NCBI GenBank assembly: GCA_034044135.1 | Contig: CP139021.1 | Location: 3,673,635 to 3,737,634 of the forward strand | Origin: Flammeovirgaceae bacterium SG7u.111 | Lineage (GTDB): Bacteria; Bacteroidota; Bacteroidia; Cytophagales; Flammeovirgaceae | Length of the DNA stretch: 64,000 nt | Direction of reading: 5' to 3' | Shown: one piece after another, positions 1-64,000 of the stretch | Layout: the number at the start of each line of letters is the position of its first letter | How positions within the stretch are numbered: the first letter of the stretch is position 1 | Position numbers and translations under genes: made by a program | The notes under the pieces: generated by a model | What the model was told of the DNA's origin: nothing | Seen by the model: only the letters and a program-made list of their open reading frames with translations | Databases searched by the model: none

Positions 1-325
1 GTAGCCAATAGGCAAGTCTAAGCTTTTGATCTAAATGGAAGCTACGAAGGCTTCCTTATTCTGTTTACAAACTCCTTCTTTTTCTCTGATAATAAGCTTC
101 CATTTATTCTTCCAAACCATGGGATCTCAACTTTCAAATAGCAAATCCTTTGTTGCCTCTATCAGATAAGAAGAAAGCAACGTTCGCCTCCCATGCCGCT
201 CGGCTCTGTCGAGTGGAAACTATTAGTGTAGCCTCTGGCTACCTTGGGCGGGGATGCCCAATTCATAACCCTCATCATGCCAAAGCTTGACAGCTGCGGC
301 CGAGTAAAACAACACGCTTGATTGA
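1..325. other. Gene-free left edge
   Basis: No convincing gene was seen on either strand. Short open frames here have no recognisable domain. The stretch carries the first copy of a 25-nt direct repeat (196-220) and AT-rich sequence. A gene tail from outside the window cannot be excluded. Confidence 0.5.
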
Positions 326-573
326 AAGAACCTAAGTTCCGCAATGTCAGTTGGTGTATCGGGGGGAGATACCGGGTCGTAGCCCGGCATGACTCGGTTT
401 TTTCTTGGGATGATACTGGTTTGGGGTTGCCCCGTCGGGGTCGTTTTAGACCGCCCCCGACGTTCGCTTATCGACCTTTCTTTCGCCGAACGTCAGGAGG
501 CGTCTGAAACGACTCCGACGTATGTGCCGCTCCGAAAAAAGGGCTCAACCGCTCGGCTCTGTCGAGTGGAAAC
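196..573. repeat. 25-nt exact direct repeat pair
   Basis: An identical 25-nt sequence occurs at 196-220 and 549-573. It contains the core CTCGGCTCTGTCGAG, whose CTCG/CGAG ends can pair. The second copy lies inside the GC-rich repeat block that precedes the 21-bp array. This suggests that the dispersed palindromic sequence begins well left of 326. Confidence 0.8.
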
Positions 574-770
574 CTCTCCCTCCTACTATTCAATCTCACA
601 TTGCTCCTCAAAAGGAAAGCTCTATAATGACTTCTGTCCTATGCATAAGGCTTGCAGTGTCCTTTTTCTTCTTTCATTAGCGACACAATTTGTGTCAACT
701 TTTTTCGGGATGCCTTAGAAGCTATTTGGAAATATATCTTCAAAATTCTTATGTGCTTATTTCCTCATCA
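326..770. repeat. GC-rich palindromic repeat block, copy 1
   Basis: This block is related, with indels, to 26784-27132. The strongest shared parts are GTTCCGCAATG (336-346), CCCCGTCGGGGTCGTTTT (430-447) and the GGAGGCGTCTGAAACG region around 496-513. Several dyads are visible: CGTCGGGG (433-440) pairs with CCCCGACG (455-462), and an ACCGGG/CCCGG palindrome lies near 372-394. Open frames across it differ between copies and have no domain. It resembles dispersed REP-like palindromic elements; no transposase is attached. Confidence 0.7.
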
Positions 771-1134
771 GATCTAAAACTTACAAACCCAAAACAACTA
801 CATATTACTGCCGGACGACTACTTTTTGGTGCCAAACAAGGACTTTTTAATGCCGGAGAAAGAGATATTTCTTCTGAAATATGAAAAATCAAAGACGATA
901 TATGAAATATTTGTGCCGATGAACGTCTTATTTTTCCCGAAATATGAAAAATCAAAGCCGTTATTAGACTTACGAAAGACGATATACTCAATATTTTTTC
1001 CTTTTTGCTCCTTTTTATTGCCTTTTTTCTTCTTTTCTGAGCCGTATGAAGGGTTATTTGCCCTTGCGGGTACATTTTTGGGTTCTTGGCAAGGGTAAAT
1101 TCTAAATTTTGTGAATTTTATTAAAATGGCACGT
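771..1134. repeat. Degenerate 21-bp tandem array, copy 1
   Basis: Cut into consecutive 21-mers from 771, the sequence lines up as about 17 units without a single register shift. Good units start GAnATATGA, continue with an ACTTATTT-like block and end TGCC (for example 834, 897, 918, 939). Units 1-10 are clearest; later ones fade into T-rich sequence but keep the GCC or CC end. The block aligns without gaps to 27133-27496. Both strands stay open over much of it because 21 is a multiple of three, so the translations are artificial-looking heptad peptides. Confidence 0.85.
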
Positions 1135-1316
1135 GGGTATTATGGGGTATTTAGGCAGTTAAATCCTTTGCCCAAATGAAATCAGTAGTTCAACAGAGTA
1201 AATCTGATGAACCGATTTATAGTTTACCTGTTCGGTTTTAGCTTAAACTATTCTTGTCATTGATTCTTTCTCCACTTAATGTATCATAATAAGCCTTCCC
1301 TCACTATCTCTCCTTC

Positions 1317-3587
1317 TCAATTGATAAAAGCGATCTTGGCTACGTGTGTTTCTTGCCCGTCTTCAGAAGCACTGTAGACCAGATAGATGCCTGTTTGCGC
1401 ACGTTGGCCGTTGTAGTTTGCCCCGTTCCAGGTAGCAGTGCCTCCCGCAGCTTGTGTTTGCCAAATAAGCTTGCCCGCAATATCGGTGATCTTGACCGTA
1501 GCGTTGTAGCTCAAGCCCGAAATACTAATCAAGCCCCCAAAACTTGGCAGCACAGGATTGGGGAATACCTTTACATTGCTATGCTCGTAGGTAGCCGAAG
1601 TAGCCGTTCCTCGGTATGAGATAATCCCCTTATCAGTAGCGAAAAAGACCTCTCCTGTTAAGGGATTTGTTTCAATATCTATGATGGTATTGGAGAGCAG
1701 CGGGCTGTTGTCTTCGTCGAAAAAGGAAATGAGCTCCGAGCCGTCGTCACTGAAGAGCCATGCACCGTTGAGCGTGCCTATCCACTTGCGGTTGCCACCG
1801 TCTACTTCCATAGCGGTTACCTTTTCCCCTTCCAGCAGCCTCCTGCCCTCGTAGCGGGGAATGGTCGCATCGCCCGAAGAGGAATCGAACACTCCGCCGG
1901 GGTTAAAGAACTCCGCAACGCCATCATCGGTCCCCACCCAGATGCTTCCGTTGATATCTTTGGCAAAGGCATTCACATTCCCATTGGGCAAGTTCCCAAA
2001 GCCCGACCCTTCTGTTAGGTAGCGGCTTTTATCCAAGTCCTCGTTGAAGACGAAAAGTCCCCCACCCCTCGCCGGGCTCACAATAGACCAAACAGAACTA
2101 AAATCATCAACCAAAACCTCCAGTGGAAAGCGGGAAAGCGTGGCATCGAAGGCAAAAGAGTCCCATGTTCCATCTGCATTGAGTCTATGGAAAGATGGCG
2201 AGCCTTCTGGAACGTTGTAGTTGGCAAACCAGAGGTCGCCTACATTCCCCACGTTCATTCCCGAAACAAATTTATTTCCTTGGAAGTCCGAAACTATGGG
2301 GGAATTGGGAACGGAGGAGACAGTATTGTCTTCTTGGTTCCAGCTAAGCAAGCCGTCACCAAAACTTGCTAAATATACTAGCCCATCAGAGAAGTTGATC
2401 TTGCTGGCTACCAAATCTGACGTTTGGGGAATAGGGGTCGCTCCAATAAAATTTGGTTGCGAAGTAAAATTCTCCCATGTCCCATCTTCATCAAAAACAT
2501 AATAACCAGAAAAATTCCCAGAGGGCACCATGTCTTCGTCATATCCTCCCGACAGCGCCATCACCTTCGTGCGGAAAAAGTTCAATTTGAAAACGGAAGG
2601 GTCAAAAGTGCCAGAAGGCGTATATTTTTCAACTACCCCTTCTGAAACCTTTAACAAACCACGCTCTTGGTCGGCTACCCAAAGGTTTCCCGAGGCATCG
2701 GGGAAGGCATCGAAAGGAGCTGGCCAATCATCTGCTTTCAGCTCATCTACCTGTTCGCTTTTATCTATCAAAAATACCTCTTCTCCTGTTGAAAGAAACA
2801 ACTCTTCTGCATTTGAAGTCAAGCTTTTGTACATTTTTCCTGAAGCGATGCTTGTATTGGAAACCGTTCCACTTACATAGCTATACAATCCATCGTTTTC
2901 TTGGGTGAAATAGCATTTCCCATCAAAAAAAGAAGCGTGTTGAATCTCGTTAGCGCTCTGGGCAACCACCCGCCAGTTTGTATAATCTTTGAGATTTACA
3001 TCTTCCGATAAAGAACCAACCATTAGCCCATGATCGGCTGCTATGAAAATACTGTCTGCACCAAATGTAGTAGAGAGTACCTCAATTTCAGCACCCTCTG
3101 GGCCTATGTTGTTATAAGTATCTTTGATGCGGTAAGTAGCCAAGTCAAGGATAACTACCCCAAAGCCCGTGGAGAAATAGCCGTATTTCCCATTGATGCT
3201 GAGGTGATGAATTGTTTTATCATCAAAATCACTATTGAGAATGGATCGGACGTTGACAATGCCTTCTTCGTTCATCAAATCGATGTTGCCATTTTGATAG
3301 CCGATCACCAAAGTTTTCAGTGTTTCCGAATATCCCAGCGCAGCTACTTGCGAATCGCTCAACCCATCCACTTTAGAGAGTACATTCAAACTATTATCTT
3401 CCTGATCTAAAAAGAATAGAGAATTTCCAGAGGCACAATACACTTTATTGTCGCCCATGGTCAGTTTTGAACCTTTGTGGTACGTTAGGTGTACCCGCCA
3501 ACTACCCACAGGGATATTCGACTGGGCAAACACTTGGAGGGAAGTTCCAATGAACAAACTGAGTATGATGGCCTGAATGAATTTCAT
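1317..3587 (-). CDS. porZ: Type IX secretion system protein PorZ
   Basis: A 756-residue exported protein. The first ~21 residues form a signal peptide ending VFAQ. The N-terminal half has the two-component-regulator-like beta-propeller repeats of PorZ: a GSWRVHLTYH start, then KVDGLSDSQVAALGYS and GNGNIDLM-like stretches near residues 70-110, and a later run of IWVGTDDGVA-type blades. Residues ~675-756 are a T9SS type A sorting domain (VFPNPV ... GIYLVY ... KIAFIN). In characterised systems PorZ sits on the cell surface with the attachment complex that loads anionic lipopolysaccharide onto T9SS cargo. It is transcribed alone here. Confusion with a generic sorting-domain propeller is possible, but the N-terminus fits PorZ well. 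Confidence 0.82.
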   Translation of the reverse strand: MKFIQAIILSLFIGTSLQVFAQSNIPVGSWRVHLTYHKGSKLTMGDNKVYCASGNSLFFLDQEDNSLNVLSKVDGLSDSQVAALGYSETLKTLVIGYQNGNIDLMNEEGIVNVRSILNSDFDDKTIHHLSINGKYGYFSTGFGVVILDLATYRIKDTYNNIGPEGAEIEVLSTTFGADSIFIAADHGLMVGSLSEDVNLKDYTNWRVVAQSANEIQHASFFDGKCYFTQENDGLYSYVSGTVSNTSIASGKMYKSLTSNAEELFLSTGEEVFLIDKSEQVDELKADDWPAPFDAFPDASGNLWVADQERGLLKVSEGVVEKYTPSGTFDPSVFKLNFFRTKVMALSGGYDEDMVPSGNFSGYYVFDEDGTWENFTSQPNFIGATPIPQTSDLVASKINFSDGLVYLASFGDGLLSWNQEDNTVSSVPNSPIVSDFQGNKFVSGMNVGNVGDLWFANYNVPEGSPSFHRLNADGTWDSFAFDATLSRFPLEVLVDDFSSVWSIVSPARGGGLFVFNEDLDKSRYLTEGSGFGNLPNGNVNAFAKDINGSIWVGTDDGVAEFFNPGGVFDSSSGDATIPRYEGRRLLEGEKVTAMEVDGGNRKWIGTLNGAWLFSDDGSELISFFDEDNSPLLSNTIIDIETNPLTGEVFFATDKGIISYRGTATSATYEHSNVKVFPNPVLPSFGGLISISGLSYNATVKITDIAGKLIWQTQAAGGTATWNGANYNGQRAQTGIYLVYSASEDGQETHVAKIAFIN

Positions 3588-3620
3588 GTAGTTTATAATA
3601 GGTGCTTAGTTTTTCAAAGA

Positions 3621-3628
3621 CAAAAGTA
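3621..3628 (-). promoter_or_regulatory. Candidate -7 box for porZ
   Basis: On the minus strand this reads TACTTTTG, a match to the Bacteroidota -7 consensus TAnnTTTG. It lies 34 bases before the porZ start. No clear -33 TTTG partner was found, so the call rests on one box and its position. Confidence 0.4.
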
Positions 3629-3781
3629 AGACAGGAAACAGGAAATAAAAGATGGAAAGACTATTACTCTCCTTGACTATGTTAAAGCATGTTTAATTTT
3701 CTGTGTTTTTTAACAATGCCATCAACCTAATTCCCTTTTAAGTTGTCCTTACTTTAGCACTAAATCAACCTAACTCTACTC

Positions 3782-4282
3782 ATGAAGCATTTTAAACTCA
3801 AATGGCTATTTCTACTCCTGCCCCTAGCCTTTTTTCTTTCCTTTACAGACCCAGGCTCTCTATACGAACCCGTCCTTATGCTCCGAAGTGAGATGGAAAA
3901 GGCCGTACAACTGAAGCCCGCTAGGGAAATCAAAACCCCTGGGAAAATATGGGTACAAGACCAGTATATTTTTGTAATAGAGAAATACAAGGGGATTCAC
4001 CTGATAGATAATACCACCCCTACCCAACCCAAAAAGATAGGTTTCATCCACATAGATGGCTGCACAGATGTAGCTGTGAAGGGCGATATCATTTTTGCCA
4101 ACAATGCAGTCGATCTTATCGGCATCAAAACCTCTCCCAATTTCCAATCTGTCTCCGTAGTAAGCAGAAACAGAAGTGTACTCCCAGAACTTGAGTCGCC
4201 CGAGGGCTGGAGCAACTCCGACTTTGAAAAGAACAGGCCTGAAAACTCAGTCATTGTAAGATGGGAATTATACAACAAGTAA
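3782..4282 (+). CDS. LVIVD-repeat-like exported protein
   Basis: A 166-residue protein with a hydrophobic N-terminus (about residues 6-21) that should be a signal peptide or anchor. The middle has propeller-like repeats, GKIWVQDQYIFVIEKYKGIH and GCTDVAVKGDIIFANNAVDL, as found in LVIVD-repeat proteins of Bacteroidota. The tail FEKNRPENSVIVRWE looks like a natural end, so the protein is probably complete despite its length. It is the first gene of a three-gene run; the next start is 11 bases after this stop. Function is unknown. Confidence 0.65.
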   Translation: MKHFKLKWLFLLLPLAFFLSFTDPGSLYEPVLMLRSEMEKAVQLKPAREIKTPGKIWVQDQYIFVIEKYKGIHLIDNTTPTQPKKIGFIHIDGCTDVAVKGDIIFANNAVDLIGIKTSPNFQSVSVVSRNRSVLPELESPEGWSNSDFEKNRPENSVIVRWELYNK

Positions 4283-4293
4283 CACCTACCGAC

Positions 4294-5040
4294 ATGAAAC
4301 ATCTCAATAAAATATATCTTATAACTTTTCTTATTCTGCCATTACTAAGCCTTACTTCCTGCGAAAGTGGAGATGCAAGTTTTGATGTAAGCAATCCATC
4401 GACTTCCAAAGGAGGCTCTACGGCTACATTTGCCCTCAAAAATGATTATTTGTATGTGGTGGACACTGAAAACCTAATGGTTTTTGACACTCGGAATGAA
4501 AGCGATTCTAAGTTGATCAATACCATTCAGGTTGGGTGGGGCGTAGAAACCATTTTCCCTTTCCAAAACCTCTTGCTCTTGGGCACGCAAAGCGGCGTTT
4601 TTATCTACGATGTATCTTCACCAGCATCGCCAAGGTATATTTCCGACTACCAGCACATCGTTGCATGCGATCCGGTAGTTACTGATGGGAAATATGCTTA
4701 CCTCACCTTGAGGGAAGGTACTGCTTGCCGAAGGGCAATCAATGAACTACAAGTTTTGGACATGACCGACATAACTAATCCACAACTTATCACTCAGGTG
4801 AACATGTCGAACCCAAAAGGCTTGGCGCTGCATGGTAACATGCTTTATGTTTGCGACGAAGGGGTTAAAGTTTATGATGTGAGCGACCAGCGCAACCCCG
4901 TTCTAATCGATCAAATTCAGGGCATACAGGCAAATGACATCATTTACCATCGCAATCAACTCTTGGTAACAGCCGAGGAAGGCTTCTACCAATTTGACAT
5001 CGATAACCTACAACAGTTAAGCTACTACACCTACTTATAA
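4294..5040 (+). CDS. LVIVD-repeat lipoprotein
   Basis: The start at 4294 (MKHLNKIYLI) is preferred over an in-frame ATG at 4261 because it puts a clean lipoprotein signal at the N-terminus, with lipobox LSLTSC and the acylated cysteine near residue 23. The mature part (~225 residues) has at least four propeller-like repeats of the type NLMVFDTRNESD, GVFIYDVSSPASP, QVLDMTDITNP and VKVYDVSDQRNP. It is probably anchored in the outer membrane. The stop overlaps the next start (TAATG), so the two are co-translated. Role unknown; the propeller suggests a binding or scaffold function. Confidence 0.72.
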   Translation: MKHLNKIYLITFLILPLLSLTSCESGDASFDVSNPSTSKGGSTATFALKNDYLYVVDTENLMVFDTRNESDSKLINTIQVGWGVETIFPFQNLLLLGTQSGVFIYDVSSPASPRYISDYQHIVACDPVVTDGKYAYLTLREGTACRRAINELQVLDMTDITNPQLITQVNMSNPKGLALHGNMLYVCDEGVKVYDVSDQRNPVLIDQIQGIQANDIIYHRNQLLVTAEEGFYQFDIDNLQQLSYYTYL

Positions 5041-5696
5041 TGAGATATTTATACCTGCTTTTTATTCAATTATTTATCCTTCAGGCAAGTTTTGGGCAAA
5101 GCAATACAGACCCTTTCAAAAATCAAAAACAAGCAGTACTGATCCTGCCCCAATATGCTGCCGTTTCGGGTATCAGGATAGATTATGAGCGGAAATTAAA
5201 AGACAGCAACAAATGGCTTATCTTCTCACCTCAAGTTTATTTCTCGAACACCAACGATAATTTCACCGGTTTTGATGAATTGCGAGGAATAGGCCTAAAC
5301 CTGTATTATAAAAAATTCTTGCATTATTCTGTGAAGGAAAACCCAAATGGTTTGCCGAGGGTTTCGCTTTACTTTTCAACGGGGCCAACCTACCAATCTT
5401 TTTCGCTAATCGACATTGAGCAAGTTCCGGTAGAATACACCGAAGAAGACGTGAGCTATATCCGGTTTGAAGAGGGCAAGGTCAAAACTCGTATCAATAG
5501 ACTTGGTGCTGATGCTAATTTTGGTCTCCAGCTTAATTTCAGCAATTTCATCCTCAACCCTTATGGGGGAATTGGCCTGCGGTATTCTATGGACGAGGAG
5601 GGGAACCTAGTCGATTTCTTCAATGACGAATGGATTGACTTTGGCTATTCGGGAATTATCTTGACCGGCGGGGTTCGGCTTGGATTCTTTATTTAG
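5040..5696 (+). CDS. Outer-membrane beta-barrel protein
   Basis: A 218-residue protein with a signal peptide ending near ASFGQ and then alternating strands of the kind seen in 8-10-stranded barrels: ISGIRIDYERKL, WLIFSPQVYF, GIGLNLYYKKF, FILNPYGGIGLRYS and a final GGVRLGFFI ending in an aromatic-hydrophobic strand. It overlaps the preceding lipoprotein gene by one base. The operon therefore encodes two propeller proteins and one barrel, possibly one envelope complex. Substrate and partner are unknown. Confidence 0.6.
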   Translation: MRYLYLLFIQLFILQASFGQSNTDPFKNQKQAVLILPQYAAVSGIRIDYERKLKDSNKWLIFSPQVYFSNTNDNFTGFDELRGIGLNLYYKKFLHYSVKENPNGLPRVSLYFSTGPTYQSFSLIDIEQVPVEYTEEDVSYIRFEEGKVKTRINRLGADANFGLQLNFSNFILNPYGGIGLRYSMDEEGNLVDFFNDEWIDFGYSGIILTGGVRLGFFI

Positions 5697-5786
5697 AGGA
5701 AGTTATCCAATATTTTGCAGCATGAAATAATTTCATGCTGCAAATGACCTATTTTCGCTTGGTGAATTAAAACGTTAAGTACTTCT

Positions 5787-6398
5787 ATGAAAGAACATTG
5801 GGATAACCGCTATTCATCTAAAGAATACGCTTACGGAGAAGCTCCAAACGAATATTTTAAAGAACAACTCTTGCAACTTGAACCTGGCAAGATCTTATTG
5901 CCCTCCGAAGGCGAAGGTAGAAATGCTGTATTTGCCGCCAAGATAGGTTGGGAAGTCACCGCTTTCGACATCAGCAAAGTTGGTAAAGCTAAAGCAGAAG
6001 CGCTAGCCCAAAAACAAGGGGTAAGCATAGATTACCACCTAGCTGAGTTTAGCAAAATCTCATTTGAAGAGGGATCTTTCGATGCCATCGGAATTGTATT
6101 TGCCCACTTTCCCCCTCATTTGCAAGCTACCTATTACAAAACGCTAAGCACTTACCTGAAAAAAGGAGGTGCGCTCATTGCTGAGGTTTTCAGTAAAAAC
6201 CAATTAACATACCAAGCGGCAAACGAATATGCTGGCGGCCCTAAAAACATAGACATGCTCTTTTCCACCGAAGAGGTTGTCCAACTTTTTCCCGACCTAG
6301 AATTTGTAACCCTTGAAGAAAAAGAAGTAGCATTGCACGAAGGTATTTACCATGATGGCACAAGCTCCGTCATCAGAGTTTTGGGGAAGAAAAAGTAA
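5787..6398 (+). CDS. Class I SAM-dependent methyltransferase (TehB-like)
   Basis: A 203-residue cytosolic Rossmann-fold methyltransferase. The N-terminus HWDNRYSSKEYAYGEAPN is typical of the TehB/thiopurine-methyltransferase-like group. The glycine-rich SAM loop is LLPSEGEGRNAVFAAKIGW (residues ~38-56), followed by an acidic residue in VTAFDIS. A later motif, YLKKGGALIAEVF, fits motif III. The gene stands alone between two unrelated units. The substrate is unknown; tellurite or thiol detoxification is only a family-level guess. Confidence 0.75.
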   Translation: MKEHWDNRYSSKEYAYGEAPNEYFKEQLLQLEPGKILLPSEGEGRNAVFAAKIGWEVTAFDISKVGKAKAEALAQKQGVSIDYHLAEFSKISFEEGSFDAIGIVFAHFPPHLQATYYKTLSTYLKKGGALIAEVFSKNQLTYQAANEYAGGPKNIDMLFSTEEVVQLFPDLEFVTLEEKEVALHEGIYHDGTSSVIRVLGKKK

Positions 6399-6544
6399 GC
6401 TTAAGATTTTACTTCTAACCCTTTTGCCCCCTCTTTCATACTTTTTGGAAAGCATTTCCCCCTCCCCCAAAACTTTTCCATTCATTTTTTAGATTCTTTA
6501 GAAGAATCATTTAACTTTTCTCAAAATTCCCGTGTCAATTTTTT

Positions 6545-9508
6545 ATGAAGATAAACACTTACTTTTCCATGAAGCATTTCCTCGCTATCCTACTTTTCCT
6601 AGTCGCTTTCCTTCCTCTTTCTTTTGCCCAAACCTATCCGTTGGGTCTGAATCCGCCCTCGCTCAAGTGGCAGCAGATAAACACAGACAAGGTGCAAGTT
6701 GTATTTCAACAAGGGCAGGAAGAAAAAGCCCAGCGTGTAGCCAACTTGGCACATTACCTGCACGACAATCACTTGGAAACCTTAGGAGAGGAAAATGGGA
6801 AAGTAACTATCTTTTTACAAAACCAGACCACTGTTTCCAACGGTTTTGTAGCCTTGGCACCTTTCAGGTCGGAATTTTACATGACACCTCCGCAGCAGAG
6901 CTTTTTGGGAACTGGCGATTGGCTGGATCTTTTGGCTATCCACGAATACAGGCACGTGAACCAAAATTTCAATGCTAAGAAAGGAATCTCCAAGGCGGTC
7001 ACTTGGGTGTTTGGGGAAAACGGGCTTGCACTGATGAGGGCTACTGCTATTCCCCGCTGGTTTAGCGAAGGCGATGCCGTGGTAGAAGAAACGGCATTGA
7101 GCACGGCAGGCCGAGGAAGGAACCCGCTTTTCGATATGGAATATCGAGCTGTTTTTGAGCAAAAGAAATTCTACAATTATGAAAAAGCTTCAGCTGGTTC
7201 GCTCAAAGATTTTGTGCCCAACCATTATACTTTGGGGTATTATATGGTGGGAAATGCCCGAAGGCTGTACGGAAAAGAAATATGGAATAATGTTTATGAA
7301 GATGCTGCCAAATACAAAGGATTATTTTATCCGCTTAGCAGAAATTTAAAGAAACACACCGGCCTAAAGACAAAAGACCTCTACATGCAAACCATGCGAA
7401 GCTTGGATAGTATTTGGTCAGACCCTGTTGCCCAACCACAGTTAAGCCTTCCTTTAGATATCAGCACAAAAAGCACAAAGATAGTCACCAGTTACAACGT
7501 TCCCCAGTTCCTAGAAAACGGAGATCTCTTGGTGGAAAAAAGCGGGTTTAACCACATCCGAAGTTTTGTTAGAATTGACAAAAATGGCAAGGAAGAAGTG
7601 ATAATAAAACCGGGATTGAATAATGGAAACAACATTGCTCTTTCCACAGCCAAAAACAAAATAGTGTGGGCTGAACAAACATTTGACGTACGCTGGGGAA
7701 GTAAAGATTTTTCGGTGATCAAAATATATGACCTTTCTACCAAGAAAAAGAAAACACTTACCAAGCAAAGCAAATACTTCACTCCTGCCCTTTCGCCCGA
7801 TGCTACCAAGATAGTAGTTGCCGCCACCGAAGCTTCGGGGGAGAATGCCTTGGTGGTGCTAAGCACGGAAACGGGAGCGGTGCTCCACAAAGTAGCCAAT
7901 CCTGATAATTATTTTTTCTCTCAACCAAAATGGTTGGAAGATGGGAAAACCGTAGTGACCATTGCCCAGAAAGATAACCAGCAGGCCATGCTCTTGGTAA
8001 ACACCCAAACAGATGACTATAGAGAACTTTTGCCTTGGGGAGTTACCCAAATGACCTACCCTTTTCCCAAAGGAGACTTTGTGTACTTTTCGGGAGCGTA
8101 CACAGGGGTGAACAACATATTTGCCGTGCGCGCTTCTTCGGGAGATGTGTACCAGCTTACTGCAAATAAGATAGGGGCATATGAACCTACTGTCTCTGCC
8201 GATGGTAAGGATTTGGTCTTTACCGAGTTCACCGCAAAAGGTTACAAACTCAAAAAAATAGCCGTGCAACCTGCCATGTGGCCAGTGATAGATGCAAAGC
8301 AAGCGCCTGCTCCTATCAATTTCCATGAGGAACTTGCCGAGCAAATAGGTGGGTCTGCGCTGGAAAATATTCCTGACGAAACCTTTTCTGTTTCTAAGTA
8401 CAAGCAAACTAATGGGTTGATCTATTTGCACAGCTTTCAGCCCATTCCTTTTCACCCAAACTACACGGCGCAGCTCCAATTCGATAATAAATTCTCTACG
8501 CTAAGCGCACGGCTGGGCTTGAATTACAATGTAAACGAAAACAACACCCGCTATTTCTTTAACCTGAGTTACGGGCAGTTTTTCCCAGTGCTGAAAGCAG
8601 GGGTTGACTTTGGAGGAGAAAGAACGAGAGGCAATCCATATGTTTTTGAAGACTCAAATGGAGACCCTGATATCGCTTTTTATAACAAAAAGTGGAAAGA
8701 AAACGATTTCTATGCGGGCTTTACCTTGCCTTTTAACCTTACCCACGGCAACTATTTTTCTAACCTTTCTTTCACTGCACTTGGGCACTTTTTGGATGTC
8801 GATTATCAGCCTACAGGCTTAAATTTTGACGGCACAGAATTGCGGAGAAGTGGAAGCTTTGGGGCTGTTGACCTAGAGCTTGACTATACTAACCTTTTAA
8901 CCAGAAGCCGAAGGCAATTCCACCCTAGGTGGGGGCAGATGATAGATGTTTCATTCAAACAGACGGTGGGGACAACGAATAATGAAGGAGGGACCTTAAC
9001 TGCTAATGGCACTTTCTATTTTCCCGGTCTTTTGCTAGATCATAGCCTTTTCTTTATAGGTAACTATAAGCAAGAAGGGTTTACGGACAGTTATAAATTC
9101 AGAGATGACTTTACTTATGCAAGGGGGTACAACCAATTTGTGCCTTTCGATCAGATTTATAGGCTCTCTGCAAATTACGGCTTCCCTTTGATCTATCCAG
9201 ACCTCGCACTTGGCTCTTTGGCTTTTATCAAACGAATAAGGACAAACCTGTTTTTTGACTACTCATCAGCTTTTCTTAATAAAATGAATGCGGCTGATCT
9301 ACCAAGCGATTTTAATGGGGCTGTTGAGGGCGAAACTCGGGAACTAACTACAGTTAACAGATCTGCCGGAGTAGAATTGATCTTCGATTTTAGGGCACTC
9401 CGCCTTATCGAATTAGGGGCTGGTGTTCGCTATAGTTACCTACTCGACTCCAATTCGGAAAATGATCAGCATAAAATTGATGTTATTTTGCTTACTGTTG
9501 GTTTTTAG
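6545..9508 (+). CDS. Envelope protein: gluzincin-like domain, TolB-like propeller, C-terminal barrel
   Basis: A 987-residue protein with a signal peptide; a start at 6569 (MKHFLAILLF) is equally possible. Residues ~30-290 contain HEYRH (133-137) with a downstream glutamate in FSEGDA (E175), the spacing of a gluzincin-type zinc peptidase site. Residues ~310-600 have TolB/WD-like propeller strands (PALSPDATKIVVAA, EPTVSADGKDLVFTEF). From ~640 to the end the sequence alternates like an outer-membrane beta-barrel and ends in IDVILLTVGF. It would sit in the outer membrane with the other domains periplasmic or surface-exposed. The Crp/Fnr gene follows after 16 bases, so read-through is likely. Substrate unknown. 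Confidence 0.6.
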   Translation: MKINTYFSMKHFLAILLFLVAFLPLSFAQTYPLGLNPPSLKWQQINTDKVQVVFQQGQEEKAQRVANLAHYLHDNHLETLGEENGKVTIFLQNQTTVSNGFVALAPFRSEFYMTPPQQSFLGTGDWLDLLAIHEYRHVNQNFNAKKGISKAVTWVFGENGLALMRATAIPRWFSEGDAVVEETALSTAGRGRNPLFDMEYRAVFEQKKFYNYEKASAGSLKDFVPNHYTLGYYMVGNARRLYGKEIWNNVYEDAAKYKGLFYPLSRNLKKHTGLKTKDLYMQTMRSLDSIWSDPVAQPQLSLPLDISTKSTKIVTSYNVPQFLENGDLLVEKSGFNHIRSFVRIDKNGKEEVIIKPGLNNGNNIALSTAKNKIVWAEQTFDVRWGSKDFSVIKIYDLSTKKKKTLTKQSKYFTPALSPDATKIVVAATEASGENALVVLSTETGAVLHKVANPDNYFFSQPKWLEDGKTVVTIAQKDNQQAMLLVNTQTDDYRELLPWGVTQMTYPFPKGDFVYFSGAYTGVNNIFAVRASSGDVYQLTANKIGAYEPTVSADGKDLVFTEFTAKGYKLKKIAVQPAMWPVIDAKQAPAPINFHEELAEQIGGSALENIPDETFSVSKYKQTNGLIYLHSFQPIPFHPNYTAQLQFDNKFSTLSARLGLNYNVNENNTRYFFNLSYGQFFPVLKAGVDFGGERTRGNPYVFEDSNGDPDIAFYNKKWKENDFYAGFTLPFNLTHGNYFSNLSFTALGHFLDVDYQPTGLNFDGTELRRSGSFGAVDLELDYTNLLTRSRRQFHPRWGQMIDVSFKQTVGTTNNEGGTLTANGTFYFPGLLLDHSLFFIGNYKQEGFTDSYKFRDDFTYARGYNQFVPFDQIYRLSANYGFPLIYPDLALGSLAFIKRIRTNLFFDYSSAFLNKMNAADLPSDFNGAVEGETRELTTVNRSAGVELIFDFRALRLIELGAGVRYSYLLDSNSENDQHKIDVILLTVGF

Positions 9509-9524
9509 AATTTGAAACAAGAAA

Positions 9525-10160
9525 ATGTATTTAGACACTGAACTGATAAAAAAACAATATCCCGCTTTGGCTGAGCCAGGCTTGGCAGAAAAAATAGTGG
9601 AACACGGCAAGCTTATGTCGGCAAAAGCTGGTGAAGATATCATCCGCTTTGGAAGCTATGTAAAATTTGTCCCACTGGTGATCCAAGGAAAAGTAAAAGT
9701 GATGCGGGAAGATGGTGAAGGCAACGAGCTATTTCTCTATTACCTCGGCGAAGGAGAAACTTGTGCTTTTTCCCTCAACTGCTGCATGCGGCAGGAAAAA
9801 AGCCAAATAAGGGCCACTGCCGAAGAAGAAACTTGGCTCATAGCCATTCCTATCCGCTACATGGACGAATGGACGAGTACTTACCCTTCATGGAAAAATA
9901 TGGTGATGATGACTTTCAACTATCGCTTTGAAGAATTGATAAAAACGGTAGATGCCATCGCTTTTCTCAAAATGGACGAGCGCTTGGAAAGATACTTAGA
10001 CGAAAGATCAAGAGGGCTAACACCCAAAGTATTAAACATTACCCATCAGGAAATTGCTACTGAGCTAAATACCTCACGGGAAGTAATTTCTCGCCTACTG
10101 AAACAACTGGAAAAGCATGGAAAAATAAAGCTTGGAAGAAATAAAATCTCGATAAATTGA
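9525..10160 (+). CDS. Crp/Fnr-family transcriptional regulator
   Basis: A 211-residue regulator. Residues ~25-125 form the cyclic-nucleotide-binding-like beta-roll (GEDIIRFGSYVKFVPLVIQG, YLGEGETCAFS). The C-terminal winged helix contains ITHQEIATELNTSREVISR followed by LLKQLEKHGKI. The Fnr-type N-terminal iron-sulfur cysteine cluster is not seen; two adjacent cysteines in SLNCCMRQ and one in GETCAFS lie in the roll and could be ligands or redox thiols. A dyad matching a Crp/Fnr operator starts 6 bases after the stop, just upstream of the rhodanese gene, so that operon is the obvious target. The effector is not predictable. Confidence 0.88.
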   Translation: MYLDTELIKKQYPALAEPGLAEKIVEHGKLMSAKAGEDIIRFGSYVKFVPLVIQGKVKVMREDGEGNELFLYYLGEGETCAFSLNCCMRQEKSQIRATAEEETWLIAIPIRYMDEWTSTYPSWKNMVMMTFNYRFEELIKTVDAIAFLKMDERLERYLDERSRGLTPKVLNITHQEIATELNTSREVISRLLKQLEKHGKIKLGRNKISIN

Positions 10161-10165
10161 CTTGT

Positions 10166-10179
10166 GTGATTTTTATCAC
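10166..10179. promoter_or_regulatory. Crp/Fnr-like operator
   Basis: GTGAT-TTTT-ATCAC is a perfect dyad with the 5-4-5 spacing of Crp/Fnr sites. Its centre (10172.5) lies about 40 bases before the start point expected from the -7 box at 10202-10209, the position of a class II activator site. A Crp/Fnr gene ends six bases upstream. Confidence 0.65.
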
Positions 10180-10201
10180 TGACCCCCATGGGCACTCCTA
10201 T

Positions 10202-10209
10202 TAGTTTTG
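10202..10209 (+). promoter_or_regulatory. -7 box of the rhodanese operon
   Basis: TAGTTTTG matches the Bacteroidota consensus TAnnTTTG. No TTTG is present at the -33 position, which agrees with dependence on the activator bound at the adjacent dyad. The first rhodanese start is 46 bases downstream. Confidence 0.55.
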
Positions 10210-10254
10210 TATCATCATTAAGAAAATAGAACAACAACTTAAATAGGTACAATC

Positions 10255-10545
10255 ATGAATTTGGAGCAATCGATAGCATCGGGAAAGGCAACAATTGTAG
10301 ATGTAAGAAGCGAAATGGAATATCAAATGGGTCATTGCGAAGACTCCATCAACATTCCTCTTCACGAACTTCCTGAGCGAATAGATGAATTCAAAACAAT
10401 GGCTAAACCGCTAGTGCTGTGTTGTGCTTCTGGTAATAGAAGTGGGCAAGCAACCGGTTTCTTGCAACAGCAAGGCGTTGATGATGTTCATAATGGTGGT
10501 CCTTGGCAAGAGGTTCAATATGTAAAATCAGGTGAAGTTCAGTAA
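10255..10545 (+). CDS. Single-domain rhodanese
   Basis: A 96-residue rhodanese domain: IVDVRSEMEYQMGHCEDSIN, then NIPLHELPERI, and the active-site loop CCASGNRSG with the catalytic cysteine followed by the CxxGxR-type loop. There is no signal peptide, so it is probably cytosolic. Family members carry persulfide sulfur on the cysteine. A second rhodanese gene follows after 44 bases and a small membrane protein after that, an arrangement resembling E. coli YgaP split into separate genes. Activation by the upstream Crp/Fnr protein is suggested by the operator and -7 box before the start. Confidence 0.85.
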   Translation: MNLEQSIASGKATIVDVRSEMEYQMGHCEDSINIPLHELPERIDEFKTMAKPLVLCCASGNRSGQATGFLQQQGVDDVHNGGPWQEVQYVKSGEVQ

Positions 10546-10589
10546 ACCCCTTCTAGCAACTCAATTTAACATACCTAACTTGTAGATAA

Positions 10590-10904
10590 ATGTTCGGATT
10601 TTTGAAGAAAATGCTCGGTGGACCAAGTGTCGATTTGGGCGAAGTGATAAGCCAAGGAGCAGTAATCATAGATGTGCGCACCCCTGGGGAATACAAAAGC
10701 GGGCATGTAAAAGGCTCGGTAAATATCCCCTTAGACAAGGTCAGTGCTAACATTGATAAGATCAAGAAATACAACAAGCCAATCATCACTTGCTGTGCCT
10801 CGGGCATGCGAAGCGGTTCGGCGGCATCTATCTTGAGGAAAAACGGGTTAGAAGAGGTCTACAACGGTGGAAGCTGGGGTAGGGTTAACAACCTGAAAAG
10901 ATAA
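10590..10904 (+). CDS. Single-domain rhodanese
   Basis: A 104-residue rhodanese domain with an N-terminal helical extension (MFGFLKKMLGG). It has VIIDVRTPGEYKSGHVKGS, NIPLDKV and the active-site loop CCASGMRSG. It is clearly related to the preceding gene and probably arose by duplication. The N-terminal FLKKML segment is amphipathic and may touch the membrane. It likely works with its neighbours in persulfide or sulfide handling; the sulfur acceptor is unknown. Confidence 0.85.
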   Translation: MFGFLKKMLGGPSVDLGEVISQGAVIIDVRTPGEYKSGHVKGSVNIPLDKVSANIDKIKKYNKPIITCCASGMRSGSAASILRKNGLEEVYNGGSWGRVNNLKR

Positions 10905-10958
10905 AGGATCATCTTTTGTGTAAAAATAGGTGCAGTGATTCGCACCAATATTAATCTT

Positions 10959-10988
10959 TTTTAAGGGTTTGGGTTTATGCCCTTAAAA
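10959..10988. terminator. Hairpin after the second rhodanese
   Basis: TTTTAAGGG (10959-10967) pairs with CCCTTAAAA (10980-10988) around a 12-base loop. It sits between the second rhodanese and the small membrane-protein gene and could attenuate or end transcription. A smaller GGTGC/GCACC hairpin lies just before it (10929-10945). Confidence 0.45.
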
Positions 10989-11108
10989 GTGTTTGATTTC
11001 TTAAAGCTGCCTCCATTCAACTGGTATATTTTGGATAAATGGGTTTAGTCAGAATGTGTGCCTTTGGCAAGGCAGCTTTTTTTTGGAAGAAGATATTTAA
11101 ACGATAAG

Positions 11109-11345
11109 ATGAAAGAATTACTGTTAAAGAATTGGTCGGTTATGCGAATTTTCAGAGTTGCTTTAGGTTCTATTGCCTTGGCAAACGGATTTGCCGCCAA
11201 TGAGGTATTTATGATGATTGTTGGAGGGATTGTGCTGTACCAAGGCATAGCCAACGTGAAGTGTGGCGGAGGCGCATGTACTACAGGAAACTGTGAGATA
11301 GCTCCAAAAAACGAGAATGCCAAAAACCAACACCTCGGCAGATAA
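11109..11345 (+). CDS. DUF2892/YgaP-type small membrane protein
   Basis: A 78-residue protein with two predicted membrane segments (residues ~12-28 and ~33-48: VALGSIALANGFAAN and MMIVGGIVLYQGI). The start WSVMRIFRVALGS is characteristic of the YgaP transmembrane domain (DUF2892). The C-terminal tail has a cysteine cluster, VKCGGGACTTGNCE, that could bind metal or carry persulfide. The start at 11109 removes an unlikely 17-residue extension. In YgaP this domain is fused to a rhodanese; here two rhodaneses are encoded just upstream. Confidence 0.75.
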   Translation: MKELLLKNWSVMRIFRVALGSIALANGFAANEVFMMIVGGIVLYQGIANVKCGGGACTTGNCEIAPKNENAKNQHLGR

Positions 11346-11439
11346 GAAATAAAGATAAGTGGGATTCAGCGTAAGTTGTATCCATGGGTATCAATTACTT
11401 CAAGCACATTAGTGAGATTATTCGAAGTAATTGCAAATA

Positions 11440-11469
11440 AAAAGTGATAGATGGTTATCTATCACTTTT
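11440..11469. terminator. Bidirectional terminator
   Basis: A perfect 13-bp stem, AAAAGTGATAGAT (11440-11452) with ATCTATCACTTTT (11457-11469), encloses a GGTT loop and is followed by further T residues. It serves the membrane-protein gene from the left and the lipoprotein gene from the right. Confidence 0.8.
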
Positions 11470-11497
11470 TTTATAGGAAGCCCGTCTTGCAAACAAA

Positions 11498-12154
11498 CTA
11501 CATCACCACTGGCTCTTCATAAAAATAAGGAAGCACTTCCAGCGAATCATAACTTGGGTTTACAGCAAGTACTTCCTCCCTATTTTCCTTCAATAAATTG
11601 TTATATTCCAATACCAAAGCATTGTAATTCTTACGAATAAAGAAATCGGAGTTATAAGCTTGTCTAATATCTGTAACCAAAATATTTGCCCTACTGTACT
11701 TCGCAAAGTCAGGCGTTTCGTTTGCCAGCTCCGAAAGTAAGCCAACTAGCTTAGTGCAGTTATCGTCATAAAGTACCATTACTGTTGTATCTTGCATAGT
11801 AGCATCCGAATACAGCGATTGCTCTACCTCCTTGCTCACCGCCTTCAGCTTTGCCAATAACTGAGGGTCATAGCCTTCTACTACGCTTTCCAGCTCTTCT
11901 ATCAGCATTTTGGTAGTGTGCACTTTCTCGTTTTCAGATGCTATTGCCAACTCTTTTGTAGCCCTAATGGTATCTAACAAAATTGGAAAACGTTGCCCAA
12001 GAGGTTGCACCTCCTCTTCAGTTGCCCAGGCTGCCTCTTCTTCGGTATTTACTGTTTCTTCCGCCTCGTTTGCTTCCGAAGAGCCTTTCTCTTCTGTGCA
12101 TCTAGCAAAACACACAATAGATAGAATGGCAATTACAAATAGAGTGTTTTTCAT
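11498..12154 (-). CDS. Lipoprotein of unknown function
   Basis: A 218-residue protein. The signal peptide ends with lipobox CFARC (cysteine near residue 19). It is followed by an acidic, low-complexity linker (residues ~22-48, rich in Glu and Ala) and a mostly helical domain (IRATKELAIASENEKVHT, LIEELESVVEGYD, LAKLKAVSKEVEQSL). No known domain was recognised. It is transcribed alone and ends at the bidirectional hairpin. Probably a periplasmic, membrane-anchored helical protein. Confidence 0.65.
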   Translation of the reverse strand: MKNTLFVIAILSIVCFARCTEEKGSSEANEAEETVNTEEEAAWATEEEVQPLGQRFPILLDTIRATKELAIASENEKVHTTKMLIEELESVVEGYDPQLLAKLKAVSKEVEQSLYSDATMQDTTVMVLYDDNCTKLVGLLSELANETPDFAKYSRANILVTDIRQAYNSDFFIRKNYNALVLEYNNLLKENREEVLAVNPSYDSLEVLPYFYEEPVVM

Positions 12155-12300
12155 TCGATTTTAAGTTAGGTAGTATAGAAAAAATAAGTTAGTAGCGTTT
12201 GAGGTGAGTTTAGTTGTAAAAACATATTCAATTATTATACCGAACCAATCCTGATTAGTGTATTTAGCAGGATGTTTTTTCTATCTTAGAAAAATAAAAA

Positions 12301-12320
12301 AGGAACGCCGAAGCGTTCCT
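12301..12320 (-). terminator. tpiA terminator
   Basis: AGGAACGC (12301-12308) pairs with GCGTTCCT (12313-12320) around a CGAA loop. On the minus strand the stem is followed by a T-rich run (the A-rich bases 12289-12300), giving a standard intrinsic terminator for tpiA. Confidence 0.8.
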
Positions 12321-12355
12321 TACTATCTACTATTTCCAAAAGCTTTTTGAAGCAA

Positions 12356-13117
12356 TTAGTAAGATTTGCAGATTGCAATGAAATCTCTTGACTTAAGAGA
12401 TGCGCCACCGATCAAGCCGCCGTCCACATCTGGGCAAGCAAAAAGCTCTTCCGCATTCTTAGGGTTACAGCTACCACCATAAAGGATAGAAGTTGCATCA
12501 GCTACTTCTTGGCCATATTTCCCAGCAATCATCTTACGGATAGAAGCGTGCATTTCTTGCGCTTGTGCCGAAGATGCGGTCACACCAGTTCCAATAGCCC
12601 AAACTGGCTCATAAGCAATCACTACATTGGCAAAAGCTTCTGCACTTAGGTGGAAAAGACCTTCCGCCAATTGCTTGCCTACTACTTCATCTTGCTTTTC
12701 AGCTTGGCGCTCTTCTAGCAACTCGCCACAACAGAAGATAGGCTTCAAACCACTTGCCAAAGCAGCATCGGTTTTTGCAGCCAACAATTCGTTGCTTTCG
12801 TTCCAATATTGTCTTCTTTCACTATGGCCCAAGATTACGTACTCAATTCCATAAGACTTCAGCATTGGAGCAGAGATTTCTCCCGTGAAAGCACCAGACT
12901 CTTTGCTGCTGCAATCTTGTGCACTCACACATATATTTTTTCCAGCAGGCACCAAGTTTCTCACTTTGGAAAGGTGGATGAACGGAGCGCCCATGATTAC
13001 GGTCACATCGGAAGGTACTTCATCTTTGGCGATGTTCACTACTTCAGAAGCCAAGCTTTCAGCTGCTTCTTTATCCAAGTTCATTTTCCAGTTTCCTGCA
13101 ACGATTTTCTTTCTCAT
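12356..13117 (-). CDS. tpiA: Triose-phosphate isomerase
   Basis: A full-length 253-residue TIM barrel. It starts MRKKIVAGNWKMN with the catalytic lysine in NWKMN, has the catalytic histidine motif YVILGHSERR (residues ~91-100) and the catalytic glutamate motif VIAYEPVWAIGTG (~165-177), and ends with the phosphate-binding YGGSCNPKNA and GGLIGGASL loops. It interconverts dihydroxyacetone phosphate and glyceraldehyde-3-phosphate in the cytosol. The gene is monocistronic with its own terminator and a plausible promoter 46 bases upstream. Confidence 0.97.
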   Translation of the reverse strand: MRKKIVAGNWKMNLDKEAAESLASEVVNIAKDEVPSDVTVIMGAPFIHLSKVRNLVPAGKNICVSAQDCSSKESGAFTGEISAPMLKSYGIEYVILGHSERRQYWNESNELLAAKTDAALASGLKPIFCCGELLEERQAEKQDEVVGKQLAEGLFHLSAEAFANVVIAYEPVWAIGTGVTASSAQAQEMHASIRKMIAGKYGQEVADATSILYGGSCNPKNAEELFACPDVDGGLIGGASLKSRDFIAICKSY

Positions 13118-13162
13118 TTCAAAAAATTAGTTAGGGTAGCTAAATGAATAATTCGATTAGCC

Positions 13163-13170
13163 CAAATTTA
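13163..13170 (-). promoter_or_regulatory. Candidate -7 box for tpiA
   Basis: On the minus strand this reads TAAATTTG, an exact TAnnTTTG match 46 bases before the tpiA start. No clear -33 element was found. Confidence 0.45.
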
Positions 13171-13262
13171 CAAAATAAAGAAGCAGAACCTAGGTTAAGA
13201 TCGGTAAATTGTAAGAATGGGCAAAAATGCAGGAAAAACAACTACTCTTTAATCTGACGCTT

Positions 13263-14387
13263 TTAAAATAATAGCAACAAATACCCCAGCAAAGCTCCAC
13301 CAATAATTACCCAAAAAGTACTTACTTTAGGAAAGCGAAAGGCAATGAATACACTCAAGATCATCAAGACCAAGCCTTGCCATTCCGAACCTAACTCCAC
13401 TCCTAGTTTGAGCGTCACCGCTGCCATAATCCCCACGGCACTAGCGTTTACTGCATCTAAAAACTTGGAAAGCATCTTCGATTTCCTGAGCAAGGGAATG
13501 ATTTTCACCAGTACTCCTACCAAGAAGAAAGAGGGTAAAAACATGCCCAACGAACCCCAAAGTGCTCCTGATACTCCACCTAGCTGGTACCCAACAAAAG
13601 TAGCCGTAGTGAGAACCGGACCTGGCGTAAACTGCCCCATAGCTACTGCATCTAACAGCTCTTGCTTGGTGAGCCAACCCAGTTTTTCCACAAACTCTGC
13701 ATCTATGTATGCAATGAGGACATACCCGCTCCCAAAGAGGACAAAAGCTATTTTCAGAAAAGCTAGAAAGATAGAAGTACTTCCCACCGATGCAGAGACA
13801 GGCTTTGCTAAGAGCATGAACGGGGTAAACATCGCCATTTTTGACTCCTTCCCTCCTATCATCCCTAGCCAAACCATCCCCACTAAACCACCTCCTATAA
13901 TCAAGAGAAATTCATCGAGCCCATAAAGCGAACATCCCAAAACAACTAGCCCTATTACCCCCAACTGCCAATTCTTCAACGCTTTTTTGCCCAGCTTATA
14001 AGTAGCATTGAGGATGGTGCCGATTACGGCTGGTTTTATTCCATAAAACAGAGGCGCAATAGCGGGGACTGTTCCGTATTCCCCATATACAATGGCGAGC
14101 AACAGGGTAAAAAAAACCGCAGGCGCAATAAAAGCTGCACCACCCACTAGCAATCCTGCCCAACCTGCTCGCACATGCCCACAGTGCATGGTCATTTGGG
14201 TAGAATTAGGCCCAGGCACTAAATTAGTTGCACCAACCATATCTAAGAAGTATTGCTGGCTCATCCATTTCCGTTTGTTCACCACCTCCTCTTCCATCAT
14301 GGCAATGTGAGCGGCTGGCCCTCCAAAGGCAATACAGCCGAGCTTGCCAAAAACCAAAAATACTTCTTTTATCTTCTTGAAATCCAT
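13263..14387 (-). CDS. chrA: Chromate transporter (CHR family)
   Basis: A 374-residue inner-membrane protein of the two-domain CHR type. The N-terminal half has FGKLGCIAFGGPAAHIAMM and VGATNLVPGPNSTQ; the C-terminal half repeats the pattern as AFVLFGSGYVLIAY and VAMGQFTPGPVLTTATFVGY. Around ten hydrophobic segments are visible. Family members export chromate or related oxyanions, but many annotated members have other or unknown substrates. It is a single gene with a possible promoter at 14419-14426; the TetR-family gene upstream is in the same direction but separated by 95 bases. Confidence 0.85.
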   Translation of the reverse strand: MDFKKIKEVFLVFGKLGCIAFGGPAAHIAMMEEEVVNKRKWMSQQYFLDMVGATNLVPGPNSTQMTMHCGHVRAGWAGLLVGGAAFIAPAVFFTLLLAIVYGEYGTVPAIAPLFYGIKPAVIGTILNATYKLGKKALKNWQLGVIGLVVLGCSLYGLDEFLLIIGGGLVGMVWLGMIGGKESKMAMFTPFMLLAKPVSASVGSTSIFLAFLKIAFVLFGSGYVLIAYIDAEFVEKLGWLTKQELLDAVAMGQFTPGPVLTTATFVGYQLGGVSGALWGSLGMFLPSFFLVGVLVKIIPLLRKSKMLSKFLDAVNASAVGIMAAVTLKLGVELGSEWQGLVLMILSVFIAFRFPKVSTFWVIIGGALLGYLLLLF

Positions 14388-14418
14388 AGTACCTTTTTTG
14401 AAAAACTAATTTGCTTCC

Positions 14419-14426
14419 CAAAAATA
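14419..14426 (-). promoter_or_regulatory. Candidate -7 box for chrA
   Basis: On the minus strand this reads TATTTTTG, a TAnnTTTG match 32 bases before the chrA start. The surroundings are AT-rich, so chance is possible. Confidence 0.35.
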
Positions 14427-14482
14427 TTTAATCATTTCAATTGCAGGGTATAAATATATTTTTCTTGACTACAACCCTCTAT

Positions 14483-15082
14483 TTACCTATAAAATCCCTC
14501 ATAAAACCTTTTCCCCTGCTCGCTCAAATAAGGCAGCAAGAGCTGGTTGACTTTTTTGGAAAAAGCTAATGTGTCGAATTGCTTGCCGAGGTTTTCTTGG
14601 AAATAAACCATCCTCATTCCTGCACTCAATTCCATGATGTATTCCAAGTCCTCATCTGCCAGCTTGTTTTCCAAAAAACCTTGCTTTTGCAGAACCTGCA
14701 TCAAGCCTTTCCATTTCTCTTTTCTGCCTTTATTTTCCTCTTCCACTTTTTGAATAAACTCAGGGTATATCCTTTTGAGCTCCACATAATCGATAAAAAA
14801 GAACAGATACTTTACCGTGATATCGAAGCTGAACTCAGGCAATACCAAAAAGTAATGCAGCAAGTTCTCGTACCCACTATGGTCTATTTGCAACTCTTTC
14901 AGTGCAGAATTATAATCCTGAAAGAGCTCCTCTATCAGGTGCTCCTTGGTTGGGAAATGATAGGTCACATTTCCATAGCTCTTTTTGAGAGATGCCGCTA
15001 CCTCCCTCAAAGTCACATTTTGGATGCCTTTTTGGTTGAAAGACTCCCTCGCTACGTCCTTTATCAATTCTTTTGTTTTCAT
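14483..15082 (-). CDS. TetR/AcrR-family regulator
   Basis: A 199-residue protein. Residues ~5-50 are a TetR N-terminal helix-turn-helix: VARESFNQKGIQNVTLREVA and SYGNVTYHFPTKEHLIEELF. The rest is a helical ligand-binding domain of the usual length. It is divergent from an alpha/beta-hydrolase gene with only 68 bases between the two starts, so it most likely represses that hydrolase and itself from the shared spacer. The ligand is unknown. Confidence 0.85.
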   Translation of the reverse strand: MKTKELIKDVARESFNQKGIQNVTLREVAASLKKSYGNVTYHFPTKEHLIEELFQDYNSALKELQIDHSGYENLLHYFLVLPEFSFDITVKYLFFFIDYVELKRIYPEFIQKVEEENKGRKEKWKGLMQVLQKQGFLENKLADEDLEYIMELSAGMRMVYFQENLGKQFDTLAFSKKVNQLLLPYLSEQGKRFYEGFYR

Positions 15083-15093
15083 AGTTTTTTAAA

Positions 15094-15113
15094 ATTAGGT
15101 CAAATGGACTAAT
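15094..15113. promoter_or_regulatory. Imperfect dyad in the TetR/hydrolase spacer
   Basis: ATTAG (15094-15098) and CTAAT (15109-15113) flank a partly symmetric centre with GTC and GGAC. The dyad lies between two divergent starts, where a TetR-family dimer would be expected to bind. It is a weak candidate operator. Confidence 0.35.
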
Positions 15114-15150
15114 ATTGCAATCAATTGATCTAAACCCTAAACCTTTGATA

Positions 15151-16014
15151 ATGAAATCCATTTATAAAAGCGACCAAGCAAAAGTAGAGATTATGAAACT
15201 CTACGAAGAAAAGTTGGCGAGTTTAAACTTAGACTATACCGAAACAGATGTGCCCACCCAATTTGGTAACACGAGGGTAATTACCGCTGGAAACCCTAAA
15301 AGGGGAAAACTTGTGCTCTTCCACGGGATAAATGCAGGAGCTCCGCTAACCTTAGAAGCCGTGCAAGGGCTGTCTGCCGATTTCCAACTTGTTGCCATAG
15401 ATACTATTGGGCAAGCGACCAAAAGCGATGAAACAGTGCTGGACATAAAAGGTGATTCTTACGCAATCTGGGCAGATGAAGTGCTGGAAAAGCTAGCTAT
15501 TCAGGAAGCTGATTTCATTGGAGTTTCCTACGGCGCATACATTTTACAAAAACTCATTACCCATAAACCTCAGCGGGTAAAAAAATCTGTTTTTGTAGTG
15601 CCAAGTGGCTTGGTAAACGGAAATACCTGGGAATCAATCACCAAACTTACCTTTCCCCTCATCCGCTTTATGCTCACCAAAAAAGACGAACATCTCCGCT
15701 CGTTTATCAAAGCCTTCGTGCCCGATAAAGACGAATTTATGTTTAGGCTTCAAAAGCAATTACTATTGGGCGTGAACATAGATTATAGGAGACCTACCCT
15801 GTTGAAAAAATCGGATGTCGCTCATTTTGAAAATCCTGTGTACCTGATAGAAGCCTCCGACGATATCTTTTTCCCCGGAGAAGAGGCAGTAGCAAGGGCA
15901 AAAGAAGTATTCAATAATATAGGGGGAGTTCATTTCCTAAAAAACTCCAAACACATGCCCGCGAAGCATAATTACCCCGAAATACAGCAGAAAATACGAG
16001 AATGGATTGGGTGA
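15151..16014 (+). CDS. Alpha/beta-hydrolase
   Basis: A 287-residue hydrolase from the preferred start at 15151 (MKSIYKSDQAKVE); an ATG at 15115 would add 12 residues and push into the spacer. It has the oxyanion-hole segment LVLFHGINAGAP, the nucleophile elbow FIGVSYGAYILQ (Ser in GVSYG), a probable acid in YLIEASDDIFF and the histidine in SKHMPAKHNYP. There is no signal peptide, so it acts in the cytosol. It is divergent from a TetR regulator, which suggests an inducible role toward an ester or similar small molecule. Substrate unknown. Confidence 0.82.
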   Translation: MKSIYKSDQAKVEIMKLYEEKLASLNLDYTETDVPTQFGNTRVITAGNPKRGKLVLFHGINAGAPLTLEAVQGLSADFQLVAIDTIGQATKSDETVLDIKGDSYAIWADEVLEKLAIQEADFIGVSYGAYILQKLITHKPQRVKKSVFVVPSGLVNGNTWESITKLTFPLIRFMLTKKDEHLRSFIKAFVPDKDEFMFRLQKQLLLGVNIDYRRPTLLKKSDVAHFENPVYLIEASDDIFFPGEEAVARAKEVFNNIGGVHFLKNSKHMPAKHNYPEIQQKIREWIG

Positions 16015-16197
16015 TTTTGGGCTTGCCAGTTTTACAAACATCCCCTTTGCAATTGGCATTTCCACTTTAGACCGGTTATCATAGGATTTTCAATCCGCCT
16101 TTTCCACTACCCCCACTTATGAAGAACATAATAGTAAGTATCCGCTTATCTTTTCCTAACTTCATCCATACATTAACCCCTCAGAAGAAGATTTGTG

Positions 16198-16869
16198 ATG
16201 AAAATAGTTAATACACTCCTGTTTTTATATTTAGCACTACAGTGTACCACTTGTTATTCTCAAGATACTAAAATGGATAAGGAAGTAGAGGATATTATTC
16301 GCCTTGGAAAAGATTCTATTGTACAATTAGCATTGAACCTGATTGATGAAAGAATAGATGTTCAAAATTTCTCTAAAATCAAGGTAATGACCGATGGTAA
16401 AAAAGTGTATGTTTCGTTTATGAACCCAATAAAATATCTTCCTATCAACTCCGCTTTTTATTTTGATATAGGAGTGGATCTTTCAGAAAAAACAGTCGTA
16501 TATGGCCCTGTTTCCAATGGAGTTGAACATGAGGAAAAAATCCCATTCTATATACACACAAATGAAACAAAGCTAAATATCCAATTCGTGATGGAGGCAA
16601 TTAATAAAAGTGATGAAGTTGGCTCAATCGATGTAGATAACTTTGAGGATGATATGATAATTCGCGAATCTGAGAACTACTATAGCATTCATACAGTTTC
16701 AGAATCACAAGAATCCTCATACAAAATAGAAAAAATATCTGGGAAAATATATGATTCAGAACATGCCCATCTTGAAGCTCTCCCATTTGAGGATGAAGAC
16801 CGATTGAAAGAGATTAAAAGATCCCCACCCAAAGGGCGGGGAATTGTGATAACCCCTGTAAGGGGGTAA
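16198..16869 (+). CDS. Exported protein of unknown function, 3' end altered by IS200 element
   Basis: A 223-residue frame starting at 16198 (a GTG three bases earlier is also in frame). The N-terminus has a signal peptide (NTLLFLYLALQCTTCYSQ), with a cysteine that could be lipidated. No domain was recognised. The last ~16 residues (SPPKGRGIVITPVRG) are encoded by GC-rich hairpin DNA (16823-16865) unlike the AT-rich gene body. This is best explained by an IS200-type end that replaced the original 3' end and supplied a stop codon. The protein is therefore probably truncated or altered. Confidence 0.5.
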   Translation: MKIVNTLLFLYLALQCTTCYSQDTKMDKEVEDIIRLGKDSIVQLALNLIDERIDVQNFSKIKVMTDGKKVYVSFMNPIKYLPINSAFYFDIGVDLSEKTVVYGPVSNGVEHEEKIPFYIHTNETKLNIQFVMEAINKSDEVGSIDVDNFEDDMIIRESENYYSIHTVSESQESSYKIEKISGKIYDSEHAHLEALPFEDEDRLKEIKRSPPKGRGIVITPVRG

Positions 16870-17466
16870 ACTGCCCTTGCCCCCAAAGGAGGCAAAGGAA
16901 TTCATTGTCCCCGGTTATAAATCTATTTTATTACTTTGTTATTCTTAGCTCTCGTTCTTTTTTTCCTGTTCTTCTTGATACTCCACGTAAAGCCTTATCT
17001 TTTCTGGGTCAAGCCCTACCGTATCAACACAATAGCCTGTTGCCCAAAAACGGTTGCCCCAATAGGGGCGTTGCTTCAGCTTCTTGAACTTTGAAAACAA
17101 CCGTATGGCTGTCCGGCCCTTCAAGATCCCCACCACATCGGAAACCGAATATTTGGGAGGGATATCGATAATCAAGTGAACATGGCCCTTTTGGACGTTC
17201 AGCGTATCGATAATACATTTCTTTTGGGAGGCGTACTGCATTATATGCTCTATTGCTGCCCTTTTTATTGCTCCTTCGAGGATTCTATACCTATATTTAG
17301 GTGTCCAAACTATATGGTACTTGCAATACCAGATCGAATGTGACAATTTGTGAAAACGGCTCATAATATATTCTTCGGTTGTGGGGACAACTCTTGAATA
17401 TAATCATTGGGCCGTTTTCTGGCTTAGCCACGCAGAGCGGTTATTAACCACGCTCATAGAGCGTGG
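16823..17466 (-). mobile_element. IS200/IS605-family element (tnpA only)
   Basis: The tnpA gene is flanked by subterminal hairpins, as expected for this family. Left: CCCCACCC/GGGCGGGG (16823-16841), CCCCT/AGGGG (16853-16865) and TTGCCCCC/GGAGGCAA (16877-16895). Right: CCACGCTC-ATA-GAGCGTGG (17448-17466). TTGTCCCC (16905-16912) and GGGGACAA (17383-17390) also form an inverted pair. No tnpB is present. Exact cleavage sites are not determinable; the boundaries are estimates. Total length near 650 bp fits the IS200 group. Confidence 0.7.
16945..17364 (-). CDS. tnpA: IS200-type Y1 transposase TnpA
   Basis: A 139-residue transposase of the usual IS200 length. It starts with HSIWYCKYHIVWTPKYRYRI, has the HUH metal-binding motif in KGHVHLIIDIPP, and a tyrosine in FWATGYCVDTVG as the likely nucleophile. 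VSDVVGILKGRTAIRLF and the basic stretch before PYWGNRFW are typical. It cuts and joins single-stranded DNA at hairpin ends. The frame is intact, so the element may still be active. Confidence 0.93.
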   Translation of the reverse strand: MSRFHKLSHSIWYCKYHIVWTPKYRYRILEGAIKRAAIEHIMQYASQKKCIIDTLNVQKGHVHLIIDIPPKYSVSDVVGILKGRTAIRLFSKFKKLKQRPYWGNRFWATGYCVDTVGLDPEKIRLYVEYQEEQEKKNES

Positions 17467-17541
17467 ATTTCTAAGTTGATATTAAATTTTAAAAAATGAA
17501 AATGATTAAAAAAACATCCCTTTTTATTATCTTAAAAAGCA

Positions 17542-18354
17542 ATGAAGGTATTGAACGCAGAATCGATAAAAATAGCTCCTATCATTCAAAAATCCACTAC
17601 TAAAACTGAGCCTAACCATTACTCGGTTTGCTGGATTCAGAACGGGGTTCAGTCCATTGAGATAAATAATGTGTTGTACAAAGATGTCTCAAATGCTATT
17701 TTCTTTATGAACCCCAGTTTCGACTGGAAAATAGTAAAAACGAATACCAGCGCTTCTTCTGGGTATGTGCTATCGCTTCCTCAAAAAACATTAGACAATC
17801 CTGCCTTGAGCAACCTTCATATAAATGAAGTACGGCTTTTTGCCAATGATGAAATCCCTAAGATAAACCTTGCCCCCGGTATAGAAATAAGGATTCAGGC
17901 TATTTTAGAAATGATAGATGAGCTGGTAGGCTCACACCTCAACCATAAGGATGATGCCATTATCTCTTTATTGAATACTTTCTTTGTGTATTGTGATGGG
18001 CAATGCAATATCAAATCTGTCATTTCCGAAAATAATGCGAAAAAGACGGTAGTTTATAAGTTCAAAAAGCTAGTGAACCAATGGTTTTTTGAATACCATG
18101 GAGTGAATGAGTATGCCCAATTACTCAATGTATCTGACAAATACCTCAACGAATGTGTGAACGATATTTTGGGGGTAAATGCAAAGAGCATAATAACCGA
18201 ACAACACGTGATGAGAGCGAGACATGCATTAAAGTTTACCGACAAAACAGTAAAAGAGATTTGCTTTGAAATGGGCTTCTCCTCTCCCGATTATTTCAGC
18301 TATTTCTTAAAAAAACACACCGGAATGTCCCCTTCCATGCTCAGAGAAAGCTGA
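17542..18354 (+). CDS. AraC-family transcriptional regulator
   Basis: A 270-residue regulator. The N-terminal ~150 residues are a sensing domain with no recognised motif. The C-terminal ~100 residues are an AraC double helix-turn-helix: VNEYAQLLNVSDKYLNECV, then TVKEICFEMGFSSPDYFSYF and the end KKHTGMSPSMLRES. It lies just after the IS200 element and 85 bases before a cupin gene on the same strand, which may be its target. The signal is unknown. Confidence 0.88.
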   Translation: MKVLNAESIKIAPIIQKSTTKTEPNHYSVCWIQNGVQSIEINNVLYKDVSNAIFFMNPSFDWKIVKTNTSASSGYVLSLPQKTLDNPALSNLHINEVRLFANDEIPKINLAPGIEIRIQAILEMIDELVGSHLNHKDDAIISLLNTFFVYCDGQCNIKSVISENNAKKTVVYKFKKLVNQWFFEYHGVNEYAQLLNVSDKYLNECVNDILGVNAKSIITEQHVMRARHALKFTDKTVKEICFEMGFSSPDYFSYFLKKHTGMSPSMLRES

Positions 18355-18439
18355 TTATTCCGAAATTCTAAAGCTTTACCGTGTTTTTCGCATGCCCGTA
18401 TTGAAGGCTACAATTTACTATTGTATAAAAAACAATAGT

Positions 18440-18982
18440 ATGGACAGAAAAACATTTTTAAAATCATCTAAAATTGGAATTGGGCTAGCTTTTGTACCAG
18501 GAATCAGCCAAGCATTAGTCCCTGACAGCAAACCATCGGCTACTGCCGAACCAAAAATCATCAAGGATGACCAAGGTAGCATCTTGAATGTGATAGGCGA
18601 TATCCAAACCCACAAATTGGTCGGTAGCGATACTGGCAACCAACTAGTAGAATGGGTGGATAACGTTGACCCTGGTGTAGGTATCCCCCCTCACATCCAC
18701 ACCCTCGAAGACGAAATCTTTAGGGTAATAAAAGGAGAGCTTGAAATAATGGTGGACGGAAAAACCACTGTTTTGAAAGAAGGAGATATCGCTTTTGCCC
18801 CTAAAAATGTTCCACATGCATGGAAAGTAGTAGGAACGGAAAAGGCAAAAATGATTACTACCGCATTTCCCGCAGGCATAGAAAACATGTTCGAAGAATT
18901 AGCGAAACTTCCTGCCGGTCCGCCCGATTTCGAGAAAGTCACCAAGATTTGTGGCGAGCATGGCATTAGTTTCCTCAGCTAG
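18440..18982 (+). CDS. Cupin-domain protein with N-terminal export-like segment
   Basis: A 180-residue protein from ATG 18440 (MDRKTFLKSSKIGIGLAF); the upstream in-frame ATG at 18392 gives an implausible N-terminus. The first ~28 residues are a signal-like or membrane segment. A single cupin domain follows: PHIHTLEDEIFRVIKGELEI carries the HxH...E metal ligands and APKNVPHAWKVVG the last histidine. These mark a small metal-binding beta-barrel, often a dioxygenase or isomerase, but the substrate is unknown. It follows the AraC gene and may be controlled by it. Confidence 0.78.
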   Translation: MDRKTFLKSSKIGIGLAFVPGISQALVPDSKPSATAEPKIIKDDQGSILNVIGDIQTHKLVGSDTGNQLVEWVDNVDPGVGIPPHIHTLEDEIFRVIKGELEIMVDGKTTVLKEGDIAFAPKNVPHAWKVVGTEKAKMITTAFPAGIENMFEELAKLPAGPPDFEKVTKICGEHGISFLS

Positions 18983-19213
18983 TTGCAGCTATTTCACCTA
19001 TACCTGTCCCGAATATTATAAGTATTTGGGACAGGTCACCAACCTGCATTCTTGCTTTAAGAAGCACTTCACAAATTACAATTCCCCATCCTCTATTTTT
19101 TTCTACCTACTGATAATTCTTTATCTCAAACAACATATTTTTGTGGGCTTTAAAGGCTAAGCAACTAAACAAAACCAATCCACCTTAAGCGCGGGAAGGA
19201 ATGCTCCACAAGA

Positions 19214-20329
19214 ATGAAAAGGACATTAGTTAGACTAAGAAACAGCAGGCTCAGGAAATTTTTGCGGAGACACGAGAAATATGCTCCCATCTTGTTTTTT
19301 ATAGGAGGGTTCATTTTTGATTCTTTCACCCTTGGGCGCATAGATCGCCTGTACGACCTAAGTATCCTCTGCCTTCACATGATCTCCCTCACCATCACCC
19401 TTTTCCTTTTCAATTTGGCAGACGATGGTCTTTGGAAAAAGACATTCCTTCGGAGAATTGAAGAGTATTTCCCCTTGGCTATCCAGTTTTTCTTTGGAGG
19501 GCTTTCAAGCGCTTATGTTATCTATTTTTCCAGAAGCGTTTCTCTGTCCAAAACAGCCTCGTTCTTTCTCATCCTAGTAGCCTTGCTAGTTGCAAACGAG
19601 TTTTTGAAAAAGCGGATATCCAATAAGTACCTACAGTTTGGGGTGTACTCTTTTATCAGCTTTACCTTTTTCACGTTCATGATCCCGGTGTTCATCAAAG
19701 AGATGAATACAGAAATTTTTTTGTATTCGGGCTTAGCCAGTTTACTATTTACGCTACTACTAATCATCAGTATCTACTGGGCAAGCCCAAGTACGCGGGC
19801 AGAGGTCCGCTTAAGGAAACTTACGGGATTAGTTTTGTTGATTTATACACTTATCAATGCTTTTTACTTTCTCAAGCTCATTCCACCTGTTCCCCTTGCA
19901 CTAGACAAAGGGATAGTAGCCCACGATGTCAGACTTGAAAATGGCACTTATACGGTCACTTATGAGAAAAACCTTGGCAATATATTTTGGAGAGACCATA
20001 GGCTGACATTTAACCGCAAGCCAGGTGAAAAGGTATTTGTTTTTTCCTCCATTTTTGCACCTACCGACATCAAGAAAAAGATATTCCACCGGTGGAAATG
20101 GTACAACAAGGATGCTGAAAAGTGGACAATTGTTGATGATATAGGCTATGAGATAAAAGGTGGAAGAGACGGTGGATATCGTGGTTACACCTATAAAAAA
20201 AATGTTCTTGAAGGCAAATGGAAAGTGGAAGTGATCACAGAAGAAGAACTGGTGCTAGGCGTGATTAATTTTGAAGTGATCACAAGCACTGCTTTAGCAC
20301 CAGAGGGACTGGTGATTGAAGAGTTTTGA
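19214..20329 (+). CDS. DUF2914 membrane protein
   Basis: A 371-residue protein. The N-terminal ~220 residues have about seven hydrophobic segments (FFIGGFIFDSFTLGRIDRLY, LHMISLTITLFLFNLA, LFTLLLIISIYW among them). The C-terminal ~140 residues form a soluble domain with WRDHRLTFNRKPGEKVFVFS and GKWKVEVITEEELVLGVINF, matching DUF2914. A purine-rich GGAAGGA lies about 14 bases before the start. It is transcribed alone and ends at a strong hairpin. Function is unknown in the family. Confidence 0.75.
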   Translation: MKRTLVRLRNSRLRKFLRRHEKYAPILFFIGGFIFDSFTLGRIDRLYDLSILCLHMISLTITLFLFNLADDGLWKKTFLRRIEEYFPLAIQFFFGGLSSAYVIYFSRSVSLSKTASFFLILVALLVANEFLKKRISNKYLQFGVYSFISFTFFTFMIPVFIKEMNTEIFLYSGLASLLFTLLLIISIYWASPSTRAEVRLRKLTGLVLLIYTLINAFYFLKLIPPVPLALDKGIVAHDVRLENGTYTVTYEKNLGNIFWRDHRLTFNRKPGEKVFVFSSIFAPTDIKKKIFHRWKWYNKDAEKWTIVDDIGYEIKGGRDGGYRGYTYKKNVLEGKWKVEVITEEELVLGVINFEVITSTALAPEGLVIEEF

Positions 20330-20336
20330 CAAAAAA

Positions 20337-20369
20337 AGACCTATAAGGCGTTGAATACCTTATAGGTCT
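20337..20369. terminator. Bidirectional terminator
   Basis: AGACCTATAAGG (20337-20348) pairs perfectly with CCTTATAGGTCT (20358-20369). It separates convergent genes. An A-run on the left gives a U-run for the minus-strand peptidase transcript. Confidence 0.78.
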
Positions 20370-20381
20370 AGGTTACCTCAA

Positions 20382-22508
20382 CTACTTCTTCGTGCCATGA
20401 ATGGTTACGCCAAAGCTTTTTAGTGCTATGGTAATATCGGTGATGGCATCTCCTTCTCCCGTAAGGGTAATGTCCATGCTGTTGTCAAGACTTACAAAAT
20501 GATTTTCCCCTTTGGGTCTCAGGTACGATTCTATTCGCGCTTCTGGAATCAAAAGTTTGATCTTCCCTCCATCGTCAACTATCTGAGCTGAAACAGGAAA
20601 CTCTTTTATGCCATAGGTACCCAAAGTAGTCTCAGGAACTTCTACATCCTTGTAAATCTCTTCAAGGCTTGGGTAAAAGTTATCATCGAAGGCAACATCG
20701 ACAATGTCTCCGTTCACCATGATGAATTTCGCCTTTTTATACTTATCAACCTTCACTTCAAAGTCACCTTCTAGGCCTACCCATGATTTTACACTGTAAG
20801 TTTTGTAGTCCGTATTCCCATCTTCGTATTCTACCAACACACTGACAGGCACAGGCCTCGTCCCTTTGTTTTTGATAGAAAGCGTACCCTTGTCCATTCC
20901 TGTTACTGCTACGTCCGAATAGCCAAACCCAAAGTACCAAGGCTCCCAAAACCAACCAAGATCCTGACCCGATACATTTTCAAACGTATAGAAGAAATCA
21001 TAAGGAGTAGGAGACTTTTTTGCCCAGCGGCGGATATACTCTCGGTAACATTTCAAGAATAATTCATCTCCCAAGTGATCGTACAACATAGCATAAGTAA
21101 AAGAAGGCAAGGTGTACGAATGATAGCCATAGTTCCCTGCCATGTACTGGCTAGAAGTAACTGTTGGCAAGTCGCCAATTGTTCCTGACATCTGGTCCAT
21201 GCCAGCTTTCATACCCGAGAACAGCGAAGAGGCATCTTTTTCATCCTTAAAAAACTTGTGCGTAACCAATGTAGTGATAAAATCTGCCCAGCCTTCGTCC
21301 ATCCAAGCAAACCTTCGCTCATTAATTCTCACATACATTGGGAAATAGGTATGGAACATCTCGTGGATAGTTACCCCTCTACCAGCATTGGCATTGTTGG
21401 CCATCATGGGGAATTCCATGCCACCGCCGTTCAGCCCTATGAAGGTAGTAAACGCAGGATAAGGATAGGGAATACCCGGCACGTCTTCCGAAAAATGTTT
21501 CATGGTCTTTTGTTGAATGGCTGTTACTTTCGCATAAGCTGGCGCATCTTTTTGTGGAAATGCCGTGCTTACAAGAACAGAGTTCCCACTCACCTCTTGA
21601 GATGCCGCATCCCATAAGTAATGGTCACTCATGGCAAAAGCAAAGTCGGAAACCTCAGAGGCTTTGTAGTGCCACGTGCCCGACTTCAATACCAAGCTAT
21701 CAAGATCAGTAGAGTCAACCACATGGATAGTTTCGGTAGCCGTCTTCGCCTTTTCGTATTTTGCATATATATCCTCTGGTAATATAGCCGTTGCATTTTG
21801 GAGTTCACCTGTAGCCCACACCAAAAAATTGGTTGGGGCAGTTATTTTTACATCATAATTCCCCAAGTTGTTATAAAACTCTGTATCGAAGGTATAGTCG
21901 ATCATATCCCAACCAAAAACATCATCGTAAACAGACATTTGTGGATACCAGTAGGCTATGAAAAACGAAGTAGAGTCTTTTGCACCAGTCCTGCGGACAG
22001 TCAGTGGCACTTTTTGTTCCCAATCCATAAAAAGCTCTACCTTACTTCCTGTTTTGAGCGGAGTAGCCAGCGTAATAATAAGGTTCGTTCCCCTGCGGCG
22101 GACTAACTTAGGGTTATCCATCGGCATTTCTTCGCCATTTACCTTCAAGTTGGAAAGAACAACGCCGTCTCCAATGTCTTCGGGGTTGACTTGCATCCCT
22201 CTAGCATTTCCCTTTTTGAATACATCGTAATACAAACGGACCACAAGTGAATTCAGGTCATCTGGGCTGTTGTTCAAATAATTGATCACGGCAGAACCCG
22301 CTACACCCCTGGTAGAAGGATCGACAGTGACCTCCATGGTGTAATCAACCGTATTGTGCCAATATTTGACACCGGGTTTTCCATCTACAGAACGAGTTCC
22401 CTTGTCGTAGGCTTCCTTTATCTCCCTAGATACGTGCAGGTCAAAGTCTTGGGCAAAAATGACCAATGGAAAAAATACCAACAAGGTGGCACATAGTTTC
22501 TTAAGCAT
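20382..22508 (-). CDS. M1-family metallopeptidase
   Basis: A 708-residue exported peptidase with signal peptide MLKKLCATLLVFFPLVIFAQ. The zinc site is HEMFHTYFP followed 18 residues later by the glutamate of WMDEGWADF, the M1 (gluzincin) HExxH-18-E pattern. The exopeptidase GxMEN-like motif is changed to GGGMEFP. The N-terminal half forms the usual beta-rich domain (MEVTVDPSTRGVAGSAVINY). It probably trims peptides in the periplasm or at the surface. It is the only gene in its unit. Confidence 0.88.
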   Translation of the reverse strand: MLKKLCATLLVFFPLVIFAQDFDLHVSREIKEAYDKGTRSVDGKPGVKYWHNTVDYTMEVTVDPSTRGVAGSAVINYLNNSPDDLNSLVVRLYYDVFKKGNARGMQVNPEDIGDGVVLSNLKVNGEEMPMDNPKLVRRRGTNLIITLATPLKTGSKVELFMDWEQKVPLTVRRTGAKDSTSFFIAYWYPQMSVYDDVFGWDMIDYTFDTEFYNNLGNYDVKITAPTNFLVWATGELQNATAILPEDIYAKYEKAKTATETIHVVDSTDLDSLVLKSGTWHYKASEVSDFAFAMSDHYLWDAASQEVSGNSVLVSTAFPQKDAPAYAKVTAIQQKTMKHFSEDVPGIPYPYPAFTTFIGLNGGGMEFPMMANNANAGRGVTIHEMFHTYFPMYVRINERRFAWMDEGWADFITTLVTHKFFKDEKDASSLFSGMKAGMDQMSGTIGDLPTVTSSQYMAGNYGYHSYTLPSFTYAMLYDHLGDELFLKCYREYIRRWAKKSPTPYDFFYTFENVSGQDLGWFWEPWYFGFGYSDVAVTGMDKGTLSIKNKGTRPVPVSVLVEYEDGNTDYKTYSVKSWVGLEGDFEVKVDKYKKAKFIMVNGDIVDVAFDDNFYPSLEEIYKDVEVPETTLGTYGIKEFPVSAQIVDDGGKIKLLIPEARIESYLRPKGENHFVSLDNSMDITLTGEGDAITDITIALKSFGVTIHGTKK

Positions 22509-22645
22509 AATCTTCTTTCGTTAATATAATTGATGTTGAATTTTACAAATGGGTTAACATACCACTAAGCTAATAAAAAGGGAAAGATATTCAAGCTTAG
22601 ATAGTACTAGTGGAAAAGATTCGTTCTTAAATGCTCTTTAGGAAG

Positions 22646-22916
22646 ATGAAAGGAATGCTATTATTAGGTATTGTAGCCACTCCACCATGCAAAACACCCC
22701 ACCAAAGGATCTTCTGTTTTACAGACAATGTAAAGAATAATACGAATGATGCAACGGCGAATTTGCTTGATGCAAAGGAATAAATGGATAATGTAAAGGG
22801 ATAAATGCTATATGTAAAGCATTTTTGGCATAAATATTATAGAAAACTTGGTAATGCAACGCAAAAAACACCCTGTGCAAAGGGTTATATGCATGATGTA
22901 AAGGAGACCACCAAAC
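22646..22916. repeat. Degenerate 21-bp tandem array of a different unit sequence
   Basis: The motif ATGYAAAGG recurs with exact 21-bp spacing: ATG or its equivalent at 22728, 22749, 22770, 22791, 22812, 22854, 22875 and 22896, with a decayed unit at 22833. Weaker matches at 22646 and 22687 are 41 bases apart. The best units continue RATAAATG. The unit sequence is unrelated to the arrays at 771 and 27133, but the period is the same. The minus-strand frame reads as heptads containing PLH and has no sign of being a real protein. Confidence 0.85.
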
Positions 22917-23550
22917 TATCTTTTGTTTCAACAGTATATACAGAAGGATATTGAAGTTGTAAAGGAATAGGTTGATTTGGAAGCAAGTTTTTTGTTGTTA
23001 GCAAGCTCTTTTTTACTAAAAACAACACTTTTCCCAACATATCTTACCCAATATTGCTGTGCTGATCTCCCCTATTGGAAATGCTATACATACTTTAGAT
23101 CAAGCTTCCTGCTTTATACACCCCCATCTTGTGACAATGCAAAACCGTTCGTTTGAAAGCAATTTGGTACATATGTATAGATGTTGTGAAATAAAGATGG
23201 TGATGTATTGCTTGAGCATCTCTTTTTGGAGGATTTGAAAAATGCTTGAGAGAAAGTGGATGGTAACAATTACCCTATTATGATATTATGAAGACCGTTG
23301 ATACTTTGTTTGTGACAGAAGAGAGCGTTTTATATGTTGATAGAGTGTTTGTCCGTTAGTATTGGATAAAGAAAGAATATAGCCTAAAGAAAATGGGCTA
23401 TCGCAAGATTTATAATCCATGTTTAACCAAAATAACTTAAAAACTAGTAGTACTGTTTAGCAGTTGCACATCATAGGGTTTCCAAATTACAAATTTTGAA
23501 AAGCCGAGGTTTGAAAATCAACGTAATAACATATTCAAAAGACAAAAATC
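22917..23550. other. Gene-free spacer
   Basis: AT-rich spacer with no credible gene. A late TTGTAAAGGAATAGG near 22957 is a possible off-register relic of the 21-bp array. A small hairpin ATAGCC/GGCTAT lies near 23379-23401. Nothing else was recognised. Confidence 0.5.
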
Positions 23551-23967
23551 ATGAGACTTAAACTTTTAATAGTACCAATAATTTGCATTGCATTTGTTAC
23601 ATGTCAACAATCTACTAATGAGAAAAAACAAAACGTAGAGTCTGAACAAGAAACAAGTAAAATTAAAGTTGAAACAACAACTAAAAATGTATTAGCTGAT
23701 ACAATTGGCATTCATAAAATTACCAATTCGGAGGCTCGAGATTGGATAGTAGATATGAGTAAGGTTGCACAAGGCATAGAGCAAGCTCTGAATAATAATA
23801 ATCCATCTAGGATGCCTAGTTTGATGGAAAAAGCAAGTAAAAATCAGAGAAGCCAACTTGCAATTCAGTCTAATCTATCTGAATCAGATAGGACGTTATT
23901 CAAGTCATATGCAAATAAATTAGCTACTAAGCTAAGTGAGTTAGGAGATAGAATGAGTAATATGTAG
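23551..23967 (+). CDS. Small lipoprotein of unknown function
   Basis: A 138-residue protein with a lipoprotein signal (lipobox IAFVTC, cysteine near residue 18), a polar, charged linker of about 30 residues and a helical C-terminal domain (IVDMSKVAQGIEQALNNNN, LFKSYANKLATKLSELGDRM). No domain was recognised. It ends before a strong terminator. Probably a small periplasmic helical protein anchored by lipid. Confidence 0.6.
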   Translation: MRLKLLIVPIICIAFVTCQQSTNEKKQNVESEQETSKIKVETTTKNVLADTIGIHKITNSEARDWIVDMSKVAQGIEQALNNNNPSRMPSLMEKASKNQRSQLAIQSNLSESDRTLFKSYANKLATKLSELGDRMSNM

Positions 23968-24037
23968 CTGTTAGTTTTTAAGTTATTTTGGTTAAACTCG
24001 GGTTATAAATCCTGTCGAAAAGGATAATTTCTTACTA

Positions 24038-24064
24038 ATGCCCTCCTTATTCTTTGGAGGGCAT
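24038..24064 (+). terminator. Terminator after the small lipoprotein
   Basis: ATGCCCTCC (24038-24046) pairs with GGAGGGCAT (24056-24064) and is followed by a T-run. It lies 70 bases after the stop. Confidence 0.8.
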
Positions 24065-24163
24065 TTTTTCAATAGAATTTCAGCTTTATCCTAAGCTACA
24101 CTATATTTAAGAGAATAGGTATGTATGCAGTCCAAGTGTATATATCCATTATTAAACAAGAGA

Positions 24164-24712
24164 ATGAACACAGCAGAATTTTATAAGCACATAACCAACC
24201 TTCCAGACAAATTCGAGAATAGAGATTTGGAGGAATACTTATTAGCTCTTCTCAAATTGATTGAGATGAATAGAACTAAAGAAGTAACCTATAAATTGAT
24301 TCTTGAAATTATAAGTGAAGCATTTACCTCAGAACCTTATGCGTTTAAAAATGAGTGGTTAAAATGCGAAACAGCTCCTGATGAAAACAGGATGAGTAGA
24401 AAGTTCACTCACCCAGACATTAGTGAAGCGATTGATAAAACAAACACATCTGATTTGACAACGTACGATTTTACAATTGAAGTGTTGAGATTTCAAATTG
24501 CTGAACTTCACAAAATGAGAGGCAAGCAATTAGAAAATGAATATCGTTTTTTTGGAGTTCAGTCAGAAACTGGAAATTCTTGGTACAATTTTGACCCATT
24601 TGCAAATTTAGAATGTGGTGCGAGATGTATGGAAGATAATGAAACGGATTTTAGTTCATTGGACTGGTCGTTTATAGGTGAACTTTTAGAAAATGGAAGG
24701 ATTTACGAATAA
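24164..24712 (+). CDS. Protein of unknown function
   Basis: A 182-residue soluble protein from ATG 24164 (MNTAEFYKHITNLPDKF); an in-frame ATG at 24125 would add 13 residues. It is acidic and mostly helical in the first half (YLLALLKLIEMNRTKEVTYK), with a C-terminal WYNFDPFANLECGARCMED containing two cysteines. No domain was recognised. Size, acidity and isolation would fit an immunity-type or orphan protein, but no toxin gene is adjacent, so no function is claimed. Confidence 0.55.
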   Translation: MNTAEFYKHITNLPDKFENRDLEEYLLALLKLIEMNRTKEVTYKLILEIISEAFTSEPYAFKNEWLKCETAPDENRMSRKFTHPDISEAIDKTNTSDLTTYDFTIEVLRFQIAELHKMRGKQLENEYRFFGVQSETGNSWYNFDPFANLECGARCMEDNETDFSSLDWSFIGELLENGRIYE

Positions 24713-24730
24713 TGTTACAGGATTACCTAG

Positions 24731-24949
24731 ATGGGAAATTTAGAAATATGTTTAAATGTCACCTATTTCGCTGCAACTGCATATATATGGATATTGTGTT
24801 TCATACCCTCTAAATCGTATAAAGCATTGCCTAAGCTAGAAAAAGGCATGAAAATAGGGAAGATTTCAAGAAACGATGTGGCATATTTTTTATTGACAGA
24901 AGCGGAAAAACCAAAGATGCTTTATGAATATGTGGCATTAACGAATTAG
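24731..24949 (+). pseudogene. 3' remnant of an NAD(P)H-binding (NmrA/atypical SDR-like) protein
   Basis: A 72-residue frame whose second half (LPKLEKGMKIGKISRNDVAY, then FLLTEAEKPKMLYEYVALTN) looks like the C-terminal end of NAD(P)H-binding oxidoreductases, where KISRxDVAxFxL is common. The N-terminal Rossmann domain (~170 residues) is missing, and the first 35 residues look unrelated. It therefore appears to be what is left after a deletion. It lies near an HxlR regulator and a quinone oxidoreductase, a setting where such genes often occur. Confidence 0.45.
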
Positions 24950-25135
24950 GAAAGCACGAAAACACACAAAGTATATAATAAACAGGCGAAATAGTGATAA
25001 ATTCAACGTTCTTTAATAGACTATATCATATAATACTTTGTGCTTAACCAAAAGTTTGGTAATTTGAAATCGCCTGCTTTTTATACTCGAGCCGTTACTC
25101 CTGATTACAAAAAATATCCTAAGTAGGATTGAAAT

Positions 25136-25462
25136 TCAACCCTCAGGCTCTTCGATAGATTTTTCAAACAAAATCCCTCCCTTAAACATCCCTTTTAGGA
25201 TAGGATGAATGTTTTTGCCTAGCTCGGTCAAGCTATATTCAACCCGTGGGGGAACTTCGGGGAAAACAGTACGCTCAATCAACCCATCTGATTGCAATTC
25301 TTTAAGCTGCTTGGTGAGCATGCGCTCGCTTATATCGGGCAATAGCTTCACCAATTCGCTATACCTCTTATCTCCTTGAGAAAGGTGCAGAATAATGGTT
25401 CCTTTTCGCTTTCCTTTCACTGCATTGATGAACGTATCGATTGGGCAATAACTTTTTTTCAT
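25136..25462 (-). CDS. HxlR-family regulator
   Basis: A 108-residue winged-helix protein with the HxlR pattern: CPIDTFINAVKGKRKGTIIL at the start, including the conserved N-terminal cysteine (C6) often used for thiol or quinone sensing, then RYSELVKLLPDISERMLTKQ and DGLIERTVFPEVPPRVEYSL. It is divergent from a quinone oxidoreductase gene (135 bases between starts) and likely represses it until an electrophile or quinone is present. Confidence 0.88.
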   Translation of the reverse strand: MKKSYCPIDTFINAVKGKRKGTIILHLSQGDKRYSELVKLLPDISERMLTKQLKELQSDGLIERTVFPEVPPRVEYSLTELGKNIHPILKGMFKGGILFEKSIEEPEG

Positions 25463-25531
25463 TTTTTTTCCTTCAAAGGATTCAAATAATCAAAAACAGA
25501 AATAAATGTTCGTAAGCCAACTATTTGTAAG

Positions 25532-25545
25532 TTGTTGATTAACAA
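25532..25545. promoter_or_regulatory. Dyad in the HxlR/oxidoreductase spacer
   Basis: TTGTT-GATT-AACAA is a short perfect dyad about 55 bases before the oxidoreductase start, in the spacer between the divergent genes. It is a candidate HxlR operator based on symmetry and position alone. Confidence 0.35.
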
Positions 25546-25597
25546 ATTATTTATCCTGACATTTGCACAAAAATAAGGAAAATCAACCGATAAAAAG

Positions 25598-26599
25598 ATG
25601 GCACAAAACAATTCTACATTTAAGGCATTTCGAATTGAAGAGGTGGATGGCAATTACCGTGGGGCTGTCAAAGAAATGGAATTTGGCATATTGAACAGCA
25701 ATGAGATTTTAGTAAAGGTACACTACAGTTCATTGAACTATAAAGATGCTTTATCGGCTTCAGGGAACAAGGGGGTGACAAAGAGTTATCCTCACACGCC
25801 TGGTGTTGATGCGGTTGGAACCATTGAAAAATCGCACAGTGATTTATTTACCGCTGGAGAAAAGGTAATTGTCACCAGTTATGATTTGGGGATGAATACT
25901 GACGGCGGATTTGCCGAGTACATCCAAGTCCCAGCCGAATGGGCAGTGAAATTGCCTGAAGCATTGAGCATGAAAGAGGCGATGATATATGGCACTGCGG
26001 GGCTGACTGCGGGCATGTCTGTATTAAGGCTTACCGAATTGGTAAAACCAGAAGATGGAAAAATAGCTGTTTCTGGTGCAACAGGAGGCGTGGGTGCACT
26101 AAGCGTTTCCATATTGGGCAAACTAGGCTACTCAGTGGTTGCAATTACTGGAAAAGAGGCGGAAAAAGAGTATTTGATCAACCTTGGAGCAGAAGAAGTA
26201 CTATTGCGCAGCGATATAGAAAACTTTGATAAAAAACCTTTGTTAAAAACGTTATTTGCAGGAGCAATTGATACAGTTGGGGGAGTGATTCTTGAAAACA
26301 TCATCAAATCAACAAAGTCGACAGGTGTGGTCACTTGCTGTGGCAATGTAGCATCTCCAAAAATTGATCTAACAGTCTTCCCTTTCATCCTCAGAGGCAT
26401 TGCACTTATTGGCATAGATTCTCAGAACTATCCCATGAAGTACAGGAAAACAGTATGGAACAAATTAGCCAACGAATGGAAACCCACACAATTAGCAGAT
26501 ACGTGCGAGGAGATTAAACTGGAAGATGTGCAGCATAAAATAGCATTGATGCTGAAAGGGAAGAACTGTCCTGACGTTGGGTGCTTAGTACGTGTATAG
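25598..26599 (+). CDS. YhdH/YhfP-family quinone oxidoreductase (acrylyl-CoA reductase type)
   Basis: A 333-residue medium-chain reductase without the zinc-site cysteines. Motifs include VHYSSLNYKDALSASGNKG, PHTPGVDAVGTI, the cofactor loop AVSGATGGVGALSVSILGKL and GGVILENIIKSTKSTGVVTC. This is the YhdH/AcuI subfamily, which reduces enoyl or acryloyl thioesters or quinones with NADPH in the cytosol. It is divergent from HxlR, whose control is likely. A terminator follows directly. Confidence 0.9.
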   Translation: MAQNNSTFKAFRIEEVDGNYRGAVKEMEFGILNSNEILVKVHYSSLNYKDALSASGNKGVTKSYPHTPGVDAVGTIEKSHSDLFTAGEKVIVTSYDLGMNTDGGFAEYIQVPAEWAVKLPEALSMKEAMIYGTAGLTAGMSVLRLTELVKPEDGKIAVSGATGGVGALSVSILGKLGYSVVAITGKEAEKEYLINLGAEEVLLRSDIENFDKKPLLKTLFAGAIDTVGGVILENIIKSTKSTGVVTCCGNVASPKIDLTVFPFILRGIALIGIDSQNYPMKYRKTVWNKLANEWKPTQLADTCEEIKLEDVQHKIALMLKGKNCPDVGCLVRV

Positions 26600-26622
26600 A
26601 TGTAATCATATAGCAAAGATCC

Positions 26623-26665
26623 GAGGTTTGTGGAATTGGGCATCTCCCACACAAACCTCTTTTTG
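26623..26665 (+). terminator. Terminator after the quinone oxidoreductase
   Basis: GAGGTTTGTG (26623-26632) pairs with CACAAACCTC (26650-26659) and is followed by T residues. A second small hairpin, GGGCTGTG/CACAGCTC, lies at about 26674-26692. Confidence 0.75.
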
Positions 26666-26783
26666 TTACAATAGGGCTGTGAGTCACAGCTCTAGGGGTA
26701 GATAAGGTTAAAATGTAAAAAAAGTTAAATTTAATCTGCTATAGAAACCTAGTAGGCAGGGGGAAATAAAAGAGGTAGTCCTT

Positions 26784-27132
26784 GAAAAGGAAAGTTCCGC
26801 AATGCCTATTGGTGTATAGGATGGAGATCCTGCAACTAGCCGTCCGCATCAAGTGCAGGATGACACTGATTTTATCCCCGTCGGGGTCGTTTTCGATCGC
26901 CCCCGACGCTAGCTTATCTATCTTCCTATCGCCCAAAACGTCAGGAGGCGTCTGAAACGGCTCCGACGTGTGTTTCGCTCCGAAAACCGCAACACCTCAT
27001 CCCTCACGAGTCATGTCGCGCTTGATGCGGTATCCTCCTCCTACTATTCCGCAATGCTACGACTCGGGTTTTTGTTTGATGCTTGGGTAGGATGACACTG
27101 GTGTGAGGTTGGTTTTAGTTATTTTCCAATCA
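26784..27132. repeat. GC-rich palindromic repeat block, copy 2
   Basis: Counterpart of 326-770, shorter and with indels. Shared anchors are GTTCCGCAATG (26794-26804), CCCCGTCGGGGTCGTTTT (26876-26893) and GGAGGCGTCTGAAACG (~26944-26959). It also contains ATCCTGCA/TGCAGGAT palindromes (26827-26862), the kind seen in dispersed REP-like elements. It ends where the 21-bp array begins. No coding capacity is evident. Confidence 0.7.
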
Positions 27133-27496
27133 GATCTAAAACTTACAAGCCCAAAACAAGGACTTATTACTGCCGGACAACTACTTTTTGGTGCAAAACA
27201 AAGACTTATTTGTGCCGGAGAAAGAGATATTTCTTCTGAAATATGAAATATCCAAGCCGATATATGAAATATTTGTGCCGATGAACGTCTTATTTTTCCC
27301 GAAATATGAAAATTCCAAGCCGTTATTAAACTTACGAAAGACAACCTACTCGATATTTTTTCCTTTTTGCCTCTTATTTATACCTTTTTTCTTCTTTTCT
27401 GAACCGTATGAAGGTTTATTTGCCCTCGCGGGTACATTTTTGGGTTTGCGGCAAGGGGAAATTCTGAATTTTGCGGATTTTATTGAAATGGTACGT
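27133..27496. repeat. Degenerate 21-bp tandem array, copy 2
   Basis: This aligns base for base, without any gap, to 771-1134. By hand count there are about 37 substitutions in 357 aligned positions (~90% identity), while neighbouring units within one array are far less alike. The block was therefore duplicated whole, not regrown unit by unit. Units beginning at 27217, 27259 and 27280 are identical between copies. The array stops four bases from the crtY stop codon. Confidence 0.85.
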
Positions 27497-27499
27497 GCC

Positions 27500-28666
27500 T
27501 TAAAACACCTTCCGCTTAGCCAACCTTAGTGCTGAAACAAAAAATGGCAGATGGGGCACGGAAGACATGATCTTTACCTCTTCTCCAAAGCTGGTTTGTT
27601 CGTCTAAAAAGCCAAGTACTTTATGGATGGGATTGGAGGAAAAGAGGTCGGTGAAAATCCCTTTGATATTCCCTCCTGAACGTGCCATTATGTCGAGCAT
27701 CATGGCATCGTAGAGCAAAAAACGACCGTAGCTTTTCCTATGTTTCTGCAAATCTTTCCCAGCCAGCAGCAATGCCACCAATTCTTCGGTATCTGCCTGC
27801 ACTCGTTTAAATGCGTAGCCCGAAGAGGGTTTGCACATGCCTGCGCGCGTGCCTATGTTTATCCACCGCTTACTTTCTGCCTTGGCAAAAGGATAATCGC
27901 TCATGGGAATGACACCGTTCTCTTCTTCCACCACTTCGTAGCTTTCCAATCCCAAATATTCAGCTACATAGCTCTTTAGGGCTTGGTCATATTCCTCGTT
28001 CTTGAGCAAACTCTTTGAGAAAATGGTAAACTCAACCAAGGCTTCGGTCTCGCTATAGGGCAGCACGTACACAAACCTCACTTCATTATTTTGGGGAATG
28101 CGGAAATCGAACATGCGTGCGTTTGCTACTTCGAAAACAGGTTCATCGGTTTTTATGACCCAGCCTCTGAAGTGTTGCAAAAGCAGAAGATAGTTTTTGG
28201 TTTGTTCTTTAACCCAGTCTTCATCAAAGCGACTGTCGAATAACAAATCAGTTTGGTAGTTACCAGATGTAGTGGAAACAATCACCCTCTCTCCTACTTC
28301 CTCCACCTTGTTTATCTCGGCTTTTAGCCATTGGATATTCTTGTGCTTGGCAATTTCCTCTTTTATAAACCGATAAAAATCAGCTCCACGGACTTGGTAG
28401 TATGCTGCTGGAGAAAGATCGAAGGAATTGGAATATGAATCGGAAATAAAGCTTATTTGCGACCAACTATGAGAAATAATGGATTCAAAATGCTTAGGAG
28501 GCTCTCCCCAAAAACACCAAGTACGATCATTTTGGGTTTTGTTGTCTTTGTCTATCAGTAAAATCTTCTTATCTGAAAAGTATGGTTCGAGGGAAAGGCG
28601 ATACGCTAAGCTTAAACCTGCTAAACCAGCCCCGGCAATAATGATGTCAAATTTATTTTTGTCCAT
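27500..28666 (-). CDS. crtY: Lycopene cyclase
   Basis: A 388-residue flavoprotein of the CrtY/lycopene beta-cyclase family. The N-terminal dinucleotide-binding motif is FDIIIAGAGLAGLSLAYRL, followed by the DRTWCFWGEPP motif (residues ~48-58). Family signatures later on are FVYVLPYSETEALVEFTIFS and GTRAGMCKPSSGYAFKR. The enzyme closes beta-ionone rings on lycopene at the membrane, toward beta-carotene or zeaxanthin pigments. No other carotenoid gene is nearby. The 21-bp array abuts its 3' end and may contain its transcript end. Confidence 0.9.
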   Translation of the reverse strand: MDKNKFDIIIAGAGLAGLSLAYRLSLEPYFSDKKILLIDKDNKTQNDRTWCFWGEPPKHFESIISHSWSQISFISDSYSNSFDLSPAAYYQVRGADFYRFIKEEIAKHKNIQWLKAEINKVEEVGERVIVSTTSGNYQTDLLFDSRFDEDWVKEQTKNYLLLLQHFRGWVIKTDEPVFEVANARMFDFRIPQNNEVRFVYVLPYSETEALVEFTIFSKSLLKNEEYDQALKSYVAEYLGLESYEVVEEENGVIPMSDYPFAKAESKRWINIGTRAGMCKPSSGYAFKRVQADTEELVALLLAGKDLQKHRKSYGRFLLYDAMMLDIMARSGGNIKGIFTDLFSSNPIHKVLGFLDEQTSFGEEVKIMSSVPHLPFFVSALRLAKRKVF

Positions 28667-28771
28667 TCTTAAAAAAAAATATCCAATATGTCTTTGCGTG
28701 GAAGACCTTATAGGTTTCGCCTATATTTCCTAAAAAGCATCCAACTTGCTATTATCAAATCATAAACTAAA

Positions 28772-28779
28772 TACATTTG
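28772..28779 (+). promoter_or_regulatory. Candidate -7 box for murF-alr
   Basis: TACATTTG matches TAnnTTTG 44 bases before the start. A TTG at 28746-28748 is about 23 bases upstream, slightly wide for a -33 partner. Confidence 0.45.
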
Positions 28780-28823
28780 TTTCAAGATTGTTTAAGCTCA
28801 CGCATCCTTTATGATTTTTCGCC

Positions 28824-31229
28824 ATGAATCTACTTCAAAAAAGATATTTACTGACCGATAGCCGAAAACTTATCTCGCCCAGCGAATCCGTTTTTTTTGC
28901 CATAGACGGGGAAAGGCACGATGGGCATCAGTTCATCAAAAACTTATATGAAAAAGGGGTTCGGGAATTCGTGGTGGAAAAAGAACTGGATACTGAAACA
29001 GAACAGCTAGATGGAATCCATTTTTACAAAACTGAAAGCAGCGTTGGTTTTCTACAAGAACAAGCCAGCCTTAAACGCCAACAGTTTGTCATTCCCGTGA
29101 TCGGGATTACGGGCAGCAATGGAAAGACAATTGTGAAGGAATGGTTATATCAGATGATCAGCCCTTATTTTTCGATAGTAAAAAGTCCTAAAAGCTATAA
29201 TTCACAAATAGGCGTCCCCCTTTCGGTTTGGGAAATGAACGAGCACCATACGCTGGGCATTTTCGAAGCAGGTATTTCCCAAGTGGGAGAAATGGGAAAG
29301 TTGGAAAAAGTGATCCGACCAAGCTTCGGTATCTTCACCAACTTGGGCACAGCTCACGACGAAGGTTTTGAAAACCAAGTACAGAAGTTGGAAGAAAAAC
29401 TAGCGCTTTTCCAACAGAGCGAAACGCTCTTGGTATCAGCCGATCAGGACGAGGTAGTTGAAGCGGCGAAGAAACTTCCTTGCAACTTGCTCAGCTGGTC
29501 GGCCAAGGGCAAGAAAGCGGATATCCAATTTGAAATAAACGAGCCGAAAAAGCTGATAGAAGCGAGGTTCGAGGAAAAAACTACCCAAGTCTTCCTTCCT
29601 TTTACCGATGCAGCTTCTTTGGAAAACTATTTCCATTGCATAGCCACTATGCTTTACCTAGGCATGAGTGAAAATCAAATAAAAGCTGCTGTAAGCCGAA
29701 TCAATCCTATCCCCATGCGGCTTTCCCTCAAGCGGGGCATCAACGATTGTCTTCTCATTGATGATACTTACAACAATGATTTGGCAGGACTTTCCACTGC
29801 CTTGGATTTTCTGCAACAGCAACAGGGGAAGGAAAAGAGAACACTGATTCTCTCTGATTTTGTAGATGCGAGAGGATCAAAAGAAGAGCTTTACAAATCC
29901 GTAGCTAAGCAACTTGTTTCCAGAAAGATAGAAAGGGTAATCGGGATTGGAAAAGACATGCGTGCTTATTGGACGCTATTCAATGACCTCGACTACCAAA
30001 GTTTTGAAAACACGGCAGCCTTCTTTGCGGATAAGCGGGTGAAATTTGAAAAGGAAGTGATCTTGATAAAAGGTGCTAGAAAGTTTTCCTTCGAGAAAAT
30101 AGTGGCGCAATTGGAGGAAAAAGTCCATGGTACTCGATTGGAAATCAACTTGGAAACTTTGGCAAACAACCTCAACCTTATCCGGTCGAAACTTGATTCC
30201 AACACAAAGATCATGGCGATGGTAAAAGCTTTTGCCTACGGAAGCGGAAGCTTTGAAATAGCCCAATTGCTCCAATACCACTTAGTCGATTACTTGGCGG
30301 TTGCTTATGCCGATGAAGGCGTTGCCCTGCGCAAACAGGGAATCACTATGCCCATTATGGTGATGAATCCCTCTAAAGAAACTTTCCCCTACTTACTCAG
30401 ACATAAGCTTGAGCCTGAAATCTATAGTTTTTCCCAGCTCCGCTCTTTCATATATTTCCTAAGGAAGTTTCCTTCTTACCCTCCCGTTAAAATCCACATT
30501 ATTTTGGATACAGGGATGCGACGCCTCGGCTTTGAAAGCCATGAAATAAAAGAACTGGCAAACATACTGGAACAGAATGGCGATGTGCGGGTAAAAAGCA
30601 TCTTTTCCCACTTAGCTGCGGCTGATGATCCTGAACACGAAACTTTTACCCGTCAACAAATCTTTCTTTTTGACAAACTATCCAGCGAACTTTCAAATCA
30701 GCTGGGCTACCAACCTATTCGCCATATATTGAACTCAGCAGGTATCTTGAACTATCCCGATAGGCAATTTGACATGGTGAGGCTTGGCATCGGGCTGTAT
30801 GGAATTGACCCGAGAAGCAACCCAGAGCTTGAACTGCATAATGCCGCTACTTTGAAAACATCGATTTCCCAAATAAAGGAAATTAAAAAGGGCGAAAGTG
30901 TAGGCTACGGAAGAGCATTCATCGCTGCCAAAGCAATGAAAATAGCCACCATTGCCATCGGTTATGCCGACGGCTACGACCGAAGGTTTGGCAAGGGGAA
31001 TGGAAAAGTGCTGGTGAAAGGAAAGTTAGCTCCCGTAATTGGAAATGTCTGCATGGATATGTGCATGATTGATGTTTCGGGGATTGAGGATGTGAGTGAA
31101 GGGGAAGAAGTGATCGTTTTTGGGGCGAACCCGAGCGTAGTTGAGCTCGCCCAAGCCATTGGCACTATTCCTTACGAACTGCTCACCAATGTGAGCGAAC
31201 GGGTGAAGCGGGTGTTTTATACGGAGTGA
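28824..31229 (+). CDS. murF-alr: Bifunctional MurF / alanine racemase
   Basis: An 801-residue fusion that is usual in Bacteroidota. The N-terminal ~430 residues are a Mur ligase: VIGITGSNGKTIVKEW is the ATP loop, then YNSQIGVPLSVWEMN and IDDTYNNDLAG. It would add D-Ala-D-Ala to UDP-MurNAc-tripeptide. The C-terminal ~370 residues are alanine racemase: IMAMVKAFAYGSG holds the PLP lysine, MRRLGFES and SVGYGRAFIAAKA follow, and IGYADGYDRR closes the site. Both activities feed peptidoglycan synthesis in the cytosol. The gene is divergent from crtY. Confidence 0.95.
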   Translation: MNLLQKRYLLTDSRKLISPSESVFFAIDGERHDGHQFIKNLYEKGVREFVVEKELDTETEQLDGIHFYKTESSVGFLQEQASLKRQQFVIPVIGITGSNGKTIVKEWLYQMISPYFSIVKSPKSYNSQIGVPLSVWEMNEHHTLGIFEAGISQVGEMGKLEKVIRPSFGIFTNLGTAHDEGFENQVQKLEEKLALFQQSETLLVSADQDEVVEAAKKLPCNLLSWSAKGKKADIQFEINEPKKLIEARFEEKTTQVFLPFTDAASLENYFHCIATMLYLGMSENQIKAAVSRINPIPMRLSLKRGINDCLLIDDTYNNDLAGLSTALDFLQQQQGKEKRTLILSDFVDARGSKEELYKSVAKQLVSRKIERVIGIGKDMRAYWTLFNDLDYQSFENTAAFFADKRVKFEKEVILIKGARKFSFEKIVAQLEEKVHGTRLEINLETLANNLNLIRSKLDSNTKIMAMVKAFAYGSGSFEIAQLLQYHLVDYLAVAYADEGVALRKQGITMPIMVMNPSKETFPYLLRHKLEPEIYSFSQLRSFIYFLRKFPSYPPVKIHIILDTGMRRLGFESHEIKELANILEQNGDVRVKSIFSHLAAADDPEHETFTRQQIFLFDKLSSELSNQLGYQPIRHILNSAGILNYPDRQFDMVRLGIGLYGIDPRSNPELELHNAATLKTSISQIKEIKKGESVGYGRAFIAAKAMKIATIAIGYADGYDRRFGKGNGKVLVKGKLAPVIGNVCMDMCMIDVSGIEDVSEGEEVIVFGANPSVVELAQAIGTIPYELLTNVSERVKRVFYTE

Positions 31230-31238
31230 TTACCAATA

Positions 31239-32558
31239 TTAAGTACTAACTAACTCTTTAATACCATCTGCAAAAACGTCTAGGTGTTCGGGTAATATGA
31301 AGACAGGTGTGGCAATTCCAATCACATTGACACTTTGATAATCCACATTACTATTTTTATAGTTCTCAATTGATTGAACTACAATTTTGTATTGGTCAAA
31401 AAGCTTATTTTTTATATCAGTAGCACTCTGGTTTTCAATTGAAAAATAAGCGATTCCACAGGAGTGCTCTGCATCTATGTTAGTGACTATTTCTATCTCT
31501 GGTATAGCACTTAATTTATTTATCCAGTATTCTTTTAAAATTTGCATCCTATTTCTTTTCGCCTCGTAACCAATTTTTTCCCAAAAGTCGAGGCTGAAAT
31601 TACAGGCTTCAAAAACAGGGGTAATTGATCCGAAATTCTCAAATTTTTCTATCCTTGGAGCATCTGCATTGTAATGATAGTGCCCAAATAGCGGATACGT
31701 TGCAGGAATATTTTCTTTTCTAATGTACAAAAAGCCACTCCCGAGCGGTGCAGCACACCACTTATGTAGCGATGCGCCTAAATAATCGCAACTAATTTTT
31801 GTAACATCGATGTTTAAATGTGAAAAACTTTGCGCAGCATCAACTACAGTAGCAATTCCTTTTGACCTTGCCCATTGACATATCTCTTCTATGGGATAGA
31901 TTTGACCGCTAATCCAAACCATGTGCGAAATCAAAATCAGTTTTGTTTTGGGTGTGGCACTTTTTTTAAAACATTCAATAATTTGCTCTTTTGATGTGGG
32001 TTGGTACGGTATTTCTACTCTTTTCACTTCAATCCCATCTCTTTTTTGCCGTTGATACAAACTACCCATCATGCTATCATATTCATGAACAGATGCCAAT
32101 ACCTCGTCCCCATTTTCAAAAGGGAAACCCATCAATGCATTATTAAGAGCTTCTGTAGTGCTTCGCATTAATGCCACTTCCTCAAAAGAGCAATTCAATT
32201 CTTTGGCAATTTTCACTCTCAACAACTCCTTATTGCCTTCTGCCACTTCATGGTTTCGAATAGAAGGGAAAGATTGGACATGCCCATAGTTTTGGCTAAA
32301 CTCCTCAAATGTGCCAGAAGGAATAGGGCTAGCAGCATGAGCCCTAAGGTCAATGTAACTATTATCTACGTTAAATTGGCTTCTAACCTTCTCCCAAAAC
32401 GATTCTTCACTCATCTGGTCATTGGGTTTGGTAATTTTCTGTACTTGTTTTCCTTTTGTGATTTCTGGAATCATACATAGCCCCGATAGTTGTAAAATAA
32501 AGTCTGCTCTATTCATTTTGGCACATCTTTTAGCATAGAAAAGCTTCTTAATTCTCAT
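31239..32558 (-). CDS. Class V aminotransferase-fold PLP enzyme
   Basis: A 439-residue enzyme of the cysteine desulfurase/isopenicillin epimerase-like fold. LMRSTTEALNNALMGFPF and ATVVDAAQSFSHLNIDVT carry the cofactor-binding residues, and LGASLHKWCAAPLGSGFLYI has the PLP lysine. The start overlaps the stop of the upstream dehydrogenase gene (ATGA), supporting coupled translation; an internal ATG at 32516 would give MNRADFILQL, with a signal-like stretch, and is a real alternative. The substrate is unknown. Confidence 0.8.
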   Translation of the reverse strand: MRIKKLFYAKRCAKMNRADFILQLSGLCMIPEITKGKQVQKITKPNDQMSEESFWEKVRSQFNVDNSYIDLRAHAASPIPSGTFEEFSQNYGHVQSFPSIRNHEVAEGNKELLRVKIAKELNCSFEEVALMRSTTEALNNALMGFPFENGDEVLASVHEYDSMMGSLYQRQKRDGIEVKRVEIPYQPTSKEQIIECFKKSATPKTKLILISHMVWISGQIYPIEEICQWARSKGIATVVDAAQSFSHLNIDVTKISCDYLGASLHKWCAAPLGSGFLYIRKENIPATYPLFGHYHYNADAPRIEKFENFGSITPVFEACNFSLDFWEKIGYEAKRNRMQILKEYWINKLSAIPEIEIVTNIDAEHSCGIAYFSIENQSATDIKNKLFDQYKIVVQSIENYKNSNVDYQSVNVIGIATPVFILPEHLDVFADGIKELVST

Positions 32559-33517
32559 TCATTATCCCACACCACATTGGTAGGGTTTCCTTCTTGAAAA
32601 GCTTTTACATTTCCAATAGCCATTTCTAATAAGCGTTGTCTCGCCTCTATGGTCGACCATGCTATGTGTGGCGTGATAAAACAATTTCTTACTCCTACAA
32701 GCGGGTTATTTTTAGAAGGAGGTTCTTGCGAAAGCACGTCTAACCCAGCTCCGGCAATTAGCCCCTTATCAAGCGCATCAGCCAAATCTTCTTCATTTAT
32801 AAGCGGACCTCTTCCTGTATTGATCAAAAATGCCGAGGACTTCATTTTAGAAATTGTTTCTTTGTTGATAAAGCCTTTGTTGGCTTCGGTAAGCGGGCAG
32901 TTCACGCTAATAAAATCGCTTTGAGCCAGTAGTTCGTCGAGCTCCACTTGGGATGCTTTGAGACCCTCTACTTGCTTCTTGCTTCTGTTTTGGTAAATCA
33001 CCTTCATCTGAAAACCTTCAGCTATTCTGGCAACCGCCTGCCCTATTCTCCCAAATCCTATAATACCCAAGGTTTTTCCAGCTATCTCTCGCTGAGGACT
33101 GAGCACATAACAGAAATCCTTACTCTTTGCCCAATCTCCATTGGCTACCGAATCGGCATGGCTTCCTACATTTTGAGTATAATGTAAGATGAAAGAGAAG
33201 ACTAATTGCGCTACCGACTCTGTACTATAAGCAGGGATACTTGTCACCACTATTCCTGCATTTTTCGCAGCTGCTGTATCAACTACATTGTAGCCCGTAG
33301 CCAAAACGCCAATATATTTTAGTTTGGGAAGTTGGGCAATGGTTTCCTTAGAAAGAACCACTTTGTTTGTAAGAAGGATATCAGCTTCTTGAGCGCGTTC
33401 TAATAATTTTTTAGGCTTGGTGCGTTTGTAAATTTCACAAGACCCCAGCTGCTCTAAGCCTTCCCAAGAAAGGTCACCTGGGTTTAGGGTGAAACCATCT
33501 AGTACTACAATTTTCAT
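32555..33517 (-). CDS. D-2-hydroxyacid dehydrogenase
   Basis: A 320-residue NAD-dependent dehydrogenase from the start at 33517 (MKIVVLDGFTLNPGDL). The longer frame from 33556 runs through the folB terminator hairpin and is rejected. The NAD loop is KTLGIIGFGRIGQAVARIA. The catalytic arginine lies in LINTGRGPLIN, the glutamate follows in the next helix, and the histidine is in CFITPHIAWST. Length and spacing resemble glycerate/hydroxypyruvate reductases. It is co-transcribed with the PLP enzyme (4-base overlap), which suggests an amino-acid or keto-acid route. Confidence 0.88.
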   Translation of the reverse strand: MKIVVLDGFTLNPGDLSWEGLEQLGSCEIYKRTKPKKLLERAQEADILLTNKVVLSKETIAQLPKLKYIGVLATGYNVVDTAAAKNAGIVVTSIPAYSTESVAQLVFSFILHYTQNVGSHADSVANGDWAKSKDFCYVLSPQREIAGKTLGIIGFGRIGQAVARIAEGFQMKVIYQNRSKKQVEGLKASQVELDELLAQSDFISVNCPLTEANKGFINKETISKMKSSAFLINTGRGPLINEEDLADALDKGLIAGAGLDVLSQEPPSKNNPLVGVRNCFITPHIAWSTIEARQRLLEMAIGNVKAFQEGNPTNVVWDNE

Positions 33518-33548
33518 TTTCGAGACAGAAAGTAGGGTTACACAAAAA

Positions 33549-33572
33549 AGTCCCATGGATACCCATGGGACT
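33549..33572 (-). terminator. folB terminator
   Basis: AGTCCCATGG (33549-33558) pairs perfectly with CCATGGGACT (33563-33572). On the minus strand the stem is followed by a TTTTTT run. It separates folB from the dehydrogenase gene downstream. Confidence 0.8.
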
Positions 33573-33577
33573 ACATT

Positions 33578-33940
33578 TTATTTTTCAAGTTTCAAGGTTA
33601 TGCAAGCATTGTTACAAATCCCTCCAATTGGCGGGTTGTATTTTTTCACTTTGACTTCTACGTCTAAAGCCCCGTCGAATTTATCTAATATCTTATTCGC
33701 AATTTTATAAGCTAAATGCTCCAATAGATTGACCGGATGTGCCATAATCTCCCTCACTATCGCATATAGCTCTTCGTAGTTTAGGGTACACTCTAGTTCA
33801 TCGGAGTTTTCTGCCGCTGAAATATCATAACTCACCAATAAATCGATACCAAATTTATTTCCCGTATCACGCTCTGTTTTGTACACTCCGTGATAAGCAA
33901 AGAACTCCAATCCGTTCAAGGCAATTTTCCCCATAATCAT
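33578..33940 (-). CDS. folB: Dihydroneopterin aldolase
   Basis: A 120-residue enzyme from 33940 (MIMGKIALNG); starts at 33973 or 33934 are also possible. Motifs include LEFFAYHGVYKTERDTGNKF with the conserved YHG, LNYEELYAIVREIM, the catalytic region NLLEHLAYKIANKIL and KKYNPPIGG. It converts dihydroneopterin to 6-hydroxymethyl-dihydropterin in folate synthesis. The length is normal for FolB. Confidence 0.92.
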   Translation of the reverse strand: MIMGKIALNGLEFFAYHGVYKTERDTGNKFGIDLLVSYDISAAENSDELECTLNYEELYAIVREIMAHPVNLLEHLAYKIANKILDKFDGALDVEVKVKKYNPPIGGICNNACITLKLEK

Positions 33941-34084
33941 CCAATTTACTTCGTTCTTAAAGATTGAACCCAAAAGTAAACATAAGCTACTAAACTTTAA
34001 AGCAAGAGCATATTTAAAGCCTTGTAATCTTCAAAGAAAAAAGCAGGTCCGGAAATATCACCTTGCAAGATTATTTAAAACCTA

Positions 34085-34906
34085 TTAAGCAGTATGTGCC
34101 TTATTTAGAAAATTATCAAGCAAAAACTTATCGTGAAGAGTTTGTGATTCAGCAGGTTTTTCAGCTTCTGCATTCAGGTTTTGAAGCTTTTGAAGCAACG
34201 TTCCTTCTTGTTGTTTCTCTTGCTGAGGCCGAGAATGCTTTGCCGCAGGCCTGGCAGTAACCTGCTGAGGCCTTGAAGGAGCTTTTTGACCTACCGGCTG
34301 CTTAGCTCTTTTCTCTTCAAACTTTTCTGCTTTGTACGAATTATGGTTCACGAACATCTGCGGAGAAGAGTCGATGCTCCGCTCGGCATATTGGTAACGG
34401 GCTACTTTTTTAATTTTCGTCAGCCTGTTGATAGTTTCTGAAGTCTCTCTCATGATCTTGTTCAATTCGTCGATCATCGCATCGGTATGCTTATCAACTA
34501 TATCAAAATCATCGCGAAGAGTTTTGGTTTCTTTCTTTTGCTTACCCACCAACTCCTGATGCTGCTGTTTTGCACTCATCATCATTTCCTTGGCCTTGTG
34601 CTCAGCCTCTTTCACCAAAAGGTCTTTGGTAAGCTCCGCTTCCTTAATAGTTAAGTCAGCTTCCTTTTTCGCTTGGCGCAAGGTTTCTTCCTTATTCCTT
34701 TCAACTTGTTCTAGGGCTTGAAGCAAAGACATTTCCATGTCTTTCATCCTTTTCAGTTCTACTGATAAGCGAGAGTTTTCGGTTTCTAAGTTTTCCCACT
34801 CAGAAGAAAGGTTTTCGAGGTAAGATTGAACTTCGGCTTTCTTTAAGCCACCTAGCAAACGTCTTTCAAAAGACTTTTGCCTGATTTGTACAGGTAAGTT
34901 TTTCAT
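34085..34906 (-). CDS. DivIVA-like coiled-coil protein
   Basis: A 273-residue protein. The N-terminus IRQKSFERRLLGGLKKAEVQ, followed by a long coiled coil (residues ~25-155 rich in Glu, Lys and heptad leucines), matches the DivIVA-domain layout, in which the first ~40 residues bind membrane or partners. The C-terminus is a Pro/Gln/Ala-rich, disordered tail (SRPQQVTARPAAK). In other bacteria DivIVA proteins mark curved membrane or septa; in Bacteroidota the role is not settled. Confidence 0.75.
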   Translation of the reverse strand: MKNLPVQIRQKSFERRLLGGLKKAEVQSYLENLSSEWENLETENSRLSVELKRMKDMEMSLLQALEQVERNKEETLRQAKKEADLTIKEAELTKDLLVKEAEHKAKEMMMSAKQQHQELVGKQKKETKTLRDDFDIVDKHTDAMIDELNKIMRETSETINRLTKIKKVARYQYAERSIDSSPQMFVNHNSYKAEKFEEKRAKQPVGQKAPSRPQQVTARPAAKHSRPQQEKQQEGTLLQKLQNLNAEAEKPAESQTLHDKFLLDNFLNKAHTA

Positions 34907-35083
34907 TGAGATATTTGGTTAATTGTCGTTTAATTGTTTTTGTTATTCTCTGTTGATAGTACAATTCTATTACCAAATTTAATAACTCTAGGTTTTTTAC
35001 CTAACTTTTTTAGGTATTTATCGAAAATATATAGTGTTTGACCGATTTTGGAAGAATGTAGGGTTTATCGGAAATAATGAGAT

Positions 35084-36004
35084 TTATTCCATATTAAATA
35101 CTAATTCCCAAATTGAAATGGATCTGTCATCAGAACATGAAAGAAGCAAGCCATCGTTTTGCGGCCAACTTACTTTATTTACCGAAGTGCCATGCCCAGC
35201 ATGCCTGGTTTTATCTATCACCTTCAGCAACCTGAACGTTTCCCCATCCCATACCTTCACCGATTTATCCTTGCTACAGGTCACAAAATACTTTCCGTCG
35301 GGACGGAAGGAAATATGATTGATGGTGTACATATGCGCCACTATCGATTCCTGCATTTTATAATCCAGTTTCACATCCCAAATCTTGAGTGTGGCATCTC
35401 TGCTCCCACTGAGGAGGAAATCACCATTAGGGCTGTAAGTTATGGCAAATACAGAGTTATCATGTCCTTCCAGTTCATTCTTCACTATAAAAGAATCTAG
35501 ATCGACGATCCGAATTTTATGATCGCTATATGCCACGGCCAACTCCCTTCTCTCTTCATGTACCGCCAAAGCCCGAACCGATTTGTCCGATAAGTTCAGC
35601 TTATGTACTATCTGCTTACCGTCGCCGCTTATTATATATACCGTGCCATCACCGCTTCCTACCAATATTTTATCTTCAAATACTTTTATGTCGAATATCT
35701 GTTGGTCGGTAAGCTTGAGAGACCCTACTTCCTTGTTTGTCTCTAGGTCTACAAAATGGATTCCTTCAAAGTTCTGCCCTACAATAAGGATGTTGGACTG
35801 CGGCAAGTAGCATAAAGCATAGACCGTATTATCCACTTTTGCAATGAGTTTTCCCTCATCAGGCTTTTCCAAATCCCACCCAACCACAAACTTGTCGGAC
35901 CCGCTGGTATAAAACAAGTTAGACGTTTCTCCTTCACAAAAAGCATAAATACAATCGCGATGCCCCGTAAAAACAGCTTTTTTATGTACTTGTATTTTGT
36001 TCAT
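35084..36004 (-). CDS. WD40-repeat protein
   Basis: A 306-residue cytosolic beta-propeller with about seven WD40 blades: GHRDCIYAFCEGETSN, SGSDKFVVGWDLE, GHDNSVFAITYSPNGDFLLS, SGSRDATLKIWDVK, FRPDGKYFVTCSKDKSVKVW and LSCSDDRSISIWEL. It has no other domain and no signal peptide, so it is probably a scaffold. It is transcribed in the same direction as the DivIVA-like gene, with 177 bases between them. Confidence 0.88.
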   Translation of the reverse strand: MNKIQVHKKAVFTGHRDCIYAFCEGETSNLFYTSGSDKFVVGWDLEKPDEGKLIAKVDNTVYALCYLPQSNILIVGQNFEGIHFVDLETNKEVGSLKLTDQQIFDIKVFEDKILVGSGDGTVYIISGDGKQIVHKLNLSDKSVRALAVHEERRELAVAYSDHKIRIVDLDSFIVKNELEGHDNSVFAITYSPNGDFLLSGSRDATLKIWDVKLDYKMQESIVAHMYTINHISFRPDGKYFVTCSKDKSVKVWDGETFRLLKVIDKTRHAGHGTSVNKVSWPQNDGLLLSCSDDRSISIWELVFNME

Positions 36005-36156
36005 CCCTCTTTATTAAATTCCTCTGTTTTTTTGAATAAGCATAACCATATGCTTTTTATCTTTGCACAAAGATAAACCTGCCCGCTTCGCATACAAGTT
36101 ATATGCAAAAAGCAAGTTTACTTTAAAGTCAACCACAAGAACATAACCATAGGTAA

Positions 36157-36783
36157 ATGCCATTGTTGAAAGAAAATCAGGTGAAGCAAGGAGTTTATTG
36201 GGGCATCTGGAACATCACCGAATCTGAGGAACACCTCCATCAGGCATATCCTTTTGAAGAAGTGAAGTCTGAGCTTGGAAATATAAAAATAGAGCTCCGA
36301 AGGAAGCAATGGCTAGCAGGAAGGATATTGGTTGGCGAATTATTGAAAAAACGATCGCTACCCTTTGAAGGAATCTGGAAAGACCAGCACGAAAAGGCTT
36401 TTCTGAAAGATTCTAATTTCAGCATCTCCCTCTCCCACTCGGGCGACTACGCCGTGGCCATTGTAGATGAATACAAATCGACAGGAATTGATATTGAAAT
36501 GGTACAGCCTAAGATCCACCGTGTAGCAGGCAGGATTTTGAACGAAGCAGAAATGAACCTTGCAGGAGAAAACACCAAAGAACTGACCGCCTACTGGTGC
36601 GCCAAGGAAGCACTTTACAAGCTGTACGGAAAACGAGAAGTAATTTTTAAAGAAGAGCTTTTTATTGAAAAGCCAAATGGGGACTCAAACTTTATGGGAA
36701 AAGTGAGGAAAAACGGGTTCAACAAAAACATTCCGATGAAAGCCGATGAGTTTGGCGACTTCATGATTGTCCATTCACATTAA
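36157..36783 (+). CDS. 4'-phosphopantetheinyl transferase (Sfp type)
   Basis: A 208-residue protein with the Sfp-superfamily motifs: SISLSHSGDYAVAIVDE, STGIDIEMVQPK (Mg-binding acidic pair) and LTAYWCAKEALYKLYGK (the WxxKEAxxK motif). It moves the phosphopantetheine arm from CoA to carrier proteins in the cytosol. The conserved core lies at residues ~85-175. No polyketide or peptide synthase gene is in the window, so fatty-acid ACP or remote carriers are the likely targets. Confidence 0.9.
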   Translation: MPLLKENQVKQGVYWGIWNITESEEHLHQAYPFEEVKSELGNIKIELRRKQWLAGRILVGELLKKRSLPFEGIWKDQHEKAFLKDSNFSISLSHSGDYAVAIVDEYKSTGIDIEMVQPKIHRVAGRILNEAEMNLAGENTKELTAYWCAKEALYKLYGKREVIFKEELFIEKPNGDSNFMGKVRKNGFNKNIPMKADEFGDFMIVHSH

Positions 36784-36799
36784 AATATGTAGCGGCCAA

Positions 36800-37477
36800 T
36801 TAAACTTGCCACTTGTCTGCTGTTCCTCCACCAAGACCTTGGAGAATGTTCATGTAATTGATAAAAGAATCGAAAGGAGCAGCATCTTTACCCCTATTCT
36901 TTGTTTTCATACTTTCAAAAAAAGAAGCATCTGCTAGGGCTAAAAATTCATTGCTTTTAGCCAACTCTACATCTTTATCGAAAAGCTTATGCCACTCGCC
37001 CATTGCACCGGTTTGTAAGCGGTTTTGGGCAGGTTGGTTTATTTTAGCATTGGAGGAAAAAGTTATTTTATGTTGAAAGTCCAATACATCGTTGGCTACC
37101 TTTTCAAATACATCCCGTTGTCTTTCTTTCACTTTTCCAAAAGCTAAGCTCGTAGGAATTGGTACATATCCGCAGCCTATAATTTCCACTTTACCTTCGG
37201 CATGCAACTCTTTGAGCAGAAGTACCAACTCTGGCTTTATCGTATCCATTAATTCAAGCATCACCCCTGAGCAGTTGACTTTTTGAGCACTGCTCACTTC
37301 TTCTTTTTGAAATTTCATCAGAACAGGTTTTACCTTTTTTTCCAAATAAAATTTTGCTGTGATTTTACTTTCCGCCCAATCTATATATTCTCCCAACTCG
37401 TCTATTTGGTTGAAATATACTGTTTTGAGAACTAGTGGACTATGGAATAAAAGAATGTCTTGCTTCATAAACTGCAT
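36800..37477 (-). CDS. Internally deleted GH57-like protein
   Basis: A 225-residue protein. VNCSGVMLELMDTIKPELVL and KVEIIGCGYVPIPTSLAF align by eye with the start of GH57 alpha-amylase-like domains (usual pattern SGVFLEQL...GCVELLGETYYHSL). The end, from LQTGAMGEWHKL to APFDSFINYMNILQGL, matches the GH57 C-terminal region (LQTSDHFYYM...PYDAFINYMNVL). Full-length members are about 400 residues, and the middle, including the nucleophile region, is absent; the N-terminal HQP motif reads HSP. It should be catalytically inactive. The frame is intact, so it may be a stable small protein rather than a pseudogene. Confidence 0.55.
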   Translation of the reverse strand: MQFMKQDILLFHSPLVLKTVYFNQIDELGEYIDWAESKITAKFYLEKKVKPVLMKFQKEEVSSAQKVNCSGVMLELMDTIKPELVLLLKELHAEGKVEIIGCGYVPIPTSLAFGKVKERQRDVFEKVANDVLDFQHKITFSSNAKINQPAQNRLQTGAMGEWHKLFDKDVELAKSNEFLALADASFFESMKTKNRGKDAAPFDSFINYMNILQGLGGGTADKWQV

Positions 37478-37583
37478 CGGAATAATAGAATAATTGGTAC
37501 CGTAAAGCTATAAACTATCCTAATATCTCCTTTGCAAGAACGCTTCTCGGGCACTAGGTTCGAGCCTTTCCTAAAAAATAGTG

Positions 37584-37591
37584 TACCTTTG
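37584..37591 (+). promoter_or_regulatory. Candidate -7 box for rhlE
   Basis: TACCTTTG matches the Bacteroidota TAnnTTTG box, 61 bases before the helicase start. The resulting leader is about 55 bases. No clear -33 motif. Confidence 0.5.
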
Positions 37592-37651
37592 TGGCTTCAT
37601 TACGAAGCAAGCAAGTAACTATTCTTTGATTTGCTTCCTTAACACACATAT

Positions 37652-38971
37652 ATGTCATTTAACAATTTAGGATTATCCGAGCCATTGCTAAAAGCAGTGA
37701 GCGAAAAAGGATACACAACCCCATCACCCATCCAAGAAAAAGCTATCCCACTAATTTTAGAAGGAAAAGATGTTTTGGCTTCGGCGCAGACGGGAACAGG
37801 AAAAACAGCAGGATTCACCCTGCCACTTTTGCAAAACCTTTCGAGAGGTCAGGCACTTAGGCACAGACCAGTCCGAGCACTGGTACTAACCCCTACTAGG
37901 GAACTTGCCGCCCAAGTTTACGACAACGTGAAGGCTTATAGCAAATATTTAGATATCCGCTCTACAGTGATATTTGGAGGCGTAAATGCCAATCCGCAGA
38001 TCAGAACCCTTAGGCAGGGAGTGGATGTGCTGGTAGCTACTCCTGGTCGCTTATTGGATCTTCATAACCAAAAGGTATTTAGGCTAGACAAAGTAGAAAT
38101 ACTGGTGCTAGACGAAGCTGACAGGATGCTCGACATGGGCTTTTTGAGAGATATCAAAAAAGTAATGGACTTGATGCCACCTAAAAGGCAAAACCTACTT
38201 TTCTCGGCAACTTTCTCCAAAGAGATAAAAAAACTTGCCAATAGCATCTTGCACAAACCAGTTTCGGTAGAAGCAGCTCCTGAAAACACCACGGCGGAAA
38301 AAGTTGATCAAATTGTCTATCGCGTTGACAAAGGAAGAAAACCTGCGCTACTCGTTAAGTTAGTTTCGGAAGGAAACTGGGAGCAAGTGTTGGTCTTTAC
38401 CCGCACTAAGCACGGGGCAAATAGGCTGAGCGAAAAACTGAGCAAAAGCGGAATTAGCTCAGCAGCTATCCATGGTAACAAAAGCCAAGGGGCGAGAACA
38501 ACAGCCCTGAAAGGGTTTAAACAAGGAAGAGTCAGGGTTCTGGTAGCCACTGACATTGCTGCCCGTGGTCTTGACATTCCCCTACTCCCACACGTAGTAA
38601 ATTTTGAACTGCCCAACGTACCTGAAGATTATGTTCACCGAATAGGCAGGACAGGTAGAGCTGGCGCAAGTGGCGAAGCCATTTCGCTTGTAAGCGCAGA
38701 CGAAGTCGACTATGTACGAGGAATAGAACGCTTATTGGGCGAAAAGCTCCAAAGCGAAATTATAGAAGGGTTTGAACCTACTCCAGGAGCCAATGCCAAA
38801 CCACAAAAACCTGCTACTTCGGCAAGAGGTGGCGGCGGCGGTGACCAGCAAAGGAAACCAAAAACCCAAGGTGGAAACAGAAGAAGGTTTGGTAGCAACC
38901 GAGGTGGAAGCGACCACGACAGCGGAGGAAATAGTGGAAACTTCAGACGAAGAAACAGCAAACGCTCTTAA
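37652..38971 (+). CDS. rhlE: DEAD-box RNA helicase, RhlE type
   Basis: A 439-residue helicase with all core motifs: Q motif [15 protein letters not shown], motif [19 protein letters not shown], motif [15 protein letters not shown], motif III SAT, and motif [12 protein letters not shown]. The core ends near residue 370. The C-terminal ~65 residues are Gly/Arg/Asn-rich ([15 protein letters not shown]), an RNA-binding tail. It remodels RNA or ribosome precursors and is often cold-induced. The gene is monocistronic with its own promoter and a strong terminator. Confidence 0.93.
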
Positions 38972-38975
38972 TACC

Positions 38976-39016
38976 AACAGCCTCGAAAAATATGTTTTTC
39001 GAGGCTGTTTTTTTTT
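38976..39016 (+). terminator. rhlE terminator
   Basis: AACAGCCTCGAAAAA (38976-38990) pairs perfectly with TTTTTCGAGGCTGTT (38995-39009) around a four-base loop, followed by a T-run. The stem starts five bases after the helicase stop. Confidence 0.88.
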
Positions 39017-39033
39017 AATTAAAATATCCTTGC

Positions 39034-41151
39034 CTAGTTCACAATTAACTTTTTCAGCCAGCTTTTTTCTTGTGAATTGATTTTTATGAAGTACAGACCC
39101 GGTTTTTCGAACACCTTAAATGGAATGGTAACCTGTATTCCCGTTGCATCAACCAGTTGAACCCGTTGCCCCAATCCATTAAAAACCTCCACACTATTAA
39201 GGGCGATTTTACTTTTCATTTCAACCCTTACATTCTGCCCAAAACTAGGGTTCGGATATACTAAAACATTTAATTCTGCCTGTTCATAATCTTCTATCCC
39301 CGTCTCCACATCAATTATCACCTCGCCGCCAACTTCCATGTCCACGCCTGGCTTCCAAGGGCTCAGTCCGTACTCGTATGCACCCACGTCAGGCAAATCG
39401 CCTTGGAAATCATCGTTGATGCCCGCTATCTTCACCCCAGTATCAAATAAGCTTGATTCTTTTTTAGGTGTGAAATTTTGCGCAGCTAAATCCGTAAAAG
39501 GATCATTCGCATCAATCACATTGTGATCGATCAGCGTTCCTGCCCAATCGCCAATACTCGCATAATTGTTATAAATCGTATCCCGTTGCATTTCATGCTC
39601 CGCTTTTAGCCAAGTACCCATTGCTTGCTCTACGTGCCAAAATGTATTGTGGTAAATCCCATGGTCCCACACGTCCCAGTTCATCTGCAAGCCCGACCAA
39701 GTTACGTTCCAAACTACATTGTGGTGCACCGAATAGCCTTTGCTGTCATTGTCCAAATAAATCCCAGCGACTCTGCCATCAGCATAGTCAGGGCCAGCAG
39801 AATCATGAAACCAGTTGTGATGGATTTCAGTATTTTTTGGGTTATCATTACCTACAGTGTAGAAAACTCCGCCATCGTTATTGATCAGCATACAATTGGA
39901 AATATCGTTGTAAGAAATTTCACAATCTGTTCCTCCGTTGTACATCCCATCACGTCCCGTATTCATAATGGTGTTGGCATGGATTTTAACATTGGTAGCC
40001 GAAGAACGAACAGGAGAAGAATGAATCCCAACAGTGTTGAAATTCTTGATGACATTGTGCTGGATCGTCACACTAGTTACCCCGCCCCATCCTTGGACAA
40101 ATACTCCGTTCAAAGATCCTCCATCAATTACATTATGTTCTATGATGGTATTACTCGCTCGCACCAACACAGTGGCATCTCCGACTTGGGCATCCGTATT
40201 GTCCAGTTCATCTAGGATTTGCAAACAATTTTTAAATGTGCCATTTCTAATCACACAGTTGCTCCCCCTTATTTCTATTTTCCCTCCAAAAGCGTTGATC
40301 CCATCCACTACTATGTAGTCGTTTCCGATGTCCATTGTCCTTACACGCTGCGCAACTTCCACTTCTAAGCCGTTTGGGTCGGCATTGCCCGGAGCTTGGA
40401 AATAGACCATTTCTTCATCTTCGTCGTAATACCACTCACGTTCAAAGTCCAAGGCATCTTTCGCCCCGAAGAGAAAAAACTGCCCCCTGTTTTCATTCCT
40501 CAAAACGGTTGGGTTGTGTGGGTTGAACGGCCATTTACTAATATCTACTTCTGTAAAACTGATCGTATTGCCTGCATTAGCTGTAATTTTTCGAGTCCAG
40601 CTAGTTCCCGAATGTGCACCCAAATACCAAATATACCCACCGACCCAATCCTTGTCGGGAATTTCCGAACCTACAATGGTAGAACCTGTTCCGCTTTCTA
40701 CTTTCACGCCTTGAACCGTATAAGGGTCATCATCGTCATTGTTAGGCCACCTCGCCCAGTCCATCGGCTTCCCGTTGCAAAAAATCATGTTTTGCCTACC
40801 CAAGCCCATGGCATAATCGGCTTGATAGATATTACCAGATGAGATTGACCAAGTATCAAGCACCTCTGTCGCAGATATAACCACCGAATCATCGGCGTAG
40901 TTGGTGAACACAATGGGGCTTCCAGCCTGTCCTGCATTGGCTGGGGAAAGCACCTCACGGTAAGTCCCCGCTTTCACAAAGCAAGTATCTCCCGCCACCA
41001 TCAGCGAAGCGGCTTTGCTTATTGTGAGAAAAGGGGCGGCTTTGCTCCCATCGTTAGAATCTGAGCCATCTTTGGCCACATAATAATTTGCTGCGTTCGC
41101 CTGAAAAAAAGCAAATGCTAGTAAGAATACAATAGTAAATTTAGCTTTCAT
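39034..41151 (-). CDS. T9SS-exported right-handed beta-helix protein
   Basis: A 705-residue protein with signal peptide (FTIVFLLAFAFFQANA). The N-terminal YYVAKDGSDSNDGSKAAPFL and TISKAASLMVAGDTCFVKAG open a DUF1565-like parallel beta-helix. Many short turns follow (NVIDGGSLNGVFVQGWGG, IHHNWFHDS, YSVHHNVVWNV) to about residue 575. Residues ~630-705 are a T9SS sorting domain (VYPNPSFGQNVRVEM ... PGLYFIKINSQ ... LIVN). It should be the surface or secreted enzyme of the locus, possibly a lyase or hydrolase on algal galactan. No family number can be assigned by eye. It lies 59 bases after the GH29 gene, in the same operon. Confidence 0.75.
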   Translation of the reverse strand: MKAKFTIVFLLAFAFFQANAANYYVAKDGSDSNDGSKAAPFLTISKAASLMVAGDTCFVKAGTYREVLSPANAGQAGSPIVFTNYADDSVVISATEVLDTWSISSGNIYQADYAMGLGRQNMIFCNGKPMDWARWPNNDDDDPYTVQGVKVESGTGSTIVGSEIPDKDWVGGYIWYLGAHSGTSWTRKITANAGNTISFTEVDISKWPFNPHNPTVLRNENRGQFFLFGAKDALDFEREWYYDEDEEMVYFQAPGNADPNGLEVEVAQRVRTMDIGNDYIVVDGINAFGGKIEIRGSNCVIRNGTFKNCLQILDELDNTDAQVGDATVLVRASNTIIEHNVIDGGSLNGVFVQGWGGVTSVTIQHNVIKNFNTVGIHSSPVRSSATNVKIHANTIMNTGRDGMYNGGTDCEISYNDISNCMLINNDGGVFYTVGNDNPKNTEIHHNWFHDSAGPDYADGRVAGIYLDNDSKGYSVHHNVVWNVTWSGLQMNWDVWDHGIYHNTFWHVEQAMGTWLKAEHEMQRDTIYNNYASIGDWAGTLIDHNVIDANDPFTDLAAQNFTPKKESSLFDTGVKIAGINDDFQGDLPDVGAYEYGLSPWKPGVDMEVGGEVIIDVETGIEDYEQAELNVLVYPNPSFGQNVRVEMKSKIALNSVEVFNGLGQRVQLVDATGIQVTIPFKVFEKPGLYFIKINSQEKSWLKKLIVN

Positions 41152-41210
41152 TTTTATTTGTTTTCGTCGGAAATAGTTTAATGTTAGTTGTTAGAAAATA
41201 TCGTCCTTTT

Positions 41211-42731
41211 CTATCTTAAGGTGATTTTATAGACCAAAGCTGCATCTGCTTCGGCAGGCTTATTCTTAGGCGAAGTCACTTTCAAACCTTCTGCTGTTTT
41301 TTTCCACTTCACTCTTTCCTTGCTGCCCAGTACAGTTACAGATTTCACTTTCAGATCTTTTGCCTTTCCTGCAAAAGTGCTAAGCATTGTCTCTTTGCTT
41401 TCCCCAGGCCAGCCGAGTTGGATAGCATACACCGTTTTGCCATTTTGGGTAAAACGGACATCAGCTGCGTTCAACTTGTCTAACCCTTTCTTTATCGCTC
41501 CATATTCGTTCCATGCATCGGCTGGGTCGCGAACAAGCTTTGTAGTGCCTTCGCCAAAAGCGACAAACGGACGGGTGCTGTAGATCGCCTCGCCGTAGAG
41601 CTGCATCCACGCACCTATCCCTTCCATTGCTTTTACTTGTTCTTCGGGAATAGTCCCATCGGCCATAGGTCCTGCCGAAAGCAGCATTACGCCGTTTTTA
41701 CTCACTACTTCGGCAAGCATACGTATCGCCTTGTGTGGGTCAATTGCGGTTCGCTTCGCTTGGTTGTAGCACCAAGAGCTTCCTAAGATAAAATCCGTGA
41801 TCCAAACATCCGCCGTAATATCCTCCATAGTCGCCCGCTCCACATTCACCACTGCCAAGTCGGTAGGGAAAAATGTACCTTTCGTATTTACCACCACCTC
41901 TTTGTTCAGCTCGGCAGCCTTATTGAAATAATTAGCCAAAAACTGTTGCCTATGCGATTCTTTCACGAAGCGCTGCCCGAAGTCCATCCAGATATAATCG
42001 GGGCAATATGCATCGATCACTTCGTTCAGTTTTGCTAGCCAAAGATCGTTCGCCTCGTCATAATCCATATTCCCATACAACTTTCGGTACTTCTCGTCTT
42101 GCGGCACTTCGCAAGAATCCTGCACGTACTGATATTTGGTAACTGGTCGCAAATACGAGTTTTCAGGCTTTGGGTAAAACATCATATTGAACCCGTGGTG
42201 AAAAGTAGTCATGTACTTCAGGTCTCTTTTCTTGGTCTCTTCGCCAATGGCTTTTACCACATCGATGCCCGGTCCCATAGCTACAGAGTTCCATTCATTC
42301 GCTTTGCTTTCCCAAAGCGAAAAACCATCGTGGTGTTCGGCTATCGAGCCAATGAATTTTGCCCCCATGTTTTCAAACATATCTACCCATTCTTTGGCAG
42401 AGAATTTCTCCCCTTTCCACTGGGGAATGAAATCGTGGTAATGGACATCATCTCCGTAGGTCTTCTTATGGTATGCGTAAATTTCGGAACCCCAGCCAAC
42501 CCTATCGGGCACGTACATCCACCTTGGGTACCACTCGCTTCCCCAAGCTGGCACCGAATACACGCCCCAGTGGAAATACACACCAAGTTTAGCATCGGCA
42601 AACCATTCGGGGGCAGCTTTGTGGGTGTTCAACGACTCCCACTCTGCCTTGTATTCTTCTTGCGCATTCGCAGCTACAAAGCAAAAAATAAAAGCTGCTA
42701 GCAAGGTTGCTATTTTGAATTTAAAAAACAT
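41211..42731 (-). CDS. GH29 glycoside hydrolase (alpha-L-fucosidase / alpha-L-galactosidase)
   Basis: A 506-residue exported enzyme (signal peptide ending VAANAQ). GH29 signatures are WFADAKLGVYFHWGVYSVPA, AEHHDGFSLWESKANEWN and CPDYIWMDFGQRF, whose aspartate is the likely nucleophile. Residues ~400-506 are the usual C-terminal beta domain. GH29 removes alpha-L-fucose, but members in porphyran loci act on the closely related alpha-L-galactose, which fits the red-algal setting better. It lies 49 bases after a sulfatase gene, suggesting that desulfation precedes its action. Confidence 0.88.
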   Translation of the reverse strand: MFFKFKIATLLAAFIFCFVAANAQEEYKAEWESLNTHKAAPEWFADAKLGVYFHWGVYSVPAWGSEWYPRWMYVPDRVGWGSEIYAYHKKTYGDDVHYHDFIPQWKGEKFSAKEWVDMFENMGAKFIGSIAEHHDGFSLWESKANEWNSVAMGPGIDVVKAIGEETKKRDLKYMTTFHHGFNMMFYPKPENSYLRPVTKYQYVQDSCEVPQDEKYRKLYGNMDYDEANDLWLAKLNEVIDAYCPDYIWMDFGQRFVKESHRQQFLANYFNKAAELNKEVVVNTKGTFFPTDLAVVNVERATMEDITADVWITDFILGSSWCYNQAKRTAIDPHKAIRMLAEVVSKNGVMLLSAGPMADGTIPEEQVKAMEGIGAWMQLYGEAIYSTRPFVAFGEGTTKLVRDPADAWNEYGAIKKGLDKLNAADVRFTQNGKTVYAIQLGWPGESKETMLSTFAGKAKDLKVKSVTVLGSKERVKWKKTAEGLKVTSPKNKPAEADAALVYKITLR

Positions 42732-42780
42732 GATAATTCGTCGGTTTTGTAAAAAGTGTCTGCGAAAAAATAGCCAAGAA

Positions 42781-44565
42781 CTAAAGCTTCTCTATGTACA
42801 AATAATAAGCAGGATGCAGCCTTCCGAGTTTGTCAATCAACTGCGCCTCAAGGTCGTATTTGCCCGCCGCCATATCAAGTGTATAGGAAATCTCATCTTC
42901 GCTCCCCTCTATCTTTGTCGTTTTCTTGTACCTTCCTACGTAAAGAAATGCTTCGGCAAAGTCAGATTTCTCACTTGCCGGTGCAGATTTTTCAATTCTC
43001 CTTTCTTTTGCCATAGCCGGGAAAGTCTCGTTGATTCCCAAGCCAGACTCGCGGGGGAAGCGGCGCATACTTATTTTGTATTGCCCATCTTCTACAAACT
43101 CGATCTTCCATCTACCAGCCGAAGGAGCCGCTGCAATAACACCATGTTGATGCCAACCATAACCTAGGTTTCCAGTAAGCATATCGTGGCAAGCAATGCG
43201 GGAAGGGTTTTCGTAAGGCGTGCCTACTTTAATGTAAGCATAGCGTTCGTTCACTCCTTCGTCTACCAATGACTGCCACCATCTTTCGTAGCCTCCTGCA
43301 AGGCGGGCCGCTATTTCAGGATGTTGGTCTATCACGTTATTTTTTTGCTTCAGATCGGACGTCAAATCATACAGTTCATCCCCATTTACCAAGCGCCATT
43401 CTTTTTCCATCACTGTGTAGTCCTTAAACTTGGTAAGGTTTAGCATACGCTGCGTGTCCATGAACAAAATCCTGTTTTCCCAAGCTGCTTTTTTCCCTTC
43501 CAAAAGAGGCTTCCAGCTTTTTCCATCAAGCGGTTTGATTGGATTGAGCTTGAGCCCGAGCAGGTCAACCAGCGTAGGCAGCACGTCGTAATGAGCAGCA
43601 AGTGTTTCAATGTCTTTCCCCCCAGTAAGTTCGCCATTAGGCCAGCGGATATAAAAAGGAACTCGGTGGCCGCCTTCTGTCACTTGCCCTTTTCCTCCAC
43701 TCATACCAGCGTCATATACTTTATGCCCTCCGGCAGTCCCGTTATCGGTCATGAAAATAAGGATCGTATTATCAATCAAATCCAACTTTTCCAGCTTGTC
43801 TTGCAACAGTTTGAAGTTGTCATCTATGTTAGTGATCATCCCATAAAAACGCTTGAAATGCGCTGGCACATTTTCATCGTCTTTGTACATATCAATGTAC
43901 TCTTCGGGGCAGTTGAGCGGGCCATGCGGCGCATTGGTAGAGATGTAGCAAAAGAACGGGTTGTCCTTGTTTTCTTCTATAAAGTCAAGGGCTTCCGAGA
44001 AAAACACATCGGTACAAAACCCTTTGTATTCTTCCACTTCTCCATTGTGCCAGTAGGTATCGTCAAAGTAATCATTGCCCCAATAATCCGGCCCTTGAGT
44101 GATTCCGCCGCCGCCATGGCGAACTACCTCATGGAAACCTCTGTCCATTGGGCGGAACGGGTAATTGTCCCCCAAATGCCATTTTCCAAACATCCCATTG
44201 GTGTAACCATTTTGAGCCAAAACTTGCGGAAGCAACACTTCGTCTTCGAACAAAAGCGAGCGACCGGCAATGGTATGGAACACGTTCAATCGGTTGGTGT
44301 GCCTACCCGTCATCAGCGAGCCACGAGAAGGCGCACAAGTAGTAGAAACATGGAAGTTGGTGAACCTGATAGATTCCGAATGGAACTTGTCGATATTGGG
44401 CGTTTTTATGTACGGATTGCCCTCGCAAGCCAAGTCGTTTTTCCCTTGGTCATCAGTAATCACCAACACTATATTTGGCTTTGATTTTTTGCTTTGTGCA
44501 AATACTGTTTGTATTGCCGAGATGCTCAAGGCGAGCAACAAAAAAAGTGATATGTTTTTATTCAT
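42781..44565 (-). CDS. S1-family sulfatase
   Basis: A 594-residue exported sulfatase (signal peptide ending TVFAQ). The metal-binding DD is in NIVLVITDDQGKND (residues 38-39) and the formylglycine motif is CAPSRGSLMTGRH (C77). GMFGKWHLGD and FMTDNGTAGGHKVYD supply further active-site residues. The C-terminal ~150 residues form an added beta-rich domain longer than in the other sulfatases here. It is the first gene of a unit with GH29 and the beta-helix protein. Sulfate position and sugar cannot be read from sequence. Activity requires formylglycine maturation; no maturase is in the window. Confidence 0.92.
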   Translation of the reverse strand: MNKNISLFLLLALSISAIQTVFAQSKKSKPNIVLVITDDQGKNDLACEGNPYIKTPNIDKFHSESIRFTNFHVSTTCAPSRGSLMTGRHTNRLNVFHTIAGRSLLFEDEVLLPQVLAQNGYTNGMFGKWHLGDNYPFRPMDRGFHEVVRHGGGGITQGPDYWGNDYFDDTYWHNGEVEEYKGFCTDVFFSEALDFIEENKDNPFFCYISTNAPHGPLNCPEEYIDMYKDDENVPAHFKRFYGMITNIDDNFKLLQDKLEKLDLIDNTILIFMTDNGTAGGHKVYDAGMSGGKGQVTEGGHRVPFYIRWPNGELTGGKDIETLAAHYDVLPTLVDLLGLKLNPIKPLDGKSWKPLLEGKKAAWENRILFMDTQRMLNLTKFKDYTVMEKEWRLVNGDELYDLTSDLKQKNNVIDQHPEIAARLAGGYERWWQSLVDEGVNERYAYIKVGTPYENPSRIACHDMLTGNLGYGWHQHGVIAAAPSAGRWKIEFVEDGQYKISMRRFPRESGLGINETFPAMAKERRIEKSAPASEKSDFAEAFLYVGRYKKTTKIEGSEDEISYTLDMAAGKYDLEAQLIDKLGRLHPAYYLYIEKL

Positions 44566-44639
44566 TTTCTTAAATATTATTTACGCATCTGAACTAAGAA
44601 AAACCATAACATAGGCTATAGAATCCCTCTTAAAATGTA

Positions 44640-44799
44640 GGTTTTAGTTTAGGCTAAAGCCGAATTCGTTTTGTTTGTGAACGGGGCTTAAAAGCCCCGG
44701 ATAGTGAGAAATCTGAGTAATTATTTTAATCACTAGCAAGGGGTTTCAACCTCTTGTAAACTATTTGAAACCAAACGGCTTTAGCCTAAACTAAAAACC
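44640..44799. repeat. 160-bp palindromic element
   Basis: GGTTTTAGTTTAGGCTAAAG plus CCG at 44640-44662 is the reverse complement of 44776-44799 apart from one extra A. Inside lies a second hairpin, GGGGCTT/AAGCCCC (44683-44698). It sits between two sulfatase genes. The form is that of a MITE or dispersed palindrome, without coding capacity or obvious target duplication. It could also end transcription of the upstream sulfatase. Confidence 0.7.
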
Positions 44800-44819
44800 G
44801 ATTTATTGTTTTGCCCCCT

Positions 44820-46256
44820 TCATTGCTCAACCCCCAATATCTTCTCCCAATACTCGACAATCTCCTCGTCCGACGAAGCTCCACTCAGCCCCTTCCTCTT
44901 CATATTGTTCTCAAAATATTTACGAGAAGAGCTTTGTGCTTTTTCTATAGTTTCGGGCGACTCAGGCACCATTCCCTTTTCATAGATTTTCAACTTCTTT
45001 TTTAAAGTAGAAAAAAGCTTTTTTTGGATTTTCTTGTACTCGGCTTTCCCTGCCAAGTTATCGAACTCATCAGGATCTTTCCCGAGATCATAAAGCTCAA
45101 TTTCTGGTCGAACAGCAGCCATTATCTGGTTGTATGGAGCGCCCAACTTCCCTTCCTTATACAAATGGTGGTACAAGGCAAAAGCAGGATATTGCGATTT
45201 TTTATATCCGCTCAACTGCATCCAAGGATTTTGCGGCATCCTGTTCCAAATCAATTTATACTGCCCATCGGTAATGCTTCGGATATCGTCCACCGCATCG
45301 CCAGCCCGTTGGCGAAAGCCGAAGACATACTCCCGCTCTTTTGCCTCTTCTCCCATGAAAACATTTCCATGTAAATGGCTAGGCACAGGAATGTTCGCCA
45401 AGCTCAACGAAGTTGCCGCTACATCTACCAAGCTTACCAATTGCTCGTCTACTTTTCCCGCTTCTATGCTTTTTGGATAGCGAATAATGAGAGGGATTCT
45501 CAACCCTCCTTCGTACAAAAATTGCTTATCCCGAAGGTGAGGGCGACCATGGTCACCAAACATAAATATGATGGTATTCTCCAGCAAACCCTCTTTTTCC
45601 AACTTATCCAAAACCATCCCTACCACCTTGTCGCAGTGCTGTACACTTTCTAGGTACATCGCCCAATCTGCTCGGAGCAGCGGATGATCTGGATAACAAC
45701 TAGGAAACGTTACCTCGTCTGGGTTCACGGGATTTTCCTCATCTCTCGCAAAAGTGCGGTGAGGAAAATGGATTTGAACTTGGGCAAAAAATGGCTGGCC
45801 ATCCTTACGTTGCGTCCAATCTGTCCCGTCAAAAATATCGTCTCCCAAAAAGTTAAAATCCTTCTTGCCCATTTTAGAAAGGTTTCCCCCTTTCCCATTG
45901 GTGCAAAAATAGCCCGCCTGCTGGAAGTAACTGGTAATGGGCTGCACACCTTCGGGCAGTTCCCTCATGTCCACCGTTCGGTGGTTGAGGCAATTGATAC
46001 TTGTAGGATACATTCCCGTAATCATAGACGACCGGCTGGAAGAACAAATAGGCGCATTGGCATATGCATGGGCAAATCGTCTTCCTTCCTTTGCCAACCT
46101 GTCCATGTTAGGCGTTTTCACGTCTTTATTCCCATAGCAACCTAGCTCCGCTCCCAAATCATCACCATTTATCCAAAGGATATTAGGCTGGTCTTGCGCC
46201 AATAGGGAAATGTAAGACCAAAAGGCAATTACAACAAACACTAAAAATCTTTTCAT
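44820..46256 (-). CDS. S1-family sulfatase (N-sulfoglucosamine sulfohydrolase-like)
   Basis: A 478-residue exported sulfatase (signal peptide about 21 residues). NILWINGDDLGAELGCYGN carries the metal-binding DD (32-33), and the formylglycine motif is CSSSRSSMITG (C71), the serine-rich variant. GNKDVKTPNMDRLAKEG and MFGDHGRPHLRDKQ are typical of the group containing SGSH-like enzymes. It is flanked by spacers of about 255 bases on both sides, so it is probably its own transcript. In this locus the substrate is likely an algal sulfate ester despite the SGSH-like look. Confidence 0.9.
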   Translation of the reverse strand: MKRFLVFVVIAFWSYISLLAQDQPNILWINGDDLGAELGCYGNKDVKTPNMDRLAKEGRRFAHAYANAPICSSSRSSMITGMYPTSINCLNHRTVDMRELPEGVQPITSYFQQAGYFCTNGKGGNLSKMGKKDFNFLGDDIFDGTDWTQRKDGQPFFAQVQIHFPHRTFARDEENPVNPDEVTFPSCYPDHPLLRADWAMYLESVQHCDKVVGMVLDKLEKEGLLENTIIFMFGDHGRPHLRDKQFLYEGGLRIPLIIRYPKSIEAGKVDEQLVSLVDVAATSLSLANIPVPSHLHGNVFMGEEAKEREYVFGFRQRAGDAVDDIRSITDGQYKLIWNRMPQNPWMQLSGYKKSQYPAFALYHHLYKEGKLGAPYNQIMAAVRPEIELYDLGKDPDEFDNLAGKAEYKKIQKKLFSTLKKKLKIYEKGMVPESPETIEKAQSSSRKYFENNMKRKGLSGASSDEEIVEYWEKILGVEQ

Positions 46257-46354
46257 TTTCTAACTATAGTTTAGAGGTTAGAAATTAGATACTAGATGAA
46301 TTGACAATGAAACTTAGGGTCATAAATGGTTTCTCCAAAAAAAGAAGAAAGCTG

Positions 46355-46418
46355 GGGCAAGCATCCGCCCACAATGGAATTGTCGTACCGAAACCATTAT
46401 TTCAAGCATCCGCTTGAA
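46355..46418. repeat. Two small hairpins sharing an AAGCATCCGC core
   Basis: GGGC/GCCC (46355-46370) and TTCAAGC-ATCC-GCTTGAA (46401-46418) share the AAGCATCCGC core with the same ATCC loop. They lie between the GH117 and sulfatase genes and may be part of a dispersed repeat or a termination region. Confidence 0.45.
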
Positions 46419-46512
46419 TTGAACCCAAGTTTGCGTGCCAGTTCGGCTAAAGGTTAGAAAGCATTAAAAACTTGCAACCCGTAACTTGAAACCTGAAACA
46501 CATTTTCACTCC

Positions 46513-47775
46513 CTACTCTCCCTTCTTCACTTTCTTATTTTCCTCAGCTATTCTGTTCTTCTGCTTCTGGTTCAGGCCATGTTTGTAATAGAAATCTGGC
46601 TTGTAATAGTTGTTGTGATGCTTCATTCCTGGGTCATCCACATCTAAGCTCAAGTCGCAATCGAACCTTAGCAAAATTGCATGATTCTCTTTCCAAGTAG
46701 TTGCGTTGGTAAGATGGGAAATCCCCCAAGTGATTCCACGCCCATCTTTTGTATCGGTAAAAGCATCGGGCATAAAAGGACCAGCAGCAGTCGGCATCAA
46801 ACTCACGATAGAAGCAATTTCGAAGTTGACTCCATCAGGAGCATATTGGATGGTAAAGTGCTCATTTCCATCTTTTATCACCAAAGCAGCAATCCCTTCT
46901 TTGAAGGGGAAAAGCGTGGTTTCATGACCAGAGTTGATCACAGGATTGAGCGGATGTTTTTTGAAAGGACCTAAAGGATTGTCGGCAATAGCCAAGCCCT
47001 GCATACGCACCAAGCGAGGGTCGCCATCAAAATCAGATTTGTAATACAGATAGATTTTGCCATTGTGCACTATCGGCTGCGGATCGTGGATGGAATATTG
47101 GTCCCACTCCCCTTTTGCTCCATTTTCCACCACTACTTTATTGTAAGGTATCCAAGGACCATCGGGCGAATCGGCATACGAAACTGCTACGGGGCAGTCA
47201 TCTCCACGCTTGCCACTGGCTTCCATAAAGCCTTGGTAATACAAATAAAACTTCCCTTCCCATTCCAAGATATCGGTAGTAGAAACCGAGCGCCAGCCTA
47301 CTTCAGGTTTTGGAGGGCGGGGAACTGCCACACCCTGCTCTTCCCATGTAAAACCGTCGTCGCTGGTTGCATACCAGATATCGCACAAATCCCAGTCGGA
47401 AGAAGGAATGGTATCATTGCTTTTGTCTGCCCCTTGCGGAGGAGTTGGGGTTTCCCTGTGCGTGTACCACACATAGTATTTTCCCTCGTGAAAAATCACC
47501 TTAGAAGGATCGCGGCGGGAAATAGTGCCATCATGGTCGTTATAATCAAAGCCCTTCAGCTCCGTATATTTGAATTGGGTATAGAGCTCATTGTCTTCGG
47601 GGCGAGGAGCTAGATAGGCATCGTAGTTTCGCTCCATGGCCGCACTCATTTTCCTATCTGGTTTCTCCTTAGGCAATTTGAAAGGAAAGCCATCCTGGGC
47701 AGATACCGCCAAAGAGACCGAAGCCAACAAGGCACTTGTTATTAAGCTTTTTAAGATAAAATGTGTAGTTCTCAT
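46513..47775 (-). CDS. GH117 alpha-1,3-(3,6-anhydro)-L-galactosidase
   Basis: A 420-residue five-bladed propeller with signal peptide (ending AVSAQ). It matches the GH117 family of marine agar degraders closely: HDGTISRRDPSKVIF (catalytic Asp ~89), YYVWYTHRETPTPPQGADK, GWRSVSTTDILEWEGKFYLY, YSIHDPQPIVHNGKIYLYYK and NSGHETTLFPF. The N-terminal helical arm used for dimer swapping is present (residues ~35-60). It removes non-reducing-end 3,6-anhydro-L-galactose from neoagaro-oligosaccharides. It is preceded by a propeller gene 20 bases away. This is the strongest single clue to the polysaccharide. Confidence 0.93.
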   Translation of the reverse strand: MRTTHFILKSLITSALLASVSLAVSAQDGFPFKLPKEKPDRKMSAAMERNYDAYLAPRPEDNELYTQFKYTELKGFDYNDHDGTISRRDPSKVIFHEGKYYVWYTHRETPTPPQGADKSNDTIPSSDWDLCDIWYATSDDGFTWEEQGVAVPRPPKPEVGWRSVSTTDILEWEGKFYLYYQGFMEASGKRGDDCPVAVSYADSPDGPWIPYNKVVVENGAKGEWDQYSIHDPQPIVHNGKIYLYYKSDFDGDPRLVRMQGLAIADNPLGPFKKHPLNPVINSGHETTLFPFKEGIAALVIKDGNEHFTIQYAPDGVNFEIASIVSLMPTAAGPFMPDAFTDTKDGRGITWGISHLTNATTWKENHAILLRFDCDLSLDVDDPGMKHHNNYYKPDFYYKHGLNQKQKNRIAEENKKVKKGE

Positions 47776-47795
47776 TATTTTATAGATTGTCTGTG

Positions 47796-48950
47796 TTATT
47801 CTTTGGTTATGATAAGTGGTATTTGAACATTGAATGATTGACGAACATTGTTTTCGTCAATAGTATCGGCAGCGCACATCAAGGCAATGGGGACGCCATC
47901 TTCTACCAGTACTTGCGGGCGCTCCAAATGATCGTATTTTTCAGTTCGGCCATCTTCCCACGTAAGACTACGATCCGAGATCATAAAATGCTTGGCTTTG
48001 TCCCACTGAATGCCATCTTCCGAATCATAGTGCACCAAGGAAAACACCCGTTTTTTACCTTCGTGTTTAATGTATTTTACGATGGCGCGGTACTTCCCAT
48101 CTTGGTACCAGATGTACGGGTCTTCCGCTGGAAAGCGAACCCCTTCTTCTAAGAAAACCGGATCGGGATATTTTTTGAAAGGGCCTGTAGGAGAATCGGC
48201 AATGGCTACCATGTGCACAACAGGTCCGCCAGAAGGCAAGGGAAATTTTTTCCCCACCGCCTTATACACCATCAGGATTTTTCCATCTGCCATTTGGCAA
48301 ACAGAAGGATTGGAGGTCATAAGGGCATCATGTGCCAACGAATCGCCATGGGTGATATCCAGCACGGGTTGGTCAAATCGTTTCCAAGGGCCATTTGGGC
48401 TGTCGGCTTCGGCAACCCCAATCCGCTGATTGTTCCGGTGATTCCAGTTGATCTTCGCTTTTCCGGGCACACTCACTATTTTTTTGTCCCCAAAATTCCC
48501 CATGTAGTAGAGGTAATACTTCCCGTTGAACTTATGGACAGTGGGGTTGTGCGTACAAGACCCGTCCCAAAACTCCTCGCCACGCTCTGGCAAAGCTAGA
48601 TCAACAAATTTGTAAGGACCAAAAGGGGATTCGGAAACAGCATGAGCAATCTCGGAATAATTCACCCACTCCCAGCCTATGTTCTTAGGCCAACGGGAAT
48701 AAAGCATGTGGTACAAGCCATCTTCCCCTTTCACCACACTTCCGCCCCAAATGCTCATCGTATCGCTCACAAAAACAGCTTGCGGGGCTACTTTTCCAAA
48801 TTCGATCTTAAAGTCAGGGATTGCCTCAGTTTGGGGGGGTTCATCTTCCTTCTTTTCTTGAGAGGTGCAAGCGGCCAGGGAAATTCCTAATAAAAGAAGG
48901 AAGGTAATACGTTGTTTTAAACAAGCGATAGTCAGTATCTTGATTTTCAT
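47796..48950 (-). CDS. Lipoprotein glycoside hydrolase, GH43/GH117-like propeller
   Basis: A 384-residue protein from 48950 (MKIKILTIACLKQ), chosen because it puts lipobox SLAAC at the right place. The mature part is a five-bladed beta-propeller with repeated blade ends: SESPFGPYKFVDL, ADSPNGPWKRFDQ and ADSPTGPFKKYPD. Candidate acidic residues are in SIWGGSVVKGEDGLYHMLYS, CTHNPTVHKFNGKYYLYYMG and FPAEDPYIWYQDGKYR. It belongs to the broad GH43-like clan, but no numbered family is certain. It lies 20 bases before the GH117 gene, so the two are made together, probably on related linkages. Confidence 0.72.
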   Translation of the reverse strand: MKIKILTIACLKQRITFLLLLGISLAACTSQEKKEDEPPQTEAIPDFKIEFGKVAPQAVFVSDTMSIWGGSVVKGEDGLYHMLYSRWPKNIGWEWVNYSEIAHAVSESPFGPYKFVDLALPERGEEFWDGSCTHNPTVHKFNGKYYLYYMGNFGDKKIVSVPGKAKINWNHRNNQRIGVAEADSPNGPWKRFDQPVLDITHGDSLAHDALMTSNPSVCQMADGKILMVYKAVGKKFPLPSGGPVVHMVAIADSPTGPFKKYPDPVFLEEGVRFPAEDPYIWYQDGKYRAIVKYIKHEGKKRVFSLVHYDSEDGIQWDKAKHFMISDRSLTWEDGRTEKYDHLERPQVLVEDGVPIALMCAADTIDENNVRQSFNVQIPLIITKE

Positions 48951-49188
48951 ATTTGCGAAGTACTCGTTCGGTTTTTTGTGTTTGAACACATTTACAGTTT
49001 AAAACCGAAAAGATACCGCATATCGCTTGTATTCTCAATTCATACCTTTGCGCAGAAAAATACTAAGACATTCTCCCAACATTCTATGGCATATGAAAGT
49101 TTTTTGAATGTAAGGGTCTGTCATAGGGACTATTCCCTAAAATTCTTAAGTTTTACATGGAATATTTCAACTTCAAAAAATCAAAAAA

Positions 49189-50667
49189 TTACTCTTCTAG
49201 CTTGAAGGTCTCATCAAACCTTGGCATATCGGCTTCTCTCCAGTCAATGCCCGTTTGTTCATCGTGAAACCAGCGTGGTTGCATATGTGTCTTGCTCCAT
49301 TTTTCTCCTTCATCAACAAGTTCTTTCAATATTTCAGGATGTTCAGCACTCAAATCGTGTTCTTCACTGATATCCTCTTCTATGTTTATGAGTTTCCAAG
49401 TCTCTTGGTTAACCCTCAAGGCTTTCCACTGATCCCGACGAATCCCTACATCGCTATATCCCGTCCTGTGCCTCAACACATAAATCATCTCTCCTTTGTG
49501 GGGAGCGTTCCCCGCCTGAAAATCATCCCAAATATCGTTGCCATCCAATATTTTCCCTTCTGGAATAGCCGCACCAGCCAAACCTGCAAAGGTTGGATAG
49601 AAGTCGATTGCCGAAACTGGGTGATCGAAACGCTGACCCGCTGGGACATTTTCAGGCCAATGGAAAAACATAGGAACACGATACCCGCCCTCGTAAGCGC
49701 TTCCTTTCCCTTCTTTCAACGGATAATTTGTTGCTCCACCGTAGTCTAATTTACCACCGTTGTCACTCAAGAAAACAATCAATGTATTCTCATACTGCCC
49801 TGTAGCTTTCAGGCTTTCCACTACCTCACCTACCCCACGGTCAACTGCATGAACCATAGCGGCATAGGTTCTTCGTTTTTCATCCTCTATATGGCTGTAT
49901 TTTTCTAAATCTTCTTGTTTAGCTTCCAAGGGAACATGTGGAGCATTATAGGCTAGATAAAGAAAAAATGGTTGATCGTCTTGAGCAGATTCTTTCACAA
50001 AACGAACAGCTTCGTGAGACAAGGCATCTGTCAGGTATTCGGTTTCTCGCACTTCTTTACCATTGTGTTCCAATGGCAAAAGGTATTCAAATATCACTTT
50101 ACTGCCTGCTGCTTTTTGCTTCTCATATTTAGCAAAATACTCTTCGGGAAAATATTTATGACCTCCACCAAGAAAACCGTAAAAGTCATCAAAACCCCTA
50201 CTGTTGGGATGATATTTAGGAACAGCACCCAAATGCCATTTCCCTACAGCTCCCGTACGGTACCCTGACTCCTGCAATACTTTACTTATAAAAGGTTCTT
50301 CTAAAGGAATGCCCTCTCCTATGGTTTCACTATTGGGCGGCAAATTAAACTGCGAGCTGATGGTATGAGGGTAACGACCGGTCATAAGAGCGGCACGGCT
50401 AGGCCCGCAAAAAGGGTGGCTCACATAGCCAGCGGAAAAAATAGTCCCGCTACTAGCAAGGCGATCAAGCTCAGGAGTTTTTATATCTTTAGCCCCGTTA
50501 AATCCCACATCCGAATAGCCCAAATCATCGCAAAGAATCAGAAGGATATTTGGGCGGCTCGACTCGGCTTTGGCTACGCTCTCTTTTTTGGTTTCATTGG
50601 ATTTGCAACTTACAATGAAAAGCAGAAGAGCGGAGCAAGAGATTTTTATAAAAGTAGAAATTTTCAT
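49189..50667 (-). CDS. S1-family sulfatase lipoprotein
   Basis: A 492-residue sulfatase from 50667 (MKISTFIKIS), with lipobox FIVSC (C21). The DD is in ILLILCDDLGYSDVG and the formylglycine motif is CGPSRAALMTGRY (C87). AVGKWHLGAVPKYHPNSRGF and VFLSDNGGKLDYGGATN complete the site. It is the last gene of the four-gene operon starting at 55947 and is probably held at the outer membrane or in the periplasm. The specific sulfate is unknown. Confidence 0.92.
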   Translation of the reverse strand: MKISTFIKISCSALLLFIVSCKSNETKKESVAKAESSRPNILLILCDDLGYSDVGFNGAKDIKTPELDRLASSGTIFSAGYVSHPFCGPSRAALMTGRYPHTISSQFNLPPNSETIGEGIPLEEPFISKVLQESGYRTGAVGKWHLGAVPKYHPNSRGFDDFYGFLGGGHKYFPEEYFAKYEKQKAAGSKVIFEYLLPLEHNGKEVRETEYLTDALSHEAVRFVKESAQDDQPFFLYLAYNAPHVPLEAKQEDLEKYSHIEDEKRRTYAAMVHAVDRGVGEVVESLKATGQYENTLIVFLSDNGGKLDYGGATNYPLKEGKGSAYEGGYRVPMFFHWPENVPAGQRFDHPVSAIDFYPTFAGLAGAAIPEGKILDGNDIWDDFQAGNAPHKGEMIYVLRHRTGYSDVGIRRDQWKALRVNQETWKLINIEEDISEEHDLSAEHPEILKELVDEGEKWSKTHMQPRWFHDEQTGIDWREADMPRFDETFKLEE

Positions 50668-50730
50668 TCTTTGAAGTTTTAAAAATGGGAAGCCTCTTGC
50701 GCTACATAGCGCAAGAGGCAAATAATGAAG

Positions 50731-52374
50731 TTAGTTAGTAACCTTGGCAAGATTCCCTTTCCAACCCTGGTCAAACTGAAGCAACAACTTCTCGACTAGC
50801 TCAGGGTTTTCATCTGCAATATTTTTAGTTTCCGAAGGATCAGCTTTATGGTCAAAAAGCTCAACGTATACGGGTGCAACTTCTGGCTGTGTCCTATCTT
50901 TCCAGACAATGAGGCGGTAATTGTCTGTTCTCATGGCATAGCCCATTAGGTTGTTTTCAAACAAATCCCTGTCCCATTTCTCTTTTTGCTGGCTTATGAT
51001 CCTTCCCTCTACTTCTTCTATGAGCGGACCAAAATATGTTTCCCTCATTCCTTGCGAAAGCGGGTTGGCTGCCCATTCTCTCAAAGCTGGGCTTGGAAAC
51101 TGACTAAAAGCAGCATTTTTCCATTTCTTTTCGGGGCTGGAAAGTAATGGAACGAAACTCTGTCCTTCCAAATGGCTTGGCAATTCGATACCTGCAAGCT
51201 CGCACAGGGTTGGGTACATATCCACCAACTCCACCAAAGCTGGAGATTTTTTGCCACGGGTTTCAGTTGGCATATCGGGTGTCCAGATCATTAGCGGTAC
51301 TCGGGTAGCTATTTCATAATTCGTTGCTTTCCCCCAAATACCCATATCTCCTAAGTGCCAACCATGGTCGCTCCATACAATGATGATGGTATTTTCTCTC
51401 ACTCCGGCTTCCTCCAGCGTATCTATCATCCTTCCTATTTGCGCATCGGCATAGCTCACGCAAGCTAGGTAAGCATGCTTCAACGTATGCGCCATTTCAC
51501 CGTCAATGTCACCTGATTTCGGGATTCCGTAACGCACTCTCAACTCAAAAGAAGGATGAAGCCCCATTTCCGCACCATTTTCAGGTCCTTCCATTTCCGA
51601 TGCCAAAGGGATTTCCTCTCTGTCGTACATGTCCCAATATTTTTTTGGGGCAACCCAGTTTAGGTGCGGTTTTTTGAGTCCTAAACCAATAAAAAATGGT
51701 TTATCACCCGCTGCCATTTCTTTCATGGTAGCAATAGCAAGGTCGGTATTGTAGCCATCTTCGTAGGCATTGTCAGCCACATCGGCACTTTCATAAGCAG
51801 GGCCATTTCCCAAGCCTCTTTTGGCTGCATCGCCGTACTTGGCTATCATGTCTTTCTTGTTCTTCTTAAAAACCTCTTGGTTTTCGGGAAGGGCATAACC
51901 TCCGGGGAAACTCGGTTTTGGAACAGCTATTTTGGCTGGTTTTCTTGACCATGAAAGTTCGGGATCATTATATGCTCCGTGGTAAATTTTCCCTGCGTAA
52001 GCCGTTTCGTAACCATTAGCTTTGAGGTGTTGAGGAAGCGTCACGATATCTGGGTTGACATCTCGAAAATAGGTATAATTCTCGATCACATTGATAGTTT
52101 CTGGCCTAGCGCCCGTCATGAGGCTGGCACGGGAAGGGCTACAAATAGCCTGCTGACAATAAGCCCTTTCGAACAACAGCCCGCTGCTTGCGAGCTTGTC
52201 CAAGTTAGGAGATTTTGCTATTTCCGAACCGTAGCACCCTAGCTCGGGACGGAGGTCATCAATGGCAATAAAGAGGATATTAGGCTTTTTCTTTTGCTCT
52301 TCGGAAGGTTGTTTTTGCTGTTGGCAAGCACTTGCAAATAAAATAAGCAAAAGGAATGGATAAAGGATTTTCAT
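50731..52374 (-). CDS. S1-family sulfatase lipoprotein (iduronate-2-sulfatase-like)
   Basis: A 547-residue sulfatase with lipobox LFASAC (C17). PNILFIAIDDLRPELGCYGS carries the DD, and the formylglycine motif is CSPSRASLMTGARPETINV (C78). The VIENYTYFRDVNPDIVTLPQ and YAGKIYHGAYNDPELSWS segments and SDHGWHLGDMGIWGK are characteristic of the iduronate-2-sulfatase-like group. It is the third gene of the operon, 63 bases before the next sulfatase. An algal 2-O- or 6-O-sulfate is likely, but not shown by sequence. Confidence 0.92.
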   Translation of the reverse strand: MKILYPFLLLILFASACQQQKQPSEEQKKKPNILFIAIDDLRPELGCYGSEIAKSPNLDKLASSGLLFERAYCQQAICSPSRASLMTGARPETINVIENYTYFRDVNPDIVTLPQHLKANGYETAYAGKIYHGAYNDPELSWSRKPAKIAVPKPSFPGGYALPENQEVFKKNKKDMIAKYGDAAKRGLGNGPAYESADVADNAYEDGYNTDLAIATMKEMAAGDKPFFIGLGLKKPHLNWVAPKKYWDMYDREEIPLASEMEGPENGAEMGLHPSFELRVRYGIPKSGDIDGEMAHTLKHAYLACVSYADAQIGRMIDTLEEAGVRENTIIIVWSDHGWHLGDMGIWGKATNYEIATRVPLMIWTPDMPTETRGKKSPALVELVDMYPTLCELAGIELPSHLEGQSFVPLLSSPEKKWKNAAFSQFPSPALREWAANPLSQGMRETYFGPLIEEVEGRIISQQKEKWDRDLFENNLMGYAMRTDNYRLIVWKDRTQPEVAPVYVELFDHKADPSETKNIADENPELVEKLLLQFDQGWKGNLAKVTN

Positions 52375-52466
52375 AGTTGAAAGCTTAAAAGTGGATGATT
52401 TTGGTAAGATGCCTGCCCAAAGCTGTAATCCATTGCTATGGGCAGGCTCTTCTATTTCAGCTTAAC

Positions 52467-54491
52467 CTATTCCCAAATGATTGGCATCCAAACCGTCATT
52501 TCGGCTTGACCTCTGTTACTCCATGCATAATAAGGCACGAATGAAACAGGGATTTTCTCCAACACAGGCTTTTTCAAGGTATAATACATTCCTTCATTTT
52601 TATCCTTTCTGAGCATCACATCCCCCTTAATGGTAGAAAGACCACCCAAAAAGTCTGGACGATATTCTGCTTCTAGCTTAGAAGACAATGGAAGGTATAT
52701 ATCCAAGATACTGGCTCCTTTTGGCAAGTCTGGAGATTCTACACAGTAAACAACTGGGCCTCTTTGTATGGCAACTTGGTTTCTTACTTCTTCTATCCTC
52801 TGATGACCTTCTACCAAGTTCACGTCCATAGGAAGCTCCAAAGCAACTACGTCACCTTTTTTCCATTTGCGCTCTATTTTGGCAAATTCGCCAGAAGTAA
52901 TCTCAACACCGGCATCAGCTCCGTTTACAGTAATTTTAGCACTCTCAGCCCAGTTAGGGATTCTGAGCAAAAGCTCGAACGCATCTTTTTTACAATCTTC
53001 TACCGTGATTTTCACCGAGCCTTCCCAAGGGTAATTCGTTTCTTGCACAAGTTCGATTTCCGAGCCATCTAGCAAAGTTGTCTCCAGCTTGTTGCCGCCA
53101 TAAAGGTTTACCGCAATCCCCTTTGCAGATTTGCTATATGCCCAGCCAGACACTTTTGCAATAGTCCTCACCAAGTTTGGAGGGCAGCAGAAACACGCCA
53201 AATAAGGCTCTCTTTTAGGAGATTCGGTCACATTCGCATGCGCATCGTAATCTCTGGTGTTGTTGACCATCCGCAACGGATTTGAATAGAAATAGTCTTT
53301 TCCTTCCAAACTAATACCAGAAAGTGCGCTGTTATACAACACCAATTCCATTACATCTGCATATTTTGAATCGCCATGAAGCCCGAGCATACGATAGCTG
53401 AACATTGAGTTACACACATTGGCACAGGTCTCGTTATATGCCGTCATGTTTGGCATCATGTACGCATCAATGAAGCCTTCTTGGATCATATCTCTGTGCG
53501 TTGAAGCTCCATAATGCGCTTGACCAACTGCACCGGTTACGTACATTTTTTTATCCGTGACGTTACTCCAAAGCCTGTCCAATGCATCAATTAATGCGTT
53601 TTCTCCAGTTTCAGCATACACATCGGCTGCGCCTGCATAGTAATACAAAGCCAATACAGCATGCCCGACCGCTTCGCTCGATTCTCTTAGGGCAGTACGC
53701 TCTTGTACCATATCGCCTATCGGATACCCTTTGGTAGTTGGGTGATCCCCTACTTTGTATTTACCACGATTGTTGATGAAAACCTCGGCTAGTTCCAAGT
53801 ATCTCTTGTCATCAGTAGTTCTATAAAGCTCCACCAAGCCCATAATCTGCGTTTGGTTGAATCCGAAGCGACCGAATTGCTTCGTTTGCGGGCTGAAGAT
53901 TGTGTAAAGAAGATCAGCGTGTTTGATGGCAATGTCTAAGAAATTTCGTTGACCCGTAATTCTGTAATGAATGCAGGCACTCGTAAGCAAGTGACCCGTG
54001 TTGTACATCTCATGAAACCTACGGTTTTCGTACCTATCTACATTGTCCCTCAGCTGTGTTTGAGTCTGCAAGTACCCATCCTTTTCTTGGGCTTTTCCTA
54101 TAATTTCGATGTAGCCGTTAACTTCTTCCAACAATTTTTTATCTCCATTTTGGGCATACACGTACATTACTGCTTCCATGTACTTATAAAAATCGCCATC
54201 GTGCCAGTGCATTCCTTGGTGCTTCCCTTCTTTCAGCCCTGCGGCAATCTTAAAATTATTGAGGGCATGCCCCGTATCTCCAGTAAGAACTTCACCCATA
54301 TACGGGAGCATGCTTTTTTCAAGAGTCTTGAACTTATCTGCCCAAAAACCCTCCGTCCATACGCAGTCTCCCATGTCTATGCTTTTCAGCTTCACATTTG
54401 GGCTAGCAGCATTATTGATAATTCCTTTTTGTTGGGCAAAGCTCAGCTGAGCCGCCATTATTCCAATAATAAAAACCAGTGTCTTTTTCAT
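52467..54491 (-). CDS. GH127-family glycoside hydrolase
   Basis: A 674-residue exported enzyme from 54491 (MKKTLVFIIG, signal peptide ending LSFAQ). It has the GH127 (formerly DUF1680) alpha/alpha barrel with the cysteine-zinc site: MTAYNETCANVCNSMFSYRM supplies Glu and Cys, and LACFCCPPNLVRTIAKV supplies the Cys-Cys pair, one of which acts as nucleophile in characterised members. The founding activity is beta-L-arabinofuranosidase, but a Zobellia carrageenan-locus member acts on 3,6-anhydro-D-galactose. Placement among sulfatases favours an anhydrogalactosidase-type role. Second gene of the operon. Confidence 0.88.
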   Translation of the reverse strand: MKKTLVFIIGIMAAQLSFAQQKGIINNAASPNVKLKSIDMGDCVWTEGFWADKFKTLEKSMLPYMGEVLTGDTGHALNNFKIAAGLKEGKHQGMHWHDGDFYKYMEAVMYVYAQNGDKKLLEEVNGYIEIIGKAQEKDGYLQTQTQLRDNVDRYENRRFHEMYNTGHLLTSACIHYRITGQRNFLDIAIKHADLLYTIFSPQTKQFGRFGFNQTQIMGLVELYRTTDDKRYLELAEVFINNRGKYKVGDHPTTKGYPIGDMVQERTALRESSEAVGHAVLALYYYAGAADVYAETGENALIDALDRLWSNVTDKKMYVTGAVGQAHYGASTHRDMIQEGFIDAYMMPNMTAYNETCANVCNSMFSYRMLGLHGDSKYADVMELVLYNSALSGISLEGKDYFYSNPLRMVNNTRDYDAHANVTESPKREPYLACFCCPPNLVRTIAKVSGWAYSKSAKGIAVNLYGGNKLETTLLDGSEIELVQETNYPWEGSVKITVEDCKKDAFELLLRIPNWAESAKITVNGADAGVEITSGEFAKIERKWKKGDVVALELPMDVNLVEGHQRIEEVRNQVAIQRGPVVYCVESPDLPKGASILDIYLPLSSKLEAEYRPDFLGGLSTIKGDVMLRKDKNEGMYYTLKKPVLEKIPVSFVPYYAWSNRGQAEMTVWMPIIWE

Positions 54492-54549
54492 ATCTGTATA
54501 TTTCATTTTTCTACCTACTGCAACTCTTAAATTATTATCTATCTTAAAA

Positions 54550-55947
54550 TCAGTTCTCTTTAGATCCGTTCCTGTATTTAGTCATCCGATCTACATCGTA
54601 TTTTTCAAACTTGTTTTGAAGTAGCCACCTAGGCCGTCCCAACGTCATTTCCCAATCAAAAAGCTGCTTAAAAAGTACTTTAACTTTTTCTGGATGAACC
54701 GAAGCCAAATTGTTTTGCTCAGAAATATCTTTGCTGATATCGAACAATTCCGCTGGTCTGTCCGAATACCTGATCAGTTTCCAATCGCCGTCTCTTACCA
54801 CCGCCCTTGTTCCTTTTTTCCAATAAAGCACTTGGTGGGGTCTTTCCTTGTTTTCACCTTGCAGGTAAGGTATCAAGTCCACGCCATCGATGTTGGCCAA
54901 AGTATCGACCTTGCCACCCGCCGCCGCAAAGAACGTGGGAAGCAAGTCGAGTGTGCTTACAGGGTAATCATAGTTGGTGTTCTTCTTAAGTTTTGCTGGC
55001 CAACTGATAAGGAAAGGAACTCTGATCCCTCCTTCCAAATGGTTCGATTTTGTTCCGCTCAGAGGGTTGTTCACAGAAGCGTTCTTGTCAGAAGGGCCGC
55101 CGTTGTCGTTTGTGAAAACAACTATCGTATTTTCGTCTAAGCCAAGCTCTTTCAATTTATCGAATACTTTCCCACATGCCCTGTCCAGCGCCAAGGTCAT
55201 TGCAGCTACTTCTTGCCTTTTTCCCGTAAGCTGTGGAAATTGTTTCAAATCTTCTTCGGTCGCATCCATTGGCGTATGCACCGCATTGAAAGCTAAAAGA
55301 GCGAAAAAAGGCTTATCCTTATTTTTTTCGATGAAAATATTCGTTTCTTCAGCCAATACATCGGTAAGGTAGCCTTCGTGCTCGGCAAATCCACCAAGCC
55401 CTCTTTCAAGCCTGTTCAATGTTTCTGCTGGTGCTTTTTGGTAAGGAAAATAGCTCCTCGCTCCTCCCCTAAACCCGAAAAACTCATCGAAGCCTCTATT
55501 AGTAGGGTGAAACTTGTCCGTACCTCCCAAATGCCACTTGCCAAAATAAGCGGTAGCATATCCCATCGACTTCATATAATCTCCCATAGTCACCTCGCTC
55601 AGTGGGATGCCCATATTTGGGCCATCTTCGGCAGAAACTTCGCTCATAAAACCAGGTACATTATTTTCCTCAAATCCAAACTTCTGTTGGTACCTGCCCG
55701 TGAGGAGGCCAGCCCGTGAAGGTCCACAGACCGAAGCTGATACATAACCTTGGGAAAATTTCACGCTCTGGGTAGCGAACTGATCGAGGTTAGGGGTTTT
55801 CATTACTTTGCTCCCTTGGAATCCAAAATCGGCATAACCGGCATCGTCAATAAATATGAGAAGGATGTTGGGTTTGTCTTGAGCTGTGCCCAAAAGAGGA
55901 CTTACCAAAAGGAAAATCAATGCAAGTATGTGTGTTGTTCTTTTCAT
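54550..55947 (-). CDS. S1-family sulfatase (possibly S1_19-like)
   Basis: A 465-residue exported sulfatase (signal peptide ending LLGTAQ). [20 protein letters not shown] has the DD and [20 protein letters not shown] the formylglycine cysteine (C74). The extended [12 protein letters not shown] segment resembles the S1_19 group, which includes carrageenan sulfatases; this is a by-eye comparison. [20 protein letters not shown] and [20 protein letters not shown] follow. It is the first gene of the operon that continues with GH127 and two lipoprotein sulfatases. Confidence 0.92.
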
Positions 55948-56127
55948 TTATGTGTGTCTTTGACAAAAGGCTGCTGCCAAACTTGTTATTGGTAATTTTA
56001 CAATTTCAAAATAAGGGAATTATACTGGCTAAGTATTGATGGAATTTACCCTGTGTTTACAGTATTTTACCTCTCTTTCGCCATTTGGAGGGAAAATGGG
56101 GTAAAATATTGCCAAATAACAAAAAAA

Positions 56128-56154
56128 GCCCGCCTACTTAAAGAGCAGACGGGC
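56128..56154 (-). terminator. Terminator after the VOC gene
   Basis: GCCCGCCT (56128-56135) pairs with AGACGGGC (56147-56154), one wobble on the minus strand, followed there by TTTTTTT. It is one of three similar hairpins within 1.6 kb. Confidence 0.72.
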
Positions 56155-56177
56155 AGCCGGATTTACTAAACAATTGG

Positions 56178-56504
56178 TTAGTTTTCTTTAATCTCCATAA
56201 ACTCAACTGGCGAGCCGTTGTGTGCTATAAATGCAACCCTTACTCCATCGCCAGGGGAAAATGTCTCAACTAATATTTCTTTACCCTCCAAAGCCTCTTC
56301 AATATTATCTACCAAAAAGGCCACATGCGGAAGAGTTCTAAACATCTCCGGCATTGGGCTGTCGGCATCAAACTTTATCCACTCGACCCCGAATTCATCT
56401 TTGCTAAATTCTGTATAATGGATTTTTCCCGGTTCATAAAAACCGTCCCAGTTTTTTTCTTCGGTGGTAGGGATTCCGATATGGCTAAATTTGTACACTG
56501 TCAT
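56178..56504 (-). CDS. VOC-family (glyoxalase-like) protein
   Basis: A 108-residue single VOC domain: YKFSHIGIPTTEEKNWDGFY opens with the metal-ligand histidine, FRTLPHVAFLVDNIEEALEG repeats it, and VRVAFIAHNGSPVEFMEIKE ends with the glutamate ligand. It lacks a signal peptide. These metal-binding domains serve as isomerases, dioxygenases or lyases. It sits alone between the sulfatase operon and the GH2 operon; a role in sugar processing is possible but not indicated by sequence. Confidence 0.82.
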   Translation of the reverse strand: MTVYKFSHIGIPTTEEKNWDGFYEPGKIHYTEFSKDEFGVEWIKFDADSPMPEMFRTLPHVAFLVDNIEEALEGKEILVETFSPGDGVRVAFIAHNGSPVEFMEIKEN

Positions 56505-56891
56505 AGTTTCTTGTTTTCATATTTTACAAGTACAAATAAACCCTTTATTACCGGCTATGAATTGATGAAAATTATCCTCTAATTACTGTATTTTACCTTT
56601 CTTTTTTGTAGTATTTGGTTTAAAGAAAATGTTCTAAAAAAGTAAGCCCATCTGCTCTCTGAAAGGTGGGCTTACTTTTTCTTAGGTCTATTAAACTTAA
56701 GAGTGCTTTAGGTGCATCTAAAGCCTATTGAGGCATAGTTCAAAAACCTCACATATACAAGCAAATAGACACTCGAAAACATTGTTAACCTTTTGGGCAA
56801 CTTGGAATTATAGGCTATCTTGCAATAGAACCATAAGAAAAACAAAGGAATTGTCTGTTATACAAATGTTGTCAGTCTTAAAAAACTTGAA
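56505..56891. other. Divergent spacer with an orphan hairpin
   Basis: A 387-base spacer between divergent genes. It holds a strong terminator-like hairpin (56637-56680), odd for a divergent spacer. Short frames here have no domain. A small RNA ending at the hairpin is possible but no promoter was identified. Confidence 0.4.
56637..56680. terminator. Orphan terminator-like hairpin
   Basis: AAAAAGTAAGCCCA (56637-56650) pairs perfectly with TGGGCTTACTTTTT (56667-56680). It reads as a terminator in both directions but lies between two divergent starts. It shares the AAGCCCATCTGCT-type sequence with 57668-57698. Confidence 0.65.
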
Positions 56892-57599
56892 ATGGTCAAA
56901 TGTGATAACCATGAATTTGAACTTCTAAGTAAACTCGTGTTACCAATATTAGAGTCTGACCCGAACCGTTTCTCACATGCGATTACTCAATTGCAAAAAA
57001 TGAGAGATGATCACGGATTAAAATTTGAAATTTCCGAACATCATACAGGTTTTGCCTCAATCCCTTTATCATTAACGTTTTTCAAAAAATCAAAAAGGTC
57101 GAAGAGCGAAGATCACTTTAGACTATCAAACATTTTCGTTCTCAATAAAGACGGACAACTCAAAGAATTAAAAATCTATATTATGGCGAACCTAATAATT
57201 GGAATCGCGATAAAAGATGAATTGAAAAACATTGATTCCTTGAGCCTAGACTATTCTAAAATGCGTCAAGATAAACCCCCAAAGAATCCGTATCTAGTAT
57301 CAAATGCTGACCTAGAAGGAATGTTTGATAGAACTCCAGGTCTAATTGATTTCTTAGATTGTGAATTCACAAGCGAAATGTACAAGATAAATAATGAAAC
57401 GTTATACCGGATCATTGCATTCGATGATTATAGATGCATTTGTATAAATTCAAAAAATCAGGTTTTCAAGGTAAACTTCAAGACTCCTATCGTTCAAAAA
57501 CTTTTTCATAGTCTTCATGAGTTTGAGATTGCCCTTAAAGAAAATAATGATTACGTGTTTGAACTCTTTGGAGAAAAATCTAAAAATCATGTCAGTTAA
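56892..57599 (+). CDS. Protein of unknown function
   Basis: A 235-residue soluble protein and the only plus-strand gene in the 39-64 kb region. It has no signal peptide. Recognisable only in general terms: a helical start (FELLSKLVLPILESDPNRFS), a basic middle (FFKKSKRSKSEDHF), then alternating strands (LYRIIAFDDYRCICINSKNQ) and a helix-rich C-terminus. Base composition is more AT-rich than its neighbours, which may mean recent acquisition. No domain was identified and no link to polysaccharide use is visible. Confidence 0.55.
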   Translation: MVKCDNHEFELLSKLVLPILESDPNRFSHAITQLQKMRDDHGLKFEISEHHTGFASIPLSLTFFKKSKRSKSEDHFRLSNIFVLNKDGQLKELKIYIMANLIIGIAIKDELKNIDSLSLDYSKMRQDKPPKNPYLVSNADLEGMFDRTPGLIDFLDCEFTSEMYKINNETLYRIIAFDDYRCICINSKNQVFKVNFKTPIVQKLFHSLHEFEIALKENNDYVFELFGEKSKNHVS

Positions 57600-57667
57600 C
57601 AATGACTATAAAACACAAACTTAGCTAGCCGAAACGCAGGGCAAAAATCAAACCCTCATTACACAAA

Positions 57668-57698
57668 AAGCCCATCTACTTCAAAAGCAGATGGGCTT
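57668..57698. terminator. Bidirectional terminator
   Basis: AAGCCCATCT (57668-57677) pairs perfectly with AGATGGGCTT (57689-57698). It lies between the convergent unknown gene and the GH2 gene and belongs to the same hairpin family as 56637-56680. Confidence 0.75.
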
Positions 57699-57720
57699 CA
57701 ATATTTCTTACTATTGAATC

Positions 57721-60948
<3,228 letters not shown>

Positions 60949-60992
60949 TCAAGTTAGTTATGTCGGTAAAGGGCTCGTCAACCCTTTGCCTA

Positions 60993-61637
60993 TTATAAAA
61001 AGTCTCGCAGTTCTTCCTTGAAACTTAGGAAAAACTTTGTTAATCCGTCAAAATCTCCGTCTTTAATTAGTTCCTTATGCAGCAAAGTGCTTCCCATTCC
61101 TGCTCCTACAGCTCCCGCCTCAAAAAATGATTTGATGTTTTCCAAGTTTACTCCTCCTGTAGGCAAAAGTTTGATTTGATTTAAAGGAGCCAATACATCT
61201 TTTATATAGCGCGTGCCTAGTTGCGTGGCTGGAAAAATCTTCACCGCCGTAGCCCCCAAAGACCAAGCTTTGTAGATTTCGGTAGGAGAATACGCTCCTG
61301 GGAAAATAGGAATTCCTTTGGCAACGGAAGCTTTGATAACCTCTTCGTCCATAATAGGAGTAACAATGAACTGTGCTCCTGCCCCAACAGCTTTGTTGAA
61401 ATCGTCCATGGAGCAAACCGTTCCCGCACCTATCATAAGATCGGGGAATTCTTCCCTCAGCTTAGGGATCATTTCGGTTACCCCAGCCGTATTCATGGTA
61501 ACTTCTAAGGTATAGAAACCTGCATCGGCAAACGATCTGGCGATGTTTCTGACTATTTCAAAGTCCATTCCCCTGATTATGCCTACCAGGGGTGCTTTTT
61601 TAAACTTTTCCCAAGAAAAGGATTCGTTATTTTCCAT
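60993..61637 (-). CDS. 2-keto-3-deoxy-6-phosphogalactonate/gluconate aldolase
   Basis: A 214-residue class I aldolase of the KDPG/KDPGal family. APLVGIIRGMDFEIV opens the barrel, FYTLEVTMNTAG has the catalytic Glu (~45), IGAGTVCSMDDF follows, and the Schiff-base lysine is K133 in GATAVKIFPATQLG. LLPTGGVNLENI binds phosphate. It splits the phosphorylated keto-deoxy acid into pyruvate and glyceraldehyde-3-phosphate. Overlap (11 bases) with the 2-keto-3-deoxygalactonokinase gene makes the galactonate isomer the likely substrate. Confidence 0.9.
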   Translation of the reverse strand: MENNESFSWEKFKKAPLVGIIRGMDFEIVRNIARSFADAGFYTLEVTMNTAGVTEMIPKLREEFPDLMIGAGTVCSMDDFNKAVGAGAQFIVTPIMDEEVIKASVAKGIPIFPGAYSPTEIYKAWSLGATAVKIFPATQLGTRYIKDVLAPLNQIKLLPTGGVNLENIKSFFEAGAVGAGMGSTLLHKELIKDGDFDGLTKFFLSFKEELRDFL

Positions 61638-62577
61638 AAAGTGAAATTATTTTCTTTTGACCTATTAACAAGGCTTTTTCCAAAGCATTTCCTTCCAAAA
61701 CAACAAGTTGATCTGGAGAAACAAGTTGGTCTAAACCTAATTTATAAAGACGAAGTATAGGATTTGGCGCCGCCAAAAATACCGGATTGGAGCTTCCTTT
61801 CAAATAGGCAAGCTCATCTCCAATGAGCAAGCCGCTCAGGAAAAAATAATTATCTTCCTTTATTTTATTTTTGATCAAATGCCTTGCCCTTACGGCAAAC
61901 AAATTCGATGACATCTTCCCTTCCAACCCCAGATCCAAGCCTTCTTTAAAAGCAATTTCCCTTTCTGGCAGCCAGTCATTTGCAAGAACCGAATTGGACA
62001 AAAGACTGCTCTTGGTCAAAACCTCAAATAGCTCACCCGTCATGAAAGTTGTGAAATCGGTGAACTTCCCTTGCTCATAAATAACATGCTTGCTGTGCGT
62101 GCCTGGCAACAAAAGCGTTCCTTTTTGGTAAGTGGAAAGATGTTCTTCTAGCCCAATTGCTTGCACTTCTTCTCCTCGCATCATACCCGTTTCGCTTTTT
62201 GCTCCAGAGATGAGCAACACTTCCAGCCCATTGTGCAAATTCAAATGCTCCCACAACAGATTTTCTCCGCTCAAGCCCAATGGCATACTAGCGTAGCCCA
62301 ACTCGTGAAGACCAATATTGGACGAAGCCATACCCGCTGAAACCACCAAATGCTCCCGGTGTTCTTCTGGGAGCATTTGAATTTGTTCTTTCAGGTATGT
62401 CGCAAAAAACTGGCCCTGATCTACCTCTTTTTGTTTTTGGAAAGCTTCGAAAAGAGCTTTGACTCCTTGGTTGGTCTTGTGCTCTGCCAGCACCTTCAGG
62501 GAATTTGTTTCTACTACCCTCAACCTAAAGTTGGAAGTACCCCAATCGCAGCTTATAAAAAAATTAACCAAACTCAT
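61627..62577 (-). CDS. dgoK: 2-keto-3-deoxygalactonokinase
   Basis: A 316-residue kinase of the DgoK family. It begins FFISCDWGTSNFRLRVVE (the ATPase-fold phosphate loop), then HLVVSAGMASSNIGLHELGY, LLISGAKSETGMMRGEEVQA and LLLPGTHSKHVIYEQGKFTD. It phosphorylates 2-keto-3-deoxygalactonate, the product formed from D-galactonate or from 3,6-anhydrogalactonate after ring opening. It is placed five bases after the aldehyde dehydrogenase and overlaps the aldolase, so the three are one catabolic module. Confidence 0.9.
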   Translation of the reverse strand: MSLVNFFISCDWGTSNFRLRVVETNSLKVLAEHKTNQGVKALFEAFQKQKEVDQGQFFATYLKEQIQMLPEEHREHLVVSAGMASSNIGLHELGYASMPLGLSGENLLWEHLNLHNGLEVLLISGAKSETGMMRGEEVQAIGLEEHLSTYQKGTLLLPGTHSKHVIYEQGKFTDFTTFMTGELFEVLTKSSLLSNSVLANDWLPEREIAFKEGLDLGLEGKMSSNLFAVRARHLIKNKIKEDNYFFLSGLLIGDELAYLKGSSNPVFLAAPNPILRLYKLGLDQLVSPDQLVVLEGNALEKALLIGQKKIISLYGK

Positions 62578-62582
62578 ATGTA

Positions 62583-64000
62583 TCAGACCAGTGCTAAAGT
62601 TACTCTCTTTTTAATTAGATAATCATCTAGTGCGAAGGTAGAACAATCTACTCCAATTCCACTATTTTTTATACCTCCGTGGGGCAAATAAATATCAAAT
62701 TTCAGCCCGTTGAGGTGGACTTCGCCAAATGCCAGCTTTTCAGTAAAATAAGCCAAAGTAGCTTTATCTGAAGAATAGACATAGGAAGCTAGCCCAGCAT
62801 CGGTGTTGTTGGCCCATTCAATAACCTCTTCTTTTGTTTTGAAAGGTACTATGTTAGCCACAGGCCCAAATATTTCTTTCTGAAGAACAGGCGCATTCGG
62901 GTCGTCGAGACGGATTGCTGTTGGTTGGAAATAAAACCCATCTCCTACCATTTCTTCTCCGCCAAACTTCACTTCGCCACCTTGGCTTACCGCTTCTTTC
63001 ACAATGCCAGAGACTTTTTCCACAGATCTTTTGTTGGTCAGCGGACCCATATCAGGTTTGTTCTCTTTCCCAAAACCAACCTTAGCAGCTTTGAACTTTT
63101 CTACGATACCTTCGGTAAAAGCGTCGATCACAGACTCGTGGATAAAGAACCTGTTAGGTGCTACACAAATTTGCCCAGAGTTCCCAAGCTTCAATGCAGC
63201 TCCGTGTGTAATTGCCACCTCCAAATCGGCATCGTCAAACACTATAAAAGGGGCATTTCCACCACATTCCATGCTATACCGTTTGATGGAAGTTTTGCTA
63301 CTTTGCTCTATCAACTTTTGGGCTGTTTCCGTTGAACCAATCATGGTAATCAACTTTGGTATTTTACTCTCACACAAGGGAATACCTACATTTTGTAAAT
63401 CTCCGCTTATGACTGTGATCACACCTTTGGGGAAATTAATTTCTGCACAAATCTCGCCTATAATATACGCCGAAAGAGGAGAGAATTCAGATGGTTTTAA
63501 CACGATGCTGCAACCTGCTGCCAATGCTGGCCCTAACTTGAAACCAAGGTTGAGCAACGGGAAATTGTACGCCAAAAAAGCAACGGCAACGCCCAAAGGT
63601 TGAGAAACTATTTTATGTTCATGCGTTCCTTCTTTATCTTCTATGGGAAAGTCTTCTCGCTTCTGAATCTCATCGGCATAATAAGCTAGGGAATTGGTAA
63701 TACTTGTAATATCCTCTTCTGTTCCTTCCCACACTTTGCCCATCTCGTGCATAATACTATTGCGAAGCAACTCTTCGTTTTCCAGAAGTTTGTCCCTAAG
63801 CTTATTTATCCACTCTACGCGCTCAGCTACCGGCAGCTTTGACCAATACTCAAACCCTGCTTGGGCGGAAGCCAATGCTCTTTCTGTATCTTCTTTGCTT
63901 GCCAATGCGACGCTTGCAACGGCTTTTTCGTCGGCAGGGCAGATCACCTCTTGCTTTGCATTTATAGACGAGTCGCAAAGCTCTCCATCTATGTATAATT
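62583..64000 (-). CDS. NAD(P)-dependent aldehyde dehydrogenase (5' end outside the window)
   Basis: At least 470 residues are visible; the frame continues upstream through YIDGELCDSS to the window edge, so the start is not seen. Motifs: NFPLLNLGFKLGPALAAGCS and LKPSEFSPL bind cofactor, ITMIGSTETAQKLIEQ follows, the general-base Glu is in SMECGGNAPFIVF, and the catalytic Cys is in NSGQICVAPNRFF. In this operon it is a strong candidate for 3,6-anhydro-L-galactose dehydrogenase, although lactaldehyde or other aldehydes cannot be excluded. A cycloisomerase needed to complete that pathway would have to lie to the right. Confidence 0.88.
   Translation of the reverse strand, partial: LYIDGELCDSSINAKQEVICPADEKAVASVALASKEDTERALASAQAGFEYWSKLPVAERVEWINKLRDKLLENEELLRNSIMHEMGKVWEGTEEDITSITNSLAYYADEIQKREDFPIEDKEGTHEHKIVSQPLGVAVAFLAYNFPLLNLGFKLGPALAAGCSIVLKPSEFSPLSAYIIGEICAEINFPKGVITVISGDLQNVGIPLCESKIPKLITMIGSTETAQKLIEQSSKTSIKRYSMECGGNAPFIVFDDADLEVAITHGAALKLGNSGQICVAPNRFFIHESVIDAFTEGIVEKFKAAKVGFGKENKPDMGPLTNKRSVEKVSGIVKEAVSQGGEVKFGGEEMVGDGFYFQPTAIRLDDPNAPVLQKEIFGPVANIVPFKTKEEVIEWANNTDAGLASYVYSSDKATLAYFTEKLAFGEVHLNGLKFDIYLPHGGIKNSGIGVDCSTFALDDYLIKKRVTLALV

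Follow-up and report, generated by a model that had tools for sequence, protein, structure and literature searches.

The STRR and LTRR families of cyanobacteria consist of near-identical tandem units of 7 bp (STRR) or ~37 bp (LTRR). At plasmid replication origins, iterons occur in small numbers, differ little from one another and lie beside a rep gene, and CRISPR loci consist of near-identical repeats of ~24-40 bp with unique spacers of similar length. Here we describe an intergenic array in a 64,000-nucleotide stretch of the genome of Flammeovirgaceae bacterium SG7u.111 (contig CP139021.1, positions 3,673,635 to 3,737,634 of the forward strand; hereafter the window), together with further arrays of the same period, 21 bp, which corresponds to two helical turns of DNA. 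These arrays resemble STRR and LTRR in being intergenic, tandem, present at many loci per genome and lineage-restricted, but their units are 21 bp long, highly degenerate and locus-specific, and as such they are members of neither family. They resemble iterons in that the direct repeats measure about two turns of the helix, a spacing at which iterons are phased for their binding protein, but each array has 12-20 degenerate units, the arrays are spread over many chromosomal sites, and no rep gene was seen. No replication initiator was recognised among the listed flanking ORFs, of which the three neighbours in the window were searched against Pfam (PorZ, peptidase M1 and lycopene cyclase). With CRISPR the arrays share regular repeat spacing, but the unit is far too short and there is no conserved repeat alternating with unique spacers; the 21-bp units adjoin one another and have ~54% identity along the whole array, in agreement with the original prediction that the locus is not a CRISPR. 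Intergenic repeats in bacteria are usually identified through a common sequence, whereas here the common property is the step, found in two families of one order. The STAR elements of staphylococci have one sequence across loci, in contrast to the 21-bp arrays, which have only the step in common. Like the present arrays, STAR elements are direct repeats interspersed between genes, with no function assigned (PMC3532100). Among open papers we found no description of arrays of this form.

Periodicity, extent and surroundings of the array

Array A1, delimited by lag-21 identity, profile alignment and scan score, occupies window positions 751-1063 (no strand assigned) and consists of ~15 degenerate tandem 21-bp units, such as GATATATGAAATATTTGTGCC and GAAATATGAAAAATCAAAGCC. 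It had been predicted as seventeen consecutive 21-mers from position 771, to be checked by autocorrelation against shuffled controls. Over 771-1134 the lag-21 identity was 0.469 (z = 8.1), a strong peak reached in 0/2000 dinucleotide-preserving shuffles, and the next best lags were 63, 42, 84 and 105. Alignment of 751-1063 to a circular profile with gaps permitted gave 14.9 units with zero gaps, which bears out the predicted absence of register loss, and the three-lag scan described below gave z = 13.6. The units do differ widely, as had been noted, with a mean identity of 0.54 between neighbours, and it is because they are only ~54% identical that A1 is not called as a 21-bp repeat by Tandem Repeats Finder. 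The periodicity was thus upheld but the count of seventeen was not, as the final three or four of those units are aperiodic: lag-21 z is 1.6 for 1001-1134 alone, and local lag-21 identity reaches the background level past ~1040-1060. Lag 7 gives a weak signal in A1 (z 3.3) and almost none in most of the other arrays.

Array and aperiodic 3' tail together form a dispersed element of ~365 bp (768-1137, + strand), present in the genome in three indel-free copies of 86-90% identity, at window 768-1137, window ~27130-27498 and G000:C1:4386250-4386568 (array A3, added by sequence search). The second copy carries array A2 (27112-27425, + strand), with 15 units of period 21, 89-90% identical to A1 without gaps, a scan z of 14.1 and a gapless profile span. 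Upstream sequence is partly common to copies 2 and 3 and is missing from copy 1. There, the left half of a MITE (714-762, + strand), which is not part of the array, is truncated where the array element starts; full copies of this MITE, of 164-192 bp (TTAGAAGCTGTTTGGAAATATATC... CCCAAACAGCTTCTAA), occur in many copies, including in stretches L004, L005, L007 and L008, and no right half was found near A1. A dispersed repeat rich in GC (CCCCGTCGGGGTCGTTTT...CCCCCGACG...GGAGGCGTCTGAAACG) is located upstream of A1 (window 428-545) and of A2 (26875-26985). Another MITE-like repeat, with AGAGCATGTTTAAATTTTACCTATTTCGC at its ends, occurs in stretches L138, L141, L145, L147 and L149 and also in the same-family genome G003. 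A 32-bp tail match repeated genome-wide proved to be a second MITE, which lies outside the array. A 12-bp inverted repeat (765-776/1199-1210) was likewise discarded as a signal, as ~0.6 such repeats per region of this kind are expected by chance. A1 is flanked by convergent genes, a + strand gene upstream that ends before the window start (L001:1-636) and a - strand gene downstream (1317-3587) with a Pfam match to the PorZ N-terminal propeller.

A class of 21-bp arrays in the genome

The window and 100 stretches of 20 kb from the same genome (2.06 Mb, ~27% of the genome), mostly on a regular grid with a handful positioned at PadR loci or at arrays already known, were scanned in 210-bp windows for every period p from 10 to 63, scored as identity at p, 2p and 3p. 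A period of exactly 21 was found for all eight degenerate non-coding arrays at z>=7.5 and for 9/14 at z>=5.5. A shuffled control of twice the sequence (4.1 Mb) gave four matches, with a maximum z of 5.8 and none at period 21, and periodic coding stretches had many different periods, as expected. Array B (window 22716-22969, no strand assigned; scan z 6.5), of ~12 units like ATGTAAAGGGATAAATGCTAT, lies between divergent genes; its three best lags are 21, 42 and 63, and it has one gap near its right edge. The scan also gave arrays C (G000:C1 about 4005341-4005639), D (4088673-4088967), E (1706409-1706861), F (2608259-2608607), G (359214-359501) and I (7319488-7319741), to which sequence search added array H (3062491-3062747) and two matches resembling F (990599-990784 and 2863672-2863741). 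The genome contains at least a dozen 21-bp arrays, and extrapolation from the grid stretches suggests that the total may be ~20.

Unit profiles were compared across all phases and both strands. Similarity was found between A1 and D, among E, F and G, and weakly between F and I, while B and C matched nothing, so that the genome has at least four unit groups (A/D; E/F/G, with I weakly; B; C) whose profiles are not significantly similar to one another. The 21-bp step is therefore the only thing that these groups have in common. Within the second group, recognisable units such as TATTACATGA occur in conserved order across E, F and G. In A1, D, E, G and I lag 63 exceeds lag 42, a higher-order three-unit repeat.

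Conservation of spacing and helical phase

Across 12 arrays comprising ~178 units, gap-permitting alignment left every array core gapless, the only gaps being peripheral ones in B, I and Q, a count somewhat biased in that detection at lag 21 favours arrays in phase. The cores are free of indels even though the units have diverged to ~40-60% identity. In the homologous pairs A1-A2, A1-A3 and G-H there are 0 gaps in ~103 substitutions (141 including A2-A3), and in a small control, MITE copies of this genome have accumulated 25 gap events over 304 substitutions (~one per 12), many of these being one 14-bp event that recurs across pairs. The status of 21 bp as the defining quantity of the array, part of the original prediction, is as such strongly supported, the exact step being common to unrelated unit sequences with indel-free cores.

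The information content of the units has excess power at 10.5 bp against permuted columns (p = 0.001 for 11 arrays; 0.039 for six independent arrays), as expected if conserved columns cluster at contacts on one helix face, and also a 7-bp component (p = 0.0035 and 0.005, respectively). Coding stretches of period 21 have neither excess. Curvature predicted from wedge values does not generally exceed that of shuffles: A1 has z = -0.7, C, E, F and Q are near 0, and B, D, G and R are curved, with z of -2.6 to -3.7.

Arrays in other genomes and databases

In G021, a genome from another family of the same order, 400 kb contained two clear arrays, Q (z 22; units like CTATGTACACATTCAGCAAGC, with more Q-like stretches elsewhere in G021) and R (z 9.9), which represent two further unit sequences beyond the groups of the source genome. 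A third period-21 match in G021 had z 6.3, and one non-coding match there had a period of 33 (z 8.3). No 21-bp array was found in 400 kb of the same-family genome G003, and the nearest genomes contained no nucleotide relatives of A1 beyond matches of 27-38 bp; on the sequences sampled, the arrays are thus not conserved across the family. There was no match to the array among 50,697 phage and 72,556 plasmid records. Two exact unit-pattern matches in viral contigs were set aside, as no array is present there.

Interpretation of the arrays

We consider the arrays to be best read as helically phased DNA sites, 21 bp apart, which would form a putative platform where a DNA-binding protein, or a filament of protein, could occupy many sites; judged from sequence, we give this reading a probability of roughly 0.4, ahead of its main rival, a neutral satellite. 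A fixed two-turn step, heavy substitution and unrelated unit sequences are together most simply accounted for if a cooperative protein reads one face of the helix. Such a protein would bind cooperatively along the row of sites, selection would keep the 21-bp spacing exact, and different arrays may have different partners or specificities. Possible purposes include nucleoid organisation, gene regulation, or service as a mobile element's own binding region. The original prediction had offered a cooperative-binding scaffold or a bending element. Phasing at 21 bp, with the clustering at 10.5 bp, is consistent with the scaffold, whose binding role stays putative; bending finds no support in the predicted curvature of A1 and is not general across the arrays. 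The lack of palindromy in the A1 units counts against a binding platform, as does the absence of conservation across the family. The lack of a fixed gene context, which is convergent for A1 and A2 and divergent or tandem for others, also counts against it.

The main rival is a neutral or selfish satellite, in which an unknown mechanism duplicating DNA in fixed steps of 21 bp, such as slippage or a strand transfer that covers two turns of the helix, would be followed by decay through substitution and by genome-wide copying, with no binding function. This is quite possible, if less probable than the binding platform: the step is constant while unit sequences vary between arrays and species, the 63-bp higher-order repeats inside some arrays resemble a duplication history, dispersed copies are present, and other sampled lineages have no arrays. 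The best counter-evidence is that units at ~40-60% identity have no core indels, set against the rate of gaps in MITE copies, and unit order is kept among the related arrays E, F and G. Alternatively, the array might be the binding region of a mobile element, with iteron-like or transposase sites, and the ~365-bp element a non-autonomous copy of it; the three dispersed copies have different flanks, and the left edge of copy 1 adjoins half a MITE. We regard this as unlikely, since no terminal inverted repeat or target duplication was recognised, the phage and plasmid records gave no match, and 12-20 units of several unrelated sequences are unlike iterons.

Explanations at the level of RNA or protein appear less probable again. 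Short repeated motifs could titrate a small RNA, and several arrays precede genes by 100-300 bp, so that the arrays might be non-coding RNAs, either structured or acting as sponges with repeated target sites. This is improbable, as folding on either strand is no better than that of shuffles (z positive for A1, about 0 to -1.5 for others), Rfam gave no matches at E<=1, and a sponge would have no need of exact 21-bp spacing. That A1 is a protein gene or gene remnant with a seven-residue repeat, which the equivalence of 21 bp to seven codons and the presence of one + frame open in all three copies might suggest, we consider slightly more improbable still. Substitutions between copies have no synonymous bias in any frame (12/38, 4/31), arrays C, E, F, G and H carry at least two stops in every frame, the corresponding frame of a relative in stretch L038 contains TAG and TAA, three-base indels, which a reading frame would tolerate, are absent, and there is no Pfam match. 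Two open frames in A1 are accordingly judged spurious, one of 106 codons (778-1098, + strand), with neither synonymous bias nor Pfam match, and one of 108 aa (749-1075, - strand), which is interrupted in copies 2 and 3 and also has no Pfam match. A test of 3-bp power for codon periodicity was of little power, coding controls being negative too. The original prediction that this is not a coding repeat is in agreement with these data.

If a protein does keep the arrays in phase, they would belong to a chromosome-wide DNA-binding system that is invisible to sequence searches, and would be ready baits for the binder. If there is no such protein, they would indicate an unknown duplication mechanism whose step is fixed at 21 bp. 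A broader proposal, which we think rather unlikely, is that some Cytophagales have a class of chromosomal scaffold defined by geometry instead of sequence, with 12-20 degenerate sites exactly two turns apart, a motif particular to each array family and a putative filament-forming or repeat-domain binder of shifting specificity.

Proximity to PadR genes

Arrays D, E and F have a PadR gene within about 2 kb, followed by FtsX/MacB-type permeases. We rejected a link to this gene pair, as 9/12 PadR genes in the genome have no array, L191, the closest relative of one of the loci, has both genes but no array, and no 21-bp array was found at 79 named loci of other genomes picked by their PadR gene (nearly all Bacteroidota, 1.43 Mb). 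We put the proximity down to chance where intergenic regions are long. The source genome (G000) has 56 PF12704 and 12 PF03551 matches, a large expansion of FtsX/MacB-type permeases, many of them behind PadR regulators. The titles of contigs L191 and L252 are Thalassovita sp. and Unicellular cyanobacterium SU3; their PadR genes are of Cytophagales type, and the records look mislabelled or contaminated. The only repeats found at the 79 loci have periods of 14 bp (or 7 bp) and 10 bp. Non-coding tandem repeats of 14 or 7 bp occur in the Bacteroidota-type contigs L206, L240, L241, L252 and L258, and a non-coding 10-bp tandem repeat occurs in Dyadobacter fermentans (L215:15487-16194).
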